IMG/VR virus record: IMGVR_UViG_3300011116_000399
Span: 1-58,158 of that record
DNA: 58,158 nucleotides
Reading direction: 5' to 3' (one strand)
DNA from: a virus
Part shown: in pieces, positions 1 to 58,158 of the stretch
How the letters are laid out: the number at the start of each line of letters is the position of its first letter
Position numbering within the stretch: the first letter of the stretch is position 1
Made by a program: the position numbers and the translations under genes
The notes under the pieces: model-generated
Databases searched by the model: none
The model's input: the letters and a program-made list of their open reading frames with translations, nothing else
What the model was told of the DNA's origin: nothing

Positions 1-191
1 GGTTATGGAAGCACAGCGTCGTTTGGGTTTTGCAATTAACAAAGCCCTAAATGATTTACCTTTTAACAAAGCGGTTTCAGTTGGTGACATGGTTTCATGG
101 CAATCATCAGGTGGCAGAGCAGAAGGCAAAGTTTTAAGAATTGCTCGCTCAGGTCGCATCAATGTTCCTGATTCATCTTTTAACATCCAAG
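1..191. repeat. terminal overlap, left copy
   Basis: These bases are repeated at 57968-58158. By eye there are only two differences: A at 123 against C at 58090, and C at 168 against A at 58135. The reading frame is continuous across the join. This is what an assembler leaves when a circular or circularly permuted genome is linearised, so the real unit is about 57,967 bp. A true short terminal repeat cannot be excluded. Confidence 0.9.
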
Positions 192-298
192 GAACTGAAG
201 AAGACCCTGCCGCTTTAATTGTTTTGTACCGTGATGGAAAACCAACTGACACTAAAGTTGGACATAAGGTTTCTACTCTAAAAAAAAGTAGAGATTGA
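2..298 (+). CDS. HVA1/tudor-like (DUF2945-type) domain protein, 3' part in the first frame
   Basis: This continues the gene that starts at 57831. The core runs from VGDMVSWQSSGG through EEDPAALIVLYRDG to VGHKVSTLKK, the pattern of the small beta-barrel HVA1/DUF2945 family often found next to phage capsid proteases. The first frame stops at 296-298, just after a run of eight A (280-287). One base less in that run would join it to an open frame ending at 500 (separate entry). It belongs to the capsid-maturation operon behind the XkdF-like protease. Confidence 0.75.
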   Translation, partial: VMEAQRRLGFAINKALNDLPFNKAVSVGDMVSWQSSGGRAEGKVLRIARSGRINVPDSSFNIQGTEEDPAALIVLYRDGKPTDTKVGHKVSTLKKSRD

Positions 299-500
299 AA
301 AGCACGGCGACCATGACCAATCAAGTCATGGAGACCGATACAACGCAGACGATTCTGAAGGAGAAGATTCTTCAGAGGCAAAGAATCCAAAACCAAATTT
401 CACTCCATACAAGGATGATTCTGAAGGTGAGTTTGAAGATTTAGATTATGATGACCCAAAGTACATGGACACTATGGATTTGAAACCGAGGAGAAAATGA
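288..500 (+). CDS. frameshifted C-terminal extension with KHGDHDQSSHG motif
   Basis: Reading from 288 in the frame one base ahead of the upstream gene gives about 70 codons without a stop: VEIEKHGDHDQSSHGDRYN, then an acidic tail rich in D and E, ending at TGA 498-500. That stop overlaps the next start codon (497) as ATGA, the arrangement used throughout this operon. The KHGxHDQSxHG motif recurs in four other virion-associated positions. So the segment is very likely translated as the C-terminus of the HVA1-domain protein, through an assembly indel in the A8 run or a +1/-2 ribosomal frameshift. Confidence 0.7.
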   Translation, partial: VEIEKHGDHDQSSHGDRYNADDSEGEDSSEAKNPKPNFTPYKDDSEGEFEDLDYDDPKYMDTMDLKPRRK

Positions 501-769
501 TGAGTGCATCGATAATTGATGACACCATCCAAGTTTTGACCTCGATGAATTTAACCGTCACCAAGGTGACAACCCCGCCTGGGTATGCAGGGATACAGGT
601 TTATTTACCCAACGACACTCAAGCATTTTTTATATGGGCAAAAATCGACAAAGATGATTTCCACTTTAGAATGGCTAGATTTTGGCAAAGCGAGAACCCT
701 TTTTCTATGTGGATTGCCCCTAATTTGATTCAAGCATTGGCTAAAACGAGGGTTCTAACCAATCAGTAA
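497..769 (+). CDS. hypothetical protein, capsid operon
   Basis: A 90-residue protein whose start overlaps the stop of the frame-restored upstream gene (ATGA). I do not recognise a family. It has an alternating hydrophobic pattern suggesting a small alpha/beta fold, and a C-terminal amphipathic segment (WIAPNLIQALAKTRVL). There is no signal peptide or membrane segment. It lies between the protease/HVA1 genes and the scaffold, so a minor role in head assembly is possible but not shown. Confidence 0.7.
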   Translation: MMSASIIDDTIQVLTSMNLTVTKVTTPPGYAGIQVYLPNDTQAFFIWAKIDKDDFHFRMARFWQSENPFSMWIAPNLIQALAKTRVLTNQ

Positions 770-874
770 ATAGGCTCGAATTACACTTGTGTTATTATTT
801 GTTGGTCAAGACCCGAGGTTAGTTTTATTAGCCCTATGCTAAAAGACTTTCCTCTAGTTTGTTAGGAGCATAAA

Positions 875-1681
875 TTGGCAAAACCCCGTACCCGCAAAAT
901 GGTGAATTTAGCCATTGAGGAAACGAGTGGCGTAGACCATCCAGCGCATCTACATGAGGGTTGGCTTGTAATGAAGTCAGCCTCCGAATCTGAAGTTCAG
1001 AGGGTTCTCGACAAATCGCTGACCGAGGAGGACTCCAATATGGAGGATATGAAAACTACCGAGGCAACTGAAGATAAGGTTGAAAAAACCGTTGAGGAAG
1101 AACTAGCGGCGGCGCAAGCCCGTATCGCAGAACTCGAAGCCAAACTCGCCGAAAAGGAAGAAAAACCTGAATTGGAAGTTGAAATGGCGATGGGTCAAGA
1201 CTCAAAGGAACCTAAAAAGGAAGAAGAGGACTATATGAAGTCCGCTCCTGCTCCAGTTGTTAAAATGATTGAAGACTTGAGAAAACAGGCAGAGGAGGCA
1301 ACCGCTGAATTACGCAAAGAGCGTGAAGCCCGTGCCGATGCTCAAGCCGTTGAAAAAGCAAAGGGTTGGGCTAACCTCAACTTCGATGCAGAGAAAGTTG
1401 GACCAGCGCTTCGTCGTTTGTCCGAAACTGATTCAGAGTTAGCAAAGAGCATTGAAGAAGTTCTTTCTTCAGTAAACGCTCAAGCAGAATCAGCATCTAT
1501 TTTTGCAGAAATCGGCAAATCTGCGGACTTCAAATCAGGCAATGCTTATGAGCGTATGACTACGCTTGCTAAGTCTGCCGTTGAAGAGGGTGTAGCAAAG
1601 TCATTCGCTCAGGCGATGGCTGATGTTGCGTCAAAAAACCCTGACCTTTACAGCCAATACCTATCCGAGAAAGGTGCCTAA
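875..1681 (+). CDS. capsid scaffold-like coiled-coil protein
   Basis: 268 residues, TTG start at 875 with GTTAGGAG at 861-868. The N-terminus has the phage motif VDHPAHLHEGWLVMKSA. Residues about 60-165 are highly charged and predicted coiled coil (EELAAAQARIAELEAKL). A helical C-terminal domain follows. Scaffold proteins of HK97-fold phages have this composition and sit directly before decoration and major capsid genes, as here. It probably organises procapsid assembly and is removed by the XkdF-like protease. A GC-poor gap of about 105 bases precedes it, with a possible TATTAT box near 803. Confidence 0.8.
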   Translation: MAKPRTRKMVNLAIEETSGVDHPAHLHEGWLVMKSASESEVQRVLDKSLTEEDSNMEDMKTTEATEDKVEKTVEEELAAAQARIAELEAKLAEKEEKPELEVEMAMGQDSKEPKKEEEDYMKSAPAPVVKMIEDLRKQAEEATAELRKEREARADAQAVEKAKGWANLNFDAEKVGPALRRLSETDSELAKSIEEVLSSVNAQAESASIFAEIGKSADFKSGNAYERMTTLAKSAVEEGVAKSFAQAMADVASKNPDLYSQYLSEKGA

Positions 1682-1684
1682 AAC

Positions 1685-2080
1685 ATGGCATACGAAATCT
1701 CTAACTACTCGGTAAAGGTCACCCTCGTTGCAGGTGCCGACCTTTCCAGTAAGCAATACACATTCGTCAAGTTGGATTCATCAGGACAAGCAGTTGCCGC
1801 ATCAGGCGCTACTGATATTCCAATCGGCGTACTACAAAATGCTCCAACTTCAGGACAGGAAGCAGAAGTGCTTGTTGTCGGTGGAACAAAGATTGTTGCG
1901 GGAGCGGCAATCGGCGAAGGCGCACTTGTTGGCACATCTGCAACAGGCAAGGCAGTAGCCTTGGTTGCTGGTACAGATACCACTAAGTATGTTGTTGGAA
2001 CTCTTCTGACCGAATCTGCGGCAGATGGAAACATCGTCACAGCCGTAATCAACTGCGCTAATCCAGGCAGAGCGGCATAA
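1685..2080 (+). CDS. head decoration protein (DUF2190-like)
   Basis: 131 residues. The sequence GADLSSKQYTFVKLDSSG, then IPIGVLQNAPTSGQEAEVLV and GTKIVAGAAIGEG, is the pattern of DUF2190/gpD-like capsid decoration proteins, which are small beta-rich proteins that bind the outside of the capsid lattice. It lies immediately before the major capsid gene. It starts 3 bases after the scaffold stop and has no upstream promoter of its own. Confidence 0.85.
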   Translation: MAYEISNYSVKVTLVAGADLSSKQYTFVKLDSSGQAVAASGATDIPIGVLQNAPTSGQEAEVLVVGGTKIVAGAAIGEGALVGTSATGKAVALVAGTDTTKYVVGTLLTESAADGNIVTAVINCANPGRAA

Positions 2081-2093
2081 GGGGGAAAAATAA

Positions 2094-3071
2094 ATGCCAC
2101 AGCCAAACATTAACTCCGTCCATGTGGACGCAATTCTTACAAATATCTCGGTTGCATATTTACAAAACCAAGATAACTTTATCGCTGACAAGGTATTCCC
2201 AGTAATCCCTGTCGATAAGAAGAGCGATAAATACTTTACTTACACCAAGAACGATTGGTTCCGTGACGAGGCTCAACGCCGTGCGCCTGGAACTGAATCC
2301 GCAGGTGGCGGTTACAACCTATCAACAGGAACATATTCAGCAGATGTATGGGCTTTCCATAAAGATGTTGATGACCAAACTGTTGCAAACGCAGACGCTC
2401 CTCTAAACCCTCTTCGTGAGGCAACAGAGTTCGTTACTCGTCGTTTGATGCTTCGTCGTGAACTACAATGGGTATCCGATTTCTTCGGAACTGGTGTATG
2501 GGCTGACGATGTAACAGGTGTTGCTGGCGCCCCATCTTCAGGTGAGACAAAGCAATGGTCTGATTACACTTCTTCTGACCCAATTTCAGATATTGAAAAT
2601 GGTAAGGCAGAAATCCTAGGAAACACAGGAATGGAAGCAAACACTTTGGTTCTTGGATACGATGTATTCAAGGCACTAAAGAACCACCCTGACCTAGTAG
2701 ACCGCATCAAGTACACATCTTCACAAACAATCACAACCGACATGTTAGCCGCAATGTTTGACATTCCTCGAGTTATGGTTGCTAAGGCAGTCAAGGCAAC
2801 AAACAACGAAGGTGCATCAGAGGCTTATGCCTTTGCACACGGCAAGAAGGCTCTTCTATGCCATGTTGCTCCACAGCCTGGACTACTAACCCCTTCCGCT
2901 GGATACACATTCGCATGGACTGGTGTATCAGGTGGATTAGGTGCAACAATCGGAACTTCACAGTTCCGTATGGAATCCATTAAGTCAGACCGAGTAGAAG
3001 CAGAAATCGCTTTCGATAACAAAGTTATTTCTTCTGACCTTGGCTACTTTTGGAATACCATCGTCGCTTAA
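2094..3071 (+). CDS. major capsid protein (HK97 fold, gpE-like)
   Basis: 325 residues. The N-terminal stretch (FIADKVFPVIPVDKKSDKYF) and internal segments such as LVLGYDVFKALKNHPDLVDRIKYT and the C-terminal RVEAEIAFDNKVISSDLGYFW match the family of actinophage and gpE-like major capsid proteins. GGGGGAAAA precedes the start. A strong terminator follows at once, as expected for the most heavily expressed structural gene. There is no N-terminal delta domain, so assembly relies on the separate scaffold. Confidence 0.95.
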   Translation: MPQPNINSVHVDAILTNISVAYLQNQDNFIADKVFPVIPVDKKSDKYFTYTKNDWFRDEAQRRAPGTESAGGGYNLSTGTYSADVWAFHKDVDDQTVANADAPLNPLREATEFVTRRLMLRRELQWVSDFFGTGVWADDVTGVAGAPSSGETKQWSDYTSSDPISDIENGKAEILGNTGMEANTLVLGYDVFKALKNHPDLVDRIKYTSSQTITTDMLAAMFDIPRVMVAKAVKATNNEGASEAYAFAHGKKALLCHVAPQPGLLTPSAGYTFAWTGVSGGLGATIGTSQFRMESIKSDRVEAEIAFDNKVISSDLGYFWNTIVA

Positions 3072-3081
3072 TTAGTTAAAC

Positions 3082-3125
3082 GAAGGGGGTGGGACTTTTG
3101 AAGGTCTCACTCCCTTCCTTTATTT
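3082..3125 (+). terminator. rho-independent terminator after major capsid gene
   Basis: GAAGGGGGTGGGAC (3082-3095) pairs with GTCTCACTCCCTTC (3104-3117), 14 bp with two G-U pairs and an 8-base loop, followed by a T-rich tail (CTTTATTT). It would limit readthrough from the capsid gene into the fibre block. Confidence 0.85.
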
Positions 3126-3135
3126 AGGAGAAAAA

Positions 3136-3480
3136 ATGGCATTAGTAAACAGACTTTCCAAGGGTGAAGTAGCAGTAGGCGCATTACAAGTTGGCGATAA
3201 CGACACCGTTTACGGTATCGAATTTGGAACTGTATCAATCGACCCTGCTTCAATCAACGCAACAACCCGTGGTGGAACAACCTTTACTTTGACTGGTGCG
3301 GCTACAACCGACATCATTATTGTGAATCCACCATCAGACTTAAATGATGACTTGATTTATTGTGGCGCCGCAGTTACAGCCGCAGATACAGTCACCGTTT
3401 ATCTTTACAACCCAACCGCAGGTTCAATTAACCAAGCGGCGGCAACATTCTCATATTGCTGGATTGACACAACCGCATAA
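3136..3480 (+). CDS. virion structural protein, head-fibre/decoration-like
   Basis: 114 residues, starting behind TTTAGGAG. The protein is beta-rich with few charges, ending in TVYLYNPTAGSINQAAATF and SYCWIDTTA. Short proteins of this composition after the capsid gene are common in siphoviruses and are usually annotated as head fibres or capsid accessory proteins. The assignment rests on composition and position, not on a specific motif. Confidence 0.7.
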   Translation: MALVNRLSKGEVAVGALQVGDNDTVYGIEFGTVSIDPASINATTRGGTTFTLTGAATTDIIIVNPPSDLNDDLIYCGAAVTAADTVTVYLYNPTAGSINQAAATFSYCWIDTTA

Positions 3481-3481
3481 T

Positions 3482-3688
3482 ATGAAAGCACAAATTCTTA
3501 AATCAATGATTGTTGAAGGTCGCAAACTTGTGGCTGGAGATATTGTAGAAGTCAAGGGTTGGCGTCATGCTAAGGCTTTGGCTAATAATCGCTACATCAA
3601 ATTGATTGAAGAAGATGTAGTTGAAGAAAAAGTAGCAGAGGCTCCAAAGCCAAAGGCTACAAAAAAATCAAAAGAAGTCGCTGAATAG
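3482..3688 (+). CDS. small structural-block protein with KPKATKK tail
   Basis: 68 residues starting at ATG 3482, two bases after the previous stop. Translation upstream of 3482 in this frame only shadows the previous gene. The N-terminal half (IVEGRKLVAGDIVEVKGWRHAKALANNRYIKL) resembles the short phage domain in which a residue is reached through 'GR.V..GDIVEV...A..L...'. The C-terminus is a charged linker. It shares its organisation with the gene at 14036. Confidence 0.75.
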   Translation: MKAQILKSMIVEGRKLVAGDIVEVKGWRHAKALANNRYIKLIEEDVVEEKVAEAPKPKATKKSKEVAE

Positions 3689-3691
3689 TGC

Positions 3692-3731
3692 AAAGGGCGA
3701 TTCGGTAAAATGAGTCGCCCTTTCTTTTCTT
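3692..3731 (+). terminator. rho-independent terminator
   Basis: Perfect 9-bp stem AAAGGGCGA (3692-3700) / TCGCCCTTT (3715-3723), loop of 14 bases, and a T-rich tail CTTTTCTT. It separates the head genes from the fibre cluster that begins at 3742. Confidence 0.85.
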
Positions 3732-3741
3732 AGGAGTTTAT

Positions 3742-4014
3742 ATGGCAGTATCACACCAAAGAGTTTCAGTAGGAACCACCGCTACACAATTAACATCCGA
3801 TGCGGATGGAAGAGATGGACAGACAATTAGTATTCAGGTTCCCTCAGCGGGAGCAACTGTCTATTTAGGTGGTGCAGGAGTAACAACAACAAGTTATGGT
3901 TATGAGTTGCTTGGGGGAACAAGTTTTTCTGTGGAGTTACAACAAGGAGAAAAAGTTTTTGGTGTTGTAGCCTCTAGCACACAAACTGTAAATGTATTCA
4001 GACAAGGCGCTTAA
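3742..4014 (+). CDS. virion structural protein, small beta-rich
   Basis: 90 residues, RBS TTAGGAG. The pattern VSVGTTATQLTSDADG then QVPSAGATVYLGGAGVT and GTSFSVELQQGEKVFGVV is the compact beta-barrel seen in many phage capsid/fibre accessory proteins. No catalytic residues. It opens the fibre cluster after the terminator at 3692-3731. Confidence 0.75.
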   Translation: MAVSHQRVSVGTTATQLTSDADGRDGQTISIQVPSAGATVYLGGAGVTTTSYGYELLGGTSFSVELQQGEKVFGVVASSTQTVNVFRQGA

Positions 4015-4017
4015 ATT

Positions 4018-4563
4018 ATGGCGTTACCAGCATCATTATCAACTTGCACCGTTGTGGGTACTTATGTTGATTTAGTTGGTAACCCTGTTCGTGGTTCTAT
4101 CAACTTCACACCTCAAACAATCCTCAAAGAAGTTACAGCCAATGTCATTTTAATCCCAGTTGTAATTCAAAAAACTTTTGATTCAAGTGGTTCTTTTAGT
4201 GTTGTTTTACCTGTAACAAGCGATACAGATGTAATACCCCAACCTTTTATTTACACTATTGAAGAAAACTTTACTGGTGGTAGAACTATTGAGATTGCCT
4301 TGCCTCTATCAGTCGCAGGAACCACCCAAAACCTTGCAGATTTACTCCCTGCGCTATCTTCAGCGGACGCCGCTAGTTATGTGTCAGTAGACGCTTATCA
4401 GGCTCTATTAGCCCGTTACAACGATGCTGAGAGCATCCGTGTGCTTGTGGTAGACGCCGATGAATATGTAGATGATGCCGAGGGATATGCCTCAGATGCC
4501 TCAACAGCGGCGGCTTCTCTAAGTAACTATAATTCAAATCAGTTTATGTTAATGGGAGTCTAA
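4018..4563 (+). CDS. tail/head fibre protein with Ig-like N-domain
   Basis: 181 residues. The N-terminal 100 residues (TVVGTYVDLVGNPVRGSINFTP ... FIYTIEENFTGG) form a beta-sandwich-like domain closely paralleled in the gene at 4763. The remainder is helical (YNDAESIRVLVVDADEYVDDAEG) and ends in the hydrophobic tail NQFMLMGV. This tail resembles the ends of the products of 4565, 4763 and 8676. Likely a fibre subunit, with the shared tail as a docking signal (inference). Confidence 0.75.
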   Translation: MALPASLSTCTVVGTYVDLVGNPVRGSINFTPQTILKEVTANVILIPVVIQKTFDSSGSFSVVLPVTSDTDVIPQPFIYTIEENFTGGRTIEIALPLSVAGTTQNLADLLPALSSADAASYVSVDAYQALLARYNDAESIRVLVVDADEYVDDAEGYASDASTAAASLSNYNSNQFMLMGV

Positions 4564-4564
4564 A

Positions 4565-4762
4565 GTGGCAGAGCCGTATGTACCCATAGCCGATTACACG
4601 ACCTATAACAATTTATTGATTGAACTTGAGGTTACGACAGACAGCGCTGAAACCAATGCTGATGCCCTCGACCTTGCAGTTGATAATGCTTTAGTTCATA
4701 AGCAAACGGCAGAGAACGCAGTTGCTTCTAAGTTTGATTTGTTCTTTTTGGTAGGTGCATAA
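4565..4762 (+). CDS. short fibre-like subunit
   Basis: 65 residues with GTG start one base after the previous stop. It consists almost entirely of the helical segment and hydrophobic tail (FDLFFLVGA) seen at the C-terminus of the flanking paralogues, without the Ig-like domain. It may be a shortened paralogue or an adaptor for the longer fibres. Confidence 0.65.
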   Translation: MAEPYVPIADYTTYNNLLIELEVTTDSAETNADALDLAVDNALVHKQTAENAVASKFDLFFLVGA

Positions 4763-5440
4763 ATGGCGCTCGCACCGAGTTTAACCACGGTTCAAATTAC
4801 TGGTAATTATGTAGATTTTGAGGGTAATCCAATCCAAGGTCAGGTTAGATTTACTTTAGGAGATGTAATCCGTAATGGTACTGATGACCAAATGATTGCA
4901 CCATCAAGTGTAGTTGTTGGTTTAAGTAGCGGTGCTTTTACGGTAACCCTTCCTGCTACAAATGACCCTGACACAGTTCCAATCCCTTTTACCTATACAG
5001 TTGAAGAATCATTTCCTGGGGGTCGCTCTTACACAATTTCAGTTCCTTATGACACCGTAGGCTCTTTAGATTTAGCAGATTTAAGCCCAACTCCTACATT
5101 AAGTGAAACATTCACTCAGGCTATCGACCAAACATCTTGGAACGCACTAGAGGCAGATATTGATGCCCTCGATGTTGAAATCAATCAGACAACAGACAAA
5201 ATTCTTGCTACGGGCAAGTATTGGTATATCCCTAGTACATACGCTACTTATACAGCGCTAGATACTGCGTTTGCTACCTATACCGCCTTAACCGCTGGTA
5301 CTTACAGTTTAGATGGCGCTGATATTGCCACCTTTGTAACTACGGCTCAGGGCTATGAGTCAGCGGCTTCAGCAAGTGCAACAACAGCCACAAATACTGC
5401 GACTGGTACAATCAGTCCATTACTTCTAATCGGAGGATAA
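4763..5440 (+). CDS. fibre protein, paralogue of the 4018 product
   Basis: 225 residues, start directly after the previous stop. The N-domain (VQITGNYVDFEGNPIQGQV, later IPFTYTVEESFPGGRSYTIS) aligns with the 4018 product. It is followed by helical repeats (LEADIDALDVEINQT; YATYTALDTAFATYTALTAG) and the hydrophobic C-terminus SPLLLIGG. Together with 4018 and 4565 it forms a duplicated fibre family. Confidence 0.75.
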   Translation: MALAPSLTTVQITGNYVDFEGNPIQGQVRFTLGDVIRNGTDDQMIAPSSVVVGLSSGAFTVTLPATNDPDTVPIPFTYTVEESFPGGRSYTISVPYDTVGSLDLADLSPTPTLSETFTQAIDQTSWNALEADIDALDVEINQTTDKILATGKYWYIPSTYATYTALDTAFATYTALTAGTYSLDGADIATFVTTAQGYESAASASATTATNTATGTISPLLLIGG

Positions 5441-5444
5441 CCGC

Positions 5445-5774
5445 ATGGCAACTACCTACAAAGTCCTAGGACAATCAAACCCTAGTGCGACGACTGCCAC
5501 GACGCTGTATACCTGTCCCGCCGCAACACAAACGGTTATCTCGACCATAACAGTTACCAATCAAGCGGGTACTTCAGGCACATACAGAATCGCAGTTCGT
5601 CCAAACGGAGCAACTTTAGCAACAGAACATTATCTAGTTTATGACGCAACAATTCCAGCAAACTCAGTCACCGCCTACACTTTAGGTATCACTATTGATG
5701 CTTCGGATGTAGTGACTGTTTATGCGTCATCAGGAAATTTTTCATTCAATGCGTTCGGAAGCGAGATAGCATAA
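5445..5774 (+). CDS. phage structural beta-sandwich protein
   Basis: 109 residues. The pattern YKVLGQSNPSATTATTLYT, then STITVTNQAGTSGTYRIAV and SDVVTVYASSGNFSFNAFG, is common to small fibre-associated or capsid-surface proteins of many phages and prophages. No enzymatic motif. It lies within the fibre operon, 4 bases after the previous stop. Confidence 0.75.
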   Translation: MATTYKVLGQSNPSATTATTLYTCPAATQTVISTITVTNQAGTSGTYRIAVRPNGATLATEHYLVYDATIPANSVTAYTLGITIDASDVVTVYASSGNFSFNAFGSEIA

Positions 5775-5775
5775 T

Positions 5776-6765
5776 ATGGCAATTACAACCAATGGCAAAG
5801 TATCAATTACAAACTTACAGGTTGGTAGTTCTGCCGACCTAGCAAGTATCATTTCTGATGAATCAGGAACAGGCGTTCTCGCTTTCACTAATAGTCCAAC
5901 CTTTACAACCCCCAATCTTGGTACACCATCTGCTGTAACTCTTACTAATGGAACTGGTTTACCAGTAAGCGGAATTAGTGCCTCTACATCTGCGGCAATC
6001 GGCGTAGGAACGATTGAACTTGGACACGCAACCGATACTACTATCGCACGAAGTTCTGCTGGTGTTGTAACCATCGAAGGTGTTGTTGTTGATACGATTT
6101 CTGCCGCAAACACTTTGACAAATAAGACAATTAGCGGTTCAAATAACACAATTACAAATGTTTCTTTGACAACTGGCGTCACAGGAACCTTACCCGTCGC
6201 TAACGGCGGAACAGGTATTACTTCCCTAGGAACAGGTGTAGCAACATTTTTAGGAACACCATCAAGTGCTAATTTAATCTCAGCAATTACTGACGAAACA
6301 GGCACAGGTTCTCTTGTTTTTGGCACAAGCCCAACAATCGCTACACCTGCTATTTCGGGCGGAACTCTAGTTGATTCTGTAATTAGAGGTCTTGAAGAAG
6401 ATGTAAATGTTGTTGCTTCTGCGGCAACTGGAACTATTAACTTTGATATAGCAACAGCATCCGTTTGGTATTACACATCAAACGCAACCGCTAATCATAC
6501 TTTGAATTTTAGATATAATTCAGGCACTACTTTGAATAGCGCTTTGGCTGTTGGCGACGCAATTACTGTTGTATGGCTCAACACGAATGGCGCAACTGCC
6601 TACTATCCAAATGTTATTCAAATTGATGGTAACGCAGTAACTCCTAAAGTTCCAGCGGCGATTTCTGCTGGAAATGCTTCGGCTATCGATGCGTATTCAT
6701 TCACGATTATCAAGACTGCCTCTGCTACATTTACCGTCCTAGAAACACAAACTAAGTTCGCTTAA
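5776..6765 (+). CDS. phage tail fibre protein (repeat-rich)
   Basis: 329 residues. Low-complexity beta repeats of the type TFTTPNLGTPSAVTLTNGTG, GTLPVANGGTGITSLGTG and GTGSLVFGTSPTIATPAISG are the hallmark of phage side/tail fibres that form triple beta-helices. A C-terminal globular beta domain (about residues 215-329) probably caps the trimer or binds the receptor. Confidence 0.85.
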   Translation: MAITTNGKVSITNLQVGSSADLASIISDESGTGVLAFTNSPTFTTPNLGTPSAVTLTNGTGLPVSGISASTSAAIGVGTIELGHATDTTIARSSAGVVTIEGVVVDTISAANTLTNKTISGSNNTITNVSLTTGVTGTLPVANGGTGITSLGTGVATFLGTPSSANLISAITDETGTGSLVFGTSPTIATPAISGGTLVDSVIRGLEEDVNVVASAATGTINFDIATASVWYYTSNATANHTLNFRYNSGTTLNSALAVGDAITVVWLNTNGATAYYPNVIQIDGNAVTPKVPAAISAGNASAIDAYSFTIIKTASATFTVLETQTKFA

Positions 6766-6774
6766 GGGGATTCC

Positions 6775-7380
6775 ATGTCACCGATTATCGGTTCACTAGC
6801 GGGAGCCTCTGCTCAAGGTTTCGGCGGATTTAGAGTTGTTAGTAGTAGTGGTGGTGGTGAGACATTTGAGTCAATTCAAACAGTAACCAGCAGTAGTGCT
6901 TTCTTCTCAGCACAATTTAATTCTATTCCACAAACTTACAAACATCTACAATTAAGAATTTTATACGGTGAAAGTAGAACTGTTAATGATGTGGATTATT
7001 TACGAATTAGAGTTAATGGCAGAAGCGCAAATTATTGGAGAGTTGCGTATGGTAATTTCAATCTTACTGCCGCATCAGGTAACGCTGTTGGTAATGATGC
7101 CTTTTATTCCTCATTATCTGCCATAAGCAATGGAAGCACTTACACAGGCTCTTTTGGCACGGCTGTTCTTTATTTCATGGATTATACGAATACAAATAAA
7201 AAACCTAATTTAATGGGTTGGACTGGTGCGGCAAATTCAGGTGGTTATGTAGCCTCTGCGGAAGCGGGTATGACTTCTAATACTGCAAATGAAGCAATAA
7301 CTTCAATGGAAGTTTATATTGAGCCTACTTTGAACTTCAAGGCTTATAGCCATGTAGCATTATATGGAATAAGAGGATAA
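6775..7380 (+). CDS. receptor-binding/fibre tip protein, paralogue 1
   Basis: 201 residues. After a glycine-rich N-terminus come FESIQTVTSSSAFFSAQFNS and IPQTYKHLQLR, and the protein ends ALYGIRG. The next two genes have the same frame of conserved positions ('.I.T.....F.F.SIP.TYKHL...', 'LYGI' end), so the three are tandem duplicates. Such jelly-roll-like proteins behind fibre genes are candidate receptor-binding proteins. Confidence 0.75.
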   Translation: MSPIIGSLAGASAQGFGGFRVVSSSGGGETFESIQTVTSSSAFFSAQFNSIPQTYKHLQLRILYGESRTVNDVDYLRIRVNGRSANYWRVAYGNFNLTAASGNAVGNDAFYSSLSAISNGSTYTGSFGTAVLYFMDYTNTNKKPNLMGWTGAANSGGYVASAEAGMTSNTANEAITSMEVYIEPTLNFKAYSHVALYGIRG

Positions 7381-7382
7381 AA

Positions 7383-7883
7383 ATGGCAACCGCAACTTAT
7401 GAAGCAATAAAAACTTATACTGCCGCAAGTAATATCAGCACTTTTTCTTGGAACAGTATTCCCAGCACCTACACCGACTTAGTAATAATTGCTTATCTAA
7501 AAAACACAACAGGCAATAATTATGAATGTTATGTAAGATTTAATAATAATGCTTCAGGTAATCTTTATACTTACACTTTTGTTCAAAACTATAATGGTAC
7601 TTTGCAAGTAGGGCGTAATGCAACAATTAACGAAATAAGACAATTTAAGACTTCTGCCGCTAGATTTAGTGCGCATGAAATGAACATAATGCAATATAAA
7701 AATACTAATGTCTATAAACATACTCAGGGTAGAAGCGGAGATGTTTCTATAAATAGCGTGGTTAATGGTTATGGTCAATGGAGAGATTTGAGTGCTATTA
7801 CAGATATTACTTTAGTAATGGAGGCTGGTGCTGATATAGCAACTGGTAGTAGATTTGACCTCTATGGAATAAAGGCGGAATAA
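7383..7883 (+). CDS. receptor-binding/fibre tip protein, paralogue 2
   Basis: 166 residues; YEAIKTYTAASNISTFSWNS then IPSTYTDLVI at the N-terminus and FDLYGIKAE at the end align with the genes on either side. The middle is divergent, as expected for surface-exposed host-range determinants. Starts 2 bases after the previous stop. Confidence 0.75.
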   Translation: MATATYEAIKTYTAASNISTFSWNSIPSTYTDLVIIAYLKNTTGNNYECYVRFNNNASGNLYTYTFVQNYNGTLQVGRNATINEIRQFKTSAARFSAHEMNIMQYKNTNVYKHTQGRSGDVSINSVVNGYGQWRDLSAITDITLVMEAGADIATGSRFDLYGIKAE

Positions 7884-7884
7884 A

Positions 7885-8409
7885 ATGCCATCATCAATGA
7901 CTTTAATTCAAACTATAAATGGTACTGGTTCAAGTGGGGTATTTGATTTTACTTCAATACCCAATACTTACAAGCATTTAATGTTTATGTGGAGTTGCAG
8001 AGATACTGATGCCGCCGCACAAGGTGGTGGATTTAGTATTACATTAAACGGTTCTGGTGCTGATATGTTAGAAGGTTATTATTTTAATAATAATAATAAT
8101 GGTGCTATGAACGCTGGTGGTGGACCTTTTGCTGATTTTGGAATAACAATAAACGGAAATGGCAATGCCGCAGGAACTTATGGTGTAGGTGTTTTGTGTA
8201 TTCCTAATTATGCCAATACAAGTTATCCAAAACCTTCTTGGCAAAGTAGTATGCAATCTGTTTATGCGTCAGGAACTAACACCGCTTACCATTTTGGTAA
8301 AGCAAATCATTGGAATCAAACTGCCGCAATCAACAGAGTAACATTTACTAGTGGTGTAAATATAGATGCACAATCAAGAATATCTTTATACGGCATTTCA
8401 GGACTATAA
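7885..8409 (+). CDS. receptor-binding/fibre tip protein, paralogue 3
   Basis: 174 residues; LIQTINGTGSSGVFDFTSIP, NTYKHLMFMWS and the ending ISLYGISGL place it in the same family as the two preceding genes. An asparagine-rich loop (YYFNNNNNGAMNAGG) and a poly-glycine patch distinguish it. Third member of a tandem array. Confidence 0.75.
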   Translation: MPSSMTLIQTINGTGSSGVFDFTSIPNTYKHLMFMWSCRDTDAAAQGGGFSITLNGSGADMLEGYYFNNNNNGAMNAGGGPFADFGITINGNGNAAGTYGVGVLCIPNYANTSYPKPSWQSSMQSVYASGTNTAYHFGKANHWNQTAAINRVTFTSGVNIDAQSRISLYGISGL

Positions 8410-8422
8410 CTAAGGAGAAAAA

Positions 8423-8650
8423 ATGAGCAATATCGTAATAGAAGCAAACTGCACCACAGGTGAAGTAATTGAACGAGAAATGACAGCAGAAGAAATTGAA
8501 AACAGAGAAATAACAGGTGCGGCAATTAAGGCTGAGCGTGCTAAGTTAGAAGCCGAAGCACAAGCCAAGGCTGAACTTAAAGCATCTGCTCTTGCCAAAC
8601 TTGCTGAACTTGGTTTAACAGAAGATGAAGCCAAAGCCATCGCTGGCTAA
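8423..8650 (+). CDS. small helical protein, fibre-assembly candidate
   Basis: 75 residues behind TAAGGAG. N-terminus VIEANCTTGEVIEREMTAEE, then an Ala/Glu/Lys-rich single helix (KLEAEAQAKAELKASALAKL). Proteins of this form after fibre genes are often annotated as fibre-assembly chaperones or tail accessory proteins. Function inferred only from position and shape. Confidence 0.65.
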   Translation: MSNIVIEANCTTGEVIEREMTAEEIENREITGAAIKAERAKLEAEAQAKAELKASALAKLAELGLTEDEAKAIAG

Positions 8651-8675
8651 AGCATTTTGTAAAGGAGTATAAGTC

Positions 8676-9221
8676 ATGGCAGGTACAACGAGCAAAGGTC
8701 TACGCTATCCAACAGCGGGAGATAACCCTGCCGTTCATACTGATATTCTTAATTTAGCGACAGATGTAGATAGCGAGTTAGATAACTACATCCTTGCCTC
8801 ATCTCCAGCATTTACTTCAACAGTAACTCTTGGCGCTGGCAGTAACATTATTTTTGAAGGTTCAACAGATGATGGTTTTGAGACAACTCTTACAGTTGCC
8901 GACCCAACAGCAGATAGAACCGTCACTCTTCCTAACGCAACCACAACCCTTGTTGGAACCGATACAACTCAGACGCTAACTAACAAGACTCTAACTTCAC
9001 CAACAATTAGTAATGCCACTTTTACTGGTCAGCAATCAGGGCTACAAATTGCTTTCAATGATGCAATCGTATTTGAAGGTACAACAGCCGATGCTTATGA
9101 ATTGACTCTATCTGCTGGAGAGCCAACTTCAGATGTAACAGTTACCCTTCCTAATGAGTCAGATACTCTTGCCAACCAAAACTTTGTTCGAACATCTGTT
9201 TTAATGCTAGGTGGCATGTAA
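8676..9221 (+). CDS. tail fibre/collar-like protein
   Basis: 181 residues, RBS AAAGGAG. N-terminus TTSKGLRYPTAGDNPAVHTD is a typical phage fibre start. It is followed by beta-helix repeats (TLVGTDTTQTLTNKTLTSPT) and by duplicated FEGTTADAYELTLSAGEPTS-type segments. It ends RTSVLMLGGM, the same kind of hydrophobic tail as the 4018-5440 fibres. The stop overlaps the next start as TAATG. Confidence 0.85.
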   Translation: MAGTTSKGLRYPTAGDNPAVHTDILNLATDVDSELDNYILASSPAFTSTVTLGAGSNIIFEGSTDDGFETTLTVADPTADRTVTLPNATTTLVGTDTTQTLTNKTLTSPTISNATFTGQQSGLQIAFNDAIVFEGTTADAYELTLSAGEPTSDVTVTLPNESDTLANQNFVRTSVLMLGGM

Positions 9222-9667
9222 TGACTTTTACTTATTCGGGTGACCCAAGTACCTCCACCCGTAACTATGTTCGTTTTCTTCTAAACGATACAGATTCCAC
9301 AGATGCTCTTTTCAGCGATGAAGAATTAAATTATGTAATTACTGAGTGGGGTGGCGACGCATATAACGCCGCTAGAGAGTGCGCTGAAATCCTTATTGCT
9401 CGCTTTAGTCGTTTAGCAGATAGTAGTTCCAAGAGCGTTGGCGATATATCTGTTTCTGAGTCTTATTCTTCAAAGGTAACTCACTATAAAGAATTGGCTG
9501 AGAGTTTGTTACGCCGTCAAATGCGTAAGTCTCCTCCTAGCCCATGGGCTAACTCTGAAAGCCTTAAGTCCACAGATGATAGAAGTATTGACGATTACAA
9601 TACCGATTTCTATGTTGGTATCACAGATAATCCAAATAGCAATTACGAACAACGAGTTCCTGAATAG
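9221..9667 (+). CDS. head-tail connector protein (adaptor)
   Basis: 148 residues. TFTYSGDPSTSTRNYVRFLL followed by DELNYVI-type helices and an YNAARECAEILIARFSRLAD helix is the pattern of gp6/gp15-like adaptors of siphoviruses in actinobacteria. These adaptors bind under the portal. Translationally coupled to the fibre gene upstream (TAATG) and followed by the other neck genes. Confidence 0.85.
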   Translation: MTFTYSGDPSTSTRNYVRFLLNDTDSTDALFSDEELNYVITEWGGDAYNAARECAEILIARFSRLADSSSKSVGDISVSESYSSKVTHYKELAESLLRRQMRKSPPSPWANSESLKSTDDRSIDDYNTDFYVGITDNPNSNYEQRVPE

Positions 9668-9675
9668 GATTACTT

Positions 9676-10011
9676 ATGGATGCGATATATCCAAAGGTAG
9701 CCGAGTTCATGACCGACTCGGTAGTTTTTACACCCAAAGCGTCTGTTGATAAATACAACAAACCTACCTTTGGTGCTTCCAATACAAATGTGACTGTTAC
9801 AGGTCGCCTAATTTATGACACAGTTAAATCTAAAGATGTTCAAGGAGTTGAAGTTGTAGATATTGGACGATTCATCACCTATGGTCCCGCTACCTCAATA
9901 ACGGTAGGTCATAGAATGGTCGTCGGGGCGGACACCTTTACAATCAATGCAGTTGATAACATCGCAGACGAAAACGGAGCGCATCACACCGTAATCAGAT
10001 TTGGGCGGTAG
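9676..10011 (+). CDS. head closure (stopper) protein
   Basis: 111 residues. A small beta-barrel with a long loop (VVFTPKASVDKYNKPTFGAS; GADTFTINAVDNIADENG), typical of the stopper proteins (gp16/gpFII-like) that close the connector after packaging. Position 2 of the canonical adaptor-stopper-completion-terminator order. Confidence 0.8.
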   Translation: MDAIYPKVAEFMTDSVVFTPKASVDKYNKPTFGASNTNVTVTGRLIYDTVKSKDVQGVEVVDIGRFITYGPATSITVGHRMVVGADTFTINAVDNIADENGAHHTVIRFGR

Positions 10012-10013
10012 TT

Positions 10014-10424
10014 ATGGCAAAGTCGTCTTTTCGACTGGACTTATTTGGCGACAAAGAGTTAGTCAATGCTTTAGAGGCTGGTAAGGAAAATACCCCTCAA
10101 GCAATAGCCCAAGCAATATGGGAAGAAGCCAATTTAATTTTTGCTAAATCACAGATTTTAGTCCCAGTTGATACTGGAGTTCTTCGTGGTTCAGGTGGGG
10201 TATCTGCCCCACAAATGGGAAGCCAAGGCTACTTTGTAGATATTTTCTATGGAGGTCCAGCCGCACCTTACGCCCTATATGTTCATGAGATTATTGGTAA
10301 CTATCACAACCCACCGACACAGGCTAAATACCTTGAGCAACCAGTCATGGAAGCGATGTCCACTATCCAAGAAAACATAAAGGGTAGAATTATCGACATC
10401 ATACAGAAAGGTCACAGGGGCTAA
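10014..10424 (+). CDS. tail completion/neck protein (HK97 gp10-like)
   Basis: 136 residues. LVPVDTGVLRGSGGVS, then PYALYVHEIIGNYHNPPTQAKYLEQPVMEA, is the signature of the HK97 gp10-like minor tail/neck family. It ends with an overlapping TAATG into the tail terminator gene. Confidence 0.9.
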   Translation: MAKSSFRLDLFGDKELVNALEAGKENTPQAIAQAIWEEANLIFAKSQILVPVDTGVLRGSGGVSAPQMGSQGYFVDIFYGGPAAPYALYVHEIIGNYHNPPTQAKYLEQPVMEAMSTIQENIKGRIIDIIQKGHRG

Positions 10425-10849
10425 TGGCAACTATTCTTGAATCAGTAGGTGATTACTTACAAAACACTTCAAGCGCTTTTGGCGCCCATGCTTCTCAAGG
10501 CACCCTTGGAACAAATATATTTCTAGGCACCCTTCCTGAGACCCCCGATGCTTGCGTGGCTATTTATGAGAACGCTGGCAGTTCCCCAACATTTACTATG
10601 GGCAACGGCGGTATCCGAATTGATTATCCAATGCTTCAAATTATCGCTCGGGCGACTCGTGAAGATTACCCAACGGCTAGAGATAAAGCCGACACGATTC
10701 GCATTTTACTTGCGTCGGTGCTTGAACAAACTGTCTCAGGGGTGCATATTATGAGGATTGAACCGATGGGTTCAGTAAACTTGTTAGGAGTAGACCCGAA
10801 GTATCGTCCTCTAGTTTCGGTGAATTTCCGATGTCTAGTACGAATGTAA
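10424..10849 (+). CDS. tail terminator protein
   Basis: 141 residues. ILESVGDYLQNTSSAFG, then FLGTLPETPDACVAIYENAG and a C-terminal GVDPKYRPLVSVNFRCLVRM, matches the siphovirus tail terminator (minor capsid protein) family, which stops tube polymerisation and joins tail to head. The last 19 bases overlap the Com-like gene. Confidence 0.85.
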   Translation: MATILESVGDYLQNTSSAFGAHASQGTLGTNIFLGTLPETPDACVAIYENAGSSPTFTMGNGGIRIDYPMLQIIARATREDYPTARDKADTIRILLASVLEQTVSGVHIMRIEPMGSVNLLGVDPKYRPLVSVNFRCLVRM

Positions 10850-11019
10850 ACGAGGAGCCACAGGCTCCGATAGAGAGAGTGGCAGACCCTTATGGCAGAA
10901 ACGCAACAACGGATGAGTTCCAGCGATGCTGGAAATGCGACAGGCTCCTCTTCGAAAGCGCAACCCGCCCGTGGAGTATCAGATGCCCCCGCTGTAAATC
11001 TAAAAATAAATCAGGTTGA
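10831..11019 (+). CDS. Com-like zinc-finger protein
   Basis: 62 residues. The core RCWKCDRLLFESATRPWSIR, then CPRCKSKN, has two CxxC pairs and the 'KLL...I.CPRC...N' signature of the Com family. In phage Mu, Com is a small zinc-finger RNA-binding protein that activates translation of the overlapping mom message. Here the gene overlaps both neighbours: 19 bases of the tail terminator gene and about 128 bases of the next gene. Such nesting suggests translational coupling. Confidence 0.75.
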   Translation: MSSTNVNEEPQAPIERVADPYGRNATTDEFQRCWKCDRLLFESATRPWSIRCPRCKSKNKSG

Positions 11020-11296
11020 TTTATTTAAGGATTTAGATTCTTTAGTTGGTAGAGGACGACAGCAAGAAGGTTGTTCTATTGGCAAAATGGTTAAACAGTT
11101 AGATGAACCATTGCGTAATAAACTAAATGAAATTTTTTGTAACTCAACAGTTGATTCATCTCAACTGGCTCAAGTTATGATTGCTTACGGACTTGCAGTA
11201 TCATCCTCTGATGTACTTCGTAGACATCGACGCAGACTTATGGGTAAAGAGGGTTGTAAGTGTCCAATAGACAATTTGGTGGTTCCGCTTAAATGA
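10892..11296 (+). CDS. small basic protein, DNA-binding-like
   Basis: 134 residues. The first 35 residues are read in a different frame through the Com-like gene and look unstructured, so the true start may be later. The conserved-looking part runs from NQVDLFKDLDSLVGRGRQQE through a helical stretch to VLRRHRRRLMGKEGCKCP. Short proteins of this kind act in some phages as helix-turn-helix-like partners of terminase or of the phosphoesterase. The stop overlaps the next start (ATGA). Confidence 0.65.
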   Translation: MAETQQRMSSSDAGNATGSSSKAQPARGVSDAPAVNLKINQVDLFKDLDSLVGRGRQQEGCSIGKMVKQLDEPLRNKLNEIFCNSTVDSSQLAQVMIAYGLAVSSSDVLRRHRRRLMGKEGCKCPIDNLVVPLK

Positions 11297-12486
11297 ATTT
11301 AGATGATGCCTTAGATAATTTACTCAAGACATCCGAGATGAATTCAGTTCAAAAGACTGAACCTCGTCAAAGACAAGCGGAGTGGTTACCTGGGGTTACT
11401 TGGCAAGGTGAAGAAGGAACAGTTACAACTCAGCCAATGGAGGGCGATAATGCCCCTGATTGGTCGGGAGTTCTACGAATGTGGGGTCTTGACCCTGAAC
11501 ATTTCCAAGTAGTAGAACCAGTTCTTTTCAATGTGTGGGGCGATACTTTAGGAATTCTAAATCGCCAATGGAAAGGTAAAGTAGTTCGCAAAGGCAAACA
11601 AGAGTTTGCTGATATTGAAGCCCTTATCCAAGAGATTAAAAAACATAAACCCCGTGAGCGCAAGCCAATGGTCGGTGGTGCCTCTCTAGTAGTTTGTGCC
11701 TCGGACTGGCAGGTAGGTAAAAGAGATGGCGATGGTCTAAAAGGTTTAGTTGGTCGATGGCTTCAGGCTATTGATGATGTTGAGTTCAGAATCAAAGAAT
11801 TAAAGAAAATTGGTCGTCCGATAGATTCAATTACGGTTTTATGTCTTGGTGATTTAGTTGAAGGATGCGATGGTCATTATGACATTCAAACTTTTACAGT
11901 TGAAGTTGATAGAAGAGACCAAGTAAAAATTGCTCGTCGTCTTTTAAGAGATGCCCTTATTCGATGGTCAAAGGTTGTCCCTGATATTACAGTCGCCGCT
12001 ATTGGTGGAAACCATGGGGAGAACCGAAAAAACGGTAAAGCCTTTACTACACTAAATGATAATGATGATGTAGCCCTAGTTGAGTCAGTTGCAGAAATCT
12101 TCCAAGCCAACCCTGAAGCATACGGTCATATTCGTTTTGCAATCCCAACAGATGAGTTAAGTTTGACTATTGAAGTTCAAGGAAAAATTATTGGAATTAC
12201 CCACGGTCATCTAGCCCGAAGCGCAGGAAGCCCTGAAGCCAAGTTGCGTCGATGGATTGCTGACCAAACACTAGGTCGTCAAAAAATTGGCGACTGTGAC
12301 ATTTTGGTAACTGGGCATTATCATTCATTTCGTCTATCAGATTGGGGAGGAGTCAAATGGCTACAAGCACCAGCCCTCGACGGAGGAAGCGTGTGGTGGA
12401 GACAATCAACGGGGGAGATTGCGGATGTGGGAGTCCTGACCTTTGTTGTGAGCAGTCAGGGAGTGTCGGACATCCAACTATTATGA
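11293..12486 (+). CDS. calcineurin-like metallophosphoesterase
   Basis: 397 residues. Metal-binding motifs in order: ASDWQVG (about residue 137), LGDLVEG (about 188), GGNHGE (about 235), THGH (about 305) and TGHYHSF (about 346). These match D-x-H/Q, GDxxx, GNHE, GH and GHxH of the calcineurin-like superfamily. Actinophages often carry such enzymes near structural genes. Substrate is unknown; nuclease or nucleotide phosphodiesterase activity is likely. Overlaps both neighbours by ATGA. Confidence 0.85.
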
Positions 12487-12767
12487 ACGACCCAAGAGAT
12501 ATAGCCGCATACGCCGCAGAATTGGTCTCAGGAGACCGACAGGACGCCTATGGGCATCCGCTTGATAACTTTACCCGTGCCTCAAAGATATGGTCTGTAA
12601 TCCTCGGCTGTGAGGTTTCTGCCGAGCAGGTTGCCCTTTGTATGGTCGGAATGAAGGTAGCCCGTGAGGTCAATCAATCTAAGCCCGACACGGTGGTAGA
12701 TGGGATTGGCTACTTCCTTACTCTAGGCATGATTCAGGAAGAGCGTCTAAGAAGGTTGAATTCCTAA
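12483..12767 (+). CDS. DUF6378-type protein
   Basis: 94 residues from ATG 12483 (ATGA overlap with the phosphoesterase). The sequence [20 protein letters not shown], then [20 protein letters not shown] and [11 protein letters not shown], is the widespread phage family DUF6378, an all-helical small protein of unknown role, possibly related to nucleotide-pyrophosphatase-like folds. Just downstream lies an independent promoter. Confidence 0.85.
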
Positions 12768-12784
12768 CCCCAGTTTGATATACT
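12766..12784 (+). promoter_or_regulatory. promoter with AACCCCAGTT element
   Basis: AACCCCAGTT (12766-12775), three bases, then -10 box TATACT (12779-12784). It precedes the gene at 12808. This is one of about 14 copies of the same element next to a -10 box in the genome, and the only full match inside the structural block. Confidence 0.8.
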
Positions 12785-12807
12785 TGTGGTGTCAGAAAGG
12801 TGATGCC

Positions 12808-13914
12808 ATGAAAGAGTTCAGAATCTCAGAGATTGATGTAGCGAAGACTTTATCCAAGGCTCAAAAACTTGCATCCCGTGGCAAAAGCAAAGGTTTAAGT
12901 GGCGGGTTTGAGGTTCGTATTGAATCACGCTCAGAAATAGTAAATGGCGTTCAAGGCGAGTATTTAGTTTTAGTAATCGAAGGTGAGCCAGTCAAGTTCA
13001 ACGGCTGGCAGTTTGTCGGAGTTGCTGAGTTTATTGAGGGCAAGGCTTTAACAAAAAACATCGCAGGTGGAATCGAAATCAAGCCATCAGATGTAAAGGT
13101 TGGTTACTGCGAGCATTGCCAAAAGACTCGTTCTCGTTCCAAGGTTATTTTTATTCAAAACCAAGAAGGCAAAATAAGTCAGGTCGGTTCAAGTTGCGTC
13201 AAAGATTTTCTTGGTTGGGAGTTCAGCGCCTCAGCCTTGGTAACCGAAGAAGATTTCCAACAGGAGTTTGGTGGTTTTACTGGTGGCAGTTACAGCGGAT
13301 TCGATACTTTAGGAGTTTTAGGAACAGCGGTTTGTGCAGTTGAGAAGACTGGCTATGTTCCTTCAGGTAGCGGTCTTTCTACAAAAGAGGTTGTTTGGGA
13401 TAAATTAAACGGTGGCTTCCACGGGCTTTCCAAATGGAAAGAATTAGTAGGGCAAGAAGTCACAGATGCTCACCGTGCCAAGGCTCAGGAATTGCTTGAG
13501 TTTGGAAAGAACTTCGAAGGCGATTCAGGTTACGCACAGAATGTCAGGATTGTCAGCGGATTGGCTTTCCAAAAGTACAGTACAGCGGGAATCTTGATAA
13601 GTTTGCTCAAGGCTTACCAGCGTCAAACTGAAGAGAAGATTGAGAAGAAAGTTTACAAGTCCGAGATTTTGGCTCCAGTTGGAGAAAAAATTGAGGTAGA
13701 GGTAACCGTTCTTGGCGAGAATACCTTCGAGTCTCAGTTTGGATTGACTACTTTGTACACCTTTGAAAGTGGGGAGTATCAGTTAAAGTGGTTCTCCAGC
13801 CGTGGCTTGAATGTGGAAATTGGCTCCAAGTTAAAATTAAAAGGAACCGTTAAAGGTATCGATGAATACAAGGGAACCTTCTCAACAGTTCTTACTCGAT
13901 GCAAAGCCGTCTAA
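12808..13914 (+). CDS. zinc-binding protein of unknown function with its own promoter
   Basis: 368 residues from ATG 12808, chosen because AGAAAGG precedes it and the upstream in-frame ATG (12775) overlaps the -10 box. A zinc-ribbon-like part (YCEHCQKTRSRSKVIF, then QVGSSCVKDFLGWEF) lies at about residues 97-145. The C-terminal 80 residues look like an OB/beta-barrel (EKIEVEVTVLGENTFESQFG, LKLKGTVKGIDEYKG). Homologues are common in phages and plasmids without known function. It sits as an island between tail genes with an early-type promoter, so it is probably expressed at a different time from its neighbours. Confidence 0.75.
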   Translation: MKEFRISEIDVAKTLSKAQKLASRGKSKGLSGGFEVRIESRSEIVNGVQGEYLVLVIEGEPVKFNGWQFVGVAEFIEGKALTKNIAGGIEIKPSDVKVGYCEHCQKTRSRSKVIFIQNQEGKISQVGSSCVKDFLGWEFSASALVTEEDFQQEFGGFTGGSYSGFDTLGVLGTAVCAVEKTGYVPSGSGLSTKEVVWDKLNGGFHGLSKWKELVGQEVTDAHRAKAQELLEFGKNFEGDSGYAQNVRIVSGLAFQKYSTAGILISLLKAYQRQTEEKIEKKVYKSEILAPVGEKIEVEVTVLGENTFESQFGLTTLYTFESGEYQLKWFSSRGLNVEIGSKLKLKGTVKGIDEYKGTFSTVLTRCKAV

Positions 13915-13926
13915 AAATCCATACGC

Positions 13927-13932
13927 TATACT
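13927..13932 (+). promoter_or_regulatory. candidate -10 box TATACT
   Basis: TATACT lies just after the 12808 gene. With the leader that follows (13940-14035) it could restart transcription of the tail operon. No AACCCCAGTT element is next to it. The -35 region is weak. Confidence 0.4.
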
Positions 13933-13982
13933 GAACCCAATGTGCGCTTAGTCGCCCGAGTTTTTCGTCTCTTCCGTGTCCG

Positions 13983-14000
13983 AGTGACCTGACGGTCACT
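13983..14000 (+). promoter_or_regulatory. inverted repeat in leader of the tail operon
   Basis: AGTGACC / GGTCACT form a 7-bp stem with a 4-base loop (TGAC), 36 bases before the start at 14036. There is no T-run, so it is a leader hairpin or protein site rather than a terminator. Confidence 0.45.
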
Positions 14001-14035
14001 TGGGCTATCTATGTGCCGTCACGGAGGAGGTACAG

Positions 14036-14347
14036 ATGGCTCGTTATCGAGTCTTACAAGGTATTGATTACCCACCTAATAAAAGAGCCGAGGCTGGAAA
14101 AGTCGTAGATGACTTACCTGCAACCTCGGTTAAATGGCTTTTGGAATCAGGAATTATTGAAGATGCTGACAAGCCAAGTAAGAAATCAGAAGAGCCAGTT
14201 GTAGAAGAACCAAAAGTCGAACCAGTAGCCGAAAAGGTTGAAGAACCAATCGCCGAAGATGGTTTCGACCCTAACGCTGAAGATATTGATGGCGATGGTT
14301 TCCTTCAAGATGGCACACCACATCAACGCCCAGTTGAGGAGAAATAA
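14036..14347 (+). CDS. small tail-operon protein with DxDGDG motif
   Basis: 103 residues from ATG 14036 behind ACGGAGGAGG. The N-terminal 45 residues (MARYRVLQGIDYPPNKRAEA) resemble a small phage domain also seen at 3482. A Glu/Pro/Val linker follows and the protein ends DIDGDGFLQDGTPHQRPVEE. The DxDGDG...DGT..EKP/QRP ending recurs in the 53259 product and resembles an EF-hand/dockerin-type calcium loop. Precedes the tail tube genes (TAATG overlap). Confidence 0.75.
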   Translation: MARYRVLQGIDYPPNKRAEAGKVVDDLPATSVKWLLESGIIEDADKPSKKSEEPVVEEPKVEPVAEKVEEPIAEDGFDPNAEDIDGDGFLQDGTPHQRPVEEK

Positions 14348-15078
14348 TGCCTACTTTTCGCCACGGTAAAAATGTCAATATCTTTATTGATGAGTTTGAT
14401 TTTTCTACCTACTTTAATGATGTCAGCGCATCTACCTCAGTAGATACTGCTGAGACAAGCGCTTTTGGAACAAGTGCAAAAACTTATGTAGTCGGTCATC
14501 GAGATGGAACAGTCTCTTTATCAGGTATGTTTGAATCAACAACATCAGTTGGTACTGACCAATTCTTTGCAAACGCTCTTGGTTCAGCCACAAAAATTAA
14601 ACTAATTGTTGCTCCTGAAGGTCATTCAAATGGTGCAGGTGCAATTATGTTGCAAGCGGACGATACATCTTACGAAATCTCAAGTGCCATCGCAGATATT
14701 GTCCAAGCAAGCGCAGAATTCCAATCAACAGATGCAGTAGAACACGGAAAGATTCTTTCTTCAGGTTCGACTGTGACTGCAACTGGAAATGGAACAAGCG
14801 TAGACAATGGAGCCTCAACCGCTAATGGCGGAGCAGGATTCTTGTCAGTTCCAGTAAATACACGCAATGGAAATATCACAGTAAAAATTCAACATTCAGC
14901 AGATAACTCAACCTTTGCTGACTTGATTACTTTTACCGTGGTTTCAAGCACAAGCAAAACTTCACAAAGAGTTGAGGTTGCTAGTGGTACAACAATAAAC
15001 AGATACCTACGAGTGAATTACACAGTCGCAGGTTCAACAGGCTCGGCTACCCCTGTGGTGGCTTTTACTAGGAGGTAA
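14347..15078 (+). CDS. major tail (tube) protein 1
   Basis: 243 residues. N-terminus TFRHGKNVNIFIDEFDFSTY, then SVDTAETSAFGTSAKTYVVG and a beta-rich core is a siphovirus tail-tube pattern shared with the next gene. The C-terminal 95 residues (NITVKIQHSADNSTFADLIT) form an added Ig-like domain absent from the paralogue. Tube subunits with a surface Ig domain are known in several phages. Confidence 0.85.
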   Translation: MPTFRHGKNVNIFIDEFDFSTYFNDVSASTSVDTAETSAFGTSAKTYVVGHRDGTVSLSGMFESTTSVGTDQFFANALGSATKIKLIVAPEGHSNGAGAIMLQADDTSYEISSAIADIVQASAEFQSTDAVEHGKILSSGSTVTATGNGTSVDNGASTANGGAGFLSVPVNTRNGNITVKIQHSADNSTFADLITFTVVSSTSKTSQRVEVASGTTINRYLRVNYTVAGSTGSATPVVAFTRR

Positions 15079-15085
15079 AAAAACA

Positions 15086-15502
15086 ATGCCTACATTTCGT
15101 CATGGTAAATCCACCGTATTCAAAGTAGATAATTCAGGTGGCACACTTACCGATATTAGCAACACCCTTACCGATGTCTCATTCCCACAATCAGTAGACA
15201 CCGCCGAAACTTCCGCTTTTGGAAGTTCTGCAAAGTCTTATGTAGTTGGTTTGTCTGACTCAACTATTTCTATCTCAGGAAATTTTGATGCAACAGTTGA
15301 TGCTCACTTGGCTGGAATTCTTGGTCAAGCGGCTTCAGTTTCATTCGAGTATGGTCCTGAAGGTTCAACAAGCACTTATGTTAAGTACACAGGAGAGGCA
15401 TACCTTACTTCTTACGAGAAGAGTGGTGCTATCGGAGATGTAGTGACATACTCTGCTGAGTTCCAAGTGACAGGTGCCGTAACCCGTGGTACCTACGCAT
15501 AG
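15086..15502 (+). CDS. major tail (tube) protein 2, paralogue without Ig domain
   Basis: 138 residues, RBS TAGGAGG. TFRHGKSTVFKVDNSGG and SVDTAETSAFGSSAKSYVVG are nearly identical to the upstream paralogue, but the protein stops after the tube domain (EFQVTGAVTRGTYA). The pair suggests one main tube protein and one minor, decorated form. Which is which needs virion proteomics. Confidence 0.85.
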   Translation: MPTFRHGKSTVFKVDNSGGTLTDISNTLTDVSFPQSVDTAETSAFGSSAKSYVVGLSDSTISISGNFDATVDAHLAGILGQAASVSFEYGPEGSTSTYVKYTGEAYLTSYEKSGAIGDVVTYSAEFQVTGAVTRGTYA

Positions 15503-15570
15503 TAGGAATTGATTCAAAAAAACTTAATAAATATCGTGACCAATCAATCTAGTGTCCAAGGAGAAAAGAA

Positions 15571-15933
15571 ATGACAGATTTACGCAAAAGCATATTTGAC
15601 GCCGATGATATTACGAAAGAGTTAGTGGAAGTCCCTGAATGGGGAGTGACAGTAGAAATTCGTTCTATGACGGCTGGACAAAGAGCAACACTTACTGAGG
15701 GTGTTACATCCACAGATAAAGTTGATGTTTCTAATATGTACGCAAAAACTGTAATTGCAACCGTGTTCGACCCTGCGACTGGCTTGCCAGTTTTCACAGA
15801 CCAAGACCGAGAAGCCATCCTTTCAAAGAATGGTGCAGTCATTGAGCGTTTGGCAACAAAGGCTCTTGGCAGTTCAGGTCTTAGTGAAAAGGCGGTAGAC
15901 CAAGCACAGGCTCGATTTCCTCAAGAATCCTGA
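15571..15933 (+). CDS. tail assembly chaperone, zero-frame product
   Basis: 120 residues behind AAGGAG. Sequence DADDITKELVEVPEWGVTVE, then IRSMTAGQRATLTEG, is the usual gpG-like chaperone that sits between the tail-tube and tape-measure genes. The zero frame stops at 15931-15933. A second open frame overlaps its end and continues to the tape-measure start (separate entry). Confidence 0.85.
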   Translation: MTDLRKSIFDADDITKELVEVPEWGVTVEIRSMTAGQRATLTEGVTSTDKVDVSNMYAKTVIATVFDPATGLPVFTDQDREAILSKNGAVIERLATKALGSSGLSEKAVDQAQARFPQES

Positions 15934-16111
15934 GAGACGGTTTCTTTTCGAGATAGCAGAAAAGTTAGGTAGGACGGTGGGTGAACTTCTTTACGGAAGT
16001 CCCGCCCACCGACCTCTTAGCAGTATGGAATTGACAGAGTGGAACGCCTTTTATCTTGTCAAAGAAAAAGAGCGTGAGAAAGCGGAGAGAAAAGCGAAGG
16101 CTAGGAGATAA
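15917..16111 (+). CDS. tail assembly chaperone, frameshift extension (gpGT-like)
   Basis: In the frame one base ahead of the 15571 gene there are 64 codons: LKNPERRFLFEIAEKLGRTV, GELLYGSPAHRPLSSMELTE, WNAFYLVKEKEREKAERKAK. The stop (16109-16111) lies directly before the tape-measure ATG. The 'RFLFE.A..LG.TV.EL......S..EL.EW.A.Y' pattern is the second tail-assembly chaperone. The upstream limit of this frame is TAG 15896-15898, so the shift occurs between about 15899 and 15931. TTT-C at 15916-15919 is the best slip site: tRNA-Phe can re-pair from TTT to TTC (+1). A -2 shift gives the same frame. Confidence 0.8.
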   Translation, partial: FLKNPERRFLFEIAEKLGRTVGELLYGSPAHRPLSSMELTEWNAFYLVKEKEREKAERKAKARR

Positions 16112-19100
16112 ATGGCTGAATCACCAACCATGGAAGTCCGTGCCCGATTAACGGCTGACTCCGCACAATTTACAAAAGGTCTTAGCGAAGCAACAAAAAG
16201 CGCTGAAACTTTTCAAACCGCCGCTTCAAACTTAAATAAAGTTCTAGTTGCATCAGGAGCGGTTGCTGGTGGTTTTGCAATCGCCATGCTTGCTTTTGGA
16301 ACTAAGTCTTTCAAAGCGGCGGCTGAAGTTCAACAGTTAGATGTTGCTTTACAGGCTCTCGGTAAATCAACTCGCTATGGTTATACCGCATTAGCCGAAG
16401 CAGTTACACAAATTGAACAAGTTGGTATTCGCTCAACAGCGGCGCAACGAGCAGTAATCAAACTTGCTCAGTCAAATGTTGATTTATCTGAGGCTCAACA
16501 ATTAGCCACTATCGCTCAGAACTTATCTGTAACAGCAAGCGTTAATTCAGCAGATGCTTTGAATTCTTTGGTTTTTGCTATTACAACAGGTCAAACAAGA
16601 ATGTTGCGTCAGATTGGTATTACGGCTGGAGCAACCGAAGCCTTTGCTATTTATGGACGGACAATAGGCAAGAGCGCTAGTGACTTGACTATGGCTGAAA
16701 GACGCCAAGCAGTTCTTAATTTAGTATTAAAAGAAGGCGCCAAGGTTAGCGGTGCTTATGCGTTAGCCATGCAGAGTCCATCAAAGGCTCTTCAAGAGAT
16801 GGCTGACTCAACTAGAAAATTGCAAGAGGCAGTAGGTAAAAGATTGCTTGCGGCTTTTACAAAAATTATTTTAGCCACATTTACTATGTACGACAGATTC
16901 CAAAAAGCGGCTAATGGAACTGGGGCTTTGTCTAAATATCTTGATGCTATGGAAATGGTCTTAACTAAATTGGCAGACCCTTTTGCAAAAATCGCAGAAA
17001 ATGTTGGAAATTTTATTGAGAAAATAGATAAAAGCGAAGTGAGTATCAAATCAATAGCCTCTTCTATGGAAAAACTTTTACCTATTGCTGTTGGTTTTAC
17101 AACATTTTTTGGTATTAAAGCAGGTAAATCTTTAGCGCAAGCGGCGCCATTCTTTCAAGGTTTCTTTGGAGCATTATCACGATATGCAGGACTATTTACG
17201 GCTTTCACCGTAGTATTGACATCTCCTCAAATACGAAATGCAGTTGGACAAATAATCTCTGCTTTCAAACCATTGCTTCCAGTATTACAACAAGTTGGAG
17301 GAGTGCTATCTATTTTATCAGGAATCATAACGGGTGTAATTGCTAAAGCGCTTACTGGTTTAGCAAACCTCGTTAGAACAATTACAGGTTTCTTTTCAAA
17401 CAATGCAAGAGCCACACAAATCCTTGTCATAGCGTTTACGGGAATAGCAACTGCTATTGGTTTAGCAACAGTAGCCTTCTATGCTCATGCGGCGGCTATT
17501 AAAGTGGTTACTTTTACTCAGGCTTTATTGCAAGTCGCAACTGTTTTATTGACTGGTGGGCAACTTGCAAGCATCGCTTCAACAAATGGACTTGCGGCGT
17601 CAATGCTTAGACTCAATGCAGTTCTAGCGGCTAACCCAATTATGCGTATTGTTTTGATAATTGGCGCTTTGGTCACAGCCCTTGTAGTTGCTTACAAGAC
17701 TTCTGAGTCTTTCCGCAAGGTTGTAGGCATGGTCTTTAACTTTGTAGCAAAAGTAGTTATTACTGTGCTTGGTTACATCATTCAGTATTTTGGTCATGTT
17801 CTAAAAGCCTTGGCTTCAGCAATGAGAACCTTTGGATTCTTTGGCGAAGTTATAGCAAAAGTATTTGAGTTTGTTATAGATGTATTTTTGACCTTTGTTA
17901 AATTTGCATTAACCTCAATTAAAAATGTTATTGATGGTTTTGTTACTCTGATGGAAACAAACGACACTCTTCGTAAAATTGTAATTGCAGTATTCAACAC
18001 AATTATTAGAGTAATTGCTTTGGCGGTTACTACTATTGTTACAACTTTTGCTAATATCTTAAAGGCTATTGCAACCGCTATTTATTTCTTTGAAAGATTA
18101 TTAGATGTAGGTAAGACTATTGCAAAGGGAGTTATCTTAGCGTTCTTGGCTCTAGGTAAGGGTGTCGTAGGAGTATTTGGCAAAGTTGCAAGTGGCTTAG
18201 GTAATTTCCTTGATAACGCATTAACAACAGTAATAGACTGGGTTAAAAAAGTTACTGCTCCTTTGATGAAAATTCCTATTGTTTCTAATGCTGTAAGTGC
18301 GGCGCTTGGAGCATTAAATGGTATAGCGGCTTTTGCTAGTTCAAAACTTGAAGGTGTAGCAAAATCTATAACAGGTTTATTTAGTGCATCTGATGATGCT
18401 GGTGCTAAATCAGTTGATGCAATTACGGGTGTATCTAAAACTCTTATTAAGGCTTCACAAAGTTGGGGTAATTATTCCGAGGGTGCGGCTGGTGCTATTT
18501 CTAATGTTGCAAACAAAATGCTTGACTTCAATATAAAGGTTGTTGATTTAGCCGCACAAGATAATGGCACAAAGATTGTTGAAGGTTTAATTGCAGGTGC
18601 TAAAAAAGCATCCCCACTTCTTGAAAAAATGATTGCTGGTCTTGGTACTGCAATTAAGTTTGATTTTGCTGGAACCGTAGGAAAATTTATTGAGGAAGTC
18701 GCTAATAAGGCTGATGAAGCAGGAGATAAGTTAATTGAATTTGGTAAGAAAATGGTTGTCTTTGCTAAAGAGACGGACTTTGCCGAAGGCTTAAAAGATT
18801 TTATTGGAAATATCAAAGATAGTCTTGAGGAAGGTCTTGGCTTTGGTGACATTCTTGCTAAAGAAAAAGCAAAGGCTGAAGAAATTAAAGGTGGCGGAAT
18901 TGATGAAGGCGCTCTTGAAGATATACAGGGTTCAGCCGATTTGATGAAAAAAATCCGTGAGGCAATGAAGGCTGGTATCGAGTCTATGAGCGATGTTCTC
19001 AAAGACTTGCAACAAGCGGCTAAAGATTTTGCTGACTCACTCAAAGACACAATTTTAGGTTTTGCTGGACTCAAGGGAGTAGAACTGCCTGACGGATTTA

Positions 19101-19591
19101 TTCCAAAGGCTAAATCTCTCATTGAGAATATGCAAACAAGATTAAACAAGAGTAATCAGTTTGCTCAACAAATTACACAACTGCAAGCACTTGGACTTGA
19201 TGCAAAAGCCCTTCAAGACATTATCGAGTCAGGACCAATCAAAGGCGCTCAACTAGCGGCGTCAATTCTCGGTGGCGGAGCAGAGGCTATTGCTCAAATA
19301 AATGAAATTCAAAGAGCCATAAATATCACGGGTGCGGCAATAGGTAAGTTTGGTTCCGAAGCGGCTTTTGGTGAAAAGATTGCTAACGCTCAAATGAAAC
19401 TGGCTCAAGTTACAGATGCAGAAGCAAGAATCTCAGGAGTGAGCGGAAACAACATTGTTATTGAACAAGGTGCTTTTGTTGTAAATGTTGATACTACTGG
19501 AGCAACCAGTATAGATGAGAAGGCTGACATAATTACTCAAAGAATTCAAGAAACTTTTGCAATCTTGGCGAAGGAGTTGGCTAACAAATAA
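16112..19591 (+). CDS. tape measure protein
   Basis: 1159 residues, the longest gene. N-terminus MEVRARLTADSAQFTKGLSE, long helices, several hydrophobic segments (about residues 380-620) and a helical C-terminal half are typical. Length sets the tail at very roughly 160-175 nm using about 1.5 Angstrom per residue. No lysozyme or peptidase motif seen. Overlaps the next gene as TAATG. Confidence 0.95.
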   Translation: MAESPTMEVRARLTADSAQFTKGLSEATKSAETFQTAASNLNKVLVASGAVAGGFAIAMLAFGTKSFKAAAEVQQLDVALQALGKSTRYGYTALAEAVTQIEQVGIRSTAAQRAVIKLAQSNVDLSEAQQLATIAQNLSVTASVNSADALNSLVFAITTGQTRMLRQIGITAGATEAFAIYGRTIGKSASDLTMAERRQAVLNLVLKEGAKVSGAYALAMQSPSKALQEMADSTRKLQEAVGKRLLAAFTKIILATFTMYDRFQKAANGTGALSKYLDAMEMVLTKLADPFAKIAENVGNFIEKIDKSEVSIKSIASSMEKLLPIAVGFTTFFGIKAGKSLAQAAPFFQGFFGALSRYAGLFTAFTVVLTSPQIRNAVGQIISAFKPLLPVLQQVGGVLSILSGIITGVIAKALTGLANLVRTITGFFSNNARATQILVIAFTGIATAIGLATVAFYAHAAAIKVVTFTQALLQVATVLLTGGQLASIASTNGLAASMLRLNAVLAANPIMRIVLIIGALVTALVVAYKTSESFRKVVGMVFNFVAKVVITVLGYIIQYFGHVLKALASAMRTFGFFGEVIAKVFEFVIDVFLTFVKFALTSIKNVIDGFVTLMETNDTLRKIVIAVFNTIIRVIALAVTTIVTTFANILKAIATAIYFFERLLDVGKTIAKGVILAFLALGKGVVGVFGKVASGLGNFLDNALTTVIDWVKKVTAPLMKIPIVSNAVSAALGALNGIAAFASSKLEGVAKSITGLFSASDDAGAKSVDAITGVSKTLIKASQSWGNYSEGAAGAISNVANKMLDFNIKVVDLAAQDNGTKIVEGLIAGAKKASPLLEKMIAGLGTAIKFDFAGTVGKFIEEVANKADEAGDKLIEFGKKMVVFAKETDFAEGLKDFIGNIKDSLEEGLGFGDILAKEKAKAEEIKGGGIDEGALEDIQGSADLMKKIREAMKAGIESMSDVLKDLQQAAKDFADSLKDTILGFAGLKGVELPDGFIPKAKSLIENMQTRLNKSNQFAQQITQLQALGLDAKALQDIIESGPIKGAQLAASILGGGAEAIAQINEIQRAINITGAAIGKFGSEAAFGEKIANAQMKLAQVTDAEARISGVSGNNIVIEQGAFVVNVDTTGATSIDEKADIITQRIQETFAILAKELANK

Positions 19592-21162
19592 TGGCTACCT
19601 ACATCCTTAGACCTAACGCAAACTGGAACAATGCCTCTGCCTTTACTATCTCAGGAGGTTCAGGTTCAGTTCATGCGGCGCTCGCTGACAGTAGCGATTC
19701 AACTTACATAACTCGAACAAGTACAACAGTTCCAGCATCTTACGAAGCCGAGTTTGGTACAACCACCTTAGCGGCTACTGAGAAAGTTGAATATGTAAAT
19801 CTTCGTGCCCGAGCAACTATTGGAACTACTGGCAGTATCCAATTAAGCCTTGGTGTTATTACTGACCGTAATGGTCGAACAGTTAGTTATTCAGTTCCTT
19901 ATTCCAAAGCAAACACTCTTTCTTTAACCACCGTTGATACTGCCCTCAAACTTACAACTGCCCCAAGTGGTGAGGCTTGGTCACAAACTTTAATTGATAA
20001 TTTAGTTGTTAAGTTTACGGATAATGCAACAACAAGCGGTGACCGTGCTGGACTCTATGAATTGTTTGTTGATGTTGTAACTACTACTCAACCAACAGTT
20101 ACAGTTACCGCTCCAAGCGGAACCATCACGGATACAACTTTCCCGTCAGTCACTTGGACTTATGCAGATACAGATGGTGACCCACAAAGCGCTTACGAAA
20201 TTAAAGTATTTGACTCAACAACTTATGGCGCTGGAACCTTTAGCCCTGATACTTCTACGGCAACAGTCGAGACTGGCATTGTCGCCTCTACAAATGATGG
20301 TCAAACACTTGAGGCAGACTTAGCGGATGGTACAACTTATAGAGCCTATGTCAGAGTTGCTCAATTACTAAATGGTTCAAATTATTTTAGCAACTGGGCA
20401 TATAGCCAATTTACTATTGATGTTGATGCTCCAGCCACACCATTGATTACCGCTTTTTATGATGAGAACAATGGAGCAGTTGTTATTACGGTATTCGGTA
20501 GAACTAATGTTTTGAGTGCAAACCAAGCATCTTTAGAAACAAATACAACTGGTTGGACTGCTGTAACTAACTGCGCCATTGCTCGCTCAACGGCTCAGGC
20601 TTCAGTTGGAAGCGCCTCTTTAGAAATGACAGCAAGTGCCTCGGGTGACATAGTTGCCTCAACAACCACAGCAACAAAATTTACGGTTACAGCAAACCAA
20701 GAGTTCTCCGCTACGGCAGATTTCCGTGCTGGTACAACATCTCGTACCGCTCAGGTTGGCATCAGATATTTAACAAGCGCTGGTACAACAATCTCTACTA
20801 CTTATGGAACTGGAGTGACTGCAACAAGTTCAGCGTGGACAAATGCAACAGCAACAGTTCTTGCTCCACCAACAGCCACACACGCTCAAGTCTTTGTCAA
20901 AGTAACAAGCGCTGGCTCAAGTGAAATTCATTATGTAGACAAGATTGCTTTTCACGCTGGAGATACGCCTGTATTTACCCGTGGTGGTTTCAGCAATTTT
21001 GTTTTTGATGTTGAGCGTTCAGTTGATGGTGGAACAACTTATAGTGCAGTTCGAAACTCTCCAGTCACAGCAACCAGTTCACAAATTGCAGAGATAGATG
21101 ACTTTGAGGCACCTTTTGATTCAACAATTCGTTATAGAGCAAAAGCAAGGGCAGACATCTAA
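19591..21162 (+). CDS. minor tail protein with fibronectin-III and carbohydrate-binding-like domains
   Basis: 523 residues. An N-terminal beta domain is followed at about residues 165-280 by an FnIII-like domain (TVTAPSGTITDTTFPSVTWT, later YRAYVRVAQLLNGSNYFSNW). At about residues 315-450 a lectin/CBM-like jelly roll follows (NQASLETNTTGWTAVTNC, SVGSASLEMTASASGD). This is the layout of tail-tip proteins that touch cell-wall glycans. It lies directly behind the tape measure. Confidence 0.8.
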   Translation: MATYILRPNANWNNASAFTISGGSGSVHAALADSSDSTYITRTSTTVPASYEAEFGTTTLAATEKVEYVNLRARATIGTTGSIQLSLGVITDRNGRTVSYSVPYSKANTLSLTTVDTALKLTTAPSGEAWSQTLIDNLVVKFTDNATTSGDRAGLYELFVDVVTTTQPTVTVTAPSGTITDTTFPSVTWTYADTDGDPQSAYEIKVFDSTTYGAGTFSPDTSTATVETGIVASTNDGQTLEADLADGTTYRAYVRVAQLLNGSNYFSNWAYSQFTIDVDAPATPLITAFYDENNGAVVITVFGRTNVLSANQASLETNTTGWTAVTNCAIARSTAQASVGSASLEMTASASGDIVASTTTATKFTVTANQEFSATADFRAGTTSRTAQVGIRYLTSAGTTISTTYGTGVTATSSAWTNATATVLAPPTATHAQVFVKVTSAGSSEIHYVDKIAFHAGDTPVFTRGGFSNFVFDVERSVDGGTTYSAVRNSPVTATSSQIAEIDDFEAPFDSTIRYRAKARADI

Positions 21163-21587
21163 TGGCAACTATTTCTTCAGCATATACAACTTCAGAACCA
21201 ATCTTAATTGATAATCCTGCATATTGGTCTTTTACTGCCCCTGAAAGTCCAACTATCAAAGTAAATAATATAATTGTTGAACAGCCATTGAATCAAAACA
21301 TTGTTGAGTCTTATGGTGTATTCAAACCACTTGGCGCTTCAAAGTCAGTTGTTATTTCTCAATCTATTTACGGCGTAGATGGTACTTATCAAATAACAGT
21401 TCAGGGCGAAACCGCTTGGGATGCACTTTATCCAGTATTAACTTATCAAGGAACTCTGCATGTGCATGACCCTTTAGGTCGTCAGAAATATGTGCGTTTT
21501 GTTGATAGGTCATGGACTGAATCAGGAAACATTAACAACTTAATTAGAGTTGTTAAAGTCACCTATTACGAAGTTGATGCACCGTAA
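21162..21587 (+). CDS. minor tail protein
   Basis: 141 residues of mainly beta structure (FKPLGASKSVVISQSIYGVD, YQGTLHVHDPLGRQKYVRFV). Start overlaps the previous stop, stop overlaps the next start (TAATG both times). Related small tail-tip proteins occur between the distal-tail and hub genes of actinophages. A distal tail-like role is probable. Confidence 0.75.
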   Translation: MATISSAYTTSEPILIDNPAYWSFTAPESPTIKVNNIIVEQPLNQNIVESYGVFKPLGASKSVVISQSIYGVDGTYQITVQGETAWDALYPVLTYQGTLHVHDPLGRQKYVRFVDRSWTESGNINNLIRVVKVTYYEVDAP

Positions 21588-22705
21588 TGTATCCAGTTTC
21601 CTCGGACTTCAAGGAGACCATTCGGAAATCCCATGTCACAAAAACTAAGGTTGAAATTTATGACATGGCGAATGGAACAATCTTAAGCACAGCCCAACCA
21701 ATATCGGGTGAGGTTAGTATTGATAATCGTCGTTCTATTCGGCGTGAATGTACTCTTGAGTTTATTGATAAAGATGGGACTTTAGTTCCTCAGAACAATA
21801 TCTCCTCAGTCCTTCTCCCGTATAACCGTGAAGTAAAGATTTACAGGGGCATTGTTTTTGCAGATGGAACCGAGGAGTTAGTTCCCCTTGGAGTTTTTGT
21901 AATTACCAGCGTCGATGTAGTTGATACCGCTCAAGGTATAAAGATTCAAATAAAAGGTTCTGATAGAAGTTTGATTCTTGCTAGAGCAAAATTTACTAAT
22001 CATGAATTTTATATTGAGGCAGGAACAGCAAAAGAAACTGCTATTGAACAGATTCTTAAATACCGCTATCCAAAAGTAAAAACTATTTTTCCAGCGACTA
22101 ATCAAGTAACCACTTTGCTTTATCCAACTCTTGACCAATCTAGTGACCCTTGGCGTGAGGCTTTGAAAATTGCAGAGTCAGCGGCTATGGATTTATATTT
22201 TGATGAAAACGGAACTGCTCGTATGAGACCTATTCCAAACCCTGACTTGGGTACTGCCGTCGCTGAATACACAGATGGTTCAGATTCAGTCCTTATTCAA
22301 ATCAATCGCTCTTTGAGTACAGATGATTCATATAACGGAGTTATTTTTACAGGCGAAGGAACTAATCTAAGTATTGGTGTTATTGGTGAGGCTTGGGATG
22401 ATAACCCTGCTTCCCCTACCTATCGCAAAACTTACGGTGAAGTTCCTAAGTTCATGAGTAGCCCTACCGTGCTTACAGTTGCAGAGGCTCAAGAAGCGGC
22501 GTCCGCTGAGTTGAAAAAAGTTATTGGCGCTACTGAAAAAATTACATGGGACCAAATAGTAAATCCAGCCCATGATGTTTACGACTTAGTTAAAGTAACC
22601 CGTTCACCTATTGGAGTTGATAAAATCTTAAGTCTTGACTCAATTACCATACCCCTAGGGGCAAACGGTACTATGAACGCTATTGGTAGAAGTAGGAGAT
22701 TCTAA
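21587..22705 (+). CDS. tail hub/baseplate protein (DUF5047-like)
   Basis: 372 residues. FKETIRKSHVTKTKVEIYDM, GEVSIDNRRSIRRECTLEFID and LGVFVITSVDVVDTAQGIKI match the minor tail proteins often labelled DUF5047. The rest (LKIAESAAMDLYFDENGTAR) resembles the gp27/gp44-type hub folds. It probably forms the ring under the distal tail protein. Confidence 0.8.
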   Translation: MYPVSSDFKETIRKSHVTKTKVEIYDMANGTILSTAQPISGEVSIDNRRSIRRECTLEFIDKDGTLVPQNNISSVLLPYNREVKIYRGIVFADGTEELVPLGVFVITSVDVVDTAQGIKIQIKGSDRSLILARAKFTNHEFYIEAGTAKETAIEQILKYRYPKVKTIFPATNQVTTLLYPTLDQSSDPWREALKIAESAAMDLYFDENGTARMRPIPNPDLGTAVAEYTDGSDSVLIQINRSLSTDDSYNGVIFTGEGTNLSIGVIGEAWDDNPASPTYRKTYGEVPKFMSSPTVLTVAEAQEAASAELKKVIGATEKITWDQIVNPAHDVYDLVKVTRSPIGVDKILSLDSITIPLGANGTMNAIGRSRRF

Positions 22706-22950
22706 TGGACTTAAATTATCTTGTTGGTCAAATTAAGGGCACGGACAATTTCCCTAGTTTAAGGCTTCGTCAGGCTTATGTTGTTGCCACCAACAACAGT
22801 CCCAAAACTATCGATATTCAAATAGCGGGGGATACAAATACTTTGCCCTCCGTAAAATACATACATAGTTATGCTCCACAGGTGGGAGACACAGTTTTTG
22901 TATTTACCAATGGGGCTGATATTTTATGTATTGGAGATATAGCAACCTAG
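22705..22950 (+). CDS. small tail-tip protein (OB-fold-like)
   Basis: 81 residues; start overlaps the hub gene. The pattern RLRQAYVVATNNSPKTIDIQ, then YIHSYAPQVGDTVFVFTNGA, resembles the OB domain of gp5/hub proteins or short baseplate plugs. It is the last gene of the tail operon before the lysis genes. Confidence 0.7.
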   Translation: MDLNYLVGQIKGTDNFPSLRLRQAYVVATNNSPKTIDIQIAGDTNTLPSVKYIHSYAPQVGDTVFVFTNGADILCIGDIAT

Positions 22951-22973
22951 GTTCAGAAACCATAGGTTATTAT
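22944..22973 (+). promoter_or_regulatory. candidate lysis promoter with AACCTAGGTT palindrome
   Basis: AACCTAGGTT (22944-22953, perfect palindrome) and AACCATAGGTT (22958-22968) directly precede TATTAT (22968-22973), 20-odd bases before the holin RBS. Both resemble the AACCCCAGTT/AACCCTAGTT element of the early promoters but are more symmetric. Function is inferred. Confidence 0.45.
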
Positions 22974-22998
22974 TAACCACCTACAATTAGGAGATACA

Positions 22999-23268
22999 AT
23001 GGACAGTAAGACAAAAGCAATGCTCGCTTCATACGGACGGTCATTTTTAGCGGCAGTTACAACAGCCTTCATGATTACAGGCGGAAACATCCTTGCACTT
23101 GACGGTGATTCAGTTAAAGCAATTTTAGCGGCTGGAGTTTCAGCCGTCCTCCCAGTCGCCATCAGAGCGGCAAACCCTAAAGACCCTGCGTTTGGCAAGA
23201 TTGCAGACGGAGTTACCGAGGCAGTTGTTAAGAAAATGACAGCCAAGAAGTCGGCAAAGAAAAAATAA
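22999..23268 (+). CDS. holin (r1t-like)
   Basis: 89 residues. Two membrane segments (FLAAVTTAFMITGGNILAL; ILAAGVSAVLPVAIRAA) flank a short DGDSVKA turn. A lysine-rich cytoplasmic tail (KKMTAKKSAKKK) follows. 'LDGDSVKAILAAG....LPVAIRA.NP.DPAFG' is the r1t-type holin pattern. Overlaps the endolysin start (TAATG), as usual for lysis cassettes. Confidence 0.85.
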   Translation: MDSKTKAMLASYGRSFLAAVTTAFMITGGNILALDGDSVKAILAAGVSAVLPVAIRAANPKDPAFGKIADGVTEAVVKKMTAKKSAKKK

Positions 23269-23747
23269 TGTCTTTAGAAAAAGTCCTTGCATCTGCAAAA
23301 GCCGAGGTAGATGCCAACTATCGTGAGGGTACAAATAACGATACTAAATTCGGCAAGTGGTTTGGATTAAACAACCAACCTTGGTGTGCCATGTATGTTT
23401 CATGGTGTTTTAAGGAGGCAGGTCTTTCCCACTTAGTTGCGGCTCAATCTAAAAAAGGTTTTGCTTCATGCGACTTGGGACTTAAATGGTTTGCTAAAAA
23501 AGGACAAATAGTTCCAGTTGGTCAAGCACAGGCTGGAGATATTGCGTTTTTCCAATTTGATGATGATGCTCAAGCCGACCATGTTGGAATAGTTCAAAAA
23601 AATGATGGTAAAGGAACTCTTTGGGTCTACGAAGGAAATACAAGTGGAGATACCAAAGGAAGTCAATCAAATGGTGATGGCGCTTTCTTAAAGAAAAGAC
23701 CTTACAAACTAATCATGGGCGTGGCTCGTCCAGCCTACGAAGGTTAG
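23268..23747 (+). CDS. endolysin with CHAP amidase/peptidase domain
   Basis: 159 residues, one domain. Catalytic Cys in NNQPWCAMYVSWCF (about residue 42), His in ADHVGIVQ (about 105) and an acidic/Asn residue in VYEGNTSG (about 122-125) give the CHAP triad. KGQIVPVGQAQAGDIAFFQF is the conserved strand before the histidine. No separate wall-binding domain and no signal peptide, so export relies on the holin. Confidence 0.9.
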   Translation: MSLEKVLASAKAEVDANYREGTNNDTKFGKWFGLNNQPWCAMYVSWCFKEAGLSHLVAAQSKKGFASCDLGLKWFAKKGQIVPVGQAQAGDIAFFQFDDDAQADHVGIVQKNDGKGTLWVYEGNTSGDTKGSQSNGDGAFLKKRPYKLIMGVARPAYEG

Positions 23748-23757
23748 AAGATAAAGA

Positions 23758-24039
23758 ATGAGCGAAGAAGTGAAACCCAGTTTAGGAGAAATAATGCGTA
23801 GGCTTGATGACCTGACCATGGAAGTCAAGCAGATGAATCTAAATGTGAGTCAAACTTATCTTCGCAAAGATGTTTACGAATCCGATTCAGAGCGATTCTC
23901 TCAAGCCATGGTTCATATAACTGACCGACTTGAAAAAATGGAGTCTCGCTCTGAATGGGTTGTGCGTACAGTCGGCGGTCTCATGATTGCCACGATTGTC
24001 GGTGCCTCCGTGTATGTTGGACAAATAATCGGGTTCTGA
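23758..24039 (+). CDS. coiled-coil protein with C-terminal membrane anchor, lysis-associated
   Basis: 93 residues. Residues 1-68 are charged and coiled-coil-like (LGEIMRRLDDLTMEVKQMNL). A single membrane segment lies near the end (TVGGLMIATIVGASVYVGQIIGF). This form is common directly after endolysin genes and may be a second holin, antiholin or membrane regulator. Cannot be decided from sequence. Confidence 0.7.
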   Translation: MSEEVKPSLGEIMRRLDDLTMEVKQMNLNVSQTYLRKDVYESDSERFSQAMVHITDRLEKMESRSEWVVRTVGGLMIATIVGASVYVGQIIGF

Positions 24040-24044
24040 GGTAC

Positions 24045-24071
24045 TTGACAGACTAAACTAGGGTTTAGTAT
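24045..24071 (+). promoter_or_regulatory. promoter with TTGACA and AACTAGGGTT element
   Basis: TTGACA (24045-24050), AACTAGGGTT (24056-24065) and TAGTAT (24066-24071), followed by the shared RBS CGAGAGGAG before the Gam gene at 24098. It separates late genes from the recombination/replication block. Confidence 0.75.
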
Positions 24072-24097
24072 CCTCTCCCCAAACGAGAGGAGTCCAC

Positions 24098-24640
24098 ATG
24101 GACAACGCATTAGAAGTTACACCAATCGATGATTTTGAAATCATCGAAGAGCCAGCCCGTGAACCATTCAAAGTTGATGATGATTCCAAGGCAGATTGGG
24201 CAATGCGAAAACTTGCCTCAATTCGACGCAAACAAGCAGAGAACAAAGACATCTTTGACCGAGAAGTTAAAAGGGTCATGGAATGGCTTGAGAAGGTCAA
24301 TACAGCCCTTGAGAGAGACGCTGAGTGGTTTGAGTCCAACCTCCGCCCATACGCCCTTCAGGAGCGCTCTAAAGACCGTAAAAGCATAGTTCTGCCCCAT
24401 GGCACAATCAAAACTGTCGCAGGTCGGGTCAAGTTCGATATTGAGGATGAATCTAAGTTAATCGAGTGGGCTGAGAAGAACGCCCCTGAATTAGTCCGAG
24501 TTAAAAAAGAAGTTGATAAAAAAGCCCTAGGTGCTTTGAATCAATCTGAAGATAAGGTAATATCAACCCAAGGTGAAATTATTCCAGCAGTAAAAGTTAT
24601 ACCTGCTGAGACTTCAGTTTCATTCGTAATAGCAGAGTAG
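24098..24640 (+). CDS. gam: host-nuclease inhibitor Gam (Mu-type)
   Basis: 180 residues. A long helix (RKQAENKDIFDREVKRVMEW) is followed by LRPYALQERSKDRKSIVLPH and GTIKTVAGRVKFDIED, then PELVRVKKEVDKKALGAL and VIPAETSVSFVI. This is the full Mu-Gam pattern. Gam binds DNA ends and protects them from host exonucleases such as RecBCD/AddAB/AdnAB. First gene of the recombination operon, next to ERF. Confidence 0.9.
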   Translation: MDNALEVTPIDDFEIIEEPAREPFKVDDDSKADWAMRKLASIRRKQAENKDIFDREVKRVMEWLEKVNTALERDAEWFESNLRPYALQERSKDRKSIVLPHGTIKTVAGRVKFDIEDESKLIEWAEKNAPELVRVKKEVDKKALGALNQSEDKVISTQGEIIPAVKVIPAETSVSFVIAE

Positions 24641-24651
24641 AGAGAGGCAAC

Positions 24652-25320
24652 ATGGAAAACAAATTACCAATCGCTCAAGCATTGAGCGAAGTAATGAAGG
24701 CAGTTGGCGGTATCGCTAAGAAGGATAAAAACACATCTCAAGGATTTAATTTCCGTGGGATTGATTCAGTAGTTAATGCAGTCTCACCAGCCTTGCAAAA
24801 ATTTGGTGTGGTTGTAGTTCCATCAGTTGAGGAGTACGAATATCACACAGTTGAGATAGGACGGAATCGCACGGCTATGGGACATGTCAAAGTCAAAGTT
24901 AGTTATACATTCATCGGTGCAAACGGTGATGCAATCAAAGCAACAGTTGTTGGAGAAGCGATGGATTCAGGCGATAAGGCAACAGCCAAAGCCATGTCAG
25001 TTGCTTTCCGTACAGCCCTACTTCAATCATTGGCACTACCAACCGATGAAGTAGACCCTGATGCTCAGTCCTATGAACGCTCTTCCTCTGATGATGTTAT
25101 GGCGCCTTCAGCGGTGCTAACAAAAATTCATCAAGCGACTGACTTGGAATCCTTGGCATCAGTTGGTCAGTACATAACAGCCAACAAAGAAAAATACAAC
25201 GCCGAACTTTTAGAGCAGTTCCGTCTTAAGTTCCGTGAGCAACAGATAAAAATTAACCCACCAAAATTGGAAGAGGAATCCGATGAAGTCAAAGTCGAAG
25301 GAGTTACTGTTTCATCCTGA
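24652..25320 (+). CDS. erf: ERF-family single-strand annealing protein
   Basis: 222 residues behind AGAGAGGC. The ERF signature covers residues 5-130: ALSEVMKAVGGIAKKDKNTS, GFNFRGIDSVVNAVSPALQK and GDKATAKAMSVAFRTALLQS. ERF forms rings on single strands and drives annealing and circularisation, in concert with Gam and SSB. The C-terminal 80 residues are charged and variable. Confidence 0.9.
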   Translation: MENKLPIAQALSEVMKAVGGIAKKDKNTSQGFNFRGIDSVVNAVSPALQKFGVVVVPSVEEYEYHTVEIGRNRTAMGHVKVKVSYTFIGANGDAIKATVVGEAMDSGDKATAKAMSVAFRTALLQSLALPTDEVDPDAQSYERSSSDDVMAPSAVLTKIHQATDLESLASVGQYITANKEKYNAELLEQFRLKFREQQIKINPPKLEEESDEVKVEGVTVSS

Positions 25321-25672
25321 ACTTCCATACGCAGGGACTTCGGGACATAGCGGAACAGATACATCTAGGGAGCGAGCGCTAAGTGCAGACAGGTCAGGTA
25401 AGACTGCTCTGCGTCAAGCACAAGCCTTAAACCTTTTATCTCAAAGAGAATTGGTTGGGCTTACTTGGAAAGAGTTATCTGAGATAACTGGACTTCACCA
25501 CGGAACCGCTTCGGGTGTATTGTCCGTCCTCCATAAATCAGGACGCATTGCCCGTCTCAAAGAGACTCGTAATGGTTGCAAGGTTTATGTAGATGTTTCT
25601 TGTATCGAAGGTCGATTAGTCGAAAGACAAGGGCGAAAGAAAAATTGCCCTCATTGTGGAGGAGATTTGTGA
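25283..25672 (+). CDS. winged-helix regulator with C-terminal zinc knuckle
   Basis: 129 residues, overlapping ERF by 38 bases. Residues about 45-110 form a winged helix (REL..LTWKELSEITGLHHGT, ASGVLSVLHKSGRIARL). The C-terminus KKNCPHCGGDL carries a CxxC pair. Similar small wHTH proteins stand next to recombination genes in many actinophages. Its stop overlaps the GTG start of the next gene (GTGA). Confidence 0.75.
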   Translation: MKSKSKELLFHPELPYAGTSGHSGTDTSRERALSADRSGKTALRQAQALNLLSQRELVGLTWKELSEITGLHHGTASGVLSVLHKSGRIARLKETRNGCKVYVDVSCIEGRLVERQGRKKNCPHCGGDL

Positions 25673-26385
25673 GCATTAGGTGGATTACAAAAGTTTGGGC
25701 AGATTCGCCTTATGACGGAACCAAACTTTTAATTCATCTTGCGCTCGCAGATATTTCTCACGATGACGGAAGATTCTTTGCCTCTCAGTCAAACCTTGCT
25801 TCCAAGGGTAGATGCTCGGTTGAGTATGTCCGAAAGGTCATCAACGAGATGATTGCCGACGGTCACCTAAAAATTATTACCAAGGGTAACTCCCGAGGTA
25901 ACGCAACTGTCTACCAGTTGTTATGGAAGAAACTCCCCAACTCAGTAGGGGACGAACAAAGTTTAGGAGGGGTAGAACTCCCCAACTCAGATACCCTCAA
26001 CTCCCCAACTTTGGAGGTTCAACTCCCCAACTCCACTCCGTACCATCCGTCCTATACATCCGTCCTATCTACAACGAAGAGTGACGAAACTGCTATCGCA
26101 GTTGTCGCACTCTCTGAAGCAGTAGCAAGAAAATGGTGGGAGAAGCAAAGAGTTAAACCATTGGGTAAAAGTGCTTGGCACTCTTTACTAGCAATCTGCC
26201 AAGCGGCAGAGAAGCGAGGCTACACAGCCGAACAAATTGAACAGGCGTTAGATTACATAGGCACAGTTCCATCTATGAGACAGATGGACTTAGTTCTAAG
26301 GGGAGTAGGTGTTAAAACAAAACATGAGCAATCAGCAATTAGAGCCATCGAATTATCAGAAAAACTCCGCAATGAGTCTCTCTGA
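25669..26385 (+). CDS. replication initiator-like wHTH protein carrying iterons
   Basis: 238 residues from GTG 25669; translation upstream of it in this frame shadows the previous gene. Residues 1-85 are a helix-turn-helix domain (FFASQSNLASKGRCSVEYVR, KVINEMIADGHLKIITKG). A Pro/Asn/Ser linker follows, encoded by four AACTCCCCAACT repeats. The C-terminal helical domain (KWWEKQRVKPLGKSAWHSLL) is of the type found in phage replisome organisers. Like lambda O, it may bind the repeats inside its own gene and load the helicase. Confidence 0.75.
   Translation: MSIRWITKVWADSPYDGTKLLIHLALADISHDDGRFFASQSNLASKGRCSVEYVRKVINEMIADGHLKIITKGNSRGNATVYQLLWKKLPNSVGDEQSLGGVELPNSDTLNSPTLEVQLPNSTPYHPSYTSVLSTTKSDETAIAVVALSEAVARKWWEKQRVKPLGKSAWHSLLAICQAAEKRGYTAEQIEQALDYIGTVPSMRQMDLVLRGVGVKTKHEQSAIRAIELSEKLRNESL
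25931..26034 (+). repeat. four iterons AACTCCCCAACT, candidate replication origin
   Basis: Copies start at 25931, 25976, 25999 and 26021, so the spacings are 45, 23 and 22 bases (two turns or four turns of the helix). They lie within the initiator-like gene. Such phased direct repeats are how lambda O and plasmid Rep origins are built. A 13-base tandem repeat (26044-26068) follows. Confidence 0.65.
26044..26068 (+). repeat. tandem repeat CATCCGTCCTAT
   Basis: Two copies, 26044-26055 and 26057-26068, directly downstream of the iterons. Possibly part of the same origin. Confidence 0.6.
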
Positions 26386-26770
26386 CATAGCAGTCCTTGT
26401 GGGCTTCATCGGGATTTACGATTTACGAATTCAGGTAGATGAGTTAAAGGTTCGTGCATGGGCAGAATCTTTTGATTCAGATTTACCATTACAGGAAGCG
26501 AAGCGAATTGTTTCTTGGCATTATGCAAACTTTGACACGGCTATCCAACCATCACACATAAACAAAGAGTGGCGTCGTAGGATGTCTGATGAAAGAGAAA
26601 GAGAAAAAAGCCGTCTACTAAGTTTAGAGTTTGAGGAACGAGAAAAACAAAAAGCATCTCCTGAAGTTATTGCTAAATGGAAAAAAGAGTTTCGGGAGTA
26701 CATGGAAAGAAACAGGGTGACAGATGCTCCGTTGGAAACAGATAGCGGGACGATGGCACCTGACGCATGA
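26372..26770 (+). CDS. helicase-loader-like/replication accessory protein
   Basis: 132 residues from ATG 26372 (a start at 26324 is also possible; neither has a clear RBS). The pattern IAVLVGFIGIYDLRIQVDEL, KVRAWAESFDSDLPLQEAKR and ANFDTAIQPSHINKEWRRRM matches small phage proteins annotated as replicative helicase loader/inhibitor-like. A charged helix with EREKSRLLSLEFEEREKQK follows. It overlaps the initiator gene by 14 bases. Confidence 0.65.
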   Translation: MSLSDIAVLVGFIGIYDLRIQVDELKVRAWAESFDSDLPLQEAKRIVSWHYANFDTAIQPSHINKEWRRRMSDEREREKSRLLSLEFEEREKQKASPEVIAKWKKEFREYMERNRVTDAPLETDSGTMAPDA

Positions 26771-26915
26771 AGATGTTTCGATTTGTCGATTGGTATTACA
26801 GATGGAGATTCAAACGACGGCAAAGGTATGCCCTGCTTGCTTGGACGCCCTCGCAGACGAGAGACTCCAATGGCAAACCCTAAACTTAAAGTTGATGATA
26901 AGACTCGATTCCTAG
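26724..26915 (+). CDS. short zinc-binding-like protein (low certainty)
   Basis: 63 residues overlapping the previous and following genes in another frame. The middle 'GRWHL......S.C..VL......KVCPACLDAL' resembles tiny actinophage proteins with H-x-C and CxxC positions. No good RBS. It may be an overlapping gene or a chance frame. Confidence 0.4.
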   Translation: MLRWKQIAGRWHLTHEDVSICRLVLQMEIQTTAKVCPACLDALADERLQWQTLNLKLMIRLDS

Positions 26916-27238
26916 TTCTCGCTAGAGCCTTTTACAAATGTGAAAGATGTGGCAGAGATTTTTTAGGTTATCCAGTCTCAGTTCATCATCGGCGCCCAAG
27001 AATGATGGGCGGAAGTAAAAACCAAGAACTTCATAAATCAGCGAATCTTATTGTTTTATGCGGTACTGGAACTTCAGGTTGTCACGGTTGGGTTGAGTCT
27101 AATCGTGATAAGGCTAGGGAGTTAGGTTACCTAATTCAAAAGGTTGAGTCGGCTGAAGAGATACCTTTTCAGGATAACAACGGACTTTGGTGGTACTTGG
27201 ATAACTACGGCAGAAAGAGACAACTTGACATTGCTTAA
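26870..27238 (+). CDS. HNH endonuclease
   Basis: 122 residues from ATG 26870 (an in-frame ATG at 26828 is possible). ARAFYKCERCGRDFLGYPVS and VHHRRPRMMGGSKNQELHKS, then NLIVLCGTGTSGCHGWVES, give the CxxC, HH, N and C..H motif of HNH nucleases with a zinc site. Phage HNH enzymes often aid terminase cleavage or recombination; some are selfish. Here it lies in the replication block, not next to the terminase. Confidence 0.85.
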   Translation: MANPKLKVDDKTRFLVLARAFYKCERCGRDFLGYPVSVHHRRPRMMGGSKNQELHKSANLIVLCGTGTSGCHGWVESNRDKARELGYLIQKVESAEEIPFQDNNGLWWYLDNYGRKRQLDIA

Positions 27239-27259
27239 CCTGTACCTCACCTTTAAGTC

Positions 27260-27667
27260 ATGGATTGCTTATGTTATGCGGACGACGCTGAACAACTCAT
27301 CTATCGACTTGAGTTGGCTCAACGCCCATGGACGACAAACGCAGAGCGCTCAGGCAATCGATGGGAAAGAGCAAAACTTACAAAAGAGTGGCGCTCGGCT
27401 TTTCAACTACTGGCTAAATATGAGAAGATACCCCCTATGGCGTGGATTAGCGTCACCGTTGAACCTCACCAAAAAGGCGGGAGGCTTCAAGATGTAGGTG
27501 CATGTAATCCAGCAGTCAAAGCGGCTATCGACGGAATTGTTGATGCAGGAGTTCTTCCTGATGACTCTTCAAAATTTCTTCGTTCGTTAATTTTTCTGCC
27601 ACCACAGAACGACAGAAATTCTTTAGTGCTTTACATTCGAGGAGCGAGGAAAGAGAGGAAAGTATGA
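27260..27667 (+). CDS. rusA: RusA-like Holliday-junction resolvase
   Basis: 135 residues. The pattern RPWTTNAERSGNRWERAKLT, KEWRSAFQLLA, then QDVGACNPAVKAAIDGIVDA and GVLPDDSSKFLRSLIF, follows RusA-family enzymes, including the acidic residues in D-x-x-x-C-N, IDG and PDD. It resolves recombination junctions before packaging. The stop overlaps the next start (ATGA). Confidence 0.8.
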   Translation: MDCLCYADDAEQLIYRLELAQRPWTTNAERSGNRWERAKLTKEWRSAFQLLAKYEKIPPMAWISVTVEPHQKGGRLQDVGACNPAVKAAIDGIVDAGVLPDDSSKFLRSLIFLPPQNDRNSLVLYIRGARKERKV

Positions 27668-27870
27668 ACTGGAGTTTAATATGGACAGTAGTTGGTTTAG
27701 CCATTGCCAGTTTTTTTATTTTGCCGATTTACATTGGTTACATAATTGCTTACAAAAAAGCAATGCTAAAAATTGAATTGGAGTTCGTTGCAACAGCGAA
27801 TCACATTCACAAAAAAGTAAAGTTTGATGATGCAGTCGAACGCCTGTTCGAAGAAGGAGAAGCGATATGA
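27664..27870 (+). CDS. small membrane protein
   Basis: 68 residues. One N-terminal membrane segment (WTVVGLAIASFFILPIYIGY) and a cytoplasmic helical tail. ATGA overlaps at both ends place it in the same transcript as rusA and the HTH gene. Function unknown. Confidence 0.7.
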   Translation: MNWSLIWTVVGLAIASFFILPIYIGYIIAYKKAMLKIELEFVATANHIHKKVKFDDAVERLFEEGEAI

Positions 27871-28166
27871 GTACAGTAATGGAAGCAACAGAGTTAGACG
27901 GTAAAGGACTAGGTGAGGTCAAACTTCTAACAGATGCGATTCGTACCCACCAGTCGCAGATTCAAGACTTAGGTAAAAGACGCAAGCAGTTGATTCTTAG
28001 ATTACGAAAACAAAGAATCACTTACCGAGAGATTGCTGAAGCCATGGGTGTATCAGAGCAGTTAATTTACAAAATTATCCGCAACGATATTGAAAGAGTT
28101 CCTGAGTACGACAACGAAGGAAACCTAATTCGTAGACGAGGACGACCAGCGAAACAATTAGCCTAA
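27867..28166 (+). CDS. HTH protein with C-terminal AT-hook
   Basis: 99 residues. A helical N-terminus is followed by a sigma-region-4-like HTH (KQRITYREIAEAMGVSEQLI, YKIIRND) and by a minor-groove AT-hook-like end (IRRRGRPAKQL). Directly upstream of, and overlapping (TAATG), the cytosine methyltransferase. It may regulate or target the modification genes. Confidence 0.75.
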   Translation: MSTVMEATELDGKGLGEVKLLTDAIRTHQSQIQDLGKRRKQLILRLRKQRITYREIAEAMGVSEQLIYKIIRNDIERVPEYDNEGNLIRRRGRPAKQLA

Positions 28167-29137
28167 TGAAGTTCATAGAACTTTTTGCAGGTATTGGAGC
28201 CTTTCGACTTGGACTTGAAAGAACGGGTCATGAGTGCGTTTGGGCTAACGAATGGTTAGAGAGACCTAGGAGTATTTATGCAAGAAACTTCGGACACCAA
28301 CCTGACGGACGAGATATTAGAAATGTTTCCGCTGGAGACATTCCTGATGCCGACCTCCTCGTTGGCGGATTCCCTTGTGCGACTTTTTCAGTTGCAGGAA
28401 AGCGAACTGGATTCTCCTTGGATGACACCCGAGGGACACTCGCTTTTGAAATGTTTAGACTCGCTCACGAAAAATCAATACCGTATATCCTCTTTGAGAA
28501 TGTCAAAGGACTCCTCAATCACGACGGAGGAAGAACATTCGAAATCATCCTCGAAGTCTTGGATGGCTTGGGGTATGACTGTCAATGGGAATTGCTTAAC
28601 AGCGAAAATTTTGGAGTCCCACAACACAGAGAACGGGTATTCCTTATCGGACATCTTAGAGGAAACCCCCGACCAAAAGTATTTCCTATCGGACGAGCAA
28701 GTAACAGAAATCTTGAGACGGACAAAACAAAACAAAATGGAAGGTCGGGGTTTTTCTCCAACATTTCTCCAACACTAGATGCTCATTATTACAAAGGTGG
28801 GAACTCACGACCTTATGTATCAGTACAGGCAGTTGTGAATCCATCAATAAAAGTAAAGAATCAAAACGGGAGGTTAATAAAAAATCATAACGAATCAAGT
28901 TTCACTTTGACTGCAACCGACATACATGGAGTTGCGTTAGATGATGGAACAAAAATAAAATTAAGAAAATTAACCCCTTTGGAGTGCGAGCGCCTTCAAG
29001 GATTACCCGATGGATGGACGGAGTTCTACGAAGATGGAAGAAGAGTTTCAGATTCCGAAAGATACGAACGATGCGGACGGACAATCACTATCCCAGTCGT
29101 GGAAGCGATTGGTAGAAAACTTCATGACTTCTACTGA
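28166..29137 (+). CDS. DNA (cytosine-5) methyltransferase-like enzyme with Arg in motif X; candidate carboxymethyltransferase
   Basis: 323 residues, close to M.HhaI in length. Motif I FAGIGAFRLGL (7-17), motif IV GGFPCATFSVAG with catalytic Cys71, motif VI ENV (111-113), motif VIII QHRERVFLIG (153-162) and motif IX KLTPLECERLQGLPDGW (268-284) are all present. Motif X should read GNSVVxxVxxxIG but here reads CGRTITIPVVEAIG, so the near-invariant Asn is Arg305 (codon CGG 29078-29080). From memory, changing the equivalent Asn374 of M.MpeI to Lys/Arg allows carboxy-SAM as cofactor. The next gene, overlapping by 14 bases, encodes a CmoA-like protein. Inference: it transfers a carboxymethyl group to cytosine. 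Ordinary methylation remains the alternative. Confidence 0.85.
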   Translation: MKFIELFAGIGAFRLGLERTGHECVWANEWLERPRSIYARNFGHQPDGRDIRNVSAGDIPDADLLVGGFPCATFSVAGKRTGFSLDDTRGTLAFEMFRLAHEKSIPYILFENVKGLLNHDGGRTFEIILEVLDGLGYDCQWELLNSENFGVPQHRERVFLIGHLRGNPRPKVFPIGRASNRNLETDKTKQNGRSGFFSNISPTLDAHYYKGGNSRPYVSVQAVVNPSIKVKNQNGRLIKNHNESSFTLTATDIHGVALDDGTKIKLRKLTPLECERLQGLPDGWTEFYEDGRRVSDSERYERCGRTITIPVVEAIGRKLHDFY

Positions 29138-29771
29138 GCCATTTTCGTTTGACACGATAAAAAACTTTGATGAGCATATCGCTCAATCAATCCCCAACTA
29201 TCAAACGCTGACTGAAGCAATCTGTGACCTGAGTACATACTTCATGACTGAAGATACCCAAGTGATTGACCTTGGTTGCTCAACTGGAAAACTTTTAGAA
29301 AGACTTCCTCACCGTGGTAGAAAAGTTGGCATCGATATAGCCGATAACCTTTTGCCTGAGTCCCATGATGAGACTTTATACATCCGCCGAGACTTAAGAG
29401 CCATAGAGAATTTTGGTAAGTCCAGTTTGATTCTTTCAATCTTCACCCTGCAATTCATTCCATACGAAGACCGACCAAACATCCTGAGTAACATCTATGA
29501 ATCTCTAGTTGAGGGTGGGGCTTTTATATGGGCTGAGAAAGTCCGAGAGGAAGACGGGGAACTAGAGCAAGCCATCAATGGCGCCTTTTTTGACTTCAAG
29601 CGTAAGGCTTTTACGCCCGAGCAGATATTAAACAAAGAGCGAGACTTGAGACCAATCATGAAAGTCAATTCATCTGTTAGGAATCAGATATTGGCTGAGA
29701 ACGCTGGCTTCACAGTTGGCACAATGTTTTGGAAGTTCTACAATTTCGAAGCGTGGATTTACATTAAATGA
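29124..29771 (+). CDS. CmoA-like carboxy-SAM synthase homologue
   Basis: 215 residues from ATG 29124, inside the end of the methyltransferase gene; upstream in-frame codons shadow that gene. It follows E. coli CmoA along its length: FSFDTIKNFDEHIAQSIPNY, QVIDLGCSTGKLL (SAM site), FTLQFIP, GGAFIWAEKV, FFDFKRKAFTPEQIL and FWKFYNF. CmoA converts SAM plus prephenate to carboxy-SAM. E. coli Arg199, which binds the cofactor carboxylate, aligns to Glu172 with Arg173 next to it, so the key contact may be shifted by one. CmoA normally serves tRNA wobble-uridine modification with CmoB; no CmoB is seen here, but a C5-methyltransferase is adjacent. Confidence 0.8.
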   Translation: MTSTEPFSFDTIKNFDEHIAQSIPNYQTLTEAICDLSTYFMTEDTQVIDLGCSTGKLLERLPHRGRKVGIDIADNLLPESHDETLYIRRDLRAIENFGKSSLILSIFTLQFIPYEDRPNILSNIYESLVEGGAFIWAEKVREEDGELEQAINGAFFDFKRKAFTPEQILNKERDLRPIMKVNSSVRNQILAENAGFTVGTMFWKFYNFEAWIYIK

Positions 29772-30955
29772 AAGCGAAGATAAAAGTTGGTCAAGTTGCT
29801 TCAGTTGCTATCTCATCCCTTGAGGCGTACCCGACAAATCCTCGTCGTGGCGATATTGAAGCGATTGCTCAGTCACTCAAAGCCCATGGGCAGTACAGAC
29901 CGATTGTTGTTCAGATTGGTTCGAATTTTATCTTGGCAGGGAATCACACCTACAAAGCGGCAAAGAAACTTGGCTGGAAGAAAATCAAAATAACCTATGT
30001 CGATGTAGATGAAGAGAGCGCTCGCAAGATTGTCTTGGCTGATAATCGCATGACCGACCTTGCGACCTATAACGAACCTCTATTGAAATCTTTACTCTCA
30101 GCCCTACCTGAGTTAGAAGGAACAGGGTTCACTAAAGCCGAGGTTGAGATTTTAGATAGGTTAAGTAAGGGCGATGACAAAACTAGCGTTGGAGATTCTA
30201 AGTCTTTACCTAGCGACCCTGAAGTAAAGATTAGCGCTTGGAAGTTTACAGTTGAGATGGATGCCTATAAAGCGTGGAAAGAACAACTCTACATAGATGC
30301 ACCGACAAAACAGAAAGCCATCCGAGCCATCAAAGACAGATTAGGACTACCTGAACCCAAGCCAGTTAAACCTGAACCTGAGGGTGAGCGTTCTGAGATT
30401 GAGGTAAGCGATGTTGAGACAGTTGGCATCAACGAGATTAAAGTCCATCCGCTAAATCCTAGAGAGGGCGATATAGGCTCAATCATTCAGTCCCTTGAGG
30501 TAATGGGTCAGTATCGACCTATCGTGGTCAATAAAACTACTAAACACATCCTTTCAGGAAATCACACATATCAAGCGGCGGTTCAGTTAGGATGGGAAAA
30601 GATTGCAGTTCATTGGGTCGATGTCGATGATGTTGAGGAGATAAAAATTCTTATTGTCGATAACCGAACCTCTGACCTAGCAACTTATGACCCACAGGAA
30701 CTAAATAAACTTCTGACGACAACTGGCTTGCGGGGAACAGGCTTTAGTCCCGAAGAGGTTGCCGAAATCTTGGGTGGGGGAAAATCCAAGCCTGGGCATA
30801 TTCCTGTGGGTCGTACAACAATTCGGGTTGGCGAACACACTATGAGAGTTCATACCGAAGACCTAAATGAATGGGCTAACACCATAAATGGCTGGAAAGA
30901 TATTGCCGAGTTATTATTTATTCCTATTGAGGCATGTACAACCGAGGTAGAATAA
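29768..30955 (+). CDS. double ParB/Srx-like domain protein
   Basis: 395 residues, ATGA overlap with the CmoA-like gene. Two ParB N-terminal-type domains in tandem: residues about 12-135 (YPTNPRRGDIEAIAQSLKAH, LAGNHTYKAAKKLGW) and about 215-330 (HPLNPREGDIGSIIQSLEVM, LSGNHTYQAAVQLGW). Both have GNHT where chromosomal ParB has GERR. The two repeats are more like each other than like ParB. Such proteins are frequent next to phage DNA methylases; nuclease, CTP-binding or DNA-marking roles are possible. Confidence 0.8.
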   Translation: MKAKIKVGQVASVAISSLEAYPTNPRRGDIEAIAQSLKAHGQYRPIVVQIGSNFILAGNHTYKAAKKLGWKKIKITYVDVDEESARKIVLADNRMTDLATYNEPLLKSLLSALPELEGTGFTKAEVEILDRLSKGDDKTSVGDSKSLPSDPEVKISAWKFTVEMDAYKAWKEQLYIDAPTKQKAIRAIKDRLGLPEPKPVKPEPEGERSEIEVSDVETVGINEIKVHPLNPREGDIGSIIQSLEVMGQYRPIVVNKTTKHILSGNHTYQAAVQLGWEKIAVHWVDVDDVEEIKILIVDNRTSDLATYDPQELNKLLTTTGLRGTGFSPEEVAEILGGGKSKPGHIPVGRTTIRVGEHTMRVHTEDLNEWANTINGWKDIAELLFIPIEACTTEVE

Positions 30956-30959
30956 ACCC

Positions 30960-31091
30960 ATGAAGATTACCGTAAAGATTGAACGAGAGAAGAAAGAGTT
31001 CATAGATACCTCCTGCTTCCATTGCGGTAAGTCCTTGAAGATTCATGAGCGAAACATCCGAGCAGTTAATTTCTGCGATGGTTGTAAATGA
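30960..31091 (+). CDS. small zinc-ribbon protein
   Basis: 43 residues, start two bases after the previous stop. Two CxxC pairs (SCFHCGKSLKIHERN, FCDGCK) form a zinc ribbon. Probably a small regulatory protein; too short for more. Confidence 0.7.
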   Translation: MKITVKIEREKKEFIDTSCFHCGKSLKIHERNIRAVNFCDGCK

Positions 31092-31099
31092 GGAGACAC

Positions 31100-31228
31100 A
31101 TGGAAAAGAAAATAGGACGATACTGGTTCGCTTGGGGACGCACTAGCGGATTCGCTTTAGGGTTCTGCATTGATAAATACCATTGGACTATTGACTTGGG
31201 ATTTTGGTACATAGGGCAGGAGTTCTAG
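31100..31228 (+). CDS. small conserved phage protein
   Basis: 42 residues, RBS GAGGAG five bases before the start. The sequence IGRYWFAWGRTSGFALGFCI, then DKYHWTIDLGFWYIGQEF, is a recurrent aromatic-rich small protein of phages; role unknown. Stop overlaps the GTG of the terminase small subunit. Confidence 0.7.
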   Translation: MEKKIGRYWFAWGRTSGFALGFCIDKYHWTIDLGFWYIGQEF

Positions 31229-31746
31229 TGGCAACGGCAGTAGTGAAAAAGCAACCCGCTAAACCAAAGGGGCGACCTCAAGGGACGACGGTTCTTCTTG
31301 ATGATACAAAGCGAGAAGAGTTAATCAATTTGATTGTGCTTGGTCTGCCTGTAAACAAAGCGGTAGCCATGGTGAACATTGCTGAGTCCACTTTCTATAA
31401 CTGGATGAGCCGTGGAATGGTCGAGCGGGATAGGCTGGCAACGATTCCTGATGCTAAACCTAAACCCGAGGAGAAAATATATTTGGATTTTTTGGAGTCA
31501 CTCACACGGGCGAGAGCGGAGGCAATCGCTAAAAAAGTTGCAGTCGTATCAAGTGCGGCAAGCCAAGGAGACTGGAAAGCCTCGGCTTGGTGGCTTGAGC
31601 GTCAAGTACCTGAAGACTTTGGCAAGGTAGATAAACAGGAAGTGATGTCTCATTCTGTGTCAGAGGTCAAAGTTACAATCACCATGGGAGAACTCCAAGA
31701 GAAAATAGCCAAGGTTTTAGAATCCCGTAAAACGAAAAGCGCATGA
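31228..31746 (+). CDS. terminase small subunit-like DNA-binding protein
   Basis: 172 residues from GTG 31228 behind GGCAGGAG. Helix-turn-helix of the homeodomain-like type (VNKAVAMVNIAESTFYNWMS, RGMVERDR) and a C-terminal QGDWKASAWWLERQVPEDFG motif typical of small terminases. It recognises the packaging start and delivers DNA to the large subunit two genes downstream. Confidence 0.8.
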   Translation: MATAVVKKQPAKPKGRPQGTTVLLDDTKREELINLIVLGLPVNKAVAMVNIAESTFYNWMSRGMVERDRLATIPDAKPKPEEKIYLDFLESLTRARAEAIAKKVAVVSSAASQGDWKASAWWLERQVPEDFGKVDKQEVMSHSVSEVKVTITMGELQEKIAKVLESRKTKSA

Positions 31747-31749
31747 GAA

Positions 31750-31914
31750 ATGACCCCATGCCGTCATGTTTATGAATATGTCAATGCTTCGATATGTCCC
31801 GATTGCGGAAAAGATACTCATGAGCCAAACTGGGAGCAGATAAACAAAGCCAATAAAAAATGGCGCAAGGATAATCCTGATGCGTGGCGACAAGTTGGAT
31901 GGTGGAGTATCTAG
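31750..31914 (+). CDS. small zinc-finger protein between terminase genes
   Basis: 54 residues: PCRHVYEYVNASICPDCGKD, then EPNWEQINKANKKWRKDNPD. One C-x-H/CxxC zinc site. Starts three bases after the small terminase stop and its stop TAG overlaps the GTG of the large terminase. Frequent partner of terminase in actinophages. Confidence 0.7.
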   Translation: MTPCRHVYEYVNASICPDCGKDTHEPNWEQINKANKKWRKDNPDAWRQVGWWSI

Positions 31915-33518
31915 TGACCGAAAGACTTCTTGATAAATTCCTTGAAAGCGATTCAGTTAAACAAGCCGAGTTACTGGCGATGCTTACCCCTGAAGAGCGC
32001 CATGCTCTTATGGTCATTCTTGATGCTGAGTTAGATAACCCTTGGGCTAGATGGCAAAACGACCCTGTTGGATTTGTTGAACAAGGGTTAGGGGAAACTC
32101 TTTGGAGTAAACAAAAAGAGATTTTGAATTCTTTAATGGTTAATAAAAGAACGGTAGTACCTGCTTGCCATGCGCCTGGGAAATCTCACTTAGCGGCTAG
32201 AGCAGTTGCTTGGTGGTTATCTTGTCATCCAGCAGGAACAGCGGTTGCAATTACAACAGCGACTACACACCGACAGGTTCGAAACATTATGTGGCCGCAT
32301 ATTCGTAGAGTTCATGCAAAGAATAATCTGCCTGGGGAAGCCGACACGGTTCAATGGAAAATAAATGGCACCGTGGTTGGATACGGATTTAGCCCAAGCG
32401 CTCATGATGAAACAGCGGTTCAGGGTATTCACGCACCTAACTTGCTCGTAGTAGTTGATGAGGCTGGAGGTTTATCAGACACAATCGGTGGCGCCCTTGA
32501 GTCTTTGATGACAGGTGGCAACACAAAACTATTAGTTCTAGGTAACCCGCCAACAGATGCCGAGCAAACTTGGTTTGAAAGAATCTGCTCAAGTCCGCTT
32601 TACAACATAATTCCAATCAGCGCTTATGACACTCCAAACTTTACGGGTGAGGCTACGGGCAGATGTCGCTCATGCCCTGACTACATAGAAGCCCACGAAG
32701 TTAAAACCCACCTTGTAGACCAAACTTGGGTTAATGATGTTATCTCTGAATTCGGAGAAGATTCTCCATTCGTTGAAGCCCGTGTTATGGCGCAGTTTCC
32801 TAAATCAAGTACAGGCAAAGTTATCCCGTTTGCTTGGGCTGAGTTAGCCACAGAGAATGAAACACCGCTTGAATCTAAGGTAGTAAAACTGGGAGTCGAT
32901 ATTGCATCCGACGGCGGAGATGAATTTGTTATTGCAAGGCTAGACGGTTACGCAGTCAGCATCGTCCATCGCTCTTCAGGTAAACAAAATGCTAACGCAG
33001 TTGATGTGGCTGGAGTTGTCATGCGAGAGATTGAAGCCTGTATCAAGATTCATCAAGAAAGAGAAATACGAGACCGAGTTAGAGTCAAGGTAGATACCAT
33101 CGGATTAGGTTGGGGAGTTGTATCCATGTTGGATAGATGGGTAAAGGAAAGACAATTACCCGCTGACATCATCGGAGTCAATGTTGCCGAGAAGCCTAAA
33201 GACCAAGCCAAGTTTAAGAATCAAAGGGCTGAGATGTGGTGGAACGCTAGACAGATGATGCAACCTAAAGAGGGTAAACAAGATGTCAGATTAAATGTAG
33301 ATAGATTCGTTCTCTCGCAGTTGGCAGGACCAACCTATACATCAGACGCATCAGGTCGAATTGTTATTGAATCAAAAGTTGATATGAAGAAACGGGGTGT
33401 CGCTTCCCCTGACCGTGCTGAAGCAATACTCTTAGCGCTCTATGAAAACAAATCAGTTCTGCCTACCTTTGCACCTATCTCGATTGGACAATCAAACCCA
33501 TGGAATATGAATCTGTAA
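31914..33518 (+). CDS. terL: terminase large subunit
   Basis: 534 residues from GTG 31914; an ATG at 31884 would overlap the previous gene. ATPase: Walker A variant ACHAPGKSHLAA (about residue 85), Walker B LLVVVDEAGG (about 184), coupling motif LVLGNPP (about 210). Nuclease: VDIASDGGDE (about 330) and a late acidic SPDRAEAILLAL. An extra CRSCPDYIEAH zinc-like insert sits between the domains. It packages DNA into the prohead. Confidence 0.95.
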   Translation: MTERLLDKFLESDSVKQAELLAMLTPEERHALMVILDAELDNPWARWQNDPVGFVEQGLGETLWSKQKEILNSLMVNKRTVVPACHAPGKSHLAARAVAWWLSCHPAGTAVAITTATTHRQVRNIMWPHIRRVHAKNNLPGEADTVQWKINGTVVGYGFSPSAHDETAVQGIHAPNLLVVVDEAGGLSDTIGGALESLMTGGNTKLLVLGNPPTDAEQTWFERICSSPLYNIIPISAYDTPNFTGEATGRCRSCPDYIEAHEVKTHLVDQTWVNDVISEFGEDSPFVEARVMAQFPKSSTGKVIPFAWAELATENETPLESKVVKLGVDIASDGGDEFVIARLDGYAVSIVHRSSGKQNANAVDVAGVVMREIEACIKIHQEREIRDRVRVKVDTIGLGWGVVSMLDRWVKERQLPADIIGVNVAEKPKDQAKFKNQRAEMWWNARQMMQPKEGKQDVRLNVDRFVLSQLAGPTYTSDASGRIVIESKVDMKKRGVASPDRAEAILLALYENKSVLPTFAPISIGQSNPWNMNL

Positions 33519-33922
33519 AACGCTCTGACTGGGATTTAGATTTAAGGTTCGGGCAAGAGGGAGAAGTTCTAGTTAATAATCTTTTGACTGCACCCATTGA
33601 AACAGTTGAGGTCAAACGAGATAGACGCTGGAAAGACACGGGGAATCTTTATATTGAAACCGAGTGTTGGTCAGATGTTCTTGGATGCTGGTACGCATCA
33701 GGGATTTCAGTTAGCAAGGCAAGCCATTGGTCATTCATTCTTGAGGATTCAGTAGTGACAGTTCCTACCGAGAGAGTTCGCTTGGCTATTGCTCAACACG
33801 GATTAAAGCGAGAGATGAATCGCCCTGAGTATTCAACCAAGGGCTACACAATTACAGTTGCCGAGTTACTTAAGGTTTCTCTTCGTCATCATCAAAGTTC
33901 CAGTCAATCTCAACCCACCTAG
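33500..33922 (+). CDS. PD-(D/E)XK nuclease-like protein
   Basis: 140 residues, overlapping the terminase end by 19 bases. FGQEGEVLVNNLL, then ETVEVKRDRRWKDTGNLYIE and TECWSDVLGCWY, contains the E-x-K core of the Holliday-resolvase/restriction-like fold. Often found near terminase or replication genes. It could trim DNA during packaging or recombination. Confidence 0.75.
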   Translation: MEYESVKRSDWDLDLRFGQEGEVLVNNLLTAPIETVEVKRDRRWKDTGNLYIETECWSDVLGCWYASGISVSKASHWSFILEDSVVTVPTERVRLAIAQHGLKREMNRPEYSTKGYTITVAELLKVSLRHHQSSSQSQPT

Positions 33923-33992
33923 AATCTAGGTAAGCCTTAATAGAAAAACCTAGGGCAATTAAACTGATAGCGATTGCTAACCAATCAAGCAT
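33870..33992 (-). CDS. small membrane protein
   Basis: 40 residues. Membrane segment WLAIAISLIALGFSIKAYL followed by an acidic tail (WNFDDDEEKP). Its start overlaps the stop of the 23-codon frame upstream (ATGCTTGA). It converges with the 33500 gene and overlaps its last 53 bases. End of the minus-strand early operon. Confidence 0.65.
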   Translation of the reverse strand: MLDWLAIAISLIALGFSIKAYLDSRWVEIDWNFDDDEEKP

Positions 33993-34056
33993 GAGAAGTC
34001 CTAACTCTTGAGAGTCGAATCTTCCCACGCTTGCGGTAAATAAACCAGTTACGCAT
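33985..34056 (-). CDS. very small basic peptide gene
   Basis: 23 residues, strongly basic (MRNWFIYRKRGKIRLSRVRT...). Start overlaps the upstream stop (ATGCGTAA) and its stop overlaps the downstream start (ATGCTTGA), so it is coupled at both ends like its neighbours. That is the only support; the peptide has no recognisable family. Confidence 0.45.
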   Translation of the reverse strand: MRNWFIYRKRGKIRLSRVRTSHA

Positions 34057-34495
34057 CAACCGTTTCTTTCTTGAACCTGACATCAATCTCATCGATGATG
34101 CCCTTTGGTGATATTGCGTACTCGCCATCCTTTTCCCATTCGCCTGTTTCAGTTTGGCGATATGGTGGATTGATAGTTTCATAAACATGCCATTCGCCAT
34201 CCTTGAACAAGTAGACAAATTCCGCACCAGCCTTGTCTGACTTGGCATATTCATAGATTGAAGCGTTTTTGCGAGATGGACAAACTTCTCCACGCTCGCC
34301 ATAACTATCTTTGATAGTTGGTTCAGGATGCAATGAAGAACGGTCACCAAGTTCTAGCAAGGTTCTAACTTGCTCTTCTCGGTACCACTTTGCAAGCACT
34401 ACACCAACATGCTCAGGATAACCGTCCCAATGGCAGTAGATAGTTTCTACTGAGCCATCCTGATTTACTATTCCTATATTTGACCTTGTACCCAT
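34049..34495 (-). CDS. conserved phage protein (MGTRSNIG family)
   Basis: 148 residues. N-terminus MGTRSNIGIVNQDGSVETIY, CHWDGYPEHVGVVLAKWY, then LLELGDRSSLHPEP is a family common in phages of diverse hosts; function unknown. The later half resembles a small alpha/beta domain (GAEFVYLFKDGEWHVYE). Expressed from the minus-strand early promoter at 35155. Confidence 0.8.
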   Translation of the reverse strand: MGTRSNIGIVNQDGSVETIYCHWDGYPEHVGVVLAKWYREEQVRTLLELGDRSSLHPEPTIKDSYGERGEVCPSRKNASIYEYAKSDKAGAEFVYLFKDGEWHVYETINPPYRQTETGEWEKDGEYAISPKGIIDEIDVRFKKETVDA

Positions 34496-34507
34496 TTTTT
34501 TCCTCTC

Positions 34508-34915
34508 TTATAGCCTAGTTAATTTCTCGGCAAGTTCAGGACGCCGAGTGTTTTGGATTTCAAAACATCTATTTCTCCACCAAGCACTTTCCAAAGTCTT
34601 TGGCTTGCTTAGTAAATTTATGAAGGCGACTGAAGCCTCGTAGTAAACAGGTCCCTCAGTTTCTTCCATCTTCTTGATTAAGACTTGACCGTTCTTGCGC
34701 TTGACTAAATAAACGCAAGCATAAGTTTCGCCAGTCACGATACTTTTAACCGCAATATAAAACGCAGTTTTGAATTGACCTCTGCCAATTTTTTCTGCCA
34801 TGCCTTGCTCGATTTTTACAATCTCGTAAGACTCACCGTAGGAACGACCTACTTCATATTTAACAAACTTCTTTGTAGAGATATTGCTACCGACTTGGTA
34901 TTCGCTCCAACCCAT
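34508..34915 (-). CDS. conserved phage protein (DUF6927-like)
   Basis: 135 residues. MGWSEYQVG, KKFVKYEVGRSYGESYEIVK and a WWRNRCFEIQ motif near the C-terminus resemble small phage proteins of the 'MGW...' type. Unknown role. TAATG-type coupling with the upstream gene. Confidence 0.7.
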   Translation of the reverse strand: MGWSEYQVGSNISTKKFVKYEVGRSYGESYEIVKIEQGMAEKIGRGQFKTAFYIAVKSIVTGETYACVYLVKRKNGQVLIKKMEETEGPVYYEASVAFINLLSKPKTLESAWWRNRCFEIQNTRRPELAEKLTRL

Positions 34916-35127
34916 TAGTTGCTCACCCCGATTCCAAATTCTTCTTTCATAGCCTGTTGAAAACTTCTATTGATTTCTGCAACAGCCCACTCAAAGTTTT
35001 CTTTCTCAGAAATGTTTTCTACATGAACACCAGTTTCTTTAGTGCCGTAGTAGATTTCGTAGTAGCCGTAGCCTTCTACTTTGTAAAGCCTGTACTGACC
35101 TTTTTTCTTGACCGCTCTTTGACCCAC
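34915..35127 (-). CDS. hypothetical early protein
   Basis: 70 residues: basic N-terminus, then YRLYKVEGYGYYEIYYGTKE and a helical part. First gene after the promoter at 35155-35174; RBS AGAGAGGAG. No family recognised. Confidence 0.7.
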   Translation of the reverse strand: MGQRAVKKKGQYRLYKVEGYGYYEIYYGTKETGVHVENISEKENFEWAVAEINRSFQQAMKEEFGIGVSN

Positions 35128-35154
35128 TTTGTTCTCCTCTCTAAGAACAAGTCC

Positions 35155-35174
35155 AGTATATCATAACTGGGGTT
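35155..35174 (-). promoter_or_regulatory. promoter with AACCCCAGTT element
   Basis: On the minus strand AACCCCAGTT (35174-35165), ATGA, then TATACT (35160-35155), with AGAGAGGAG before the gene ending at 34915. The element lies within the 3' end of the upstream gene (35161-35274), which encodes QPQL there. Confidence 0.8.
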
Positions 35175-35274
35175 GGTTATTCACCTTTTCAACAATGATT
35201 TCCTTGATTTTGTCCAAGTCTTCCTTGGATACCTCAACGCCTAAAACCGCGACTTTATCGAGCCAGTTACTCAT
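35161..35274 (-). CDS. hypothetical short early protein
   Basis: 37 residues (SNWLDKVAVLGVEVSKEDLD, KIKEIIVEKVNNQPQL), RBS AAGGAGG. A coiled short helix protein. Its last codons coincide with the next promoter element. Confidence 0.65.
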   Translation of the reverse strand: MSNWLDKVAVLGVEVSKEDLDKIKEIIVEKVNNQPQL

Positions 35275-35426
35275 TCCCCTGCCTCCTTTTTCAAATCTTG
35301 GGCTATGTTCCAAGCCTGACGCTTGTAGGATGGAAGTGTGCCTTCACCCTCTGAGTTGGCATATTCCTCAAGTAGTCGGGCGATGGTATGAGCCTTCACC
35401 CCTGCGATGGTAATTTCGTCTTTCAT
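35271..35426 (-). CDS. hypothetical short early protein
   Basis: 51 residues (DEITIAGVKAHTIARLLEEY, YKRQAWNIAQDLKKEAGE), helical. ATGA overlap with the next gene and TAATG with the previous one. Family unknown. Confidence 0.65.
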   Translation of the reverse strand: MKDEITIAGVKAHTIARLLEEYANSEGEGTLPSYKRQAWNIAQDLKKEAGE

Positions 35427-35611
35427 TAGTCCTCATCCTTCTCTTCGATTTTGCCCTTGAACTGGATGCCTCTGATGTAAGCCCTGTTGTAAGCCAAGTA
35501 ATGCTCAATCTCGTCGATAGTCTCGAACTCGACCTCTCGCACCTCGATTACACCGTATGGGTCGCTGGCACTTCTACGCTCAATTTCTTTTTTAACGATT
35601 GCTGTTATCAC
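35426..35611 (-). CDS. hypothetical short early protein
   Basis: 61 residues, GTG start overlapping the previous stop (GTGA). IVKKEIERRSASDPYGVIEV, then EVEFETIDEIEHYLAYNRAY. Unknown; alpha/beta-like. Confidence 0.65.
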   Translation of the reverse strand: MITAIVKKEIERRSASDPYGVIEVREVEFETIDEIEHYLAYNRAYIRGIQFKGKIEEKDED

Positions 35612-35766
35612 TTTGCTACCTCCTCGTTGATGAAGATTGCTTGGATTCTGTATTGCTTGCCACCGAAGACCGCTTGAATAGTTGCGAAATCCTCAGCCTG
35701 TTGTTTAGTATCAAAAGTGTACTTTTGCTTTTGACCTCTGAACTCGACTTCGTAGACTTTCTTCAT
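35608..35766 (-). CDS. hypothetical short early protein
   Basis: 52 residues behind GAGAGGAGG: KKVYEVEFRGQKQKYTFDTK, QQAEDFATIQAVFGGKQYRI. First gene after the promoter at 35792. Unknown family; basic beta-type sequence. Confidence 0.65.
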   Translation of the reverse strand: MKKVYEVEFRGQKQKYTFDTKQQAEDFATIQAVFGGKQYRIQAIFINEEVAK

Positions 35767-35791
35767 TCTGTCCTCCTCTCAGGACAACACT

Positions 35792-35811
35792 AGTATAACA
35801 CAACGGGGGTT
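35792..35811 (-). promoter_or_regulatory. promoter with AACCCCCGTT element
   Basis: Minus strand: AACCCCCGTT (35811-35802), GTGT, TATACT (35797-35792), then GAGAGGAGG before the gene at 35766. Same layout as 35155 and 40264. Confidence 0.8.
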
Positions 35812-35879
35812 AAAAATCATCCCCAAATAGGGCTAAATTTGTACTAAATTTTGTACGCACAATGTACGCACAAATTCTT

Positions 35880-35893
35880 CGAACAAGCGTTCG
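35880..35893 (+). promoter_or_regulatory. LexA/SOS-type box CGAACAAGCGTTCG
   Basis: CGAAC-AAGC-GTTCG fits the Gram-positive/actinobacterial LexA consensus CGAAC(RNRY)GTTCG exactly. It lies just upstream of the -10 box TACACT of the gene at 35908, where a bound LexA would block RNA polymerase. A direct repeat GTACGCACAA (about 35853 and 35864) is adjacent. Confidence 0.65.
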
Positions 35894-35895
35894 GG

Positions 35896-35907
35896 TACAC
35901 TTCCTCT
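35896..35907 (+). promoter_or_regulatory. leaderless promoter (-10 TACACT)
   Basis: TACACT (35896-35901), then 6 bases, then ATG 35908. No RBS. One of six promoters with exactly this 6-base spacing. Confidence 0.6.
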
Positions 35908-36336
35908 ATGTCTCTTACACCAGCAGTATCCGCTCTATTGAAGGCTTCGTGCCCAACCGCAACTCAGGATGTAAGAGCCAACCTTGAGAACCGTGCAAAA
36001 GCCATAGAAACGGCTTCCTACGGTCCTTTGAACCCATCCCTGCCTAATGATGACTACTGGGAGAAGATGGGGGCTGAATGGGGCGTTAGCGCCGAAGAAG
36101 CCAAGAAACAGCGATGCGGGAACTGCGCCGCTTTTATTCAAACCAGCGAGATGCTCCAATGTATCGAGGGCGGATTAGCCCGAGGAGATAACCGCCAAAC
36201 CGCTTGGGATGTTACCGAGGCAGGGGAGTTGGGATATTGCGAGGCTTTTGATTTCAAGTGTGCGAGCGCTCGAACCTGCCGTGCTTGGATTGTGGGAGGT
36301 CCAGTTACAGATTCAAACGCAGGACGACTAAAGTAA
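35908..36336 (+). CDS. cysteine-rich conserved phage protein
   Basis: 142 residues from ATG 35908. After NRAKAIETASYGPLNPSLPN come CGNCAAF, the Cys of MLQCIEGGL, then AGELGYCEAFDFKCASARTC and RAWIVGGP, six cysteines in all, a pattern of a metal- or iron-sulfur-binding protein known from several marine and freshwater phages. Preceded by a leaderless promoter and a LexA-type box, so damage-linked expression is possible. Confidence 0.8.
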   Translation: MSLTPAVSALLKASCPTATQDVRANLENRAKAIETASYGPLNPSLPNDDYWEKMGAEWGVSAEEAKKQRCGNCAAFIQTSEMLQCIEGGLARGDNRQTAWDVTEAGELGYCEAFDFKCASARTCRAWIVGGPVTDSNAGRLK

Positions 36337-36461
36337 TGCCAAAGAGAAAACCAACAGCATTTAATCCAATTCAAATTAAAGATGGGTGGATTGTGAGACT
36401 TCGTAAGGACGGAAGAATTGCAGAGCGGATTGAAAAATATCCACCTGAGAAGAAAAAATGA
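36336..36461 (+). CDS. small basic protein
   Basis: 41 residues, TAATG overlap with the previous gene. KRKPTAFNPIQIKDGWIVRL, RKDGRIAERIEKYPPEKK. Unknown; may be an adaptor or nucleic-acid-binding peptide. Confidence 0.65.
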   Translation: MPKRKPTAFNPIQIKDGWIVRLRKDGRIAERIEKYPPEKKK

Positions 36462-36664
36462 ACGGTTCAGTCTTAGCACCCATGGAGGTGTTTGAAGTCT
36501 GTGACCGATGTGGAGCCAAGGCTAAAGTTGGAGCAACTTTTTTAAGTGGTGAGTTATATTTTTGTGGACATCACGCCAAACTTCTACAACCGCATCTAAT
36601 TGCAAAGGCGATAACTATTTATGACCCCGAACGATATATGGAAAAACGAGAACCACTCGGCTGA
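36458..36664 (+). CDS. DUF7455-type zinc-binding protein
   Basis: 68 residues. EVCDRCGAKAKVGATFLSGE and LYFCGHHAKLLQP match the actinobacterial DUF7455 family (CxxC...C..H). Unknown role. ATGA overlap. Confidence 0.8.
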   Translation: MNGSVLAPMEVFEVCDRCGAKAKVGATFLSGELYFCGHHAKLLQPHLIAKAITIYDPERYMEKREPLG

Positions 36665-36797
36665 TTGTTACCGAGTAATTCCCGTTCCTAATCCAACTTA
36701 CTTTGAGTCTCGAGTAATCTGCGTTTGCGGATTACAGCGCTTCGAGAACCGTAGTGACAACAGCGCTAATAACAATCAAGACAAAACTTCCAAGTAA
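36621..36797 (+). CDS. possible small zinc-binding protein (overlapping)
   Basis: 58 residues in another frame over the end of the 36458 gene. NENHSADCYRVIPVPNPTYF, then RVICVCGLQRFENRS, contains H..DC and CxCG. Overlaps the 3' end of the minus-strand gene at 36732. No clear RBS; moderate to low support. Confidence 0.45.
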   Translation: MTPNDIWKNENHSADCYRVIPVPNPTYFESRVICVCGLQRFENRSDNSANNNQDKTSK

Positions 36798-36923
36798 AGC
36801 AATACCCCACAGGTATCGCAATTCAGGAAACTTTGCTGGCTCCCTTTTTTGTTTAATGACTTGTTGAATAATCTTTGGTTGTACTAAGTCATCAAACTTC
36901 TTATTAACCTCTTGTTCGTTCAT
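36732..36923 (-). CDS. small membrane protein
   Basis: 63 residues. N-terminal helical part (NEQEVNKKFDDLVQPKIIQQ) and a C-terminal membrane segment (WGIALLGSFVLIVISAVVTT). RBS GGAGAGGAAC. Unknown. Confidence 0.7.
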   Translation of the reverse strand: MNEQEVNKKFDDLVQPKIIQQVIKQKREPAKFPELRYLWGIALLGSFVLIVISAVVTTVLEAL

Positions 36924-36939
36924 GTAGTTCCTCTCCCGA

Positions 36940-37176
36940 TTACTTATTTAACTTTGGATAATAACCACTACGAATATCGTTTTGAATATGTTCAACTGCC
37001 ATGCTTCGACCATCGCCATCAGGGTTGTACCAATGGTTTAAGTCGGTTACACCGCAATTTCTACCGTCCTCAATGATTTCGTAAGTGTTGTCTGCAAAGG
37101 CTCTTATTTTGTAAGAACCATCTGAGTTTGACCACTCTTTGAGTAGTTCATGCTCGACATCAATTAACTTAGCCAT
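36940..37176 (-). CDS. hypothetical early protein
   Basis: 78 residues. LIDVEHELLKEWSNSDGSYK, then TYEIIEDGRNCGVTDLNHWY. RBS GGAGAGGAAC, own promoter at 37199. Family not recognised. Confidence 0.7.
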   Translation of the reverse strand: MAKLIDVEHELLKEWSNSDGSYKIRAFADNTYEIIEDGRNCGVTDLNHWYNPDGDGRSMAVEHIQNDIRSGYYPKLNK

Positions 37177-37198
37177 CCTGTTCCTCTCCAGTTGTTAG

Positions 37199-37215
37199 GT
37201 TATACAACTAGGGTT
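37199..37215 (-). promoter_or_regulatory. promoter with AACCCTAGTT element
   Basis: Minus strand AACCCTAGTT (37215-37206), G, then TATAAC (37204-37199) before the gene at 37176. Confidence 0.65.
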
Positions 37216-37221
37216 AGGATA

Positions 37222-37785
37222 CTACTTTTTAGTTTTAGTTGCAACCTTCTGTCGTTTTTGTTGAGTATGAAAAATAAAAGGTGGAGATGTGTAGGCATCA
37301 TTCTCTGATGCAATCTTCAACGCTTCTCGCATAGTTGCGCCAGCGCTGAGTGCGCCGATTGCTATATCAGAACCCGAACCTACTCCGTAGTAACCTTTGC
37401 CATCCATTGACACGGAGAAGTCATCTGCAATTTCAAATATCTCTCCACCAATTAGAATCAGAAAACCAAAGCGACTCTCATCATCATCATAATCCCATTT
37501 ATATTCGTTTTCTTTGAAACAAACCTTGAGAGATGGAACTACTTTAGAAATCATGAAGTGATAAAGATTGTTCCAGTCCTTGCCAGTTGGCATCGGCGGA
37601 TTCCAAATATGTTGGGCAATATCGCAAGGCGCACATTCACCAGCGCCAGCAATAATAAAATCGCCACGCTGATTTATTTTTACCATCTGAGAGTGAATTG
37701 CTTTACGACCCGTGCTTCCAGTTGTTTGTGAGTCCGCACCAATTACTGCCTTGTCATCGTATTGAACAGCAATAATTGTTGTCAT
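37222..37785 (-). CDS. HslV/proteasome-beta-like Ntn peptidase
   Basis: 187 residues. Start MTTIIAVQYDDKAVIGADSQ places Thr2/Thr3 at the N-terminus after Met removal. GADSQTT and QMVKINQRGDFIIAGAG correspond to Asp17 and Lys33 of HslV. YYGVGSGSDIAIGALSAGAT, then REALKIASENDAYTSPP, matches the helix after the active site. HslV and proteasome subunits degrade proteins as rings with ATPases. No ATPase is encoded here, so it may form a homo-oligomer, interact with host proteasome/Mpa, or act as a decoy. The charged C-terminus QKRQKVATKTKK is an addition. Confidence 0.8.
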   Translation of the reverse strand: MTTIIAVQYDDKAVIGADSQTTGSTGRKAIHSQMVKINQRGDFIIAGAGECAPCDIAQHIWNPPMPTGKDWNNLYHFMISKVVPSLKVCFKENEYKWDYDDDESRFGFLILIGGEIFEIADDFSVSMDGKGYYGVGSGSDIAIGALSAGATMREALKIASENDAYTSPPFIFHTQQKRQKVATKTKK

Positions 37786-37829
37786 TAGGCTTTGCCAGTT
37801 TCTCTCGATTTACCGCCTAATCTTAGCGT

Positions 37830-38753
37830 CTAGGGTTTTACAACCTCGGTAGGCACAGCCATGAGTCCGAGCGCAACCGTCGCCCATAGGTCAGGGGTTT
37901 CCGTATCGGGCTGGTATCCACCCGCTCCACCTAGAAGGATTGGATGCTCGGGGAACTGCTCTCTAATCAGGCGCATAGCCTTGAAATAGCCATCCTTGGT
38001 GTATTGCAAGGATGAGAGTGGGTCATTGGCTAGACCATCGGCTCCACACGCTACGAAAATCATCGTAGGCTGGAACTCGTTGCAAGCCTCGAGGAATCCC
38101 TCAGTAGCAGATAACAATTCTGCATCGCCTGACTTTGATGCAAGCGGGAAGTTATAGGCAAGATGTTTCCAATCGCTAATCAATCCCGTGCCTGGAAAAA
38201 TCCCATACTCATGAACTGAGTAAGTTAGAACATTTTTGTTCTTCTTTAACAGCATTTCAGTACCGTCACCATGGTGAGCATCGCAATCAAAGATAGCGAC
38301 CCTATGGTCATAATCTTGAGTTGCTCTAGTTGCGGCAATAGCAAAATCATTGAACACACAAAAACCGCTTGAGTAGTCACGCATTGCGTGATGCTTTGCA
38401 CCAGCAAAGTGAACAGCCAATTTAGTTTTGTAATCAATCAAAGCATCGAGAGCAGTCAAAGTACCGCCAGCAAACAACTTGGCTAAATCACCTAGGTCGT
38501 GGCGTTGTCCCATCCATTCACTTGATTCACCTCGGACAGTTACATCGAAAACATACTCCATGTCATGAACTAGATGCAGGTCATCAGTAGATGGCATCTC
38601 AGGTTCAATCTCCCAAACATTTAATCTACGGTCTTGCGCTCGCAACATAAGTTGATTACGAGCATGGAGAAACCTCCGCCCCTGAGTTGGGTGCGTCTTG
38701 TCAAAAACCCAATTCGCATACTCAGGCGAATGAACTAATACTGCATGTTCCAT
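37830..38753 (-). CDS. histone-deacetylase/AcuC-family deacetylase
   Basis: 307 residues from the second Met (38753); the upstream ATG overlaps the -10/RBS (TATTATGAGAGGAG). Motifs: AGAKHHAMRDYSSGFCVFND (catalytic His pair), IFDCDAHHGDGTEMLL (zinc ligands D-x-H), ACGADGLANDPLSSL (third ligand), LLGGAGGY. This is the class I HDAC/AcuC/acetylpolyamine amidohydrolase fold. Phage copies are unusual. Possible substrates: acetylated host proteins, acetylpolyamines or an acetylated base. Expressed from an early-type promoter. Confidence 0.9.
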   Translation of the reverse strand: MEHAVLVHSPEYANWVFDKTHPTQGRRFLHARNQLMLRAQDRRLNVWEIEPEMPSTDDLHLVHDMEYVFDVTVRGESSEWMGQRHDLGDLAKLFAGGTLTALDALIDYKTKLAVHFAGAKHHAMRDYSSGFCVFNDFAIAATRATQDYDHRVAIFDCDAHHGDGTEMLLKKNKNVLTYSVHEYGIFPGTGLISDWKHLAYNFPLASKSGDAELLSATEGFLEACNEFQPTMIFVACGADGLANDPLSSLQYTKDGYFKAMRLIREQFPEHPILLGGAGGYQPDTETPDLWATVALGLMAVPTEVVKP

Positions 38754-38766
38754 AGTTTCTCCTCTC

Positions 38767-38784
38767 ATAATATAAACCCCAGTT
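38767..38784 (-). promoter_or_regulatory. promoter with AACTGGGGTT element
   Basis: Minus strand AACTGGGGTT (38784-38775) directly followed by TATATTAT (38774-38767) and GAGAGGAG, driving the deacetylase gene. The element is in the reverse orientation relative to 35155. Confidence 0.75.
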
Positions 38785-38802
38785 TACCTTATTTATTGAT
38801 TA

Positions 38803-38830
38803 TTGACAAAACTTAATAAACCCATAAAAT
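38803..38830 (+). promoter_or_regulatory. sigma70-like promoter of a candidate small RNA
   Basis: TTGACA (38803-38808), 16 bases, TAAAAT (38825-38830): the best canonical promoter in the genome. No gene follows before a terminator 25 bases downstream. Confidence 0.65.
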
Positions 38831-38836
38831 TCGTTT

Positions 38837-38890
38837 TGAGGTTAATCCCCTCGAAGCCCCTAGTTTTACCGCTAGGGGTTTCCCTTTTTT
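38837..38890 (+). ncRNA. candidate ~54-nt small RNA ending in a terminator
   Basis: From the expected start near 38837 to the T-run at 38885-38890. A first hairpin GAGG...CCTC (38838-38852) precedes the terminator stem AAGCCCCTAG (38854-38863) / CTAGGGGTTT (38872-38881). It is on the opposite strand to both flanking genes and has no open reading frame. Antisense to the 3' end of the gene at 38889 only by three bases. Confidence 0.5.
38854..38890 (+). terminator. rho-independent terminator
   Basis: 10-bp stem with one G-U pair, loop of 8, and tail TCCCTTTTTT on the plus strand. The minus strand lacks a T-run, so it works toward increasing coordinates. Confidence 0.75.
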
Positions 38891-39059
38891 ACAAAGGAGC
38901 GTAACCTTTTAATTCTAATCTTTTGAATAATAACCATCCAGCGCCAGCAGGATTATCTACCTCCAAGCGCCGATGGATTATTGAAAATTGTTCATCAGTT
39001 GCGTTTATTAAAAAATCATCAACATCTTTGAACTTTCTTTTTTTCTTCTTACTTGTCAA
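38889..39059 (-). CDS. small lysine-rich protein, TTG start
   Basis: 56 residues from TTG 39059, with AGGAG eight bases before, overlapping the upstream stop as TTGA. TSKKKKRKFKDVDDFLINAT, then NPAGAGWLLFKRLELKGYAP. A basic N-terminus suggests nucleic-acid contact. Family unknown. Confidence 0.6.
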   Translation of the reverse strand: MTSKKKKRKFKDVDDFLINATDEQFSIIHRRLEVDNPAGAGWLLFKRLELKGYAPL

Positions 39060-39634
39060 GATAGTTGCTCCTGTAATACTGATTGCGGAGTTCCAATCTC
39101 ATCAAGCCAACTAATCACATTGTCATAATCTTTTTCTTTACAGAAAATATCCATGCCCATACTAAAGACATTTGATGTTGGTTCCGCCAAGAAGTAGATT
39201 GGATAAGGAGTTGGGATTGCACCCTCGGCTAAATCTTCTGCCCATCCATTGAAGACAGCCTTGCGCCTAGTTGTCTCATCCGCCCAACCAGTTGTCCAGC
39301 CACTAGCAATCTTCTTGATATTTTTGAATTTATCAAGAGTCTCATAGTGTCCACGCCAACCATCGGTCTTCTTGTAGTTGCGACCTTCCCATTTGTCAAA
39401 GAGTTCTTTGAACCAATCGGGCACCTCGCAGTTGTCATCCATTGCAAAGTAATCGCCAAACTTAACTTTGTTGTTGTCGCCATGAATTAGAATCAGTTGA
39501 GACGCATGTTCTAAATCTGATTCGTAGCACCCATAGCAATAGGTCTCATTGGTCAGTTCTGAGTAGAAAGAATCGACATCATCTTGGTCGAATAATTCCT
39601 CACAGCCAATACATTTGAATTTATTATCTGACAT
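39056..39634 (-). CDS. cysteine-containing early protein
   Basis: 192 residues from ATG 39634 (TAATG overlap). FKCIGCEELFDQDDVDSF, then ETYCYGCYES, forms a zinc-binding N-domain with two CxxC pairs. DGWRGHYETLDKFKNIKKIA and PTPYPIYFLAEPTSNVFSMG follow. Unknown role; polycistronic with two upstream genes. Confidence 0.75.
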   Translation of the reverse strand: MSDNKFKCIGCEELFDQDDVDSFYSELTNETYCYGCYESDLEHASQLILIHGDNNKVKFGDYFAMDDNCEVPDWFKELFDKWEGRNYKKTDGWRGHYETLDKFKNIKKIASGWTTGWADETTRRKAVFNGWAEDLAEGAIPTPYPIYFLAEPTSNVFSMGMDIFCKEKDYDNVISWLDEIGTPQSVLQEQLS

Positions 39635-39900
39635 TATCCCTCCCAATAAGTTACGAATGAATGTAAGTGCAATCCCTCTACGATTCCACTCACGGTTTTT
39701 ACAACACCATTGGGTAATGTAATTTCAGTTTTCCAGTCACCCTCATTGGCAAGTTCAATCGCCTTCTTTGCTGGTGCTAGAAAATCAAGATGGATTGGCG
39801 GGTAATGATTACCTCGCAGATGCCATGTTAGCGCTTGGTCGAGTTGTATTGCACCCTCTTCGACTAAGTTAGAAAACTCTGATGCTTGAATTGACCCCAT
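39634..39900 (-). CDS. hypothetical early protein
   Basis: 88 residues from ATG 39900 (TAATG overlap). GSIQASEFSNLVEEGAIQLD, then NHYPPIHLDFLAPAKKAIEL. Unknown family; alpha/beta. Confidence 0.7.
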   Translation of the reverse strand: MGSIQASEFSNLVEEGAIQLDQALTWHLRGNHYPPIHLDFLAPAKKAIELANEGDWKTEITLPNGVVKTVSGIVEGLHLHSFVTYWEG

Positions 39901-40238
39901 TACGCAACCGCCTTTCCGAAGTCGGGATTTGAACGGAAGCAAGATGCTTGATAAGCAACCTCGCCTATGTTTTCGCAATAGACACCTTCTACGGTGCCTT
40001 TGTTGATGTATTGACCTTTACGCTTGAATTGACGAGTTACTGTATAAGTATCGTCCCAAGCAAGATAAATCTCAACGCTGTATCCATTGGATACTGGAAG
40101 AGTTATTGAACGGCAAGCCTGACCATCATTGGTGCGCCATACCTCAACACGACCACCTGAAATGGCAAAGACATTTTGTATGCCAATTTGTTTTAACAAT
40201 TCATCCTCATTAAAAGGACGATATTTTTCTTCTGTCAT
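39900..40238 (-). CDS. hypothetical early protein
   Basis: 112 residues, first gene after the promoter at 40264, RBS AGAGAGGAG. GRVEVWRTNDGQACRSITLP, then SVEIYLAWDDTYTVTRQFKR. Beta-rich; unknown. Confidence 0.7.
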   Translation of the reverse strand: MTEEKYRPFNEDELLKQIGIQNVFAISGGRVEVWRTNDGQACRSITLPVSNGYSVEIYLAWDDTYTVTRQFKRKGQYINKGTVEGVYCENIGEVAYQASCFRSNPDFGKAVA

Positions 40239-40263
40239 TTTGTCTCCTCTCTAAGACAATCTG

Positions 40264-40283
40264 AGTATATCATAACTAGGGTT
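40264..40283 (-). promoter_or_regulatory. promoter with AACCCTAGTT element
   Basis: Minus strand AACCCTAGTT (40283-40274), ATGA, TATACT (40269-40264), TTAGAGAGGAG. Layout identical to 35155. Confidence 0.8.
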
Positions 40284-40285
40284 AG

Positions 40286-40447
40286 TTATTCTTCACTATG
40301 GAGTGAAAGTGCGGTGGCGCCAAGTTGGTTTGCATATATGTCAATCCACTCTTGGTCGCCGTCTTTAATGGCTTGTTCAATCCAAACCACTTGGCGTCTA
40401 ATATCTTTGAGGATTGCTCTCTGAGCCTTCTTGGTTACTTTAGCCAT
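40286..40447 (-). CDS. small helical protein
   Basis: 53 residues from ATG 40447, overlapping the upstream stop. AKVTKKAQRAILKDIRRQVV, then QEWIDIYANQLGATALSLHS. Basic helical; unknown. Confidence 0.65.
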   Translation of the reverse strand: MAKVTKKAQRAILKDIRRQVVWIEQAIKDGDQEWIDIYANQLGATALSLHSEE

Positions 40448-40772
40448 TGACAATTTCCTCCGCTTTCTTGAACTTAACTTGGGAAACTTTGACACCGTTT
40501 GCCTTGGCATAATCTTTCTTGAATTTCTTCAGGGCTTCTCCAGCCAAGAACTCAGCGGCGTTTATGTACGATTGACCTGTTTCTAAATCATCGCCCCACT
40601 CATAACTTAATAACCAGTCAATCGCCTGACATAAATCGCTTAAGTCGGCTTTCTGTGGCTTTGCCCAAGCGTTGTCACCAGCGGCGCCAAAGGCACCTCT
40701 TTCACCGCTCATCGCAGTTGTGATGATTTCTAACTGTTTTAAGTTCTTACCCTTGAATTGGTTCTTAGACAT
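40440..40772 (-). CDS. hypothetical early protein
   Basis: 110 residues. FKGKNLKQLEIITTAMSGER, GDNAWAKPQKADLSDLCQAI and DYAKANGVKVSQVKFKKAEE. Helical; no family recognised. Linked by overlaps to neighbours. Confidence 0.7.
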   Translation of the reverse strand: MSKNQFKGKNLKQLEIITTAMSGERGAFGAAGDNAWAKPQKADLSDLCQAIDWLLSYEWGDDLETGQSYINAAEFLAGEALKKFKKDYAKANGVKVSQVKFKKAEEIVNG

Positions 40773-40993
40773 TACCTAACCACCTCTCTATCGCAGTTTG
40801 TAAATTCACAAGCACTCTCAGCGTTGCCTTTTACAATATCCTCTAACACCTCGGCAACTATTTCTTCAATTTCTTTTTTAGAACGAGCAACCCCGTCAAA
40901 ACTTTCTCTTTCTTTAGCCCAACTTTTGATATTGGCTCGTAAAGTTGATTCAGCGTGTTGAGGCTTGCAGATTCCATATCTTTTATTTTTCAT
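40772..40993 (-). CDS. hypothetical early protein
   Basis: 73 residues from ATG 40993 (TAATG). KNKRYGICKPQHAESTLRAN, then SKKEIEEIVAEVLEDIVKGN. Helical; two scattered cysteines near the C-terminus. Unknown. Confidence 0.65.
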   Translation of the reverse strand: MKNKRYGICKPQHAESTLRANIKSWAKERESFDGVARSKKEIEEIVAEVLEDIVKGNAESACEFTNCDREVVR

Positions 40994-41127
40994 TACTTCA
41001 ACCTCGCAACCTTCAAGGCGCTCTGAAATTCCTTTTCGAATTCCTCGGCATAACATTTAACGCAGATGCCTTTTTCAAAGACTTCGAACTCTTGCATGAA
41101 GGCACCGCAAGCAACGCACTTCTTCAT
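40993..41127 (-). CDS. small zinc-ribbon protein
   Basis: 44 residues, RBS GAGAGGAGG. KKCVACGAFMQEFEVFEKGI and CVKCYAEEFEKEF: two CxxC pairs. First gene of the minus-strand early transcript from 41152. Confidence 0.7.
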   Translation of the reverse strand: MKKCVACGAFMQEFEVFEKGICVKCYAEEFEKEFQSALKVARLK

Positions 41128-41151
41128 ACCGTCCTCCTCTCGGACAGTCCC

Positions 41152-41170
41152 AGTATACCAAACTGGGGTT
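41152..41170 (-). promoter_or_regulatory. promoter with AACCCCAGTT element
   Basis: Minus strand AACCCCAGTT (41170-41161), TGG, TATACT (41157-41152). With 41267 it forms a divergent pair about 95 bases apart. Confidence 0.8.
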
Positions 41171-41266
41171 AGTAATGCAAAGCGTGATTATGCCTAAACC
41201 CGTGTCAAATCGTGGCGTGTCGGGTCGGACTTGAGCGGGGCTGGCTCAACTTTAGGGATATTTCAT

Positions 41267-41285
41267 AACCCCCGTTTGATATAAT
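41267..41285 (+). promoter_or_regulatory. promoter with AACCCCCGTT element
   Basis: AACCCCCGTT (41267-41276), TGA, TATAAT (41280-41285), then ACGAGAGGAG before 41312. Divergent from 41152. Confidence 0.85.
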
Positions 41286-41311
41286 GGGTCTTAACTACGA
41301 GAGGAGTAGGT

Positions 41312-41884
41312 ATGAGAAAGAGAGACCAAGCAGGAAAGGTCTATAAGGCTGAGGGTCTTGCTATGAGTGTCTATGCAGGTGGAAACCGCAAAGAAGAGAT
41401 GACTCTGCAACAAGCCCAAAAGTTTGTAGATGCTGTACTGAAGAGAAGTTTCGTCCAACGAAATTATCCCTTCAAGTTTCCAATCAAAGTTTTAGATGGC
41501 AGGGGTCGTCGTTCGGCTTGTGCCACTTTCCGACATGGAGAGTTTGCAATCTGTCTACCAAAACACATGAGAAATAAATATGTGATTCTGCATGAGATTG
41601 CCCACCACATAAACAGAGGTCATGGACACCATGCCTATTTCACCACATGCCTTCTTGATTTAGTCAGGAATGTTTTAGGTAAGGAACAAGCCGATGCCCT
41701 TCAAGGTGCCTTTCACTTTACTGGAGTTAAGGTTAGAGGTAAGAACGGCGAGGTCAAAGCCCGACTACCAAAGTCTCGAGTCCAATGGTTGCAAGAAACT
41801 AAAGAACGATTCAAGAAAATTGAGACGGGTGAAATAAAGGTCTACACAGGTCTTGATGAATTAGTTGGGCGGAAAACCGCTTAG
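41312..41884 (+). CDS. TIGR04338-like zinc metallohydrolase
   Basis: 190 residues. HEIAHHINRGHGHHAYFTTC carries the HExxH zinc motif with a third His, as in the actinobacterial putative metallohydrolase TIGR04338. ATFRHGEFAICLPKHMRNKY precedes it. A basic C-terminus (KSRVQWLQETKERFKKI). It could cut a host protein or the cell wall; unknown. Confidence 0.8.
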   Translation: MRKRDQAGKVYKAEGLAMSVYAGGNRKEEMTLQQAQKFVDAVLKRSFVQRNYPFKFPIKVLDGRGRRSACATFRHGEFAICLPKHMRNKYVILHEIAHHINRGHGHHAYFTTCLLDLVRNVLGKEQADALQGAFHFTGVKVRGKNGEVKARLPKSRVQWLQETKERFKKIETGEIKVYTGLDELVGRKTA

Positions 41885-41886
41885 GC

Positions 41887-41898
41887 TAGAATTGAGGC
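41887..41898 (+). promoter_or_regulatory. leaderless promoter (-10 TAGAAT)
   Basis: TAGAAT (41887-41892), 6 bases, ATG 41899. No RBS. Confidence 0.55.
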
Positions 41899-42195
41899 AT
41901 GAAAAAAGTTCAAGACATCCTTAGTCGAATGGTGGCTGTCTTTACCGTGGGCGCTCTTGGAACTCTTGGTGCTGGTGCTGTCATGGGAGTTGATACTTGG
42001 ATTGCTCTTTCAATGGCGGGACTACTTGCAGTTGCTTCAGTTGCAGAGAGACTAGCCCGTGAATATCTTGATGATGGAAAATTAACAATCGAAGAAATCA
42101 ATGATGCTTTTAATCCACTAAGCAAAAATACGGATGGACTTCCTACTCTTTCTCCCGACGAAGAGGGTAAGTCAAAATCCAAACGCCAAGGCTAA
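41899..42195 (+). CDS. two-segment membrane protein, holin-like
   Basis: 98 residues. Two hydrophobic segments (MVAVFTVGALGTLGAGAVMG; WIALSMAGLLAVASVAERLA) and a charged C-terminus. The shape is holin-like, similar to 22999, but far from the endolysin. It faces the convergent membrane gene at 42143. Confidence 0.65.
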   Translation: MKKVQDILSRMVAVFTVGALGTLGAGAVMGVDTWIALSMAGLLAVASVAERLAREYLDDGKLTIEEINDAFNPLSKNTDGLPTLSPDEEGKSKSKRQG

Positions 42196-42310
42196 TCAAA
42201 ATAGCGTAGCCAACAATTCCTTTTGCAACACCATCAAGAACAATCCAAGCAACAAACATTCCTAAGAGTGTCCAAAGTTGTCCTATGATGTCATTAAAAA
42301 ATGCTTTCAA
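42143..42310 (-). CDS. small membrane protein, TTG start
   Basis: 55 residues from TTG 42310, overlapping the stop of the lectin gene (TTGA, the same coupling as at 39059). Two hydrophobic stretches: [19 protein letters not shown] and [18 protein letters not shown]. Overlaps the 3' end of 41899. Perhaps a membrane partner of the lectin stalk. Confidence 0.65.
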
Positions 42311-44508
42311 GGTTTTCTCCTATATCCGACGCTTCCAATGGAAGCAGTCACTATTGCGTTGCTGGCGATATTGCCAACAATCGTTGCGGCAACAATCGTC
42401 TTAGTTGCCTCATCTCTTTCTTCTTCTGACATATCTGCTCCGAGATTTCCAAGAGCAAAAATAAGTTGAGCAGGACTCTCAAATATCGCTTGCAGAATTT
42501 CTGCTGGAGATTCAAGAAGTTGAAGAGCATCAGCAACAACGGCAGTAATTATGACAGCATTGCCATTTTCATCTTCTCTGACCTCAACAGGTGTAGCAGG
42601 TGGAAGGTCGGCTAAAGTAATTCCTGCTTCAGCAATAGCCTCAACAGTTACCGCTTCTCCTGCAAAAGATTCAATCAAAGCCTCGGCTACAAGTTCTTTT
42701 TCTGATTCTGTAAAGGTTCCATCCTCACTTAATTGTTCGGAAAGATTATTGACTTCATCTTGAGTAATTTCTCCATCCGCCGATAGTGCGTCGATTATCT
42801 CTTCGGCATCAGCGGGTGTAATATCGCCACCATCTAAAATGTCGGAGAGTATTTCTTCAACAATCTCGGAGGTGTCTAATGATTCAGAAGGTTGTTCTGT
42901 CGGCTCTAATTCTTCTTGGGGCGTGGCTTCTTCTTCATTTGATTCAGAAGTAGGTTCATCTAATGGTGGTTGTTCAGGTGTTTGATTTGTCGGGTCAGAT
43001 TCCTCTTGGTTTTCGGAAGGTTCATCCTGAGGTTCTTCGGAAGGCTGAGGAGTTGGCTCAGGCTCGGGGGTCGGTTGAGGTTCAGGGGTCGGTTCGGGTG
43101 TCACTTCAGGACTTGGACTTGGCTGAGGTTCAGGGGACGGAGTGGGAGTGGGTTGAGGCTGTGGGTCGGGAGTCGGCGTTACCGAAGGGGTATCGATTGG
43201 ACTCGGAGCAGGGCTTGGTACAGGATTTGGTTCAGGTGACTGAGATGGAATTGGGGTAGGCGATGGCGAAGGTGTGGGTTCAGTTGTGGACGGCGAAGGT
43301 TGCGGGGTCGGTTCAGGTTGAGGAGTCGGAGTTACGACAGGTTCAGGGCTTGGAGTCGGCGAAGGCGTTGGTTCCGATGTTGGTTGAGATTCGGGAGAAG
43401 GAGTGGGAGATGTTGCCGACGGTGTTGGTGAAGGAGTCACCGTTGGTTCAGGTGTCGGACTTGGAGAAGGCTGAGGAGTTGCTTGAGGTGTTGGAGCCGT
43501 GGCGGGATTAGCGTCGCCATATTCAAGAATTACTTCTAAGCGTTTAACAATTCCACCACAAGGGTCACCAAAGATTTGATTGATTGCTTGAATGACAGCA
43601 TTGTTTTTTCCAAGAAAAATTTCGGAAACTTTTGCTACTGAGTTAGCCGCATGGCATTGAGCATTGATTACATAATTTTCAGGAAGTCCATAACTAGCAA
43701 AAATTACATTTGTAAAAATCTTTCCGATTGGTGCAATTAAATTTAAGGAGCCACCTTCACCTACCGTACCATTTACCTGATTAGAAGGAGTAGTCGATGG
43801 AGTGGTTGTTGCTGTTGGGCTTTCTGATGGGATGGGTTGTGGGCTTGATTCAGGGGTCGGCTCAGGAGAAGAGGTTGGCTCAGGAGTTAAAGTGGGCGAA
43901 GGCGAAGGCTCGGGTGTTGGAGTTGGACTTGGCTCGCTGGTCGGAGAAGAACTCGAAGTGGGCGAAGGAGATGGTTGAACAGTTGAAGTCTCGGACGGAG
44001 ATGGAGAAGTCGTTGCAGTCGGAGTATCAGATGTCGGAGTCGGCGAAGGCTCAGGCGTTATCGAAGGGGTGGGCGTGGGTGTTGGGGCAGGAGAACTCAC
44101 CGAGACAGTAAAGATTGGTCCGTACCATCCAGCCCAAAATCCATTATCGATACCCGAAACATTGATAACAGTTTGACCCGAGGAAACAACACTTACAGAA
44201 GTTGCTTCGATTGAATTACCGCTAAAACTTTGACCGTTGATTGAAACGCTCCAACTATCAGCAATAGGAGTACAACTACCAATACAGTTGGCGATGGTGT
44301 TATTGATTGAGACGGTGACAGTTGAACCGTCGGCGACATTGATTCGATTATTAGCGCTACCGCCTCGATAGTCGAATTGGATTGAGTCGCCCGAGATATT
44401 GCCATTTACCACCTGTTGCCAAGTACCGTCGGCGCTTGCCGAGTCGGTAGGCAAAATCGTCCACCAAAAGGCGAGGCTACAAATTAGGAAAATACGCCAA
44501 ATACGCAG
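42307..44508 (-). CDS. secreted, membrane-anchored SUEL-lectin-like stalk protein, CTG start
   Basis: 733 residues if started at CTG 44508; a TTG at 44454 would remove the signal peptide. In favour of CTG: TAGGAG seven bases upstream and the resulting leader [18 protein letters not shown] followed by [10 protein letters not shown], a clear signal peptide with an A-x-A site. Then a beta domain (to about 140), a Pro/Thr/Ser linker, and a SUEL/galactose-lectin-like domain (about 245-335; [38 protein letters not shown]). A second linker of PTPEPSP type (about 340-510) and acidic DGxIT repeats ([20 protein letters not shown]) follow. The C-terminal hydrophobic stretch ([18 protein letters not shown]) with YRRKP anchors it. 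Role: perhaps altering the host surface or blocking superinfection. Confidence 0.75.
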
Positions 44509-44579
44509 GGCAAGACTCCTAGAACGGGGTCATCTAGGACACGATTGAGCCTATTGTACCAACCGTCAAATTCATGCTA

Positions 44580-44596
44580 AACTGGGGTTGTAAATA
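44580..44596 (+). promoter_or_regulatory. promoter with AACTGGGGTT element
   Basis: AACTGGGGTT (44580-44589) then weak -10 TAAATA (44591-44596) and ACGAGAGGAG before 44611. Confidence 0.6.
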
Positions 44597-44610
44597 CGAG
44601 AGGAGTTCCA

Positions 44611-45411
44611 ATGAGCGTGACCAAGGAGTTTGCGGTCAAGATTGATACCGAGTTGTCATCTTGCTATGACAAGCGCTGGAATTTAGTCAGCCAATTAGAA
44701 AGCGCTGAAGACACAAAGAAATTTTACGAGAAGAACTATCCAAACAGAGTTGAAGAAATCGAAAAAGCAACAGAGAAGATTACTGGTATCAAGGTAGAAA
44801 TCGCCAAGATAAATGTTCAGATTTCTTCGTTAAATAAGATTTACGACCAAGACCCTTGGACAAGAGCGTTCTTGGTAATCAACAGCAACGGGCATGTTCA
44901 CAGTTCAATGGATTGCAATACATGTTTCCCAACTACAAGATACCAATGGTTAATCCAGTACAGCAATGACGATGAGAAAACTATTGTGGAGGATGCTGGT
45001 CAAGATGCTTGCACAATTTGTTACCCAAGCGCTCCAGCCGAGGTCTTAAATCGTCCATCAAGAATTGTTACAGCGGACAAATTAGCCAAGGCAAAAGCCA
45101 AGGCTGAGAGAGATGCAAAGCGTGAGGCGAAGATTGCTAAAGAAAAAGCCAACGCTCCTACAAAAAGCGGTGAGTTCTTGTACTTCCAAGACGGAAGATA
45201 TACGCATGTGATTAAGACTGAGAGAACAGCAGTCTCAGAATGGTTAAACAACCAATACTGGATTTTGAATTCCAGTAACCCTGAATCTCAAGAATCCAAG
45301 AAGCGCATCAATGAAATTATATGCCAAAACCTTGCAGAGAAGAACGGCGTGTCATTTGACCAGCAGTTGAAAATCTTGGAAAATAAGTACAAGAAGAGAG
45401 GAGACCGATGA
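44611..45411 (+). CDS. conserved phage protein with zinc-like centre
   Basis: 266 residues. Coiled-coil N-terminus. Then the centre FLVINSNGHVHSSMDCNTCF and VEDAGQDACTICYPSAPAE (about residues 88-150) with two CxxC pairs, known from many actinophage proteins. Then a Lys/Ala-rich helix and C-terminal domain. Function unknown. Overlaps the next start (ATGA). Confidence 0.8.
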   Translation: MSVTKEFAVKIDTELSSCYDKRWNLVSQLESAEDTKKFYEKNYPNRVEEIEKATEKITGIKVEIAKINVQISSLNKIYDQDPWTRAFLVINSNGHVHSSMDCNTCFPTTRYQWLIQYSNDDEKTIVEDAGQDACTICYPSAPAEVLNRPSRIVTADKLAKAKAKAERDAKREAKIAKEKANAPTKSGEFLYFQDGRYTHVIKTERTAVSEWLNNQYWILNSSNPESQESKKRINEIICQNLAEKNGVSFDQQLKILENKYKKRGDR

Positions 45412-45875
45412 CCAAGACACCAAGATTGATGTCCCGTGGTATAGCCGACCCGAGCAAAGCATTTGGTCAATGTTTGTGGCAAGCGAGTTTGTATGCCAAA
45501 AAATATAATCAAGGTTTAATCAGGGTTACTGGTGCAGAGTATTACAAAAGAGAGCATTGGGCTATTTATACCGATATAGGTCAAGATGGCAATGAAAGAT
45601 TTTTATACAGTCAAGGATTAAGCGGAACGATAATCGACTTGACCGCTCGACAATTTGATAAAACTCTTCCAGCAAGATACGAAGATGAAGCCTCCGAATG
45701 GATGGATAAGGCTTGCTTATGGTTAGGCGACAACTTAAATTACGAAGTATTTTTAACATCCAATTTCCAAGAAGAATCGGTCAGTTGGGGTTATTGGGAA
45801 TCAGATAATGAGGGAATTGAATTACCTAGAAAAATGATGGGTGAATGGAATTTATCGGAGAGGAAAAGCGCATGA
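45408..45875 (+). CDS. hypothetical early protein
   Basis: 155 residues. GIADPSKAFGQCLWQASLYA, then GAEYYKREHWAIYTDIGQDG and SGTIIDLTARQFDKTLPARY. No known family. The CLWQAS and IIDLTARQFD pieces faintly recall papain-like or deamidase folds; not enough to name one. Confidence 0.7.
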   Translation: MTKTPRLMSRGIADPSKAFGQCLWQASLYAKKYNQGLIRVTGAEYYKREHWAIYTDIGQDGNERFLYSQGLSGTIIDLTARQFDKTLPARYEDEASEWMDKACLWLGDNLNYEVFLTSNFQEESVSWGYWESDNEGIELPRKMMGEWNLSERKSA

Positions 45876-46006
45876 AGTGTTATACCTGTGGTAGCGAGTT
45901 CAGAATTACCTTCGTCAAAGGTAAACCTTATTGCTTTATCTGTGAGGCTGATGCTTCAATGGAGCAATACGGAATAGTTCGACAAATCAAAGAGAGGACA
46001 GCATGA
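45872..46006 (+). CDS. small zinc-ribbon protein
   Basis: 44 residues; KCYTCGSEFRITFVKGKPYC, FICEADASMEQYGIVRQIKE. Two CxxC pairs. ATGA overlaps at both ends. Confidence 0.7.
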   Translation: MKCYTCGSEFRITFVKGKPYCFICEADASMEQYGIVRQIKERTA

Positions 46007-46170
46007 ACGAGACCAGTTATATCGAACGAGTATGTCTGAGAAAAGGAATCCGATTAAGCACCAAGGGCAAGCGATGGGCTGAAAATGCTGAGGGCATAGC
46101 CTTCGTTTTGTTTATCTTGTTTGCTTTTGCAGTTGTAGGGTCAATAGAGAGTGGGAAGTGGTTCGGATGA
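46003..46170 (+). CDS. small membrane protein
   Basis: 55 residues. Basic N-terminal half (RVCLRKGIRLSTKGKRWA) and one membrane segment (GIAFVLFILFAFAVVGSI). Unknown. Confidence 0.65.
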   Translation: MNETSYIERVCLRKGIRLSTKGKRWAENAEGIAFVLFILFAFAVVGSIESGKWFG

Positions 46171-46334
46171 GGTTACTATCACGACTAACCCTAAAACAGC
46201 CTCTACGGGTCTCTGAAGGCTCATTAAGGGCTATCCGTAGGGCGCAACTAGAAAAGGCGCTCGCTGAGGAAGCCGATAAGCGTCGTGCGAGAAAAAAGGC
46301 TCGCATGTTCAGTTTGATTTCCAAACCCCAGTAG
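46167..46334 (+). CDS. small basic protein
   Basis: 55 residues; LLSRLTLKQPLRVSEGSLRA, then KALAEEADKRRARKKARMFS. Strongly basic helix. Its last codons overlap the next promoter element. Confidence 0.6.
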   Translation: MRLLSRLTLKQPLRVSEGSLRAIRRAQLEKALAEEADKRRARKKARMFSLISKPQ

Positions 46335-46342
46335 GATATACT
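46324..46342 (+). promoter_or_regulatory. promoter with AACCCCAGTA element
   Basis: AACCCCAGTA (46324-46333), GGA, TATACT (46337-46342), then CCGAGAGGAGG before 46367. Confidence 0.75.
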
Positions 46343-46366
46343 TGGAATTGTCCGAGAGGAGGACAC

Positions 46367-46780
46367 ATGACTCAAGTAGTTGAAGCCCCAGTTAAAAAAT
46401 TGGGCAAGCGTGAGTGCGCTCGAATTTACAAAGAGGCTTATGCCGCTGGCTTACAGGCTGGCAAAGAAGTCGGCGTTCCAAAGTTTGTAGTTGGTTCCCC
46501 AACTACTCCACTTGGTAACGATATTGACTTCAATAAAAAAACTTACATCCTTGAGGGTCTTTGCGGATTCGCATGGATAAACATTTCTCCAGCGAGAGGT
46601 GCCTTCGTTAATTATTTGAAGAGCATTGACGCTGGACACAAGGGCTATTACGGTGGCTACGAAATTTGGGTTCGAGAATTCGGACAAAGCGTAGACCGTA
46701 AGAGTGCTTTTGCTGGTGCCTTCGCCAAGGTTCTAAATAGTTACGGAATCAATGCGAGCGCTGGTAGCAGACTTGACTAA
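46367..46780 (+). CDS. conserved phage protein
   Basis: 137 residues. EGLCGFAWINISPARGAFVN, YLKSIDAGHKGYYGGYEIWV and a KSAFAGAFAKVLNSYGINAS end are a widespread phage family without known role. RBS GAGAGGAGG. Confidence 0.8.
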   Translation: MTQVVEAPVKKLGKRECARIYKEAYAAGLQAGKEVGVPKFVVGSPTTPLGNDIDFNKKTYILEGLCGFAWINISPARGAFVNYLKSIDAGHKGYYGGYEIWVREFGQSVDRKSAFAGAFAKVLNSYGINASAGSRLD

Positions 46781-46796
46781 GTAACAAAACTGAATT

Positions 46797-46830
46797 CATC
46801 CCGTCAGTCGCTTCTTAGATTGGCGGGATG
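46797..46830 (+). terminator. hairpin, probable terminator
   Basis: CATCCCG (46797-46803) and CGGGATG (46824-46830) pair; extra pairs possible inside. Short tail ATTCTT, so a weak terminator for the 46367 gene. Confidence 0.5.
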
Positions 46831-46885
46831 ATTCTTATATCGTAAATCCTTTCTGCGATATAGGTTAGGTAGGGTATTCTTTACA

Positions 46886-46975
46886 CGGGTACCCAAGTTC
46901 GGTGGGGTTGATGCCAGTCGTGCGTCCGTCCTCTCTCAAGCACGATGTAAGTGCGCCCCCACCGAGCGCCCTAAT
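46886..46975 (+). ncRNA. candidate structured RNA with anti-RBS loop
   Basis: Outer stem GTTCGGTGGGG (46897-46907) pairs with CCCCACCGAGC (46957-46967), 11 bp with one G-U. Inner stem TCGTGC (46918-46923) / GCACGA (46940-46945) closes a 16-base loop containing TCCTCTCT. That is complementary to AGAGAGGA in the early ribosome-binding sites. A -10-like TATTCT lies just upstream. Inference only. Confidence 0.45.
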
Positions 46976-46979
46976 ATCC

Positions 46980-47010
46980 TTGACAGTCATTCATCTTGAT
47001 GATGTACCCT
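46980..47010 (+). promoter_or_regulatory. candidate promoter of the transglycosylase gene
   Basis: TTGACA (46980-46985) and TACCCT (47005-47010), spacing 19, so weak. It would give a leader of about 105 bases with a CGTTAC/GTAACG hairpin (about 47074-47090). Confidence 0.4.
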
Positions 47011-47122
47011 AATTGCAGGTCGCAAAACACCTACTTCTAAAAGTGAGGTCAGTCCGATACTGGCAACATAGAAGCGTTACAACCAGTAACGAATAAATGT
47101 TCACTCCTAACAATGGAGGAAT

Positions 47123-47578
47123 ATGCGATTTTATGAAAACATTTTCAAACCTATTCCAAGTTTTATCTTCGTTCTTGGAATTATCATTATCAATCCGTTT
47201 CACATCCCGCCCGACCCAGTAGCCAAGGCTAATGATGTTCCAGTTATCAAAGCGATAACTATTGAACGAACCCCTGAAGCGGCTAAAGAGTTCGCTCAGA
47301 AACGCCTTGCTGATTACGGCTGGAAAAATCCTGTTGAGTGGGAGTGCCTCCTATCTCTTTGGACTAAAGAGTCAAATTGGCGTCCCGATGCCTACAATAA
47401 AAAAGCCGTGTATCAGGATGGCGAAAAACTTCACGCTGGCGGTATCCCACAGATACTCGGGCTTGACCCTGACTTAACAGTCGAGGAGCAAGTAACCCGT
47501 GGGCTTGTTTATATCGAACATCGCTATTCCAATCCCTGCTCGGCGTGGCGCTTTTGGGAAAAAAATTATTGGTACTAA
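47123..47578 (+). CDS. secreted transglycosylase/lysozyme-like protein
   Basis: 151 residues, RBS ATGGAGGA. N-terminal signal anchor (FKPIPSFIFVLGIIIINPF). Then WECLLSLWTKESNWRPDAYN with the catalytic-type Glu in ESNW, GGIPQIL, and RGLVYIEHRYSNPCSAWRFW. This is the actinobacterial SLT/lysozyme-like fold. Unlike the CHAP endolysin it has its own export signal. May aid lysis or wall remodelling. Confidence 0.85.
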   Translation: MRFYENIFKPIPSFIFVLGIIIINPFHIPPDPVAKANDVPVIKAITIERTPEAAKEFAQKRLADYGWKNPVEWECLLSLWTKESNWRPDAYNKKAVYQDGEKLHAGGIPQILGLDPDLTVEEQVTRGLVYIEHRYSNPCSAWRFWEKNYWY

Positions 47579-47587
47579 CCTTCCTGA

Positions 47588-47848
47588 ATGGAAGAAGAGA
47601 AAAAGCCTTCACTAATTGACGATGCGCTCGCTCAAATCGGGCGCATCGCTTTTATTGAACCCGCTATCTGCACAGGATGGGTTTTAGTTTCTGAGTGGAT
47701 GGGCGAGGGCGAAAAAGATTATTGGACGCTAACACTTGCCGATGACCAAAATCCTGATTGGCGACACTTGGGATTAGTTCATCATGGACTGAAAAATTGG
47801 GAGGGGAATGATGATGTCGGACTCAGAGACAAACCCAGTAATGACTGA
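47588..47848 (+). CDS. hypothetical protein
   Basis: 86 residues. RIAFIEPAICTGWVLVSEWM, then YWTLTLADDQNPDWRHLGLV. Small alpha/beta; homologues appear in other actinophages, role unknown. Confidence 0.7.
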   Translation: MEEEKKPSLIDDALAQIGRIAFIEPAICTGWVLVSEWMGEGEKDYWTLTLADDQNPDWRHLGLVHHGLKNWEGNDDVGLRDKPSND

Positions 47849-47954
47849 AAAAGAGAGACAAGATTTATTAAACGATTTAATCAAGGAGCGATTTGGGGAG
47901 TGGGCAACACGCAAGGAACCCGAAATCAAGAATAATCAAGAAACATCAAGATAA
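47811..47954 (+). CDS. small acidic protein
   Basis: 47 residues from ATG 47811 behind GGGAGGGG (47814 is an alternative). EKERQDLLNDLIKERFGEWA. Overlaps the previous gene. Unknown. Confidence 0.55.
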   Translation: MMSDSETNPVMTEKERQDLLNDLIKERFGEWATRKEPEIKNNQETSR

Positions 47955-47963
47955 AATTTCAAC
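47952..47963 (+). promoter_or_regulatory. leaderless promoter (-10 TAAAAT)
   Basis: TAAAAT (47952-47957), 6 bases, ATG 47964 of the WhiB-like gene. No RBS. Confidence 0.6.
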
Positions 47964-48305
47964 ATGGGTTTACCTGAATTTGTTAATGATGCTCCATGTC
48001 GCTCTGCCGACCCATGGCTCTTTGACCAACATCAAATTGATTTAGCGCAACCCGCTCTTTCTTATTGTTCAAGATGTAAATTTTGGAAAGAGTGTGACTC
48101 TCTAGTTCAGCCTCAGACTAATCACTATGACGGAATTGTTGCTGGAAAAGTGTGGCGCAACGGAAGAATTTTGGCTAAGTTAGACGCCTATTCCCCGAAT
48201 CGTTTAGTAGTTGGAGAGGAATCTATTGAAGAAAATAATTATGCCGTGGAAATTCGAGGGAGCGAGTTGTTGGGGAATCGAGACGAATTACTTCTTCCCG
48301 AATGA
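47964..48305 (+). CDS. WhiB-like iron-sulfur regulator 1
   Basis: 113 residues. DAPCRSADPWLFDQ, then ALSYCSRCKFWKECDSLVQP and GIVAGKVWRNGR follow the WhiB order: Cys, CxxC, Cys, then G-[IV]-xxG-xx-W. Wbl proteins hold a [4Fe-4S] cluster and bind the sigma-A factor of Actinobacteria. The C-terminal 30 residues overlap the next gene in another frame. Confidence 0.8.
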   Translation: MGLPEFVNDAPCRSADPWLFDQHQIDLAQPALSYCSRCKFWKECDSLVQPQTNHYDGIVAGKVWRNGRILAKLDAYSPNRLVVGEESIEENNYAVEIRGSELLGNRDELLLPE

Positions 48306-48507
48306 TGAAGGAGGAACAAGCACAGAGTATGGAATAGCAAAGAGAATTTGTAAGGGATGCTATTGGCAAGAGGAATGTCTTACCTATGCGTTACATTACA
48401 AAGTGTTAGGGATTTGGGGTGGAACAACACTAAATCAGCGAGACATAATGAGAAAAAAACTAAACATAATCGCCAAACCAATAACCAATGAAAGGCACAC
48501 AGCATGA
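48226..48507 (+). CDS. WhiB-like iron-sulfur regulator 2
   Basis: 93 residues from TTG 48226 with GGAGAGGA five bases before; ATG 48241 is an alternative. Cys in GASCWG, then RICKGCYWQEECLTYALHYK and VLGIWGGTTLNQRDIM give the full WhiB pattern with GIWGG. Overlaps the first WhiB gene by about 80 bases. Phage Wbl proteins redirect host sigma-A or block host Wbl function. Confidence 0.85.
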   Translation: MKKIIMPWKFEGASCWGIETNYFFPNDEGGTSTEYGIAKRICKGCYWQEECLTYALHYKVLGIWGGTTLNQRDIMRKKLNIIAKPITNERHTA

Positions 48508-48947
48508 CAGCAATAGCAATAGCAGGAAACTTAGCGGGTGACCCTGAGTTGCGCTTTACTCCAAACGGTAAAGCAATGGCAACCTTCACAATCATTTCTT
48601 CTAAGTCACAGAAAAAACCCGATGGCACTTGGGAAAATACCGATGTAACTCCATGGTCAATTAAGTGCTGGAACAAACTTGCAGAGAATGTAGCCGATTC
48701 CTTGAAAAAGGGAATGGGTGTAATTATCCAAGGAACCGCAGTTTGGGAATCTTGGGATGATAAAAAAACTGGTGAGAAAAAAGGACGGATGACGGTCACC
48801 GCTTTTAATGTTGGAGTGGACTTAAAGCGCCACATAGTTCAAGTAATCGATGTTCGCCGTAATGCTGAGGGCGATTCCGAGATTGACCCTTGGACTGCCC
48901 CTACTTGGAAGACTGAAGCCACGGTACCCGAATCGTTCCCTTTCTAA
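48504..48947 (+). CDS. ssb: single-stranded DNA-binding protein
   Basis: 147 residues, ATGA overlap. IAIAGNLAGDPELRFTPNGK, TPWSIKCWNKLAENVADSL and KGMGVIIQGTAVWESW form the OB-fold of bacterial SSB. It ends VPESFPF, like the protein-recruiting tip of SSB. Works with ERF, Gam and the replication genes. Confidence 0.95.
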   Translation: MTAIAIAGNLAGDPELRFTPNGKAMATFTIISSKSQKKPDGTWENTDVTPWSIKCWNKLAENVADSLKKGMGVIIQGTAVWESWDDKKTGEKKGRMTVTAFNVGVDLKRHIVQVIDVRRNAEGDSEIDPWTAPTWKTEATVPESFPF

Positions 48948-48971
48948 CCCTGATGTAGTATTATTGGGGTT
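48946..48971 (+). promoter_or_regulatory. weak promoter with divided element
   Basis: AACCC (48946-48950) and TTGGGGTTG (48964-48972) flank TAGTATTAT (48956-48964). A degenerate version of the early promoter, before 48996. Confidence 0.4.
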
Positions 48972-48995
48972 GAAAAACTCTCGAAGGGGGTTGAA

Positions 48996-49298
48996 ATGGC
49001 AATATGGGTTGATTTCTTTACAGAGAAATTACAAGGCTCAAAAGTTGTTGTTGATTCAAACGGTAAGCCATATATCTCAAAGGAGATTGCTCCAAAAGAA
49101 TATGTGGAGATTGAATTGAACATCTCACAACAGTTCTTGCCTTATCACATCTATTTCCGCCGTTACGATGCCAATGGCAATGAGTTAGAGAATCGTCTCT
49201 TCGCTCAAGTTGGTGATAGGGATTTGGCTCTTAAATCTTTCAATGACTTAACTTCCAAAAGAATTAACTCTTTTGAGTTGGTCTTGGACGGAGAATAA
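48996..49298 (+). CDS. hypothetical protein
   Basis: 100 residues behind GAAGGGGG. IWVDFFTEKLQGSKVVVDSN, EYVEIELNISQQFLPYHIYF and FNDLTSKRINSFELVLD. Beta-rich; unknown. Confidence 0.7.
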   Translation: MAIWVDFFTEKLQGSKVVVDSNGKPYISKEIAPKEYVEIELNISQQFLPYHIYFRRYDANGNELENRLFAQVGDRDLALKSFNDLTSKRINSFELVLDGE

Positions 49299-49320
49299 AA
49301 GAGCAAAATTCGCTTAACGG

Positions 49321-49332
49321 TATAATCGACGG
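49321..49332 (+). promoter_or_regulatory. leaderless promoter (-10 TATAAT)
   Basis: TATAAT (49321-49326), 6 bases, GTG 49333. Start of the late head operon. Confidence 0.65.
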
Positions 49333-49491
49333 GTGTACGATAACCTTTCGCCGAACCGTGATGGTGTCGTCTCTATGCTCGGGGCTTTTGCTATACAGTC
49401 TCACGAATTATATTCGGAGTTGGTGAACGCAGGGTTCAACGAGCAACAGGCAATTTCTATCGTTGTTGGATTAGCCAATAAAGATAAATAG
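49333..49491 (+). CDS. small protein upstream of portal
   Basis: 52 residues from GTG 49333. SMLGAFAIQSHELYSELVNA, then GFNEQQAISIVVGLANK. A short helical protein often found just before actinophage portal genes. Confidence 0.75.
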   Translation: MYDNLSPNRDGVVSMLGAFAIQSHELYSELVNAGFNEQQAISIVVGLANKDK

Positions 49492-49507
49492 TAGTCGAGA
49501 GGTATAG

Positions 49508-50947
49508 ATGGCAGACAAACCAACCCCCGATTTAACTGAACTCGGAGCCACGGGTTTACGCCGTTCAGGTGGAACGGTCTATGAAGAATTCTTAGTAAAT
49601 CTACGAGGTATTCGTGGCGCAAAAGTTTATCGAGAGATGGCGGACAATGACCCAACCATCGGCTCAATGTTATTCGCAATCGAGAAAGTTATTACCCGTC
49701 TTGAATGGCGTGTAGACCCATACTCAGATAATTCTGAAGATGGAGAGATTACTAAAGAGGATAAAGAAGTAGCGGCGTTCGTAGAATCTTGCTTAAACGA
49801 TATGTCAGATTCTTGGGATTCAACACTATCCCAAATGTTGTCGATGTTAATTTTTGGTTATTCATATCATGAGATTGTTTACAAAGTTCGAGGCGGAGAT
49901 GTAAACGACCCACAGAAAAATTCTAAGTTTAATGATGGTCGTATTGGCTGGCGCAAAATGCCAATCCGTGCCCAAGAAACTTTATTTAGATGGATGATGG
50001 ATGAAGATGGTGGCATCCAAGGAATGATTCAAGTAGACCCATCAACGGGTGGAACTCACGCTATCCCGATTGAGAAATCTTTGTTATTCCGTACATCTTC
50101 ACAAAAGAATAACCCTGAAGGTCGTTCTATTCTTCGTAATGCTTACCGCCCTTGGTATTTCAAGCGCCGTATTGAAGAGATTGAAGCAATCGGTATTGAG
50201 CGTGACTTAGCAGGTTTGCCAGTTGCTTATGTACCACCTGAGTTCTTATCTTCAACAGCAACCGCAGAGCAAGCGGCAGTTCTAGCATCAATCCAAAATA
50301 TCGTTACCTCTATCAAGCGTAATGAGCAAGAAGGAATTGTTATGCCTTCTATGTACGATGATGCTGGACATAAAGTATTTGATTTAGTTTTATTATCATC
50401 AGGCGGAAGCCGTCAGTTCGACACAGACAAGATTATTCAAAGATATGACCAAAGAATTTCTATGTCTATCCTTTCAGACTTTATTCTTCTTGGCTCTGAC
50501 CGAGTTGGCTCATACGCTCTTGGAACCTCCAAGATGGATTTGTGGTCAATGGCAGTTGATTCAATCGCTAAAAATATCGCTGAGGTAATGAACCAATATG
50601 CGATTCCAAGATTACTAAAACTTAACGGAATGAATCCATCCCGTGCCCCTTATCTAACTTATGGTGAAGTAAGCCATGTTGATTTGAACGAAATCTCAGC
50701 CTTTGTTTCTAACTTGGCTCAGGTTGGCGTACTTGTTCCTGACCCTAAGTTGGAAGAGTATCTACGAGACTTGGCTGGATTACCACCTGCTGAACACGAT
50801 GGACAAAATTTTGGTATGCCTCCAATGCCTGAAGGTATGGGAATTCCTCCTGCACCTGAAGAAGCCGATGGCGCTGGTGAAGAAGAATTACCTCCACCTC
50901 CACCAACACCTGAAGGATTGAATCCACCCGCACCTGAAGTTGGTTAA
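49508..50947 (+). CDS. portal protein
   Basis: 479 residues. IRGAKVYREMADNDPTIGSM, FAIEKVITRLEWRVDPYS, FGYSYHEIVYK and AYRPWYFKRRIEEIEAIGIE are a DUF935-type portal. C-terminal Pro/Glu-rich extension (PPPPPTPEGLNPPAPEVG). Forms the 12-mer through which DNA is packaged and binds terminase. Confidence 0.95.
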   Translation: MADKPTPDLTELGATGLRRSGGTVYEEFLVNLRGIRGAKVYREMADNDPTIGSMLFAIEKVITRLEWRVDPYSDNSEDGEITKEDKEVAAFVESCLNDMSDSWDSTLSQMLSMLIFGYSYHEIVYKVRGGDVNDPQKNSKFNDGRIGWRKMPIRAQETLFRWMMDEDGGIQGMIQVDPSTGGTHAIPIEKSLLFRTSSQKNNPEGRSILRNAYRPWYFKRRIEEIEAIGIERDLAGLPVAYVPPEFLSSTATAEQAAVLASIQNIVTSIKRNEQEGIVMPSMYDDAGHKVFDLVLLSSGGSRQFDTDKIIQRYDQRISMSILSDFILLGSDRVGSYALGTSKMDLWSMAVDSIAKNIAEVMNQYAIPRLLKLNGMNPSRAPYLTYGEVSHVDLNEISAFVSNLAQVGVLVPDPKLEEYLRDLAGLPPAEHDGQNFGMPPMPEGMGIPPAPEEADGAGEEELPPPPPTPEGLNPPAPEVG

Positions 50948-50949
50948 AG

Positions 50950-51957
50950 ATGCCGTTTCGTTTTGCGAAAGCCGAAAGACCTAGGCGCATACCTTTAACA
51001 CCTCAAGAGCAAGCCTTGGCTCGCACACTTTTTGAATCTATTCAGCGAGCCACAGATAGCATCTCTCTTCGACAGTTAGAGAGTTTGCTTCGTAATCTTG
51101 ACCCACAAACTTTAGAAAGATTGTTGAATTCAATAACAATCGCTAATCAAAAAAAGATTCAAGATTCTTTATTATCCTCGATTGATATTGGTGGTAATGA
51201 AGCAATCAAACAGATTAGAGAGATTGCACCTAAGTTAGCCCTACCTGCATTTATACCAACCAAGGTAAAGATAGAAAACCGTCCAGCAATGGCTAACATG
51301 GAGTTCACAAAACTTCCTGCGTGGGCACAATCTAAACAACCTAAAGTTGAATTCAAAATGTCATTCAATAAAACAAACCCAAACTCTTTAGCCTTTGCTC
51401 AACGCCGTGCTGGTGAACTTATTACATCTATTGACACATTAACCCGTGAATCAATTCGTCGAACAATTATTGACGCTTTTAATGAGCAGATAGATTACCG
51501 AGCCGCCGCTAGAAGAATTAAAAATGTTGTTGGGTTGCATCCACGATGGGCTGATGCAGTTACTAAATTTGAAAAAGATGAGTTTGCTAGATTACTTAAA
51601 CGAGGATTAAAAGAAGAAGTTGCTCGGGCTAAGGCTATGGATAGAGCCACTAGATATTCAGATTCTCTAAAGAGTAAAAGAGCAACGATGATTGCTAGAA
51701 CCGAAATTCAGATTGCTCAAAACGAGGGACGCTACGAAGGATGGAAGCAAGCGGCTGAAGAAGGTTATGTTGATGTTGAGTCACAGAAAATGTGGATTAT
51801 TGCTCAAGATGAACGCACCTGTGAAATTTGTACAGAATTAGATGGAGAAGTTGTTGGTTGGAATGAACCATTTTCTAGCGGTGATGAAACTCCAGGCAGG
51901 GTGCATCCTAATTGTCGTTGCACCATGGTAATCATTCCACCTGAGAGACGCTCATGA
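50950..51957 (+). CDS. MuF-like minor head protein
   Basis: 335 residues, starting 2 bases after portal. Helical N-domain; then RRTIIDAFNEQIDYRAAARR, ATMIARTEIQIAQNEGRYEG and WIIAQDERTCEICTELDGEV, VHPNCRCTMVII. The C-terminal zinc-like CEIC...HPNCRC is the MuF/SPP1 gp7 signature. These proteins attach to the portal, are often injected with DNA, and are typical carriers of polymorphic toxin domains. Confidence 0.9.
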   Translation: MPFRFAKAERPRRIPLTPQEQALARTLFESIQRATDSISLRQLESLLRNLDPQTLERLLNSITIANQKKIQDSLLSSIDIGGNEAIKQIREIAPKLALPAFIPTKVKIENRPAMANMEFTKLPAWAQSKQPKVEFKMSFNKTNPNSLAFAQRRAGELITSIDTLTRESIRRTIIDAFNEQIDYRAAARRIKNVVGLHPRWADAVTKFEKDEFARLLKRGLKEEVARAKAMDRATRYSDSLKSKRATMIARTEIQIAQNEGRYEGWKQAAEEGYVDVESQKMWIIAQDERTCEICTELDGEVVGWNEPFSSGDETPGRVHPNCRCTMVIIPPERRS

Positions 51958-53258
51958 GTATTACTCTCACATTCCCTGCTGGCTATAAGCCAGTTCTTAA
52001 GCACGGTGAACACGACCAAAGTTCTCATGGTAGTTGGGCGCACGGAAATTCTTCATTGCAAAAAGAGTATGCGGGATTGAGGGAAAGCGGAATTATAGAA
52101 AATGGAAAATACTACCCTGAGTACGATTCCGTAGCGACATCAGGCTTTGACCCCTCTAAATACTCAAGACCTTATGACCCAAGGGCGCTGACTAATGACG
52201 CCAAGGTTCATTCAGGTCCTCAGTTACGAGAAATAATTCAACAACTTATGGATAGGGAAGAATATACCCCTGAAATACAAAAAAAAGTTGAGGAAATTTC
52301 TAAAAGTTTTTTAACAGCCAATTTAGAAAATGTACAAACTTATTTTGAACAAGAAGCGGCAAAACAGAATTTAGGCGCAACAAATTCTAAGATTTATGTA
52401 GCGGGTCAGACTCAAAGATTATCTAACTACCTTGATGCTAATAATGCAGAAGTTAGATATGAAATTGCAAAAGCCATCTATCCCCTCCTTGGCGAATTAC
52501 GAGGTATGCAATTAGGTAATTATTTACAAAATCACGAAAGAGTAACAAAGGAAATTCAAGAGAATGTTTCCAAGGGATTTCCCGTCATAGCCGTTGATTC
52601 AAGAGATTTTGAAAAAGTTTTAACAGATGGTAGATTTAAGTCACAATTTGAGTCAAATAAAAGTGGGGGAATGTACGATTTAGGCAGGAGAAAAATCGAA
52701 GAAGTAGAGCAAGGAATTCCAGTAAACAGTAAATTGAAGGATAGACCAATTTACGGATACCTTGCAAGCCAACTATCTGTTGATGAAAATTCTGCAAGAG
52801 ATGTAAATAACGAAAAACCTACCAATACATTTACCGTGAACACAAGCCGAGTAGAACAATATGGCGACTTAAGGGTATTATTAAATGATGATGTAAAAGA
52901 AAGAACCACTTATACTTTAAGAGATTCTTTACAACAAGGCTCACTTCCACAACCCTTGTCCGAGAAAGTGACTAGAGATAATCTTGTAACTGCGGGTTTA
53001 CATGCGAGAAGTTCCTATGGAAGCGGCGGTAAACATACAAGCGAGTATGTTGAAGTACAAATCAAAAATGGTGTAAAAGTTACAGATATTAAACAAATTT
53101 ATATTGTTAGTCGAAGTAGTGATTCACAAGACAGGGAGCGTCGAGTTAATGAGGTTAAAAGCATGTTGAGTGCTTCAGGTAATACAAATTTAATTGATAA
53201 AGTTAAATTTTTACCCGCAGAAAAAGATGGTTTGTCAGATTATGGGTGGTCAGATTAA
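51954..53258 (+). CDS. virion-associated protein with DUF3626-like C-domain
   Basis: 434 residues, ATGA overlap with MuF. Residues 16-31 are LKHGEHDQSSHGSWAH, the shared motif. Helical middle. C-terminal region (DRPIYGYLASQLSVDE, RVEQYGDLRVLLNDDVKERT, EYVEVQIKNGVKVTDI) resembles DUF3626-like domains found as toxins/effectors in MuF contexts. Perhaps delivered into the host with the DNA. Confidence 0.7.
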   Translation: MSITLTFPAGYKPVLKHGEHDQSSHGSWAHGNSSLQKEYAGLRESGIIENGKYYPEYDSVATSGFDPSKYSRPYDPRALTNDAKVHSGPQLREIIQQLMDREEYTPEIQKKVEEISKSFLTANLENVQTYFEQEAAKQNLGATNSKIYVAGQTQRLSNYLDANNAEVRYEIAKAIYPLLGELRGMQLGNYLQNHERVTKEIQENVSKGFPVIAVDSRDFEKVLTDGRFKSQFESNKSGGMYDLGRRKIEEVEQGIPVNSKLKDRPIYGYLASQLSVDENSARDVNNEKPTNTFTVNTSRVEQYGDLRVLLNDDVKERTTYTLRDSLQQGSLPQPLSEKVTRDNLVTAGLHARSSYGSGGKHTSEYVEVQIKNGVKVTDIKQIYIVSRSSDSQDRERRVNEVKSMLSASGNTNLIDKVKFLPAEKDGLSDYGWSD

Positions 53259-55280
53259 ATGGACAATACGCTCAATATAGAAAAAGGCACCGTTTTATAC
53301 AAACGCTCAGATGGTAGTGAGATTGTATTTACAAAAATGGATGATGAAGATTTCTACGGTTTTGTTCGTAATCCCAAAGGTAAAGTTTTTGAAGAACAAT
53401 TATTAGGGTCGATACTTCGTCGAGGTGATTGGGAAGCCACCTATGAACCTGTGAAAAAGCACGGTGACCACGACCAATCAACCCATGGTGCTTGGGCGCA
53501 TGGCGTTCAAGTAGCCCCTGAAAAGATTCGAGAGGCTATCCAGCAAGTCAAGGACAATGAAGGTCTGACCATCGATATGAAAGATGGGGATATGCCCAAA
53601 ACGGGCTTTACCGTGGCTAAGGGTAAGAAATTCGCCGAAATCGTCAAGGCTGAGGATTTCTATGGGGAAAAAGGCGAGGAGATTCTGACTTCCTACCTAA
53701 AACAATACAGGTCAGAACTTAATAAAGAGAATAACTACCTCGGTTTATGGCATAATAAGAAAGATGGACAGGTTTATCTTGATGTTTCTGAAAACATCCA
53801 AGATGAAACGGAGGCTATAAACCGTGGTCGTGACAGAGACCAAATCTCAATATGGGATGTAGTAAATCTAAAAGAAATACCAACAGGAGGTACAGGTGCC
53901 ACAAAAACTAGAAGTAGTCAAACTTCCCGATTTGTCAAAGATGACAGACGAGCAGATAGAAGCATACGCCAAGGAGATTTGGGCGAAGTTAGCAAAAGGC
54001 AAGAACGAGTCAAAGTAATTTATTTTGATTACGGATTAAAACCCGTATTCAAACATGAAGGTCACGAAGACCAGTCAAGCCACGGTAACTGGGCTAGAGG
54101 ATTTACTGAGCAAGAACAATCTCGTATTGAGTCTATGGACAAAGTTGGTCCATCAAAAGATGATTTAAGTAGATTACTAAAAGGCAAAAAAGAATATACC
54201 GACGAAGATAAAACTCTTGTCGTAGAAAATGATTCTGATTTATATGCCGATGCAACTCAAGATATTGATTCTAGGGTTGAGGAAAGACTTGCTCGACTTC
54301 AAGCAGAGTTTCCAAATCATGTTTATACAGAACAAGAAAAAGCAACTATCTATGAGGACACACAAAGAGACATGGTTGCTGAATATGTAGATTCCAATAG
54401 TGAGACATTAGACGAATATCTCCAAGCAAGCGAGGGAGATTCTTTTGACCCTCAAGAATCAATCGATTCATTCCAAGATGTTTACGGTGTAAGCCATACT
54501 GGAACAACTAGAGATGGAAGAGAAGTAACCCTAAGTGCGAATGTTGGCGATGTTAGCGCCGACGGTTACAACATTTATATTCGTGGAGATGTTATTAGTG
54601 ACGATGGAAATTTGGCTGGAGAGTTTGAGCGACGCATTTTTCAAAAAGACGGAGTTTGGAATGTTGAACACGCAGTCTTGAGGTTAGATGATGAATACCA
54701 AGGTACGGGTTTTGGTAAAGAGTTTATTGAGCAATCAGAGGCTTGGTATACCGCTAAAGGTTTTGGTTTCATCGAAGTTGGAACAGCATGGGACGGCGCT
54801 CGCCATTGGGCTAGAGCGGGGTATGACTGGAAGCCTGACAGAGTTTCAGAAAACTTAGATAACATTTCTCAAAGAGTTGCTTCTATGGTCGATGAGGATA
54901 GTGGCTGGTTCAAAGAGGGTTCTCCCGAAAGAATTGAGTTTGATAATTTAATGTCAAGAGCAACAAACGAATACAGCCCTTATTTTGAAGATGAAAGCGG
55001 ATATAAGTATCCCGCTTTTAGTTCAGTCAAAGATTTGAAAGCAGATGACTTCCCACTACCTGCTCATTTTGCAAACATTGGATATTCAAAAGAAAAAGCA
55101 GAAGAAGTTGGTACTTGGGCTGGTAAAGAATTGATGTATGACTTGAGAATGAAATACACGAAGTCATTAACCGCTGAGGGACAAAAACTCTTACAAGGTC
55201 CTATTGACCTTGACGGGGATGGATTGGTTTATGATGGAACAGCCCGTGAAAAGCCAGCACCAAGTAGCGCAAAGAACTAA
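53259..55280 (+). CDS. two-unit virion-associated protein with GNAT-like domain
   Basis: 673 residues. Two copies of the motif: about residue 66 (KKHGDHDQSTHGAWAHG) and about 265 (FKHEGHEDQSSHGNWARG). Between them lies a domain with YLGLWHNKKDGQVYLDVSEN, DQISIWDVVNLKEI, seen in other phage effectors. After the second: FERRIFQKDGVWNVEHAVLR, LDDEYQGTGFGKEFIEQSEA, RHWARAGYDW, a GNAT-like fold. Ends DLDGDGLVYDGTAREKP. Looks like two ancestral genes fused. Confidence 0.7.
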   Translation: MDNTLNIEKGTVLYKRSDGSEIVFTKMDDEDFYGFVRNPKGKVFEEQLLGSILRRGDWEATYEPVKKHGDHDQSTHGAWAHGVQVAPEKIREAIQQVKDNEGLTIDMKDGDMPKTGFTVAKGKKFAEIVKAEDFYGEKGEEILTSYLKQYRSELNKENNYLGLWHNKKDGQVYLDVSENIQDETEAINRGRDRDQISIWDVVNLKEIPTGGTGATKTRSSQTSRFVKDDRRADRSIRQGDLGEVSKRQERVKVIYFDYGLKPVFKHEGHEDQSSHGNWARGFTEQEQSRIESMDKVGPSKDDLSRLLKGKKEYTDEDKTLVVENDSDLYADATQDIDSRVEERLARLQAEFPNHVYTEQEKATIYEDTQRDMVAEYVDSNSETLDEYLQASEGDSFDPQESIDSFQDVYGVSHTGTTRDGREVTLSANVGDVSADGYNIYIRGDVISDDGNLAGEFERRIFQKDGVWNVEHAVLRLDDEYQGTGFGKEFIEQSEAWYTAKGFGFIEVGTAWDGARHWARAGYDWKPDRVSENLDNISQRVASMVDEDSGWFKEGSPERIEFDNLMSRATNEYSPYFEDESGYKYPAFSSVKDLKADDFPLPAHFANIGYSKEKAEEVGTWAGKELMYDLRMKYTKSLTAEGQKLLQGPIDLDGDGLVYDGTAREKPAPSSAKN

Positions 55281-55293
55281 ACTGGGGTATAAT
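55280..55293 (+). promoter_or_regulatory. promoter with AACTGGGGTA element, leaderless
   Basis: AACTGGGGTA (55280-55289) overlaps TATAAT (55288-55293), then 6 bases to ATG 55300. It combines both promoter classes. Confidence 0.65.
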
Positions 55294-55299
55294 TAGATT

Positions 55300-55461
55300 A
55301 TGAATAGACGAGAGACACAAAAGGCTATCCAAGAGGCTTATGCAAAATGGTCTGAGAAGGTGGAATTTACCTCTGAGACTGGAGCATCCGATAAAGACGA
55401 GTCTGAGATTATGGCTCAGATTTCAACCATACTTCAAGGAAATAAACCGCAGTCAGAATAG
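55300..55461 (+). CDS. small helical protein
   Basis: 53 residues, leaderless. TQKAIQEAYAKWSEKVEFTS, then ESEIMAQISTILQGNKPQSE. Unknown; between two virion-effector genes, with its own promoter. Confidence 0.65.
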   Translation: MNRRETQKAIQEAYAKWSEKVEFTSETGASDKDESEIMAQISTILQGNKPQSE

Positions 55462-55468
55462 TGTGCGC

Positions 55469-55480
55469 TATTCTTAGAAC
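55469..55480 (+). promoter_or_regulatory. leaderless promoter (-10 TATTCT)
   Basis: TATTCT (55469-55474), 6 bases, ATG 55481. Confidence 0.55.
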
Positions 55481-57124
55481 ATGGCGGATATAGCACCGAA
55501 ACTTATTCATCTAAGCGCTGAGAAACTCAATGCGCTACATGAGCGTGTCCATAAGTCTGAGGCTACCCCTGCAACTATCGAGGTTCACCACACCATCCTC
55601 AATGAGATGGCTAGGCGCAAGATGGAACGCCCCCAAGATGATTGGGATAAGTACGAGATTTTAATTGATTCAATCGATAATGTAGACCTGACAAGTATTG
55701 GTGGATTATCAGCCGATACAGTTCTTGATGTTATTAAATCCACGGGCGACATCGTTGGAAATATAAAAACCTTTTTGACTATCCATGGCTATCAAATGCG
55801 TATTGAGCCAGTTGAAAAACGGATTCAACAAGAGGGTAGTAAATGGGTTGTTTACAACGAAGAGGGAACTCAGAAATTTGGAAGTTATGAAACAAAAGAA
55901 GAGGCTGAAGACCGTTTGCGCCAAATGCACATGTTCAAAGCCGATGATACTTACACGCCACCAAAGTCTGTAAGACAAGCGGCTCAAAGAGCAATCGAGT
56001 GGATTGGTGAAGGTTTTGCAGGTCAAGGATTTACTTCAACTGGTCGAGTTCGAGCAGGTCAATTAGCCCGAGGCGAAGCAGTATCTATTCAAACTCTAAA
56101 GCGTATGAAGTCTTTCTTCTCACGCCATGAAGTTGATAAAAAAGCAAAAGGTTTTAATCGTGGCGAAGAAGGTTTTCCTAGTGGTGGTCGAGTTGCATGG
56201 GACGCTTGGGGTGGCGATGCAGGATTCGCTTGGGCTGAAGCAATGGTTTCAAGATACGAAAATCAACAAGGGGTAAAAAAACATGAAGGACACGAAGACC
56301 AATCCGTCCACGGAAGTTGGGCTACTGGAGTTGGTAGTGGAAAAGATGAGAGTTCAAATGGTCGTCCCGCTTTATCACCTGACAAAAAGCCAAGTGCAGA
56401 ACGAAGCCCTGACGCAGTTAAGCAAGCCGAGAGATTACGAAGAGATGCTGAGGCAGTTGAGCCAGTAATTACAGGCTTGATGGAAGGTATTGCTAAAAAT
56501 ATCAATGCGGATTTCGCTGAGGTAGATGGCAAAAGTTCTTTAACGGAAAGACTTAAATCTACTGATTCTCTTGCTCGCAAGATTGATGCAGATGCAGAAA
56601 AAGACCATGGTGGCGATAGGGAGAAAGCGGCTAACGCAATTTCTGATGCAGTTCGCTATACATTAAATGTTGATGAATCTGATTACACAGACGGTGTAGA
56701 AAAAACTCTTGACACATTAAAAGAAACTGGTTGGAAAGTTGAATCAGTTAAAAACTTTTGGCAAGCAGGTGACCCTTATGATGGCACCAACATTAAGTTA
56801 AGCAAAGAAGGCGTCAAAGTAGAACTTCAATTACATACTCCAACATCTCATAAAATTAAAGAAGTTGGATTACATGATGATTACGAAAAATATCGTGTAT
56901 CAAAAGATGACAATGAACGCAGAAATCTTTGGGACAAAATGACCGAAACTGCTAAATCCATTCCACGCCCTGCCAATATGGGCAAACTTTTAAGTATTGG
57001 CACTCTAGTTGTGCAAACTTTTGAGACTGCTCAACAGGCTGGCTTGGTAAAATCAACTGGGGTTGATATAATATGGAGAATAACGAGAGAGGGTGTAGCC
57101 GTATGCGGTATTTTGCAAAACTAG
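55481..57124 (+). CDS. virion-associated protein with RelA/SpoT-like domain
   Basis: 547 residues. N-part with HKSEATPATIEVHHTILNEM. Then SVRQAAQRAIEWIGEGFAGQ and GFNRGEEGFPSGGRVAWDAW, a common DNA-binding-like domain beside phage proteases. At about residue 265 the shared motif KKHEGHEDQSVHGSWATG. C-terminal domain about 330-480: LTERLKSTDSLARKIDADAE, ISDAVRYTLNVDESDY, VKNFWQAGDPYDG, VKVELQLHTPTSHKIKE. This is the RelA/SpoT nucleotidyltransferase layout (RxKSxxSxxxK, DxxRY, ELQxHT), like toxSAS effectors. It could make an alarmone or modify tRNA in the host. Confidence 0.75.
   Translation: MADIAPKLIHLSAEKLNALHERVHKSEATPATIEVHHTILNEMARRKMERPQDDWDKYEILIDSIDNVDLTSIGGLSADTVLDVIKSTGDIVGNIKTFLTIHGYQMRIEPVEKRIQQEGSKWVVYNEEGTQKFGSYETKEEAEDRLRQMHMFKADDTYTPPKSVRQAAQRAIEWIGEGFAGQGFTSTGRVRAGQLARGEAVSIQTLKRMKSFFSRHEVDKKAKGFNRGEEGFPSGGRVAWDAWGGDAGFAWAEAMVSRYENQQGVKKHEGHEDQSVHGSWATGVGSGKDESSNGRPALSPDKKPSAERSPDAVKQAERLRRDAEAVEPVITGLMEGIAKNINADFAEVDGKSSLTERLKSTDSLARKIDADAEKDHGGDREKAANAISDAVRYTLNVDESDYTDGVEKTLDTLKETGWKVESVKNFWQAGDPYDGTNIKLSKEGVKVELQLHTPTSHKIKEVGLHDDYEKYRVSKDDNERRNLWDKMTETAKSIPRPANMGKLLSIGTLVVQTFETAQQAGLVKSTGVDIIWRITREGVAVCGILQN
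57055..57072 (+). promoter_or_regulatory. promoter with AACTGGGGTT element
   Basis: AACTGGGGTT (57055-57064), GA, TATAAT (57067-57072), then CGAGAGAGG before 57103. It lies inside the end of the 55481 gene. Confidence 0.75.
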
Positions 57125-57834
57125 GCGCAAACAACGAAGCGGTAAACATCTATCGTTTCGAAGTAGGCAATACCACTATTACCGAAGACAGATGGGATTC
57201 AAGAAAAAATTCTTGGGTAAATAATCCTGATGCAGATGTTGTTGGATATTTAACTCAAGGCGAAGGCGATTTTCAGGAACTTAGTGAAGATGTAGCCCGT
57301 CAAATTTTTCCTCAAGCATTTACCGAAGAGGCTACAAAGGCTTTAGGTAAATTTGATTTACAAAAAGCCGAGGGCGAAAAGCGTTACACACTTGGCGCTA
57401 TGTATATCCCTGATATGGAAGATGCTCATGGAGAATGGACAGATTCAGATGAATTACAAAGAGCAGTTTGGGATTATGTAAGAAGCAATGACCGCCGTAT
57501 TCGTTTACAACATAATAAAGATGTTGTTGCTGGTGAATGGGTAGAAGTCATGGCTTTTCCATATTCACTAACAGTTCCAATCAAAACTCCTGAGGGTCAA
57601 GAGATGCAACATACCTATCCGCCTAACACAGTTTTCCTAGGAGTTATTTGGGAGCCTTGGGCTTGGGAAATGGTAAGCGAAGGAAAGATTCGTGGATACT
57701 CTATTGGCGGAAAAGCCGAGAGATTATTTGTCGATATTGATGTTGAAAAAGGCGACCCAACAGTCTCCGATGTACATGTTGATACAATAATGTCTCCCTC
57801 AAAGAAAAAGCCAAAGAAGGAAGAAAATAAATGA
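57103..57834 (+). CDS. XkdF-like capsid maturation protease
   Basis: 243 residues from ATG 57103 (GAGAGAGG nine bases before); ATG 57073 lies only one base after the -10 box, so is less likely. The domain at about 90-225 (RYTLGAMYIPDMEDAHGEWT, RIRLQHNKDVVAGEWVEVMA, NTVFLGVIWEPWAWEMVSEG, KIRGYSIGGKAE) is the XkdF-type putative serine protease. The Ser of GYSIGG and His of QHN are likely catalytic. Cleaves scaffold and capsid proteins. Confidence 0.85.
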   Translation: MRYFAKLGANNEAVNIYRFEVGNTTITEDRWDSRKNSWVNNPDADVVGYLTQGEGDFQELSEDVARQIFPQAFTEEATKALGKFDLQKAEGEKRYTLGAMYIPDMEDAHGEWTDSDELQRAVWDYVRSNDRRIRLQHNKDVVAGEWVEVMAFPYSLTVPIKTPEGQEMQHTYPPNTVFLGVIWEPWAWEMVSEGKIRGYSIGGKAERLFVDIDVEKGDPTVSDVHVDTIMSPSKKKPKKEENK

Positions 57835-58158
57835 AAAAAGACCTCAAAATTTTAGGCGAACTCCGCAAAGGACCTTTGGCTGGTATGGACGAGGACGAGT
57901 TCAAAATGATTGAGGCAGATGTAAAAAAGTTTGGTTTTAAGGGTTTGAGCGGTTATGCAAAGTCAATGGTTATGGAAGCACAGCGTCGTTTGGGTTTTGC
58001 AATTAACAAAGCCCTAAATGATTTACCTTTTAACAAAGCGGTTTCAGTTGGTGACATGGTTTCATGGCAATCATCAGGTGGCAGAGCAGCAGGCAAAGTT
58101 TTAAGAATTGCTCGCTCAGGTCGCATCAATGTTCATGATTCATCTTTTAACATCCAAG
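57831..58158 (+). CDS. HVA1/tudor-like domain protein, 5' part
   Basis: ATG 57831 overlaps the protease stop (ATGA). LKILGELRKGPLAGMDEDEF, then VKKFGFKGLSGYAKSMVMEA, leads into the domain that continues at base 2 of the window. The window ends within the gene because of the terminal overlap. Confidence 0.8.
   Translation, partial: MKKDLKILGELRKGPLAGMDEDEFKMIEADVKKFGFKGLSGYAKSMVMEAQRRLGFAINKALNDLPFNKAVSVGDMVSWQSSGGRAAGKVLRIARSGRINVHDSSFNIQ
57968..58158. repeat. terminal overlap, right copy
   Basis: Matches 1-191 with two base differences (58090 and 58135). These change GRAEGK to GRAAGK and NVPDSS to NVHDSS, so they may be strain variation within the sampled population. Confidence 0.9.

Follow-up and report, generated by a model that had tools for sequence, protein, structure and literature searches.

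A phage gene pair predicted to carboxymethylate DNA cytosine: an M.HhaI-type methyltransferase homologue with a motif X arginine beside a CmoA-like gene

Two overlapping phage genes, encoding a C5-cytosine methyltransferase (C5-MTase) homologue and a CmoA-like protein, probably form a natural DNA carboxymethylation system; from sequence comparisons, the probability of this reading is put at about 0.87. The window, a complete virus record from IMG/VR (58,158 bp), holds both genes and also carries a Mu-type portal, Mu F and tail genes. Starting from host SAM and prephenate, the CmoA-like protein would make carboxy-SAM (Cx-SAM), which the MTase homologue would take instead of SAM. Cys71 is expected to attack cytosine C6 as usual, so that the carboxymethyl group would go to C5, with the donor carboxylate held by Arg305 and room for the donor made by Ala72. 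The predicted product is 5-carboxymethylcytosine (5cxmC), at sites that would be set by exchangeable recognition modules, and its role would probably be to block host nucleases. A preliminary description of this DNA had proposed that carboxy-SAM is made here for an MTase that produces 5cxmC; the contrast between Arg- and Asn-bearing enzymes over many phages, together with a biochemical precedent (PMC12783734), supports that proposal. The features concerned are these:

27867..28166, + strand: small HTH protein, a possible operon member (PF13384, 1.1e-8), with a 1-nt overlap with the MTase start; present in 53/53 close relatives.
28166..29137, + strand: 323-aa C5-cytosine methyltransferase, M.HhaI type, and candidate carboxymethyltransferase for DNA cytosine (PF00145, TIGR00675, AlphaFold2 model).
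28376..28381, + strand: catalytic Cys71 and Ala72 of the MTase, Ala72 standing in place of the Gln (M.HhaI Gln82) kept in 70/70 Asn-type representatives.
28694..28954, + strand: putative target-recognition region of the MTase, with exchangeable modules (SPTLDAHYYKGG at residues 201-212; FTLTATDIHGV at 246-256) that are gained, lost and swapped among relatives.
29078..29080, + strand: Arg305 codon, motif X, aligned with M.HhaI Asn304 and SpCmoX Arg350 (pairwise alignment).
29124..29771, + strand: putative carboxy-SAM synthase, CmoA-like; 215 aa when started at the likely ATG (the mechanical ORF opens at 29010; phrog_4752, TIGR00740, PDB 1im8).
29768..30955, + strand: protein with two ParB_N domains, a possible accessory (PF02195 twice; phrog_8071, 6.7e-164), with a 4-nt overlap with cmoA.

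In profile searches the 323-residue MTase matched PF00145 (9.3e-72, spanning residues 1-319) and TIGR00675 (5.6e-77), and its motifs are intact (FAGIGA, GFPC71, ENV111, QHRER153 and the motif X block YERCG-R305-TITIP). The preliminary description was thus right to see a C5-MTase with all catalytic motifs overlapping a second gene. The PC, ENV and QxRxR motifs are invariant among relatives, and a pseudogene or dead MTase was rejected on this ground. An AlphaFold2 model has pLDDT mostly above 85 in the catalytic domain but a mean of 69.7, the recognition region being poorly resolved, and is support at the level of the fold. The nearest Asn-type homologues are about 42% identical, and a nucleotide-level search among named phages returned only weak matches over part of the MTase gene. 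Multispecific phage MTases carry target-recognition modules. While the catalytic body stays constant among relatives of the window MTase, short modules are exchanged in the stretch between motif VIII and motif IX (PTLDAHYYKGG, PTLTANMGTGG, PTLDGHYWKG, TAQDRHGV), and from their sequences we infer that these are target-recognition modules (TRDs). All close relatives whose contigs have room for it keep the gene order HTH-MTase-CmoA-double ParB-TerS-TerL (MTase 56/56, ParB 58/58, HTH 53/53, terminase 32/32); since Arg305 is in addition invariant in 108/108 close relatives, the MTase-CmoA arrangement is not a matter of chance.

Natural DNA carboxymethylation has been described in Synechococcus phage S-B43. 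There, CmoA makes Cx-SAM, the C5-MTase homologue CmoX uses it to carboxymethylate the C of GC, and CmoY adds glycine by ligation (Nat Commun, 7 Dec 2025; PMC12783734). A search of the accessible literature found natural DNA carboxymethylation in no other paper, and the earlier statement that 5cxmC was known from engineered enzymes only is out of date. The activities of SpCmoA and SpCmoX were shown by LC-MS and crystallography (PMC12783734). In crystal 8YF3, Arg350 of SpCmoX, at the M.HhaI Asn304 site, contacts the Cx-SAM carboxylate, and wild-type SpCmoX accepts only Cx-SAM (PMC12783734). The same work found that 5cxmC blocks HhaI, which makes protection from host restriction plausible for the window phage by analogy, and its survey, in which SPPC plus the motif X Arg were required, counted 5,615 CmoX; ParBc genes were frequent beside them (PMC12783734). 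The window shares with the CmoA-CmoX-CmoY system a CmoA gene beside a C5-MTase homologue with a motif X Arg, a catalytic Cys no longer followed by Gln, a lack of CmoB, and a ParB-domain gene that is often nearby. It differs from S-B43 in that its MTase has GFPC rather than SPPC, branches within the Asn-type enzymes, carries exchangeable recognition modules and lies upstream of cmoA, with no CmoY. Of the published CmoX features, the C5-MTase fold with its catalytic motifs and the Arg at the SpCmoX Arg350/M.HhaI Asn304 position are present, while the sequence around the catalytic Cys is GGFPCATF in the window MTase and its relatives and not SPPC. By the published definition the protein is therefore no CmoX, but its sequence indicates that it very probably works like one. 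An engineered enzyme, M.MpeI N374K, has been described as accepting Cx-SAM (PMC12783734); it too has a basic residue in motif X, whereas the window MTase is natural, has Arg where M.MpeI N374K has Lys, is accompanied by a putative Cx-SAM synthase of its own and has Ala at the Gln82 site.

By sequence and fold, the window MTase is closest to the M.HhaI-type (GFPCQ...GNSV) phage and bacterial C5-MTases, with which it shares all catalytic motifs, but it has Ala and Arg in place of Gln82 and Asn304, and a CmoA gene next door. Gln82 and Asn304 of M.HhaI are motif IV and X residues common to C5-MTases, which engineers have shortened to admit bulky donors (PMC10666283); they correspond to positions 72 and 305 of the window MTase. 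Enzymes of this M.HhaI-like family with Arg (29 representatives) and with Asn (70 representatives) at the motif X site were compared, and five positions in motifs IV and X, namely 72, 73, 301, 302 and 305, separate the two groups. The Arg-type enzymes have Ala at 72, against Gln in 70/70 Asn-type representatives, and Arg at 305, against Asn in 70/70; the Asn-type group was selected by its Asn, so that column 305 is split by construction, while the Gln/Ala split at 72 is not. Position 73 is Thr in the Arg-type, position 301 is Glu against mostly Lys, and position 302 is Arg against mostly Gln. In SpCmoX the Gln after the Cys is likewise gone (SPPC-S) and motif X has the block ER-V-GR. This sequence evidence suggests that the donor pocket of the window MTase has been reshaped to take a larger, acidic group; if the carboxymethylation reading holds, two residues would suffice to flag the modification in sequence databases. 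C5-MTases with Gly rather than Arg at the motif X site also adjoin CmoA in Staphylococcus phages and in plasmids, so linkage to CmoA alone is no proof of the role of Arg305. In the Staphylococcus phages L137 (8497-9513) and L138 (7642-8655), CmoA lies beside a C5-MTase that keeps the usual Gln next to the Cys (GSPCQ) but has Gly (VVGGVINQ) at the motif X site, and in L137 a CmoY-like gene lies between the two; these enzymes may accommodate Cx-SAM in a third way, or they may simply methylate. Large plasmids of Jeotgalibacillus, Aneurinibacillus and Paenibacillus have CmoA followed by C5-MTases with YERxSGIP, again with Gly at this site (L144, 7639-8754; L147, 7905-9212; L145, 8548-11230), and Lys or Thr follows the Cys in L144 and L147. 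The Paenibacillus plasmid MTase is interrupted by an IS200/IS605-type tnpB insertion.

The second gene had been described as CmoA-like, and that assignment stands: its product matches phrog_4752 (1.2e-55) and TIGR00740 (CmoA; 9.1e-28) along its length, and PDB entries 1im8 (3.2e-21), 4iwn and 4gek at E-values from 3e-21 to 2e-16. What changes is its start, which had been placed at 29010. A relative, L127, has a separate CmoA of 214 aa starting 9 nt past its MTase, and for this reason the ATG at 29124, from which cmoA overlaps the MTase stop by 14 nt, is the better choice. The TIGR00740 score is 97.5 bits, below the curated (equivalog) cut-off of 193, and the window protein is therefore a divergent, phage-type CmoA; it is 38% identical to the CmoA of S-CRM01 and 37% to that of S-B43. 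It shares the fold and most SAM-contact residues with bacterial CmoA (E. coli 4gek; YecO 1im8), the alignment showing that Tyr39, Asp62, Gly64, Ser66 and Asp117 are kept, but it lacks Arg199 and a CmoB partner. In E. coli CmoA, Arg199 forms a salt bridge to the carboxylate (PMC3663124). At this column both the window protein and SpCmoA have Glu, with Arg four residues later, an arrangement that reads in the alignment as a charge swap across one helix turn, and both have the cofactor-helix pattern KExxLR; since SpCmoA is a faster enzyme whose activity is proven by experiment, Arg199 does not define phage CmoA. The identity of only 37-38% to a proven enzyme, the score under the TIGR00740 cut-off and the missing E. 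coli Arg199 nevertheless count against the carboxymethylation reading. The absence of CmoB, as first described, was borne out in the window record, and TIGR00452 likewise had no match in 10 related contigs; the tRNA cmo5U pathway was rejected, there being no CmoB in the window.

The preliminary description had called for a survey of the co-occurrence of CmoA with motif X Arg MTases, and had named independent carriage of the two genes by homologous phages as evidence against its proposal. In the survey the two genes travelled together. CmoA lies within 4 kb of 83/84 Arg-type MTases (pooled, deduplicated), a raw count that is biased, some of the loci having been retrieved using CmoA itself, and that does not represent 83 independent events, many of the loci being close kin; the 84th contig stops 15 nt past the MTase. 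CmoA was near 1/74 Asn-type MTases, and that locus also holds an Arg-type enzyme. An unbiased scan led by Asn-type queries met four Arg-type loci, all with CmoA (4/4), and in whole contigs CmoA was present in 0/33 of the Asn-type and 4/4 of the Arg-type. When the MTases were grouped into 18 clusters (<80% identity), in many unrelated neighbourhoods, CmoA was the next gene downstream in 17 of them, and none of the other neighbours was constant. The backbones of these 18 clusters range from packaging to replication modules. Because CmoA is the sole constant neighbour over 18 lineages in unrelated backbones, the MTase-CmoA pair appears to move as a two-gene cassette.

Profile searches found no CmoY (Asn_synthase) in the window, nor in another 19 related contigs searched whole, and no Amidoligase_2 in the window; a CmoY-like gene is present in 0/84 Arg-type GFPC loci, against 70/80 SpCmoX-like loci. 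As no CmoY-type ligase was found in the window, contigs or loci, the modification in this phage may stop at 5cxmC, left unligated. It is possible, though we would not favour it, that 5cxmC is an intermediate here too and that its carboxyl group receives a further moiety, in the way that CmoY adds glycine in S-B43; candidates for this step would be the double-ParB protein, a phage enzyme so far unrecognised, or a ligase of the host. The DNA of S-B43 was found to contain the glycine adduct alone, 5cxmC being an intermediate and a handle for the glycine (PMC12783734). A ParB gene lies beside the pair in 58/58 close relatives, and ParBc genes are likewise frequent by published CmoX, but the double-ParB gene is present in just 6/18 of the wider lineages. 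Against an intermediate stand the lack of an Asn-synthase or Amidoligase_2 gene in the window, where the ORFs are annotated in part, the 0/84 count, and the constancy of CmoA alone among the neighbours in 18 lineages. Some relatives do offer candidates for further steps. A sub-lineage with an Arg-type MTase (L131, L132 and L133) encodes Amidoligase_2 (PF12224) a few kb from MTase-CmoA, beside a GATase_6 glutamine amidotransferase in L132 (with a homologue in L131) a few kb upstream of the MTase; together they are a plausible alternative to CmoY that could amidate 5-carboxymethylcytosine. In L128, two glycosyltransferase genes (GT4-like and GT17-like; 754-1935 and 4485-5252) lie upstream of an Arg-type MTase-CmoA pair. 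Both cases lend some weight to an intermediate role.

The proposal that the window MTase uses Cx-SAM leaves two histories, of which a single origin of the Arg, shared with the published CmoX, is the unlikely one; the window enzyme would then be just a divergent member of that group. The ER-x-GR block common to the window MTase and SpCmoX is consistent with such an origin, and a single Arg clade was not rejected on a larger, quicker tree with long branches (AU p 0.142). It was rejected on a careful tree from which long-branch rows were left out (p-AU 0.017, 28 log-likelihood units), and the Arg-type enzymes with GFPC group together as a single clade (SH-aLRT 99) nested within the Asn-type M.HhaI-like enzymes, apart from SpCmoX and the phage PaBG enzyme. 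In pairwise alignment the window MTase reaches 166.6 bits with M.HhaI and 46.4 with SpCmoX, and in a Foldseek search with its model M.HhaI was rank 1 among PDB matches and 8YF3 (SpCmoX) rank 18. In all, Arg arose twice on the tree; the independent-pairs test, with just two changes, had no power. The tree tests, bit scores and Foldseek ranks make an independent origin likely rather than proven, and the window lineage is probably a second, convergent lineage of DNA carboxymethyltransferases, without an asparagine-synthetase-type ligase. A wider claim, for which the chances seem to us evenly balanced, would be that DNA carboxymethylation evolved at least twice from ordinary C5-MTases through one and the same pair of pocket substitutions (the Gln next to the catalytic Cys lost, and motif X Asn to Arg), and that the M.HhaI-type MTase-CmoA cassette spreads in unrelated phages, leaving unligated 5cxmC, with exchangeable recognition modules, as a final anti-restriction base. 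If so, a modification of DNA that was regarded as unnatural up to 2025 would have had more than one origin. The published survey, by demanding SPPC, leaves out the whole GFPC lineage and with it a large number of phages. Enzymes of the M.HhaI type whose recognition modules can be swapped would be convenient tools to write a carboxyl handle at chosen DNA sites, and the existence of unligated 5cxmC as a natural end product becomes directly testable.

It is very improbable that the MTase instead makes plain 5-methylcytosine while CmoA travels with it for unrelated reasons, such as depleting SAM or supplementing the host's tRNA cmo5U by way of a host CmoB. All other motifs of the MTase are typical of the M.HhaI type and CmoA can serve CmoB in bacteria, but Arg305 and Ala72 occupy donor-pocket sites, Arg goes with CmoA and Asn without it, the record has no CmoB, and SpCmoX, which carries this Arg too, takes Cx-SAM alone in its wild-type form (PMC12783734).

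A scan of a genome collection with the MTase alignment gave five relatives. The closest, L148 (NZBI01000015.1), is filed under a 'Nanoarchaeota' MAG and has the MTase-CmoA pair amid phage-like recombination and repair genes; viral contigs L221-L224 match it at 100% across the MTase, and it is probably a mis-binned phage contig. A Clostridia MAG contig (L149, 688-3032) has three genes in a row, for an Arg-type MTase, another C5-MTase and a CmoA-like protein. CmoA homologues also occur in other settings. In the jumbo phages L142 and L146 (Erwinia phage Y3 and Yersinia phage fHe-Yen9-02), CmoA adjoins an asparagine-synthetase-like (CmoY-like) gene, and no C5-MTase was found within 7 kb. In a human faecal 'phage' scaffold (L136) and a Phocaeicola plasmid (L143), a CmoA homologue with no C5-MTase nearby lies by transporter-like and reductase-like genes, where Cx-SAM possibly serves a small-molecule pathway.

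Follow-up and report, generated by a model that had tools for sequence, protein, structure and literature searches.

The DNA analysed here, called the window in the following, is the whole IMG/VR virus record IMGVR_UViG_3300011116_000399 with a length of 58,158 bases. It encodes a homologue of the DNA cytosine C5-methyltransferases (MTases) that carries an arginine at a motif X position where asparagine is nearly invariant, and the next gene encodes a protein similar to the carboxy-SAM synthase CmoA. The locus raises the question whether this enzyme carboxymethylates DNA where its homologues methylate it, and whether the phage supplies the cofactor itself. The engineered M.MpeI variant N374K is reportedly a carboxy-SAM user. 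A natural system of this kind is already published. In Synechococcus phage S-B43, CmoA makes carboxy-SAM (Cx-SAM) with a kcat of 2.33 per s, the C5-MTase homologue CmoX produces 5-carboxymethylcytosine (5cxmC) in GC motifs, and CmoY couples glycine to this base, resulting in an amide (Yang et al., Nat Commun, Dec 2025; PMC12783734). The crystal structure 8YF3 places Arg350 of this CmoX (SpCmoX) where M.HhaI has Asn304, in contact with the carboxymethyl group of Cx-SAM; the wild type accepts Cx-SAM only and the R350N variant accepts neither cofactor (PMC12783734). The same work lists 5,615 CmoX candidates, all of which were required to carry SPPC plus R350, and mentions ParBc-domain neighbours of CmoX without a function (PMC12783734). 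The initial annotation of the window had treated its arginine as the first natural case of the laboratory change, a view that is outdated since the CmoA/CmoX system of S-B43 has been described. What is new here is a second lineage of HhaI type, its separate origin as indicated by phylogeny, a signature of several residues and no recognisable CmoY.

Results

The MTase gene (28166..29137, + strand) encodes a putative CmoX-like DNA cytosine C5-carboxymethyltransferase of 323 aa, assigned to the HhaI-type GFPC lineage by profile matches, alignment and tree. As a C5-cytosine methyltransferase it is recognised by PF00145 (E 9e-72) and TIGR00675 (259.6 bits). Directly upstream lies the gene of a small HTH protein of 99 aa (27867..28166, + strand), similar ORFs of which are present in 69 loci of the family described below, and downstream follow the CmoA-like carboxy-SAM synthase of 215 aa (29124..29771, + strand, start ATG at 29124) and a tandem ParB-domain protein (29768..30955, + strand). 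These four genes overlap by 1, 14 and 4 nt, respectively, which suggests an operon-like arrangement. Elsewhere in the window, a histone-deacetylase-family protein (37830-38768, - strand; PF00850, E 9e-58) is encoded next to a HslV/proteasome-like protein (phrog_1040; 37222-37785, - strand), and ORFs similar to these are found in 16 and 18 family loci, respectively. The large product of 42307-44454 (- strand) shows weak similarity to a SUEL-type lectin domain (E 9e-7, below the cut-off) and is perhaps a receptor-binding protein.

The catalytic residues of a C5-MTase are in place. Alignment identifies, all on the + strand, the GFPC motif IV with the catalytic Cys71, which aligns with HhaI Cys81 and is followed by Ala72 at the place of M.HhaI Gln82 (28376..28381), motif VI with Glu111-Asn112-Val113 (28496..28504) and motif VIII with QHRER at residues 153-157 (28622..28636). 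C71, E111, R155 and R157, i.e. the catalytic cysteine, the ENV glutamate and RxR, are invariant in the alignment. Motif X, YERCGRTITIPVVEAIG, spans residues Y300 to G316 (29063..29113, + strand). Within it, the codons TGC GGA CGG ACA at 29072-29083 encode C303-G304-R305-T306, and the CGG codon at 29078..29080 (+ strand) puts Arg305 in the column of M.HhaI Asn304 and SpCmoX Arg350 by alignment and motif (PMC12783734). The replacement of the near-invariant asparagine, as read in the initial annotation, is thus confirmed. An AlphaFold2 model of the enzyme, calculated from 35 sequences and without ligand, has a mean pLDDT of 72.9, with about 90 at motif X and less than 50 for residues 178-252. Its fold matches M.HhaI (Z 27.9, rmsd 3.3 over 245 residues), CmoX in 8YF3 (Z 22.4, rmsd 3.3 over 250 residues) and M.MpeI (Z 21.5). 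Judged from alignment and fold, Arg305 would face the cofactor. The region of low pLDDT falls into a variable target-recognition stretch at residues 166-262 (28661..28951, + strand), which is also marked by its length variation. Measured over residues 166-266, it ranges in length from 98 to 143 residues across the family, whereas the catalytic parts show more than 90% conservation, suggesting that the target sequences differ.

Scanning viral contigs with the window MTase returned 80 relatives, 79 of which are readable at the Asn304 site, one being cut off. All 79, from other IMG/VR contigs and with 64-90% identity, carry R within an unchanging RYERCGRT, and therefore Arg305 is not a local sequence error. 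A CmoA-like ORF lies directly downstream of the MTase in 78 of the 80 loci; the two remaining loci are truncated, with a contig end 15 bases past the MTase in L078 and within the MTase itself in L081. The same family was returned by an independent scan with the window CmoA, again with R in every family MTase that was recognised. A set of SPPC-type MTases was gathered by searching with aligned CmoA proteins of phages, headed by that of S-B43, and those adjoining CmoA have R in 71/71 readable cases. Because this set was found via CmoA, the association of Arg with CmoA is there partly a matter of selection, whereas the family of the window had been retrieved with the MTase as query. Among MTases without CmoA nearby, N is present in 74/74 readable HhaI-type enzymes from viral contigs and in 84/84 readable enzymes from bacterial genome contigs, and in 20 whole genomes the C5-MTases, GPPC and further types among them, show N 67 times and S, E and D once each, and neither R nor K. 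Arg305 is consequently not a common variant, as the approximately 230 sampled C5-MTases that lack a CmoA neighbour carry N apart from these single S, E and D residues, all in bacterial copies. The initial annotation had expected Arg to track CmoA neighbours, which came out as predicted in the viral survey, and it had named a wide occurrence of Arg in SAM-only enzymes as the observation that would speak against its reading; the count of R or K is 0/~230. The relatives form one clade, so that the 79 arginines represent few independent events and the real independence is that of two lineages.

The converse pairing is not strict. In Staphylococcus phages, CmoA is located beside a GSPC-type C5-MTase that has Gly at the Asn304 site and keeps Gln82 (L084 7488-8495 and L085 6660-7658, both with VVGGV), hence a CmoA neighbour is not always paired with Arg. 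In Erwinia phage Y3 (L086 5935-8526) CmoA is followed by an asparagine synthase and no C5-MTase adjoins; PF00145 matches occur only about 17 kb beyond this pair, within a frame of 742 aa. In five loci (L159, L160, L161, L179 and L180) a single CmoA adjoins a pair of neighbouring Arg-type SPPC MTases, which differ perhaps in their target sequence.

Arg305 is not the whole change. Q82 and N304 of M.HhaI are cofactor-pocket positions that have been shortened by engineering to accept larger cofactors (PMC10666283). At the Gln82 site, directly after the catalytic cysteine, 223 of 228 Asn-type enzymes have Q, all 80 MTases of the window family have A and 72 of 73 SPPC CmoX have S. Immediately ahead of x-G-N, Asn-type enzymes mostly show the pair K-Q, in place of which all members of both Arg lineages have E-R. 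With Arg305 and Ala72 the window MTase lacks both the motif X Asn and the motif IV Gln that are typical of SAM enzymes, and for HhaI Tyr254 the window family has no alignable equivalent. That two lineages changed in parallel at several sites is, in our view, the strongest evidence here for the predicted use of carboxy-SAM. Glu301-Arg302 probably tune the cofactor pocket.

Motif IV reads GFPC in all members of the window family, as in HhaI, and the SPPC on which the published CmoX filter is based is absent. The filter would therefore miss this family, which has GFPC and lies inside the HhaI branch, and we describe the window MTase as CmoX-like in its working and assign it to a distinct lineage outside the SPPC set. 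A maximum-likelihood tree places the family within the HhaI-type branch among Asn enzymes and the SPPC CmoX elsewhere, and the tree calculated with the motif X columns removed requires at least two changes to R. A single clade of all R enzymes was rejected (delta lnL 56, AU p = 0.0028, motif X columns removed). The case for a separate origin is strong, yet not final, because the trees were built by a quick method and the SPPC enzymes sit on a long branch. These sequence comparisons indicate that a switch to carboxy-SAM would have taken place on at least two occasions, at the same residues as those altered in the laboratory. A further GFPC-Arg MTase is encoded on the IMG/VR contig 3300007767_000004 (L414), where 1608-5011 contain, in this order, CmoA, a CmoY-like ligase, the GFPC-Arg MTase (3143-3988) and a Gly-type MTase (GSPC, Gly at the Asn304 site). 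Like the window family, the GFPC-Arg enzyme has GFPC, Arg in motif X (here YERAGRT) and CmoA nearby, and it groups with the family, although the support (SH-aLRT 88) is not decisive. In contrast to the family, it has Phe at the Q82 site, shares only 46-50% identity and stands alongside CmoY and the Gly-type MTase. Thus, CmoY can also accompany an enzyme of the GFPC-Arg type.

The window CmoA matches the CmoA structures 1im8, 4iwn and 4gek (E 2e-21 to 1e-16) and is 39% identical to SpCmoA. Its score of 98.1 bits lies below the NCBIfam equivalog cut-off of TIGR00740 (193.3); however, the biochemically active SpCmoA scores only 115.6, so that this cut-off excludes active phage CmoA. The SAM-binding residues Tyr39, Asp62, Gly64, Ser66, Asp89 and Asp117 are kept as Y26, D49, G51, S53, D71 and D90. 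In E. coli CmoA, Arg199 forms a salt bridge with the carboxylate (PMC3663124). The corresponding site is Glu172 in the window protein, and Arg176 (29649..29651, + strand) follows four residues on, one helix turn away (alignment; PMC3663124). The E. coli sequence in this residue alignment was entered by hand and agrees with the 4gek alignment. The swapped Glu/Arg arrangement is common to the active SpCmoA and nearly all CmoA of the family, and, judged from the alignment, Arg176 may form the carboxylate salt bridge. The CmoA of one Arg-type locus (L073 7115-7759) has KELSLEG and neither the E. coli Arg199 nor the phage-type Arg.

Discussion

The direct basis of this study is sequence, conservation, gene linkage and the tree, and it is from these that we infer cofactor, product and biological role of the window enzyme. 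The best explanation, to which we assign a probability of roughly 0.87, is that the window MTase is a DNA carboxymethyltransferase that uses carboxy-SAM from the phage CmoA. The phage CmoA (29124-29771) would make carboxy-SAM from host SAM and prephenate and pass it to the C5-methyltransferase homologue (28166-29137). The latter would flip out a cytosine, Cys71 would attack C6 and the carboxymethyl group would be moved to C5, yielding 5-carboxymethylcytosine, which would probably conceal the DNA of the phage from restriction by the host. The extra carboxylate would be held by Arg305, and Ala72, the counterpart of Gln in SAM enzymes, would give room. The initial proposal that Arg305 marks the use of a cofactor supplied by CmoA is supported, by the tracking of CmoA and by the CmoX structure; what has to be given up is the idea of a natural first and of arginine as the entire change.

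The window MTase shares with SpCmoX of S-B43 the C5-MTase fold, the catalytic cysteine, the Arg in E-R-x-G-R, a small residue at the Q82 site and the CmoA neighbour. Differences are GFPC instead of SPPC, Ala instead of Ser at the Q82 site, the separate tree branch, an identity of about 25% in the structural alignment and the gene neighbourhood, in that CmoY adjoins SpCmoX and none was found in the window family. The closest fold (Z 27.9) and branch are those of M.HhaI and HhaI-type phage MTases, which also have GFPC, with identities of about 36% to HhaI and 42-47% to the phage relatives. Compared to M.HhaI, Asn304 is replaced by Arg, Gln82 by Ala and the Lys-Gln before x-G304 by Glu-Arg, the catalytic loop contains a two-residue insertion (GFSLDDTRG) and CmoA is a neighbour. 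The pocket positions altered in the window MTase are those altered in engineered M.MpeI N374K and M.HhaI Q82A/N304A, the motif X Asn in both and the motif IV Gln in M.HhaI. Unlike these variants, the window enzyme is natural, has Arg instead of Lys or Ala and comes with its own cofactor synthase alongside.

Whether the modification ends with 5-carboxymethylcytosine is a separate matter. The base could be an intermediate that is coupled to an amine by an enzyme of phage or host that has escaped recognition, the tandem ParB protein being a possible candidate. We consider this possible, albeit the less probable course, and it adds a step to the best explanation and does not replace it. In favour of such a step, CmoY of S-B43 makes a glycine amide (PMC12783734) and CmoY adjoins the GFPC-Arg enzyme of L414. 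However, none of the 15 family records examined, which measure 29-71 kb and are possibly incomplete, gave a match to the Asn_synthase domain (PF00733, CmoY), and Pfam scans of most window proteins show none either. Thus, 5-carboxymethylcytosine may be the final base in the family. Amidoligase_2 together with GATase_6 was considered as a replacement of CmoY and rejected, as the pair is present in only 2 of 16 records and is also annotated in Arthrobacter phages; L077 (6180-7861) and the L079 record contain Amidoligase_2 and class II glutamine amidotransferase genes. The ParB protein (29768-30955) is free-standing, with two ParB domains and a GNHT motif in each. It is a tempting partner for hypermodification since it overlaps CmoA and is conserved, and some ParB-fold proteins are ATP-dependent enzymes (PMC12704722). 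However, the same tandem ParB is carried by the Arthrobacter phages Laroye, Ottawa and Kovu, upstream of their terminase genes (terminase 51-53% identical), and no Arthrobacter phage is among the matches of our CmoA searches of the phage collection. The tandem ParB is therefore a backbone gene and probably outside the system. Adding to this notion, L077 and L079 have CmoX-CmoA without tandem ParB.

The window MTase might instead be an ordinary or dual-use SAM-dependent enzyme with Arg305 as a neutral marker of the lineage, and CmoA might serve tRNA modification or SAM depletion. Fold and catalytic motifs are indeed the same as in M.HhaI, and CmoA depletes SAM in principle. We nevertheless hold this to be very unlikely, because two separate lineages, both beside CmoA, changed the same sites to Arg, a small residue and Glu-Arg, SpCmoX with R350 accepts Cx-SAM only (PMC12783734), and the window of 58,158 bases contains no tRNA gene. 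Likewise very unlikely is a gain of the family's motif X by recombination from SPPC CmoX instead of an independent change, since, despite the common E-R-x-G-R, the motif X flanks follow their own lineage (TITIPVVEAIG of HhaI type here versus MVPPLMMKAIA of SPPC/GPPC type in SPPC CmoX), which argues against a swapped motif, and the distant Gln82 of motif IV is changed to Ala in the window family versus Ser in SPPC CmoX.

Returning to the DNA carboxymethyltransferase reading, we think it reasonably probable that phages gained carboxy-SAM use on at least two occasions through one and the same set of substitutions, and that the HhaI-type lineage, overlooked by the SPPC filter, either leaves 5-carboxymethylcytosine finished or completes it via an unrecognised enzyme. 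The carboxymethylcytosine system would thereby be extended to a second enzyme lineage that is well represented in IMG/VR contigs. The family would be a natural replicate of the laboratory experiment, in which evolution altered the same two pocket residues as engineers did in M.HhaI and M.MpeI, and the two further changed residues could be tried in engineering. The resulting four-residue signature may help to find carboxymethyltransferases outside the SPPC set, and the enzyme itself would offer a compact HhaI-like scaffold for DNA labelling. Given that 5-carboxymethylcytosine is maybe the end product in this family, its effect on restriction would be testable here without the amide.

What the first reader, a model, noticed from the sequence alone, without database searches (positions are those of the whole stretch)
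37830..38753. Phage-encoded histone-deacetylase-family enzyme
All zinc-ligand and catalytic motifs of the HDAC/AcuC/acetylpolyamine amidohydrolase fold are present in an early-type gene. Such enzymes are rare in phages. It may remove acetyl groups from host proteins, act on acetylpolyamines used in DNA packing, or process an acetylated base.
Basis: partly seen in the sequence, partly recalled or inferred. Interest (0 to 1): 0.7.

Follow-up and report, generated by a model that had tools for sequence, protein, structure and literature searches.

The report
Phage HDAC-type deacetylase with proteasome-like partner
A phage of freshwater actinobacteria carries a well-kept zinc enzyme of the histone-deacetylase family, next to a proteasome-like protease gene; its closest bacterial relatives sit in probable anti-virus gene clusters, so it probably edits protein modifications during infection.

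Summary
A 307-residue HDAC-superfamily protein is encoded on the MINUS strand at 38753-37830 (Pfam Hist_deacetyl 1e-57). Zinc ligands, His dyad and catalytic Tyr are invariant in 78 close phage relatives; dN/dS is about 0.1; the AlphaFold model (pLDDT 93) matches solved deacetylases at Z about 37. It is no recent host fragment: it forms a 100/100-supported phage clade.

Beyond the finding: (1) an HslV/proteasome-beta-like peptidase gene lies just downstream in 71 of 74 testable relatives. In a second, divergent phage lineage (HDACs 33-41% identical) the pair recurs in another gene order (40 of 45), with a dual-specificity-phosphatase gene directly before the HDAC (49 of 54). (2) The nearest cellular kin are not AcuC but patchily present genes of freshwater actinobacteria. 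In 10 of 13 genomes they adjoin vWA, phosphatase, TY-chaperone, Nudix/NrtR or ADP-ribosylglycohydrolase genes, the set described for a predicted conflict system that erases virus-laid ADP-ribosylation.

Best reading: an active zinc lysine deacylase, shared with a bacterial modification-erasing conflict module and used by the phage on host or phage proteins. Catalysis is well supported; protein substrate and conflict role are inferred. Acetylpolyamine hydrolysis remains a weaker rival.

The parts
37830..38753 (-). HDAC-superfamily zinc amidohydrolase CDS, 307 aa
   Evidence: Pfam PF00850 1e-57; 80 viral relatives; AF2 model pLDDT 93.1, PDB Z about 37
38759..38765 (-). Shine-Dalgarno-like AGAGGAG before ATG 38753
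   Evidence: read directly
38280..38282 (-). codon of zinc ligand D158 (DCDAHHG motif; H160 at 38276-38274)
   Evidence: translation, DNA; conservation
38388..38393 (-). codons of the catalytic His dyad H121-H122 (KHHA)
38037..38039 (-). codon of zinc ligand D239 (CGADG; gatekeeper-position Leu is L246)
37914..37916 (-). codon of catalytic Tyr Y280 (GGAGGY)
37222..37785 (-). HslV/proteasome-beta-like Ntn peptidase (187 aa), conserved partner gene 44 bp downstream of the HDAC
   Evidence: PHROG_1040 'peptidase HslV family' 4.6e-30; T2, D18, K36, S137 invariant in 39 relatives; AF2 pLDDT 90.5, best PDB matches BPH and HslV; next to the HDAC in 71 of 74 relatives
36732..36923 (-). small predicted membrane protein (63 aa), same block, conserved in 66 of 80 relatives; role unknown
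38781..38809 (-). sigma-70-like promoter match TTGTCA-17-TAAACT upstream of the HDAC (not above chance)

Best explanation
The gene encodes an active zinc-dependent deacylase of the HDAC superfamily. It belongs to a clade shared by two groups of actinophages and by chromosomal operons of freshwater actinobacteria, and apart from AcuC. It most likely removes acetyl or other acyl groups from lysines of proteins by the standard HDAC mechanism: zinc (D158, H160, D239) polarises the amide, the H121/H122 dyad activates water, Y280 stabilises the intermediate. In bacteria the enzyme is one arm of a predicted modification-erasing conflict module (with ADP-ribosylglycohydrolase, DSP phosphatase, vWA/TY chaperones, Nudix regulator). 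The phages carry it as part of their own protein-editing set, next to an HslV/proteasome-like peptidase and, in the second lineage, a DSP phosphatase, and use it to reset modifications on host or phage proteins during infection. Shown by computation: family, intact active site, fold, selection, gene linkage, phylogeny. Inferred: catalysis itself, protein (not small-molecule) substrate, joint action with the peptidase, role in phage-host conflict.
For: Family and active site. Fold: 53, 58, 63. Purifying selection: 65. Closest solved sequences by profile are protein deacetylases (HDAC6, class I HDACs, lysine deacylase 5zmp, Kdac1). Gatekeeper position is Leu, as in the second HDAC6 domain aligned, not the Glu of HDAC10. 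HslV-like partner: lineage 1 71/74, lineage 2 40/45 in another order; in L021 the HDAC is close to the window's (82%) but the HslV is of the other type (36% to the window's, 59% to lineage 2), so the partner was exchanged while the pairing was kept. DSP directly upstream in 49/54 lineage-2 loci, Pfam DSPc above cut-off. Bacterial kin: vWA-DSP-TYChap3-HDAC, NrtR-vWA-HDAC-DSP-TYChap3, NrtR / ARG-DSP fusion / HDAC; 0 of 76 AcuC control loci have the vWA, DSP, TYChap3 or Nudix seeds. Defence-type neighbours (GmrSD, NERD-helicase) nearby. Tree: phage lineage 1 with one bacterial group at 100/99, lineage 2 with the other at 98/93, AcuC apart at 100/100; one clade of all phage proteins rejected, AU p 4e-55. 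Literature: ARG-centred system PMC9503650; MGE acetyltransferase against host deacetylase, AcrVA5 and CobB, PMC9114340.
Against: No activity data. Substrate class cannot be read from the fold: PDB matches to lysine deacetylases and to acetylpolyamine amidohydrolase are tied in Z. HslV-like genes are common in phages without any HDAC, so their link may be only that both belong to one early gene block. The isolate relatives Magritte and E3 have neither HslV nor DSP beside the HDAC. The window carries no ARG, and no phage record tested does. The predicted conflict role of the bacterial operons is itself untested. The L2-loop Asp (D86) that aligns with the backbone-binding Asp of HDACs is kept in lineage 1 but displaced in lineage 2.
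Confidence: 0.55

Rival explanations
1. Acetylpolyamine amidohydrolase: the phage frees spermidine or putrescine from their N-acetyl forms for DNA packing or translation.
For: Structure equally close to msAPAH 6phr (Z 37.1). An AdoMet-decarboxylase gene lies between the HDAC and HslV in L008, L010, L015 and just after HslV in L021, L022. Giant viruses use APAH for this purpose (PMC9992855).
Against: Window and most relatives have no AdoMetDC (8 of 44 contigs); that slot also holds a GP88 gene or nothing. Gatekeeper is Leu, not the HDAC10 Glu. Protein deacetylases lead the sequence-profile list and no APAH is among the 60 rows shown. Bacterial kin lie in modification-eraser operons, not polyamine operons.
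Confidence: 0.17
2. ADP-ribose-linked small-molecule deacylase: the enzyme deacetylates O-acetyl-ADP-ribose or a related ADPr adduct in a pathway with ARG, DSP phosphatase and the ADPr-sensing Nudix/NrtR regulator.
For: Direct adjacency to ARG-DSP fusions and Nudix regulators in bacterial kin; related NrtR proteins sense ADPr (PMC9503650).
Against: HDACs are amidases; deacetylation of OAADPr is known from other folds (ARH3, cited in PMC9503650). In several bacterial kin ARG is absent from the genome (8 of 10), and no ARG was found in the phages.
Confidence: 0.12
3. AcuC-like metabolic enzyme: it reactivates acetylated acetyl-CoA synthetase or similar ligases to feed phage metabolism, as proposed for phage sirtuins.
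For: AcuC sequences are the nearest large bacterial family outside the clade; phage Sir2/CobB proteins have been proposed to activate ACS (PMC5107563).
Against: AcuC is separated by a branch of 1.83 changes per column, 100/100. No synthetase or acetyltransferase family was found among the ten phage neighbours scanned.
Confidence: 0.1
4. Passenger or decayed host gene without function in the phage.
For: Similar genes exist in freshwater actinobacterial chromosomes.
Against: dN/dS about 0.1, invariant active site in 78 relatives, phage clade 100/100, fixed locus.
Confidence: 0.02

Closest known systems
HDAC superfamily, Pfam PF00850 Hist_deacetyl
   Same: Fold, zinc ligands, His dyad, catalytic Tyr
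   Different: Short 307-aa form with a compact L2 loop and the clade signature HPT...R and EW; a clade of its own
AcuC (Bacillus, actinobacteria)
   Same: Nearest widespread bacterial relatives, about 30-34% identity
   Different: Clearly separate clade; different gene neighbourhood
Acetylpolyamine amidohydrolases, incl. those of Imitervirales (PMC9992855)
   Same: Same fold and chemistry; virus-encoded
   Different: That study identified APAH only in giant viruses of eukaryotes; here the gatekeeper is Leu and the context is not polyamine-related in most members
ARG-centred predicted anti-ADP-ribosylation conflict system (Iyer et al. 2022, PMC9503650)
   Same: Bacterial kin share its Nudix/NrtR regulator, vWA, TY-Chap3, DSP (rhodanese-phosphatase superfamily) and, in three genomes, an ARG-DSP fusion
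   Different: An HDAC is present beside or instead of ARG; the paper's main text never mentions HDAC; the phages carry only HDAC, or DSP plus HDAC, without ARG or a regulator
Rhodococcus phage E3 gp202 and Microbacterium phage Magritte gp204
   Same: Actinophage HDAC homologues; E3 gp202 annotated 'putative histone deacetylase protein'
   Different: 32-38% identity; neither has HslV or DSP beside it
Phage HslV-family peptidases (PHROG_1040)
   Same: The partner gene belongs here
   Different: A fixed link to an HDAC gene was not found described in the papers searched

Membership tests
HDAC superfamily (PF00850) | Zinc ligands Asp-x-His and distal Asp | tested here: met
   D158, H160, D239 invariant in 78 relatives; in two lineages H160 is N in L144 only
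HDAC superfamily (PF00850) | Tandem catalytic His and transition-state Tyr | tested here: met
   H121, H122, Y280 invariant
HDAC superfamily (PF00850) | Arginase-deacetylase fold over the whole length | tested here: met
   AF2 pLDDT 93.1; 290 residues aligned at 2.0 A to 5ji5, Z 37.7
HDAC superfamily (PF00850) | Zinc-dependent deacylase activity | not testable with these tools
   needs a purified-protein assay
AcuC | Phylogenetic placement inside AcuC | tested here: not met
   AcuC set and phage/conflict-operon set are two sides of a 100/100 branch
AcuC | Deacetylates acetyl-CoA synthetase | not testable with these tools
   needs an assay
HDAC10-type polyamine deacetylase | Glu gatekeeper after the distal zinc-ligand Asp | tested here: not met
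   Leu at that position in every sequence where the motif pattern was found: 20 of 21 lineage-1, 16 of 19 lineage-2 and 9 of 9 bacterial rows; alignment to HDAC6 domains. The role of this Glu is from established knowledge
Bacterial/viral APAH | Long L2-loop insertion making the dimeric, narrow active site | tested here: inconclusive
   L2 region is short in all 39 aligned proteins, but no direct alignment to an APAH sequence was made; 6phr aligns with Z 37.1, tied with lysine deacetylases
ARG-centred conflict system | ADP-ribosylglycohydrolase in the operon | tested here: not met
   None in the window or 17 related phage records; met in three bacterial kin L337, L338, L339
ARG-centred conflict system | DSP (rhodanese-superfamily) phosphatase coupled to it | tested here: not met
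   Window lineage 0 of 80; met in lineage 2 (49 of 54) and four bacterial kin
HslV/proteasome-beta family (partner gene) | N-terminal Thr nucleophile with Asp17, Lys33 and Ser129 equivalents, Ntn fold | tested here: met
   T2, D18, K36, S137 invariant; AF2 model matches BPH and HslV, E 1e-11 to 1e-9

The most novel reading that the evidence does not exclude
HDAC-type deacylases are the acyl-erasing arm of an undescribed variant of bacterial modification-erasing conflict systems (HDAC with ARG, DSP phosphatase, vWA/TY chaperones and Nudix sensor). Two groups of actinophages separately acquired the enzyme and turned it, with a proteasome-like peptidase, against host modification of proteins; in this phage it may even pair with a virion-associated acetyltransferase-like domain as writer and eraser.
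Probability: 0.33. Interest if true: 0.82.

Novelty: new variant of a known kind. Interest (0 to 1): 0.62.

Why it matters
If right, it adds lysine deacylation to the chemistry traded between phages and bacteria, next to ADP-ribosylation, and points to an unrecognised enzyme in predicted bacterial conflict operons. It also explains a gene that is widespread in freshwater viromes but matches no PHROG family, and gives a concrete pair (deacetylase plus proteasome-like peptidase) for testing whether phages remodel the acylated proteome of very abundant lake bacteria.

Tried and rejected
AcuC membership: rejected by the tree. Zinc-ligand loss in relatives: not seen in lineage 1; one distant protein (L144) has H160N. 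Recent host fragment: rejected. Using structure comparison to choose between lysine and polyamine substrates: uninformative, Z values tied. PADLOC: no model matches the HDAC, HslV-like, vWA, DSP or RecB-like proteins; only neighbouring GmrSD/NERD-type genes match. PHROGs and NCBIfam: no match for the HDAC. Papers: no report of this phage HDAC clade among those held; many subscription papers are not held. Staphylococcal 'phage' hits were left aside as probable AcuC-type host genes; the UPMK_1 and SA records are partial, unannotated or lack a gene call at the match. One conserved promoter for the block: promoter-like sites not above chance; a motif TAACCCYAGTTNNNNTATAMT occurs 4 times against 0.6 expected, but not in front of the HDAC.

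Full report
OBSERVATION. The stated interval holds an open frame on the minus strand: ATG at 38753, stop ending at 37830, 307 aa, preceded by AGAGGAG. The plus strand of the interval is full of stops. Pfam gives Hist_deacetyl at 1e-57; PHROGs and NCBIfam give nothing. The motifs KHHA, DCDAHHGDG, CGADG and GGAGGY carry the His dyad (H121/H122), the zinc ligands (D158, H160, D239) and the catalytic Tyr (Y280). All are invariant in 78 full-length relatives from IMG/VR at 63-99% identity. Between the window and relatives dN is 0.08-0.31 and dN/dS 0.08-0.14 where dS is not saturated. AlphaFold2 gives a confident HDAC fold (pLDDT 93.1), matched over about 290 residues at 2.0-2.2 A (Z about 37) to bacterial and eukaryotic deacetylases, with acetylpolyamine amidohydrolase in the tie.

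THE PHAGE. The record is a 58 kb virus contig. Its terminase is nearest (51-53%) to those of roughly 60 kb Arthrobacter phages, and it has a sub-threshold WhiB-like gene, so an actinobacterial host is likely. Many relatives are contigs of 55-62 kb.

THE PARTNER GENE. 44 bp downstream on the same strand is a 187-aa protein of the phage HslV family (PHROG_1040, 4.6e-30). Thr2, Asp18, Lys36 and Ser137, the equivalents of the proteasome catalytic set, are invariant in 39 relatives, and its AF2 model (pLDDT 90.5) matches BPH and HslV. It follows the HDAC gene within 2 kb in 71 of 74 loci with enough sequence. A second, divergent phage lineage was found with Microbacterium phage Magritte gp204 as query; its HDACs are 33-41% identical to the window's. 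There the HslV-like gene lies upstream instead (40 of 45 loci) and a dual-specificity phosphatase gene lies directly before the HDAC (49 of 54; Pfam DSPc above cut-off). In L021 and L022 a lineage-1 HDAC (82% to the window) stands beside an HslV of the lineage-2 type (L021: 36% to the window's HslV, 59% to that of L148), so the partner has been exchanged while the pairing was kept. Against a strict link, 24 of the 80 closest HslV relatives lack an HDAC; whole-contig searches of 21 of those contigs found none.

THE VARIABLE SLOT. Between HDAC and HslV some lineage-1 phages carry a GP88 gene (gap of 738-739 bp in 14 loci; Pfam on L003) or an AdoMet decarboxylase (L008, L010, L015); in L021 and L022 an AdoMet decarboxylase follows HslV. 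This is the only polyamine hint. The window itself has none.

BACTERIAL KIN. A scan of 84,980 bacterial and archaeal genomes with the two-lineage alignment found three freshwater actinobacterial genes at 47-53% identity, then AcuC-type proteins at about 30-34%. Genome searches found close kin in 9 of 201 genomes of one actinobacterial order and 5 of 199 of a second actinobacterial family, a patchy, accessory distribution. Neighbourhoods: RecB-like, vWA, DSP, TY-Chap3, ORF, HDAC (L231); vWA, DSP, HDAC (L327) and vWA, HDAC (L325, L328, L320); vWA, NrtR, T5orf172, HDAC (L230); NrtR, vWA, ORF, HDAC, DSP, TY-Chap3, HD (L235); vWA, NrtR, ARG-DSP fusion, HDAC, ORF, DSP (L337), NrtR, ORF, ARG-DSP, HDAC (L338), ARG-DSP, HDAC (L339). 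I count at least one of vWA, DSP, TY-Chap3, NrtR or ARG adjoining the HDAC in 10 of 13 bacterial genomes (an after-the-fact count). Seeds for the first four hit none of 76 AcuC control loci; ARG was not tested there. GmrSD, NERD-helicase and other defence-type genes lie nearby. In 8 of 10 of these genomes no ARG was found, so the HDAC may stand in its place.

PHYLOGENY. With AcuC as outgroup the phage and operon-borne HDACs form one clade (100/100, branch 1.83). Inside it, lineage-1 phages (100/100) join the first bacterial group (100/99), and lineage 2 plus Magritte joins the second (98/93). Holding all phage sequences together is rejected (AU p 4e-55). So each phage lineage shares its enzyme with a different actinobacterial group, and transfer between phages and bacteria happened at least twice; the direction is not settled. 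The first tree, which still held very long branches, agrees.

MECHANISM. Shown: family, active site, fold, selection, linkage, relationship. Inferred: it hydrolyses acyl-lysine. The gatekeeper position is Leu, as in the second HDAC6 domain aligned, not the Glu of the polyamine deacetylase HDAC10 (established knowledge). Sequence profiles rank protein deacetylases first. The context is protein-editing: peptidase, phosphatase, peptide-binding chaperones. Iyer et al. 2022 (PMC9503650) predicted that operons of ARG, rhodanese-type phosphatase, vWA/TY chaperones and Nudix/WYL regulators reverse virus-laid ADP-ribosylation. The bacterial kin here have the same make-up plus, or in place of ARG, an HDAC, which suggests reversal of acylation. 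Acetylation is a known weapon: AcrVA5 acetylates Cas12a and host CobB restores it (PMC9114340). Why a phage would carry the eraser is open: to undo host acylation of phage or hijacked host proteins, to undo its own writer late in infection, or to feed proteins to its HslV-like particle. A possible writer exists: a GNAT-like stretch in the 673-aa protein encoded beside the portal and MuF genes (53259-55280), weak in the window (3.5e-4, below cut-off) but above cut-off in the orthologous protein of a relative.

KNOWN AND NEW. Phage HDAC homologues have been annotated before (Rhodococcus phage E3 gp202). The virosphere polyamine survey identified APAH only in giant viruses (PMC9992855). Phage sirtuins are known (PMC5107563). 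I found no paper among those held on this clade, its HslV pairing, or HDACs in ARG-type operons. The enzyme is therefore a new variant of a known kind; the context is the interesting part.

LIMITS. MAG contigs can be misbinned, though several bacterial loci have plain chromosomal neighbours (purA-like gene in L235, SbcCD-like genes in L326; both read by eye). Phage counts are not independent samples. No biochemical evidence exists.

Noticed in passing
window 53259-55280 (+), residues encoded by 54594-54821: GNAT acetyltransferase-like stretch inside a large protein gene beside portal and MuF genes (E 3.5e-4, below cut-off; the orthologous protein in G006/L340 passes the Pfam cut-off). A possible virion-associated writer opposite the HDAC.
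   Followed up: partly
window 51954-57124 (+): Three large proteins after MuF share a repeated motif like KHGDHDQSxHGxWAxG, and a segment of 55481-57124 looks RelA/SpoT-like by eye (VELQLHTPTSHKIKE); possible capsid-internal or polyvalent proteins.
   Followed up: no
L008, L010, L015 (between HDAC and HslV); L021, L022 (after HslV): AdoMet-decarboxylase genes of two divergent types placed near the phage HDAC; freshwater phage relatives of this family have been reported to act as arginine or ornithine decarboxylases (PMC9992855).
   Followed up: partly
L337, L338, L339: Bacterial ARG-DSP fusion genes directly before HDAC genes, with Nudix regulators: an apparently undescribed version of the ARG-centred conflict system.
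   Followed up: partly
L144 4989-5954: A distant lineage-2 phage HDAC has Asn in place of the zinc-ligand His (DWDVNAGDG), possibly a catalytically altered or inactive form.
   Followed up: no
window 35155-35175, 35792-35812, 40264-40284 (-): Repeated intergenic motif TAACCCYAGTTNNNNTATAMT (4 matches against 0.6 expected), perhaps a phage-specific promoter of the leftward block.
   Followed up: no
window 42307-44454 (-): Large protein with extremely long Pro/Ser/Thr-rich repeats and a weak SUEL-lectin match, possibly a surface or host-binding protein.
   Followed up: no
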